Assembly (NCBI GenBank): GCA_037893245.1
Contig: JBAIAA010000804.1
Span: 682,001-746,000, forward strand
Length of the DNA stretch: 64,000 nucleotides
Reading direction: 5' to 3'
Source: Crossaster papposus
Lineage: Eukaryota; Echinodermata; Asteroidea; Velatida; Solasteridae
A model generated the notes under the pieces. It made no database searches. It was given only the letters and a program-made list of their open reading frames with translations, and was not told the origin of the DNA. Position numbers and translations under genes: made by a program. This document shows, piece after piece, positions 1 through 64,000 of this stretch (the stretch's first letter is position 1; every line of letters starts with the position of its first letter).

Positions 1-679
1 AAAAATTAAAGAACACTTTGACTGAGATATGAAAACAAAGAAATCATTAACCCTAACCCTGCTGAATCCAACAGAAATGATAATCCAACCAGTTGACATT
101 TCAGTTGGAACTTGTTGGATTTAGCAGGCAAGTCATTTGATATATTCCGGAACGCATTCAGAATCGCATTCTGTTGGTTTAGAGGGAAATAACGCCAAGC
201 TGGACTCTGTTGGATCCAACACCAAAAAATAAAAAATAAGAAACAGTTGGATCTACAGTAGTTTGATTTAGCAGGCAATTAGTCATTTTAAATATTCAGG
301 TACCCAACAACATAATGATTTGGAGTGTTTTGGATTGAGCAGTAAAAGTCACATCAGTTACAGATGGACTCTTGGATTTAGTAGGCATGTACTGTGGAAC
401 CATTAGTGGTTAGGGTGTATTGAAATTATATGGAGATCTACATGTGCCTGTACACACAACAATTTAAGAGGAATGTTACCGAATCCTTAAAAAAAATGTT
501 ACATATAATGTAGAAATCAACAGAAGCAACTTTATACCTTGCTGCTGGGATCTGCTTTCTAAAATCATTCTAAATCTTATTGGATTTTAAGGGATCTGAG
601 ATTAAGGAGATTAAATTGATACTTGGTTCGTACACATTAGATACATGTACATGTACCGGTACATAAAGGCCTTTACTTA

Positions 680-1191
680 GGCCAGCATTTTTTTATTTAT
701 TGGATTACAAACATATAAACACAAAAATTGGCACTACAAAACTTAAAAATACAATTTTTTAATATTTGTTTTTTTACAAACAACTATTTTATCCAGGATC
801 GGTGGACCAAAACAAAAACTGGGTGCACATTTAACAGGTCAATACATCTATGGTTTACATACATTAAACTGATGGAAAATATGTTTATAATCGCTCGATC
901 CAACCGTGCGCTGGCTACAGGTACGTGTGTGCAAAATATGCTCCTGTGCCGCACAGATACCTGTAAGTCCGCAAAAATATCGTTGGCATTTATAGTATCC
1001 ATGTATGCTTTGGTAAACAAATCCAACTTCCTAAAAACACTGCGTCGGGGAAAAAATACAGTCCATATATTTTGTTTTCAAAATATAAAAAATCCCAAGT
1101 CGGGGAAAAAATGTAGTAAATTTTCGCATTATAGATTGCATTATTCGTAGTCGGCGGGTATGTAATCCAATAAATAAAAAAATGCTGGCCT
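680..1191. mobile_element. MITE with ~30-bp inverted ends
   Basis: Left end AGGCCAGCATTTTTTTATTT at 680 and its reverse complement ending near 1190 match over about 30 bases, continuing TATTGGATTAC. Both ends also carry AATAAA-like strings in opposite directions. The interior has overlapping reading frames on both strands, none recognisable. Family not assigned. Confidence 0.65.
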
Positions 1192-1278
1192 TAATGACAC
1201 CTCTCATCACTTCAAAATCCTGCAATCATGTCAATTACAAGACATGTATCCTTGTTTTTCTAAAAATAACTTTTCATA

Positions 1279-1505
1279 TTAACGAGTTCGCGCCGGGATT
1301 ATTTTAACATCACCGAGCCGAGGCGCGGGATTATTTTTTACGAAACTCGATCTGAGGCGGGTGCAGGATGATGGTCCTGGGATGCAAACCCGCGCATTTT
1401 TGGCCTTGCTCGCTGCTGACAGACATTTTCGGCCTTGCTCGTGACATGTTTATGTGTCATCCATTTTGAATCTGGGAAAAACTGTGCGTGTATATACGTC
1501 CACGG
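1279..1505 (+). mobile_element. TTAA MITE family 'CCAGTTCGCGCC', copy 1
   Basis: Starts TTAACGAGTTCGCGCCGGG and continues with the family body (ATTATTTTAACATCACCGAG, GAGGCGGG, GCCTTGCTCG, TGTGTCATCC, TATATACGTCC). The right end is degraded. Related copies lie at 14661, 15331, 20296, 24816, 29461, 46340 and 46763. Complete copies have ends CCAGTTCGCGCC next to TTAA, typical of Kolobok or piggyBac-type non-autonomous elements. Confidence 0.65.
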
Positions 1506-2035
1506 ACTCCACGCATTGGCGGCCTACGCACTCTTGCAACCAAAACTAGGATTTTGGTTTGTAATGTTTGTAATGTTCACATAAACTTGAAAGAGATGGT
1601 GTGCCGTTTCTAGAAAGCACTTCATTGTTTCACCAGAGGGCATCTTCCAAATCGATGTCAACTTGTCAAGACTGCAAACTGCAATATACAAGACAACATT
1701 TTGTCCTGCCAATTAAATCACTCTCAAAAAAACTATCATGACATTTCTTACAATGTTAAAACAACAGTTTATTATCTGTGAAACAAGGTGAACACCTAAA
1801 ATTGGTGTCATCAGGATACACTATTTTTTTCTACCTTGTCTCTGTGAAGTATTTCTTGATAGCCTGATCAAACTTGCTTGTCATTGGATAGTCAGGGGAT
1901 TTGATCAAACCCAGGTGAATTTCCCTGGCAAGTGGGGGCTGGCAACTTGTCGAGATGCTTTTGGAACTGGCTAGGATACTATCTCGCTGCTCCAACTCAA
2001 TCTTGGCAAGCTACAGAACGAAGAAGTGTTAAAAG

Positions 2036-2493
2036 ACCGGCGGTTAACCGGCGGTTCACCGGCGGTTCACCGGCGGTTCACCGGCGGTTCACCGGCGGTT
2101 CACCGGCGGTTCACCGGCGGGTTAACCGGCGGGTGACTGGCGGGTGACCGGCGGGTGACCGGCGGGTGACCGGCGGGTGACCGGCGGGTGACCGGCGGGT
2201 GACCGGCGGGTGACCGGCGGGTGACCGGCGGGTGACCGGCGGGTGACCGGCGGGTGACCGGCGGGTGACCGGCGGGTGACCGGCGGGTGACCGGCGGGTG
2301 ACCGGCGGGTGACCGGCGGGTGACCGGCGGGTGACCGGCGGGTGACCGGCGGGTGACCGGCGGGTGACCGGCGGGTGACCGGCGGGTGACCGGCGGGTGA
2401 CCGGCGGGTGACCGGCGGGTGACCGGCGGGTGACCGGCGGGTGACCGGCGGGTGACCGGCGGGTGACCGGCGGGTGACCGGCGGGTAACCGGC
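2036..2493. repeat. 11-bp GC-rich minisatellite, two sub-arrays
   Basis: About 40 uninterrupted 11-bp units. The first block (about 2041-2118, ~7 units) reads GGTTCACCGGC; the second (about 2128-2493, ~33 units) reads GGGTGACCGGC. The change occurs at a single junction, with one or two hybrid units. The unit is not a multiple of three, so long open frames in every phase (Arg/Ser/Pro/Ala/Gly/His/Thr repeats) are by-products. Confidence 0.95.
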
Positions 2494-3192
2494 AGAAAAC
2501 TCGGTGCTTACGGTAAACGTATTTCACGCGTTAGCGAGGAATTTCAATCTCTGAGCATGGGTACATCCCGTAACTAAGGCTTACAGGGTTTGCGCAAAAT
2601 TTTTCTGATAGCGCGGTTAGCGGAAAATGGTGACCGTAAGTGCGGAATTCTGTGGTTAGCAGAGCCAAGAAATTGGGCCCAGTTTTGTAAAATTGGTTCA
2701 TATTTAAAAAAATACACATAAATTGCCACTTCTGCAAGAATGAACATTCATTTTTGTATAACAACTGTAGCAACAGCTTCAATAAACTTCAATGTTTTCA
2801 TGGCCTTACAAAAGAAAGATCACGAACGAACTAGTAGTAGTAGTAACGAACACAATAATCGGACTCGGCCCATGACCTAAAGTATCTGATGTACTGTACG
2901 GCTGATTGTTCAGTGACCCGTGAGCTCATTCTAGTTACATGTTGGTTGGATAGGTACATACTGTACGTGTTCCCTTACAAGCACGTACTCATTTATACGC
3001 CACATGTGGATAATCAATTATGAAATCATCCTGGTCTTCTTCAATTGATGGTCTTCTTCGGTTTTCGATGGTCTTCTACTTGGGTAGTTCTGGGAGTTTT
3101 TGAAACTTGAAATCTGTTTCCATTATTCGCGTTTTTTATCGGGTAGCCGCGTTCCCAAACTACATTGTACCTGTATGCACACCCTTACTTAC

Positions 3193-4578
3193 CCTTATGG
3201 AAACCACCGCCTCTGGTTGTATGAGCCGTGATGGATGATGCTGGAGATTAAACCACAGTCGAGGCGAGAGAAATAAGACATCATTTTCTGGAAATAATTC
3301 ATGTTCTCCATCCATTCTCTCCTTGTCATTTGATACATCTGCAACATTTATATCATTGCCATCTTTTAAATCAGAGGCTGTCCCAAACCGTTTCTGATCA
3401 ATGACAAACACTTGGGCAAGATGGGCAGATTCTTTGGCAGTCGTGGCAGATTCGGTATCTGCCGCCTTGGGGCTTTCAGGAAATTTTTGATCATCCAGAC
3501 TGCCATTTATTTGCTGTCCTGAACCTGGTTGATCAACCAACTCTCCGACTCTGTCGCTTTCTCCTGGGCTTTCCCCTGGGCTTTCCCCACGAGGAATGGA
3601 CACAACCACCCAACTGCCATTTAAGGCACAGAGTTCAATGAGAGTGGCTTTAGTGACACCAACTCTTAATTCCATCTCACACTGCTCCTGGGTGCATGTA
3701 AGGTGATTGACAGTTGCAGTCAAGTGGGTCGAGATTTTGGGAATAATCACTGGTCTCAAGTAAAGTATGTTAGGGACTTCTTTTTGACAGGCAAATTCAG
3801 ATATGATAAATGGCTCTGGAAACCCATCATGAAAACCATTGCTCAAGGCTTTACCGTCAATCTCCTTTTGTCCACCGAGTAAATTATCTACATCAGAGTG
3901 CCCACTGTCATGACTGTCATCCATTTGTGTGATTACGATAGAGGTATTGACAGATATGATACCCTGCATTACGGGTTCACATTCAAGAGCAATCAGGTCC
4001 TGGTAATTTGCGAGAGTGTGAATCTCATCCCTACTAAACTTGTGAATCACAGGTGCAAGGAATTCATCACCAGAACGAACCAGGACCTTTTGCTGGCATG
4101 TCGACACCAGCAGCTCTGTGCTGAAAAGACGATTTCGTGCCCACTCGTAACACCTGGCTGACCTTGCCCCAAACACAACTTTGGTCAGAGGAAAAGCCTT
4201 AACTACACGTATGAAGACATCCTCCGAGTCGGTAATCCCGTAATGGCTGTGGAACCGCTCAGTGGCATACAACGTCAGGATCCCAGGACTTTCTGACACC
4301 TGGCACAGCGAAATCGACCTTCGAACCAGCTCATCACTCAGAATGTGTAAACAAGCGAACAGTTCGACATCACGGCCATATTCTACGGACGTACCCGATG
4401 CCGATCGAATTAAGGACACAATAACGTAATTATCAAACTTTTCCCCAAGCAATAGGTGGGATGCACCTTTTGATATGCCCAGATGGAGTGGGTTATGATT
4501 GACGGCAAAGTTAAATCGGGAAAACTTCGCCGGAATTTTATCCGGTTTTCCTCCTCCGACATCAGCCATATCAGCCAT
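3193..4578 (-). CDS. PEX6: PEX6-like peroxisomal AAA-ATPase, exon 1 (partial gene)
   Basis: PEX6 pairs with PEX1 at the peroxisome membrane to extract ubiquitinated PEX5 receptor using ATP. The frame reads 462 codons from the ATG at 4578 (MADMADVGGG; a second ATG at 4569 is possible) to a donor, AAGG|GTAAGT, at 3193/3192, in phase 0. It covers only the N-terminal region, not the AAA modules. Resemblance to vertebrate PEX6, judged by eye: LECEPVMQGIISVNTSIVI resembles human LETRPALQGLLGPGTRLAV, and LFLSPRLWFNLQHHP fits the later LAFNLGCDP segment. A single long first exon is also the vertebrate PEX6 arrangement. The middle is acidic and serine-rich with a short GESPGESPGES repeat. PEX1 or another type II AAA N-domain protein is the alternative. 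Downstream exons lie below 3192 and were not recognised. Confidence 0.72.
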
Positions 4579-4680
4579 CCCGCCCGCGCGCTCGCACAAT
4601 CGATATGTTGTGGGCGGTGTAGGCAGGTTCCTTTGTGTGATGAAACGTAAACAACACTAGGTCGTTATACATTTATTGGA
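4579..4680 (-). promoter_or_regulatory. Likely 5' UTR and promoter of PEX6-like gene
   Basis: Short GC-rich stretch (CGCCCGCGCGCTCGCAC) directly upstream of the minus-strand start codon, falling off to AT-rich DNA by about 4660. No TATA box was seen. Position and base composition are the only evidence. Confidence 0.3.
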
Positions 4681-5757
4681 GCACGGGACTGGGGAGCCAG
4701 ACTGTTATTCCGCAATATGTATGTATACGCATATACCCAGCACGAAAAATTGGAAGCACTTTTGACCCCCTGTAATTTGTAGGACATTACACATCCTACA
4801 GTCCTACACAAAACCTGCAGTGGGCGCGCTGTACAATGTGTGATATAGTACATGGCCGTACAGTGCAAGCAGTCAAATACGGCGCTCATTGTAACCAACA
4901 CAAAAATAGAAAGAAAGAGCGCCGCCTGGTGACGCTCATTAGACTGGCCATATTTTTTGACTAGAAATTAAAGATTAAGACTACTAGAATAATTTTCTTT
5001 TCAAATTTATCAGGGTTGACCGAATGAAATTTGTTGTACGTATACTCCACACAAACCACCCCTAGACTGGTGGCCCACCAGCTCTGGGCCCAGGTATCAA
5101 TGTAGCCCGCCGCCTCTATGCCAAATAGACCCACGTATTGGTCTTTTTTTTGTGAACGGAATCCCCCGAGTTGGAAGCCACGGGTCACCAATTCTTGATT
5201 TCCACAAATATTTCTACAATCAGTCCAATTTATAGGTCCCCGGGACCTCTTATTCAAAATTACCGGAGGGATCACAAAAATATTAATGAGCTCGCGCGCA
5301 GTCATTTTCAGAGATTTACTCACATGCACCCATAGGATCCTACAGATTACATGGAGAGATAATCGCTGCCACAGTACAATGATGCACTCTTTCCGCAATT
5401 TATTGAAGACTGGTACCATATACAAACGTATACGCCTTAATCGTGGGGGGAGTGCAGCTTAAGACTATTTTGGATTAATCCACATTTTGATAGGGATGTT
5501 GTAACATACTGTCAAATGCGTGTCAAATCATGGAGAAAAGAATCTTCCCATCTCTCCGTTTGATACAATTTATTGTTAATATTAGTAACATACCAATTTT
5601 CTTTCTAGTATAAATAACCTCCATCTGAAATGGCTAATGCTAAGGAGAACAATCTCAAATCTTCATTTTGTCCTCCAATTACATAGAGCTATAATAAATT
5701 AATATATCTCTATGTCCAATTATCACTAATTTATTGGATTCGCCCAAAGATTATGTA

Positions 5758-5862
5758 TAGGAGAATACACGAGAAAGTGTGGATTCGTAATTACGAATTC
5801 ACGAGGCGCGAAGCGCCGAGTGGATTCTTAAATACGAATCCACACTTGCGAGTGTATTCTCT
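5758..5862. repeat. Imperfect 100-bp inverted repeat (GATTCGTA/TACGAATCC)
   Basis: Outer arms GAGAATACAC and GTGTATTCTC enclose AAGTGTGGATTCGTA and TACGAATCCACACTT, with a GGCGCGAAGCGCC core. The same ATTCGTA...TACGAATCCACAC unit reappears three times at 7367-7493. The two clusters may be subterminal parts of one degraded element spanning about 5.76-7.5 kb. Confidence 0.6.
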
Positions 5863-6974
5863 GACTTAAACCATTGCGTCAAAAGAGGTATTGTCATTAA
5901 CTACCCAGTTGAGTGGAGATGAAAAGGAATGCATATATTGTGGCCATAGACGTAATTTACATGAGGCCAACTAAAAAAAAAAATGTTTATCGTCACCACC
6001 CGCTTCTTTTTTTTAGAGGCCGCCTCCTTTTTTTTTTTCACAATTTTTTTATTTTTATTATCTTAAAAAAAAAATATATAATAATAATAACTAGAACTAC
6101 GTCTGTTCGAAGAACAGAACATAGGGCCTTTTCGCATTTTTCCCCCCGTAAAAACCATTCAAAAGGAATTTTAAACATTAAAAGTAATCAAAACGAATTT
6201 AGGTTATTTAAACAGATTAAAGGTAATTTAAAGTGATTAAAACGATAACGTCACACATTTGTAAACTCTTGGTGAACTACCTAACCAAACCCAATACACA
6301 ATTATTTAAATTTTAGCATGATCCGTTGCTGAGATATGGCTTCAAGGTCTTAAAACGTAATAAATTACATACAATTGAATGATGGCTTCAAGTCTTTTCA
6401 TTCTAACTTTCGGTCTGGTGACGTCATATTTTTTTTCTCCCGGTCAAATTGTTTCTAACATGAAGCTATTATATACATCAATTATAAAGTGATTTCAGCA
6501 AACTTCGCCACACACATCAACTGAATATTAATTTTGAACCTGCCGGTTTTGAAAAGTACACTAGCCAAACACTAACATCGTTTAAAGTAAGTTCATATCA
6601 TTTTTCACCTTCAAATTATAAGGCACTTTCGGTTTGGACCGAAGGAAGGGTCACGTGATTTCTTACACACGAGATAAAATGAAGATCCTGGATTATCCTA
6701 TCAATTGCCACAAACCTAAAGTCCCGGTCCTTCGCGCGTGATTTGTTATTGATTTTCAAAGATTAAATAAATTGCACCTTTAATATGACGTCACTACGAT
6801 GTCTGTCTTCTAGACACGAGCTCACTATAGGGTCTTCACTTGGGTAAAGTTTTGTTTGGATACGACTTGTTATGAAAAGTGCTTATACGAAAGAACGTGT
6901 ACAAAGTCTATTGCATTTTGGTCCCAAAACGAAAAAGTAACAAAAAGTAAAACAAAAATCAGAACAAAAACAAA

Positions 6975-7002
6975 GGCTTTTTCGCAAATTTGCGAAAAAG
7001 CC
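6975..7002. repeat. Perfect 28-bp palindrome
   Basis: GGCTTTTTCGCAAA followed directly by its exact reverse complement TTTGCGAAAAAGCC, with no loop. It sits in A-rich DNA and resembles a hairpin or cruciform site. Function unknown. Confidence 0.9.
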
Positions 7003-7657
7003 AATTAAAAAAGATAATACAATTTTAAGATCGTAATTTAGACTTTAGCATCACTGTGTATATGCTGTGAAGATATATTTGTTTCTAATGGGAAGGCTAG
7101 GGTGTGACGTGTATGGTGCATACATGATCGACCCACATGGATTTTGATTTTTATTTCAAATAGAAAGATAGGGTGTGACAAGTTCACTACGCCGTGACCC
7201 ATATTAAAATGTGTCGAGCGGCTATTAAAAAAAAAAAAGACCTCCTCCTTCCTTCTAAAAAAAATCTTGACGCTAAACATGTTTGTTTTATTATTTGGCC
7301 TAAAGGAGGTTCTCGAGGCTCTTACGTAATTAGGGTTGGATTAGGCTTGAGGAATTGAATAACCGTGGATTCGTAATTGTTACAAATGTAGGCAAGATAA
7401 AAACCGTTCCGAATCCACACTTTACTGAAGATTCGTAGATACGAATCCACACTTATTGTCCAAAGCGTTGATTCGTAGATACGAATCCACACTTTTAACA
7501 ATAGCGTGACGTCATAGCAATGGTTTAAATATCTATATACATTGGCTCTCCCGAGATTCAAAATTATGTCTAAAGACCTTGATATTTAAACCAAAAGAGA
7601 ATGTCATAATGTTTGACTGATATTAAAGCATTTAGTTATTTAGTTATTTATATAAGC

Positions 7658-7966
7658 AGGTCAATTTATGACAAACAACCACCTGACCCACCACAAATTG
7701 CAACAAAAGGTTTCCCAGTGGTTTTCATTCCTACTGGATATATTGATCAACAACAACAAAAGTCTACAAAAATCTGGCCTCCGGAAATGGGTTAAAACTG
7801 GGTCATTTCCAAGATTGCCGCCGCCGGGCTTCAAAATCACTAAAACAGTTCTTCTTTACTAATTGTGATAGAAACATAATTGTTGGTTCTAGTCCATGGT
7901 TTTAAGGGGTGGGTAATCCACTGGTGTCATTTAGTTTCAGATCTGGGCAGTATTTAACCTGAAATC
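7658..7966 (+). repeat. Left terminal inverted repeat of 5.5-kb element
   Basis: Matches the reverse complement of 12875-13182 over its whole length. Differences are mainly substitutions and a few small indels, concentrated around 7738-7765 and the outermost 25 bases. Confidence 0.9.
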
Positions 7967-8648
7967 CAAGATGGCGGCAAAAGATTAGGGGTGTAAAATA
8001 AATAAATTGCATAATTTGCTTTGGTGGACGTGGTGTCGCCTGAGAGCCACGCGGAACTCGCTTGTATAATTACCTATCATTATGACAACTCGATACGCGT
8101 TTGTGATTAACGTTTGGTTGCTGGTCTGCTGGACTGATCATCGATAAGTCAGCGATGTACGCAGATCGCAATATCTAGTTTTATGTCTTATTCAGGTTTG
8201 AAGAATGAGCGCTCCTGAGATTTCCAAAGATAGGTGTCTATAATTATTTGCAAGAAGAGGCTTGGGGATGGAGGTGACGTTGTGCAAATTCGTCAGAAGG
8301 GCGCTGATGGCATCAATGCAGCCAGTGTTCAGAGAGGTGACAACGTTGATGTTGTGGCTGGATGCAAGGTACACACGGACTGTCGTAAACGGTACATAAA
8401 TCAACATTACATCCTGAATCAACAGAAGAAACAAGGACCATCCAAACCCTCCATGAAGCGAAGTTTACGTGTGTTGACCGGACCTTTCGACAGCAAATCT
8501 GACTGCTTGTTTTGTGGGACCACAGTGCACTTTGGAAGTTCTGACTACGAGTTTTGTGAAGACCGACAACTTTGCCAAAACCATTCGGGGGTGCTGTGAG
8601 AATTGGTCCGATGATTGGACATTCTCAGTGAAAGGGCGGATTAAGTAC

Positions 8649-8924
8649 TGTAACGAAAAGCGTTGTCTGGGGTCGACACACACACAGGAAGGAAACTGAC
8701 ACAAGTATTCTGTGGTTTCGGTGATTCTAAGGTCGTTTTAATGCACTCCTTCTCTGGTCACAAACACTGACATGACGCTTACCGCTATCGCGCGGCCCTG
8801 GAACTGGTCTAAACCGGTTCGGCGTATGCGCTATCCAGAACGGGTTTCCCTGGCGTACCGTCAGGGGATTACACCATGGAATCGCTCTAGTGCCCTCTAT
8901 CGGCCAACCGGCACAAACGTTACA
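8649..8924 (-). repeat. LTR (3' end of the minus-strand element)
   Basis: Nearly identical to 10224-10500. Termini TG...CA; adjacent to the G-rich tract on the internal side. Confidence 0.85.
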
Positions 8925-9129
8925 CAGCCCCCCACGAAGACCTTGTTTGCCCCCAAACAAGACGGTGGGCGGCCGCCGCACACCTGGAAGACCCGCACCG
9001 GAAAGCGCACAACGCCAACAATTACACAACAATTTACATTACAAAAAAATGAAAAGTTCAAAAGTTCCCGCCTAGTAGGTGGGAGGTGGCCTGAAACTGC
9101 TCCCAGAATTCCGGTGGAATGTCTCTCCA

Positions 9130-9530
9130 CGCCTGGGCCGTCTCCCCGAGGCGCGTGCGTGGTCCGACTCCGTCGCGCATGCGCAGTCCGACTCTGTGCG
9201 CATGCGTGGTCCAACTCCGAGGCGCATGCGTGGTCCGACTCCAAGGCGCATGCGTGGTCCGACTCCAAGGCGCACGCGTGGTCCGCCAGACGACCCCTAG
9301 CTCTGGCACACCCCCAGCTCCGGCACACCCCCAGCTGTTAAGACTTGACTGCAACTGCGACTGTGTCTGGCTCCTGTGACTGGCTCCTGCGACCGGTGCC
9401 TGCGACTGCGCCTGGCTCCTGTGGCCGCGACTGTAACTGCCTCTTGCGACTACGACTGGCTCTTGTGACTGATCTGACTGTGACCGTGACTGGTTTCCTC
9501 TGACTGCAACTGGTCTCTGCGGCTAACGAC
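9130..9530. repeat. Degenerate tandem repeats inside LTR element
   Basis: Units built on GCGCATGCGTGGTCCGACTC (9160-9290), then CTGGCTCCTGCGACTGCG-like units (9350-9530). They explain the overlapping open frames on both strands here. Confidence 0.75.
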
Positions 9531-9794
9531 TGGCTTAGAGAGCGTGGGCGTCCTGGCGAGGCCCCGCCCCCGCTGCGCCGACGGACCCGGCTCGGAATCG
9601 TTCCGAGTGGAACGAAACGTCTGCCGCGCCGCCGTTCACAGCATGGGCCGGGCCCCCCCGGACTCGGTTTAATTCCTGCAGAAGATCCAGAGAATGTCTG
9701 GACGAGGCCCCGCCCCCCACTGCATCCCGCGGGCACAGCTCGGAATCGCCCCGTGTGGAGCGAGACGTCTGCTGCGCCGCCGTCTACAGCATGG

Positions 9795-9798
<4 letters not shown>

Positions 9799-9831
<33 letters not shown>
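9799..9831. repeat. Poly-C tract inside LTR element
   Basis: About 33 consecutive cytosines, preceded by two related copies of a GAGGCCCCGCCCCC-containing segment (9550-9650 and 9700-9790). Length may be unreliable in assembly. Confidence 0.85.
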
Positions 9832-9832
<1 letters not shown>

Positions 9833-10223
9833 ACACAAGCCTGGTAGCGGACCCGGACAAATATGGGGAAGGGCGCCCTCTCTCCAAATCGGAGTGGACG
9901 CACTAAAGCCCCCAGCCATTGGCGCATGTCCCGAAATTCCCCGCTATCCTTCTCTAACTCCTCCCCCAGGAAACATCCAGACTCCCAGGTCCCCATAAGT
10001 ACCTCCCTAGAGTTCCCCAAAACATCCCTAAAGAAGGCCTCTAACTCCGCCAGCGTGATGTACGGAATGCACCGGCTCCCGGGCCCCGCTCCCCGGGCCC
10101 GCACTCCAGCTCGCCTCCCCGCCGCAGGGCGAGTCGGCCGCCACACCATCATGGTTTCGTGAAAACATGAAACAACTTCACCTGGTTTCCTTAGTCCTCC
10201 TGCATGCCAACCGCTGCCACTAA

Positions 10224-10500
10224 TGTAACGAAAAGCCGAGCGTTGTCTGGGGTCGACACACACACAGGAAGGAAACTGACACAAGTATTCTGTGGTTTCG
10301 GTGATTCTAAGGTCGTTTTAATGCACTCCTTCTCTGGTCACAAACACTGACATGACGCTTACCGCTATCGCGCGGCCCTGGAACTTGTCTAAACCGGTTC
10401 GGCGTATGCGCCAGAACGGGTTTCCCTGGCGTACCGTCAGGGGATTACACCATGGAATCGCTCTAGTGCCCTCTATCGGCCAACCGGCACAAACGTTACA
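10224..10500 (-). repeat. LTR (5' end of the minus-strand element)
   Basis: Nearly identical partner of 8649-8924. Flanked outside by GTAC, the target duplication. Confidence 0.85.
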
Positions 10501-12874
10501 GTACTATGGTGGAAATCTTCATGCAGCTGACTGCATAATCATCATCGGTGTAGTGTCCATTTCCGCACTGGGCGTGATGTACCAGTGCACTTCCGGGATG
10601 GACCAGAATCAACAAGTAGGAAATCTGGCCGTCGGAGAGATAGTGATCAAGAGCAGTCATTCTCCAGAATGTGTTCGTATCTTGAGATGAATGGTGATGA
10701 GGAACAGATGACTGTTTTGTACCTTCGGGGCAAAATTGTCCATACACTGCCAACTACTATCTGAAGAACAAAATGAAAGAAAGATATGGGGACTCCATTT
10801 ATATTGCTGAAGGAGAGGTCTAAATGACATAGTTACATTCAGGGAGAAAACATCACACATACTCCGGGCTTACTACAAAGGTGCACAGCGAGAAGGAGAT
10901 GAGAGGCACAGAATAAAGCCATTATCCAGACCGCAGCAAGGCTGATCAAGAGTGATACTTAAGACAGATGTACCATCTGTCACTGATCACTACCCAAAAT
11001 CAGAACAACTTGAACTTGACTCTTCACTCAGGCATTCCTTCCAGATACACTTCAAAATATGTTGAACTGTCTGTTCGTTGGGGAAAAACGCAACGTAAAG
11101 TGGCTGGTATTGGACAAGCTATATAGTACAAGCAGTCAGACTTCGGGCTGTCATTGCACCATGCACCCACAGATTGGTCTCGTCGTGGTTCATCACATAC
11201 TCGGTCGAAATTCCTGGTGGAGACCCTGTGTAATATGGGGTATGGCTTGTCGTATGGTGAAGTACTGCGGTTTGAAAAGAATGCGGCAAGCTGTGTCACA
11301 CCCGATTTGCTGCTTAAAGAAACAGGCGCTGACCTATCAGTGTTGTTTGCCGGTGACAATGTAGATCACATGACATCATCACCATTGATGGAAAAGGTAC
11401 CTTTCACGGAATGGGCATAATAGCTGGATTGACTACTGGTAGAAAAACAAGACTTCTCGCGACAAGGCAAAAGATTTCAGAACTGAACATTGTACAGATG
11501 TCAACAATTGATATCAAAGAATATCGTTTCGCCACCCATGTTCTTCGAAACATTAAGTTCCGAGACCTTCCAGATCTCCGAGTCTGTGACGTCTTCTGGG
11601 AGCTATCCTTTCATTTCAAGCAGACACTGAGTTCCAGGTTGGCAGGGGATGATGCACATCCTTCATCAAGGGCAGACACATCCTGGCGCATCCTCCATTC
11701 TGTATTTGCCAATGATTGATGTACCCAGGCGACAAGTCTTGCATTCTGTCTACTTCTTCCTGTCCAACATGGCCATATGCATCAGACACCATGTCCCTCT
11801 TGTGGTCACGTTCGATCAACCCCTGTACTGGAAAGCTGCCGAGATCATCAGTGCTGCACCAGAGAATAGCCATTTGAAGGGGATCGTACTTAGGCTGGGT
11901 ACTTTTCACACGTTCATGAATCTACTTGGAGCAATAGGCACGTTGATGACGGGTACAGCTACAGGACTCCAAAACATCCTGGAACTGGTGTACAGTGAAA
12001 ATGCTGTATAGTTCATATCGTCACCGACTGGACACCACAACTACCTGAAGTCTGCTTACCTCTACGCACAAGAATTGGCTGAACTGGAAAACAACCACCC
12101 AGATGTGTATGAGAAGTTTCAAGATGGCTACAATGTGACCCGGCGAACAAACCAGTTTTGGGCAGGCCTCAGCTGTGATCTAGCTAGTCATTGAACACTC
12201 ACTCATGAGATCACTAAAAAGCACCGACGGCTTGACTCATGATGGCAGTAAGATGACAGAGGAACAGCGAGCATTGTGGACAATATCAGCCCCCATCTGA
12301 GGTCAACGTCGCCAGTGCAGGACTTCAACGACCTCACATACGCAACAAGCAAACAGCATAAAGAAGCAACGGGTGCCAGAATTGAAAAAGACGCATCCGA
12401 CCTCTCGAAGATAAGCACAAAGCTGAGCGCATTTTCAGCCTTCTCCTCGGATCTCGTATTAAGAAATGTCATCAATGGTATCGTGGCGAACGAAGACATT
12501 AACGTGCATGAATATGAATATTTTGGAAACAAAATCATCGAGATAATGATTGAACAACCTGTGTTTTCCTTCTCCACCCAGAGGAAAGAAAAGCCAAGAG
12601 TACCCCGGGAAATTCATCTAATATATCCCAGGTATATCCCAGACAGGTGATTTGTCACTTGAGGAATTGGTGAGGTATGAGCTCAGTACATACCCACCAT
12701 CCCTCATTCCCTCTATAGGGCCTAAAAGGACAACAAGATCTTGAGGAAGGCCGACAAACCTCAACTAGTTCACATGGTTTATCATATGAGAGATGCACAA
12801 AAGTGACCCAACCATACCATTCAAAGATCATTGCCTTTCGAGAAAGGGGATATAATTATTATATAGGCCTATAT

Positions 12875-13182
12875 TTCAGGTTAATACTGCCCAGATCTGA
12901 AATTAAATGACACCTGTGGATTGCCCACCCCTAGGCTAAAACCATGGACTAGAACCAACAATTATGTTTCTATCACAATTAGTGAAGAAGAGCTGTTTTA
13001 GTGATTTTGAAGCCCGGCGGCGGCAATCTTGGAAATGACCCAGTTTTAACCCATTTCCGGAGGTCAGATTTGTTTAGACTTTTTTTCTGTTCGGATCAGT
13101 AGGCCTATATCCAGTAGGAATGAAAACCACTGAGAAACCTTTTGTTGCAATTTGTTGTGGGTCGCGTGGTATTTCGACCTGT
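12875..13182 (-). repeat. Right terminal inverted repeat of 5.5-kb element
   Basis: Reverse-complement partner of 7658-7966. It ends CGACCTGTC followed by TATA. Confidence 0.9.
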
Positions 13183-13190
13183 CTATAATA

Positions 13191-13509
13191 AGAAAAATAA
13201 AAGACCTACGTCGCAGTACTCTAACCATGTTAAGCTTATTCTCAATCTTGAACGAAGCCGAAGTTTAAAAATCACTTGTTTTACGTGTTTGTAATTGTCT
13301 GGCCAGCCGCCGGCTCTGGAGGGCGCTCGCAATGATCACTGCTGAAAATGTGCACATGGACATCGACAAATGACGGATCTATCTTTCGCGTCAAAAACAA
13401 CAACTGAAAAGTGGATACACCACACTAACATGAGTAACTGACGAATGATTTGAGTATTTGTCTACTGTACTTGTCGTTAAACCGAAGATTTCCGATTTTG
13501 CAACCAATC
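13191..13509 (+). promoter_or_regulatory. ERCC2 5' flank and 5' UTR
   Basis: Only about 330 bp separate the transposon's right TIR from the ERCC2 start codon, so the core promoter should lie here or within the TIR. There is a GC-rich patch (CCAGCCGCCGGCTCTGGAGGGCGCTCG, in part) near 13303-13330 and no clear TATA box. Several upstream ATGs occur, for example one at 13331 opening a 13-codon frame, but the transcription start is unknown, so it is not certain they are transcribed. Confidence 0.45.
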
Positions 13510-56321
<42,812 letters not shown>

Positions 56322-56383
56322 CGAGATGACCGCAGTATGATGTGTGGTTACATTTCCTTCAGAGTTGGATGGACATTGATGAC

Positions 56384-56389
56384 AATAAA
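56384..56389 (+). other. ERCC2 polyadenylation signal AATAAA
   Basis: AATAAA 63 bp after the stop codon, the first in the 3' flank. A 3' UTR of roughly 80-90 nt is implied. The SINE starts about 35 bp further on. Confidence 0.7.
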
Positions 56390-56423
56390 AGATTCAGATT
56401 CCAAAACGGGAAGATCATAGTTG

Positions 56424-56770
56424 GAGTGCTGTGGCCTCATGGTCTTGAACATGGAATTATTTGGTCTGCAGGTAATTCTGCAGGTATTTCTGCAGGTAAT
56501 TCTGCAGGTCGTGGGTTCGAGTCCACCCGGGGGTTATGGTACATGTACCCTTGAGCAAAATACTTTGTCACTCTTTGCTTCTCCCCACCCAGGAGTTAAG
56601 GGTACCTGGATGTGAGAGATTGTGATTGACTGCCTTGCACCGAAATGGTAGCATCCAGCTGTATATACTTCCCAGGGAGATGAGCTAGTACCTATTTAGA
56701 ATGTTTCACTGGCCCAATGAGCAATGTAATAATGATGTAGTGTCTTAAGCAATATCTTGGTGGATGGATA
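56424..56770 (+). mobile_element. tRNA-derived SINE
   Basis: A-box-like GTGGCCTCATGGTC and B-box GGGTTCGAGTCC, followed by the SINE body (CCTTGAGCAAAATACTTTGT, CCCACCCAGGAGTTAAGGGT, ACCTGGATGTGAG). An ATTCTGCAGGT microduplication separates the boxes (56471-56508). A fragment with the same B-box region lies at 24683-24730. Confidence 0.78.
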
Positions 56771-58924
56771 CATACATGCATATTATTACTATTGTTATTA
56801 AAACTATTCCAAAATAATTTTCCATGATCAATGAACAATGAAAAAATGCGAAAAAGCATTATGTTCCGTTTATCAAACAGACATAACTCTAGAAAAAAAT
56901 GAAGTTGTTTGATACTGTCAAAGGTTCTAGTTAGACTGGCTATAGCTTTGCAAAATTGGTCTGAGATACAGAATCTAGAATAGGGATATATCAGTTTGAA
57001 AAATGAACTTATTTCAGAAAAGGGGTTTTAGATTGTTGTACACTGGCTGCAGATGGCTCTATCTGCAGCGATATTAGCCTTCATTCCAGAATACGAAGAT
57101 TTTGTTCATGGAACTCAAGTTTTTGTTTCCTTAAAGAGTACCAATCAAACTTTAGATCTAGACTGGTCCTGAAATAGGGTTTGCTTGTAAGTCCCAAACA
57201 ATCTCACCCCCTAACTAAATAAAGGCCCATAGGTCAGAATATTAGTGCCACCAAGTGTTAGAGTTACAGATTACATTCACATAAAGGTGGCCTAACTGCC
57301 ATACCCATGTGGATTATGTAGTATCTGGGAACTGTATTGTATGCAAGGTTGAATAAAGCATGTTATTTACAGTAAATAAAACATATTCTGTATATAATCG
57401 AGAGAGAAGTCCATTTAATTATTTTTTATAATGTTGTTATACATTAAATTTGGTTAAAAACAATTACGCTTTGTGTTGTTACGTGTTGTAAAACTCTAAT
57501 TTGTTCCCAACACCCACTCTCAGGCAAAAAAAACAAACAATTGTACATCAATTTGCGGTAGTGTTGGTGTAATTTAGCACACTAGTGATGAGGTGCCTAG
57601 AAGACGCACTTGAGGAAGGGTTAAAGAAGGGCTTGGACGAACTAAAGTAGAATAAAGCAACTACCTTTTCTCAAAAAAGTAGCAAGATTATTGTCAAATT
57701 CGGCATGTAAAAGTCGAATTGTCTTTAGTTGCCTTCCCTTCTCTACTTTAATAGGTTTGGTTGACTCCAACTTTTAAGTCAACGACGTATAGAGGTTTTG
57801 CTTTGCTTTGGTGCTTGATATTTTATTATCGAAAACGTGCAAACTATGCAAGCATTGTCCTGATGATGTCGTCCTTCGTAGTTGGTCTTTGAAAGACAGT
57901 TTCAATAGTAATTCAGTAGGGCGTGTAATTGCTGTAGTGAAGCGAAAGAAGAATTTTGGAACGAAGCAAGGACGCTCCCTGATATTTCCAAAATGAAGTA
58001 ACTCGCCTACCGTACACGATCGATTCCATGCAAGTACTTGCATTCTTTTGGTACATAGCGTTATGGGGACAACCCATAGGGTTTGTGTGTAAACTGAAAT
58101 CTCTCTAATCTCAAACTCAGAACACTCTAAAATTCTAAAATGTTTAGGATCACCCTAATTTGTCCTCTTCTTCATTTTCTTTCATTATACGTACCCTAAC
58201 CCGATTTCACCTTGTTCTACCTTAACTGAACACCCAACGCGCTATGGGGACTCAAAAATGTCCCCACTACTCGGTCTGTCTTTTCCAAACAAAAGAGCCT
58301 GTCCCCCTAACGCGGTGAGTGCCTACCCAATGTAGTTGCATGCTGACGTACGTGCCTATATGCACCGTGAAGATAATTCACTCCGGTCATTCAACCGAGC
58401 CTATAGCTAGATTTGTTTTTTGTCTAAAAACATGGTAAAGGAAATTGGTTAATCGGAATCTTGTCAAAATTGGTCACGAAAACGTATAGTAGAAACGCCA
58501 GCGTTTTAAGAAAAGCATTATGTACGTAGCACCTCTTTGTCTTTTTTCAAATCAGCCAGTTGATATCTAATCCAGTGTAACGATTTCATAATTAGTCGGG
58601 CAGACTGATGGTGAAGATGAATATGATAGAATTGTTCACCTGGTGATACAATCATGAAATTGTGCACACATAGTATAGAATGTCATGAGAAAAATAATTG
58701 GCTATATCGCAGATTTGACCTTTGACCCAAAATTATAGGAACAATATTAAAGTAGCCATTTCGAAAATTGCTTGTTATAATACCTATGTTACTATAATGA
58801 CAAATCTGCAATGGCTCTAAAGCCAAATACTGTTTTCAGGACATACATGATTGTGTGCCAAATTCCATGAATTTGATCATTATTTTGTTTGAACAGTTTT
58901 TCCACCAGTCTGCCTTACTAATTG
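56771..58924. other. Downstream flank of ERCC2 without recognised genes
   Basis: No gene recognised. An imperfect inverted repeat, GCGTTATGGGGACA (58059) with TGTCCCCCTAACGC (58303), may mark a small fold-back element. A minus-strand frame at 57774-58043 is unrecognised. Confidence 0.4.
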
Positions 58925-60073
58925 TAGCCTTGGTCAAGGCGCGTTCGTCGTTATTCGTCTGTCGTTATCCGTCCAGAAATACACGCCACGCGCGCCCCGG
59001 ATAATGCTGCTAGCTCGCGCTTCCCTTGCAAAGATACAGCGTGAACAGCGACCTCATACGGCCACTATTTATGCAAATCAACTGAAGCTCCTTTTTCGCC
59101 TTGGATCAACGGTTTTTGAAATCTTATGTTTTTCCTATATTTTGCGCCACATTTCTAGCGCATGACCTCGTATGCGAATACAGATAAGTATAGGCGGGGC
59201 TAAGATATGGAGTGTCCAATCACAACGCGGTTGAATTCCGACGTCATCAAATTTGATGCAGTTACTCCGGCATTTGCAGCATGACATTTTAGACAAAATG
59301 GCGGATATTCAGCGTCGTCTGTCGTCCGAAGATCTGTCGTGTTGTTTGAATTCTGCAGCGAAAATATTATCCCTCGAAGATTTTAGACCCGATCGAGCAG
59401 CGAAAGGCCTTATAATTAGAATCCTTTCTTCGTGGTCACGATTTTTTTGTGAATTTGCCGACAGGTTATGGGAAATCCGTCATTTTTCAGGCAGCCCCAT
59501 TTTGTTTGGAGCTCGCACGTACGGCCAGGTACTCAGCGTTTTTCAGCGTGTTTGGTCATCAGTTTCTTATCGCCGCATAATCGGCATTATACCCAGGCAT
59601 GCTGGTCTGTGCATTATCGCCACATTGTATGGTCCAAGCATGGTCCAACGCTGTGGGGAGGGGGAATGTTTACGGCTGCAGAACCAACCTTTAAATTTCA
59701 AAGTTTAAATCTTCATGTGTAATTCCTACAAGCCTTCGTAAAAATCACTCAACTTTCTACGATAAAATATTATGTCAACGATGGCGGTGTTCGTAAACAC
59801 TCGCGAGCTAGCTATGACCTTTCACCGCTAGCTCAAATTACACAGTTTCTACGCAACGATCGACCAATAAGAAAACGACTATAAAGGTCAGCTTAATCTA
59901 TTAGCATAATGAGCACCGCCCCCAAAACCTCAACTTAACCAATGATCCAAGGCGTTCAAGTATCTTCAGTTACTTTGCATATAATAGTGGCCGCGTGAGG
60001 TCGTTGTTTGAGCTCCGATTACAGCTGCGCTGTACGTACGGACGGGTAACGATGAACGCCTTGACCAAGGCTA
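58925..60073 (+). mobile_element. 1.15-kb TIR element carrying a RecQ helicase fragment
   Basis: Inverted ends TAGCCTTGGTCAAGGCG and (reverse complement) TAGCCTTGGTCAAGGCG, extending with mismatches through TTCGTCGTTATTCG / TTCATCGTTACCCG and TCCGTCC / CCGTCCG, about 50 bp. TA on each outer side is the likely target duplication. It carries coding DNA of cellular type and no transposase, as in a gene-capturing (Pack-type) non-autonomous element. Confidence 0.8.
59298..59600 (+). pseudogene. RecQ-like helicase N-terminal fragment
   Basis: ATG 59298 in good context gives MADIQRRLSSEDLSC and ILSLEDFRPD. A +1 shift then gives EQRKAL, FLRGHDFFVNLPTGYGKSVI and FQAAPFCLELART, a RecQ motif 0/I with Walker A PTGYGKS. 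One frameshift (about 59390) and at least one stop (59434) lie between, and later helicase motifs (DEVH and beyond) are absent. Confidence 0.75.
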
Positions 60074-60083
60074 ATAATCGATA

Positions 60084-60330
60084 TGCGGGGAAATATCACC
60101 GAGGTTCTGACTTCAAAAAATGAAGCCTGGGACAGAATCACGAAAAAGTTCAATGCGCGGGCCGGTATCAAACCTCCCGATGCTCCGCTGCTCAAGATAA
60201 TTTGAAAGTGAAAGCAAAGAAAGAAGTTGCCCAGGAACAAAAATGCAGCCAACTGACAGGAGGTTGATCACTGGAGAAAGATTCTGTCGCCGATAGTCGG
60301 TTGACGTAATCACCAAACGCTATGGTATAT
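60084..60330 (+). pseudogene. Myb/SANT-like DNA-binding domain remnant
   Basis: ITEVLTSKNEAWDRITKKFN ends the first frame with ARAGIKPPDAPLLKI; after a one-base shift NLKVKAKKEVAQEQK and a GG-rich turn follow. This is the pattern of the Myb/SANT-like domain of Harbinger partner proteins and MSANTD genes (AWxxI...FN...LKxxWxNLKxxAKK). It adjoins the right end of the RecQ-carrying element. Short and broken. Confidence 0.6.
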
Positions 60331-61940
60331 CAGAAGAGATCCTTGCACGTTGGCTATTAAAGGAAGACTAAATTTTAAGATACTTAAGACCAACTTTACG
60401 TTTAAAGGCCCCTTTCATACACAATAAAGTTGTTTCTGTAATGAAGGAAGGTTCTTGAAACGACCCAACATTTCTAAAGGAAGGAAAGGCGTCCTTTGAC
60501 CCGAGATAAAGGTATGTTCTTGAAATACAATTAAGCTAAAGGTTGACTTAAAGTCTTCCTTGACGCTAAAAGAACGTTCTAGAATACGGGACGATATCTA
60601 TAATAGTATTAGCTCCAAATCAGTGACACTTTATCAATGACACAAGTGATCTACTAATATCTAACGTATATGTCTCATAGGCCCAAACTACGGACAAACC
60701 ATAACAACATAAATAAACCGTAAAAAAATGGAATAAATAAAAAAGGTACTAATTAAATTGTAATACTTAAGGCTTCTCCTGGTCTCAAACTACTAGAATC
60801 GCAGTATTTTACATTGCAGGGGGTTTGTTTTGGCGGTTTTGCAATGCAAACGCTATCAGCTAGCTATAGGCCTATGACGTTCTGTTTTTTCTTGACGTTT
60901 TTCCCGGCACTCGCATCAATCAACCTATCCCTGCATTTGTTTTCACGCATGACTTAGCAACACACAACAAGACTCATTCAACCTTTCGCATTGGCATACA
61001 AGGGCTCCTAAACAAATAATTACTTTACGTAAAACCTGAATTCCCCCGGCTCGTGTTTATTCATGCAAATAGACTGTTGCAGTCTACTAAAAGGGCAAAC
61101 AAATAATAATAAAACAAATCAGCGCTCATTACAACTAACTGCCAAACAAAACCACATGTGTCATGCATGATGCAAGTGAGTTTGTTTAAAATATAGCTCT
61201 TTTTGCAAACTCAGATGCGCATGCATGCCCCACGACTGCACGGGTGATGAACGGTTTGATTGCCCGATTGGCATGTGTACCTGTACCACACAGGCATACC
61301 ACATACCACACAGGCACTCGAGACTATTGTTACCTAACGCACCCCCTAAAAACCTAACAAGAATAGCATGACTCGACTACGAAGGAAGACTGCGTTTACG
61401 TATCATGCATAGCGCCTACAACTAGTACAAAACTGAGTGGCAAGTACAAAATAACAAGGTAGATGTATTTATATTGATTGTATTGATTCGTACTCATGGA
61501 CAGCGCCTTGTAGATTGTCACTAGAACGTATAGTCCTGATTGTTTATGCATAGTTTCACTACTTGTACAAAATAATGTGACTCGTCGCGAACTTTCGGTT
61601 TTTGTTCAACAGTATATTCAAAGACTGCATTGAAACCGATTTGCGCGGTGGGCCGGTACGCAGTGACCGTACGAGAGCACAACGCCTTACCCATGGGCTG
61701 TACCACTTGTATACTTGTTTTATATATTCCCCCATCCTGAGCCACGCAGAGTTTAACGGGCTTGAATTATCGCCCTCAAACCCTGCGGACATTCGCAGCA
61801 ACCATTAGCAGCAACCATTAAACAAGTTGGCCAATACATGATATGAACGTCCACCCCTGGTAAAATGACAATTTCTACTACATGTGCATATACTTAATTT
61901 TATTGGCGTTTACGTAGCTTTTCAGTCTTTTATGTATAAT
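60331..61940. other. Intergenic sequence without recognised genes
   Basis: Repeated AAGG-TTCTTGAAA-type motifs around 60445-60590 (GGTTCTTGAAACGAC, TGTTCTTGAAATAC, CGTTCTAGAATACG). At 61720-61760, CCCATCCTGAGCCACGC resembles the SINE tail at 32275-32290. No gene seen. Confidence 0.35.
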
Positions 61941-62529
61941 ATATCGTCACTGTTTTCACGAAGAGGCGAATTTAGCCTTTCACGGTCTGAACAAACTTTC
62001 GAGATAATCGCTTGTAAAGTTGGTCATTTTTTCGTTTGGCAGTTTGAAACATAAAGATCCATAGAATATACAAGATTAAGGTATCACTGGGAAAGAAGAC
62101 ATTCCAATCTTCTTAAATATAGCAAACGAAATACAATTGCCTCTTCGTGAAAACGAAAAACTATAAATTAGCAAATTCGCCCGTGTCTATGAGAGTTAGA
62201 TTGTATACATTTTCCCATTGCGCCCCAAATTCGCCTCTTCGTGAAAACGCTAAAATCCAGTACGCGCACCAAAGCCTCTTCATAAACACGTTGAAGTCAA
62301 CGCTATTTTAAATTCGCCTCTTCGTGAAAACGCAAAACGGCACTTAAGAATCAATTCGCCAATTCGTTAATTAGGTTAATTGGGCCGGGGACTTTAATGA
62401 TTTTGTGGATGTATAACTTCGCCAGGTTGTAAATATTGAAATATTTAATCGTTTTCATCAAAAAATTAATTTCGATAAATAAACGATATTTTTATGAAAT
62501 TCGCCCCTTCGTGAAAACAGTGACGATAT
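61941..62529. mobile_element. 589-bp MITE with repeated TTCACGAAGAGGCGAATTT
   Basis: Ends ATATCGTCACTGTTTTCACG and (reverse complement) ATATCGTCACTGTTTTCACG, about 38 bp. The inner part of the end (ATTCGCCTCTTCGTGAAAAC) recurs internally near 62139, 62230, 62312 and, as weaker forms, 62270 and 62352. Confidence 0.92.
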
Positions 62530-63334
62530 TATAAGCTTTATTTCACGTTCTATACGTTAATTTCTACAATTTGTTTGATTAATTTAATTGTTTACGTGGG
62601 AAGATGTTTGTGAGAATACCTCGGATGTCCAAGCGAATGGACCAATAGAAGGGCACTTTGCGGAAGAACTTTAGGAGGATCGGGTGGAAAAAGCAATAAT
62701 TGTCTGCTGGTACGTCAGGGATTTACCGCTCCCAGTCTTAGAACACACTATCAGTCTGCACACTATGACATATCATTGCCTTCCTCATACGCCCTCAGGG
62801 TGATTTTTTTGTAAGTCATTTAGGCACGGAACATGGCACTTTTTGCAAATGTTTTCCTTCAAAATTTTTTATTGAGATTCGTCCGCCATCTTGTTTGTTT
62901 GTAAGCCAACCTCGGACCCATGAAAAGTACCGCGTTTTATGAATGGAAAAACTGCAATTTCATGCCTGGGGTCGAGGCATGGCTTGGTATGTTTGTAACG
63001 GAGTCTCTGATTGATCGCATTGATCTTTGCGCCAATAACCATGGATCTTGCCCCGTGTCCGCCGGGGTTTGAGAGCTATTATTAGTAGAAAGCTCGTAAA
63101 AGCGCTGCGTGGATCAGGATGATATTCGCCTTGATCACCGATAATTAGATGGTTGCCGATCTCGGGGCCGTATAGTATCTTATGAAAACTCTTACGTGAC
63201 CACCTGCAACGAGTCTCTGTTGAGTATACTTTGTATTTTCTGAGAAGAATAGACAATCTGTGACTTTGAGCTAGTAATTATGGCATCAGGTCCTTGTACG
63301 TATGATTTTGAGCCCACTTTCACATGTACATGTA
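62530..63334. other. Intergenic sequence with an unrecognised minus-strand frame
   Basis: A 90-odd codon minus-strand frame (62960-63240) has balanced composition (RCRWSRKSFHKILYGPEIGN, GEYHPDPRSAFTSF) and looks like old coding DNA, but I recognise no family. No start, splice or TIR context supports a gene. Confidence 0.25.
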
Positions 63335-63532
63335 CGTTTGTTTATGGTGTAAATCGAGGAGTTTCCTTTGTTCCTCTCGAAAATTTCCTTTGTTTGTACT
63401 CTAACGTTTTTCGACGGCTCTCATTGGTTTTGTACACGAATCTCAATCGAGGTCGTCCTCGATTCTAACCCTAACCCCAATTCACCTTCGTGTCGCCAGG
63501 TATGTGTCCTCGATTTACACCATAAACAGACG
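63335..63532 (-). mobile_element. MITE 'CGTTTGTTTATGGTG', copy 3
   Basis: Complete 198-bp copy, reversed relative to 17708-17899. Inverted ends CGTTTGTTTATGGTGTAAAT and (reverse complement) CGTCTGTTTATGGTGTAAAT. Confidence 0.92.
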
Positions 63533-63887
63533 CAGTACACATTATGTATACACACACTTGCATGCCTTGCGTGTGCAGGGCCGATACCGATCGGGCTTCG
63601 CGTACTGATGCTGCAGACACTACGTCACAATATCCCATTATGTACCGATAAACCAGAACACAATGGCGGCTCGCATGACGGTCAGCGCAGTGCGAGAAAA
63701 TCTGTGTTTTATATGATTACCGAAACCGATAAAAATGAAATAAAAATCAAGTCACAATGACAATTGACACTCTTAACATTATGCCATTATAAACTATGGG
63801 TGGAGGTTTCCCTTTGTACTGTTTACAGTGCATGTACAGTGAGCAAGCCGCATTTCGACAATCGCGATCAACAGATTGCTCTCACCA

Positions 63888-64000
63888 ACCTCGCTACTAT
63901 GGCTACGATCTTTCTGCGCCATTTTGTCCCATTATGCCTTGCGCGATCTTAATTCTTGTAATTAATTGTCTAATATAAATGTGCCGTATACTGGGCACAT
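63888..64000. repeat. Dispersed repeat (TACTATGGCTACGATCTT), copy 2
   Basis: Matches 28250-28400: GGCTACGATCTTTCTGCGCC, ATTGTCTAATATAAATGTGC and the closing GTGCC...GGCAC palindrome. Continues past the window edge. Confidence 0.6.

Follow-up and report, generated by a model that had tools for sequence, protein, structure and literature searches.

A decayed transposon with long terminal inverted repeats in Crossaster papposus, probably of the Academ kind

The locus described here, from the echinoderm Crossaster papposus, raises the question of whether a broken gene lying between two long inverted repeats is the transposase gene of the element that those repeats delimit and, if so, whether that element belongs to a superfamily of DNA transposons already described. 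Coordinates throughout refer to the window, the whole stretch of 64,000 nucleotides that was analysed. The interval is best read as the remains of a cut-and-paste DNA transposon, now dead, with an open reading frame (ORF) that encoded its own transposase. We consider it reasonably probable that this dead transposon, bounded by terminal inverted repeats (TIRs), is of the Academ kind, with the AcademX lineage fitting best. Its features are collected in Table 1.

Extent of the element and its terminal inverted repeats

The original prediction held that inverted repeats of about 310 bp bracket a decayed gene. Alignment confirms this arrangement, with two TIRs of about 310 bp each and with coordinates that differ by 1-2 bases from those first proposed. 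Pairing of the two arms resolves into three ungapped arm pairs with 94-96% complementarity, and blastn aligns the TIR pair at 90.7% identity across 300 bp. A global alignment of 7655-7966 with 12874-13183 contains 281 matches in 325 columns, of which 28 are gap columns; in the ungapped columns identity rises to 94.6%, with 16 mismatches in 297. The local alignment score is 454, compared with a maximum of 30 among 300 mononucleotide shuffles. CAGGTC, at 7657, and GACCTG, at 13181, are the ends common to both TIRs. No third copy of the TIR was found within the 64-kb window (blastn, word size 11, E 1e-3). As delimited in Table 1, the element measures 5,529 bp with a nested insert, or about 3.67 kb once that insert and its 4-bp duplication are removed.

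Table 1. Positions, strand and basis of the features recognised in and around the element.
Feature	Positions	Strand	Basis
Candidate target site duplication TATA, left	7651..7654		boundary scan
Whole element, best delimitation	7655..13183	+	TIR alignment, boundary scan
Left TIR	7657..7966	+	arm pairing, blastn, alignment
N-terminal coding piece, Cys/His motifs HTDCRKRY and CLFCG	8234..8599	+	ORF listing, motif search
Nested LTR-bearing element, inserted in gene	8649..10500		repeat comparison, alignment
Coding piece with FAGDNVDH; candidate first catalytic Asp at 11355-11357	11127..11420	+	ORF listing; role inferred
Coding piece with GKGTFHGMGII, different frame	11357..11719	+	ORF listing, motif search
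Coding piece with FDQPLYWKA and LGTFHTFMNLLG	11631..12011	+	ORF listing, motif search
Candidate second Asp	11814-11816	+	low-confidence model
Candidate Glu	11982-11984 (or 11997-11999)	+	low-confidence model
Coding piece downstream of in-frame TAG	12012..12194	+	ORF listing
C-terminal coding piece	12252..12650	+	ORF listing; weaker scraps then to about 12800
Right TIR	12873..13181	-	arm pairing, blastn, alignment
Candidate target site duplication TATA, right	13184..13187		boundary scan

If the ends are set at 7655 and 13183, two bases outside CAGGTC, the tetranucleotide TATA flanks the element on both sides. It was found in a scan for exact matches at 13 offsets, for which the frequency of chance matches was estimated from 20,000 random position pairs. 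For AT-rich random pairs, a match of at least 4 bp arose in 6.4-6.7% over four offsets and in 18.6% (3,721 of 20,000) over all 13 offsets; for pairs drawn from all positions, the corresponding values were 2.4% and 7.8%. The TATA duplication is weak evidence because AT-rich pairs match by chance so often over the 13 offsets, and it may well have a chance origin. No exact duplication of 9-10 bp occurs at the 13 offsets scanned, where a decayed duplication would escape detection, and exact matching over the same offsets found no TTAA duplication at the ends of the element.

Remains of the gene

The sequence blocks named in the original prediction were recovered at the places given for them, on the plus strand between the TIRs: HTDCRKRY (8372-8395), DNVDH (11355-11369), TFHGMG (11399-11416), DQPLYWK (11814-11834) and LGTFHTFMNLLG (11895-11930). 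They follow one another in order but occupy more than one plus-strand frame, which marks the gene as interrupted by frameshifts and stops. From 10501 to 12875 on the plus strand, the five longest stop-free stretches total 589, a value that none of 300 dinucleotide shuffles reached (mean 389, maximum 553). The minus-strand total across the same region, 504, was reached in 11 of 300 shuffles. The N-terminal piece, with its Cys/His motifs, may represent a zinc-binding module. The scraps that continue to about 12800 presumably belong to the gene, judging from the make-up of related proteins. Since the coding remnant lies wholly within one long TIR pair, the ORF is plausibly the element's own gene, as had been proposed. 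Its protein seems to belong to a common and widespread unnamed animal family with many copies in bivalves, in whose members the core leads into an XPG-like nuclease and then a tail rich in Cys.

Neither eight pieces searched against Pfam nor four searched against NCBIfam produced a match above the curated cut-off. Six pieces compared with PHROGs returned nothing under E 0.057, three weak rows at E 0.057-0.34 being dropped, and one read-through compared with PDB sequences returned two rows only, at E 0.42 and 1.7, neither of them convincing. Pfam likewise gave no helicase, THAP or nuclease match in this copy, in the separate pieces or in the joined read-through. Several sub-threshold matches were taken as chance. 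They are P-type ATPase PF00122 in the N-terminal piece (E 0.0009, 19.2 bits against a cut-off of 28.1), E1-E2 ATPase in the joined read-through (E 0.0034), TIGR01116, again in the N-terminal piece (E 0.02, 13 bits against a cut-off of 703.4), and PF06357 (E 0.0066, 16.7 bits against a cut-off of 22, over 12 residues). Weak rows for PF09356 and PF22567, from Pfam, and for NF041724, from NCBIfam, were dropped.

Relatives were sought as well in other sequence collections. Four pattern scans of viral contigs with protein pieces picked out 3, 43, 10 and 7 stretches, none of which tblastn confirmed; two degenerate DNA patterns picked out no stretch there. Phage records held no match to P0001. One pattern scan of prokaryote genome contigs gave two stretches, which were set aside as chance, the frame surrounding the motif being full of stops.

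Two fragments, 11634-12191 and 11127-11417, were modelled with AlphaFold2 from single sequences. Both models are poor, with mean pLDDT of 41.7 and 48.9, respectively. In the model of 11634-12191, the Asp of DQPLYWK (residue 61) comes directly after a low-confidence strand at 56-60, and Glu 117 falls within a helix at 109-120, with 55 residues separating the two; residues 51-60, 61-70 and 111-120 average pLDDT 45, 55 and 45. The Asp of DNVDH is residue 77 of the 11127-11417 model, in a stretch below pLDDT 50. An Asp after a strand and a later Glu in a helix would, at this low confidence, show a block order that fits an RNase H-like DDE/D core. Foldseek returned 134 matches at E <= 10 for the 11634-12191 model and none at E <= 0.001, so that the RNase H-like fold is a candidate only. 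No transposase or RNase H is among the 50 matches listed of those 134 for this low-pLDDT model.

Taken as the remains of a transposase gene, the ORF would have encoded N-terminal Cys/His DNA-binding modules joined to an RNase H-like DDE/D core. Such an enzyme would bind the TIRs, excise the element and insert it at a new target, with a short duplication as the result. Judging from related proteins, the gene may once have continued at its 3' end into an XPG-like nuclease, a part that would have been removed by an internal deletion reaching the right TIR. The insertion of the LTR element came later than the transposon itself. The present copy can no longer yield a working enzyme and would depend on an intact relative to provide one if it were to move.

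Assignment to a superfamily

Assignment of the element to Academ is likely; it draws on features of the protein family, an XPG-like nuclease after the core and many bivalve copies, together with published Academ traits. Like AcademX, this is a TIR element of several kilobases; its single long ORF has blocks that may be of the DDE/D type. Unlike AcademX, it has no nuclease part that can be seen in this decayed copy. A lost nuclease part of about 1.8 kb, added to the 3.67 kb or so that remain without the insert, would bring the element near the mean length of Academ elements. That mean, for curated bivalve elements, is 5,565 bp in passages from a survey of molluscs (PMC10294476); minus its insert, the present element falls short of it by about 1.9 kb. 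The same passages treat Academ as a DDE/D superfamily and rank it third by number after TcMar and hAT. The possible 4-bp TATA duplication is within the range given in passages on Academ lineages, according to which AcademX duplications measure 3 or 4 bp and those of AcademH 9 or 10 bp, with a size that is seemingly related to the encoded helicase or nuclease (PMC10045372). Neither an alignment of Academ transposases nor any mention of these blocks turned up in the literature passages searched. What speaks against Academ, besides the shortfall in length and the nuclease not seen, is that the protein family is widespread in animals. Academ ORFs are, by contrast, almost limited to bivalves among molluscs in the survey passages (PMC10294476).

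The element is real and probably ordinary, Academ being a superfamily already described. If it is Academ, the result is of use chiefly for annotation, since uncharacterised animal genes of this sort would be transposon proteins, to be masked from gene sets.

TIRs and a DDE/D-like order of blocks are shared by many superfamilies, and the element might therefore be placed in a different described DDE/D superfamily, or in another lineage of Academ, although we find such a placement unlikely. Kolobok, for example, is also a TIR DNA transposon of animals; it duplicates TTAA, and here exact matching over the 13 offsets gave no TTAA duplication, and neither the pieces nor the joined read-through matched THAP. 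AcademH belongs to the same superfamily as AcademX and has TIRs, but this copy, decayed and perhaps truncated, shows neither the helicase nor the duplication of 9 or 10 bp attributed to AcademH in passages on the Academ lineages (PMC10045372): no exact duplication of that length lies at the 13 offsets, and neither the pieces nor the read-through gave a helicase match.

The original prediction had gone further and suggested an undescribed class of DNA transposon. The repeated, unnamed animal protein family would then be the transposase of an undescribed TIR superfamily, with a domain make-up unmatched in named superfamilies, and the element would move by the same cut-and-paste steps with a DDE/D transposase of its own. 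Long TIRs flanking a single ORF suit this proposal, and so does the fact that Pfam, NCBIfam, PHROGs and PDB sequences yielded no accepted match. The missing matches say little, however, because the libraries searched are not known to contain Academ proteins. The make-up of the protein family, a core plus a nuclease, and its abundance in bivalves suit a described superfamily instead. We hold an unnamed superfamily to be decidedly unlikely: nothing found separates the element from described superfamilies, among which Academ is its likely home. Should the element prove not to be Academ, a widespread superfamily of animal transposons would still be missing from classification.

It is very improbable that the coding remnant is a host gene, or part of one, carried as cargo within an unrelated element's TIRs or nested there by chance. 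Although the link between ORF and TIRs is drawn from one copy, the remnant keeps a single orientation through most of the interval that the TIRs enclose, where no other feature was recognised apart from the nested LTR element.

The nested LTR element

The LTR-bearing element inserted in the gene is 1,852 bp long. It occupies a third of the TIR-bounded interval and splits the gene. Its LTRs, at 8649-8924 (276 bp) and 10224-10500 (277 bp), are direct terminal repeats of the TG...CA type, running TGTAACG...CGTTACA, and GTAC stands on either side of the element, at 8645-8648 and 10501-10504. The original prediction made no mention of this insertion. The insert has five stop-to-stop ORFs that reach at least 150 aa, and Pfam gave no match for any of them at E 0.01; the sequence looks like that of a young LTR element without recognised coding capacity. 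The two LTRs are one substitution and two short indels apart. That single substitution, set against the 16 mismatches in 297 columns between the TIRs, argues for a late insertion of the LTR element into an older transposon.

Sequence motifs of the left terminal inverted repeat

In the decayed transposon, the left terminal inverted repeat (TIR) has at its inner edge the sequence CCAAGATGGCGGC, which resembles a YY1 site. A similar sequence, CCAAGATTGCCGCC, occurs within the TIR itself. The two are possibly parts of a promoter.

Coordinates of features in the window
Feature	Position	Strand
CCAAGATGGCGGC	7966-7978	
CCAAGATTGCCGCC	7809-7822	
Non-LTR retrotransposon ORF	37326-41468	-
Insert in its RT domain	38315-39573	
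End arms of insert	38311-38332, 39556-39577	
Open frame	3160-4656	-
Nested LTR element	8649-10500	
Inverted repeat	13646-13786	
Tandem array	13969-14128	

An insert in a non-LTR retrotransposon

The retrotransposon ORF encodes an endonuclease and a reverse transcriptase (RT). Its RT domain is interrupted by a 1.26-kb insert, and the RVT_1 profile is split accordingly, with 1-106 matched in one piece and 111-205 in the other. The insert has inverted ends (arms of 22 nt each, 95% complementary), TTAA at both borders, and a THAP-domain ORF inside; it is presumably a Kolobok-like element.

Other features of the window

The stop-to-stop open frame (498 aa) had no match in Pfam at E 0.01. The LTR element nested in the transposon is GC-rich and lacks recognised coding capacity; it contains a run of C as well as internal repeats. 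The inverted repeat (68 nt, 5-nt spacer, 94% complementary) lies about 460 bp beyond the transposon's right end; the tandem array has a 20-bp unit, AATTTTTCTTCATAAAATTC.
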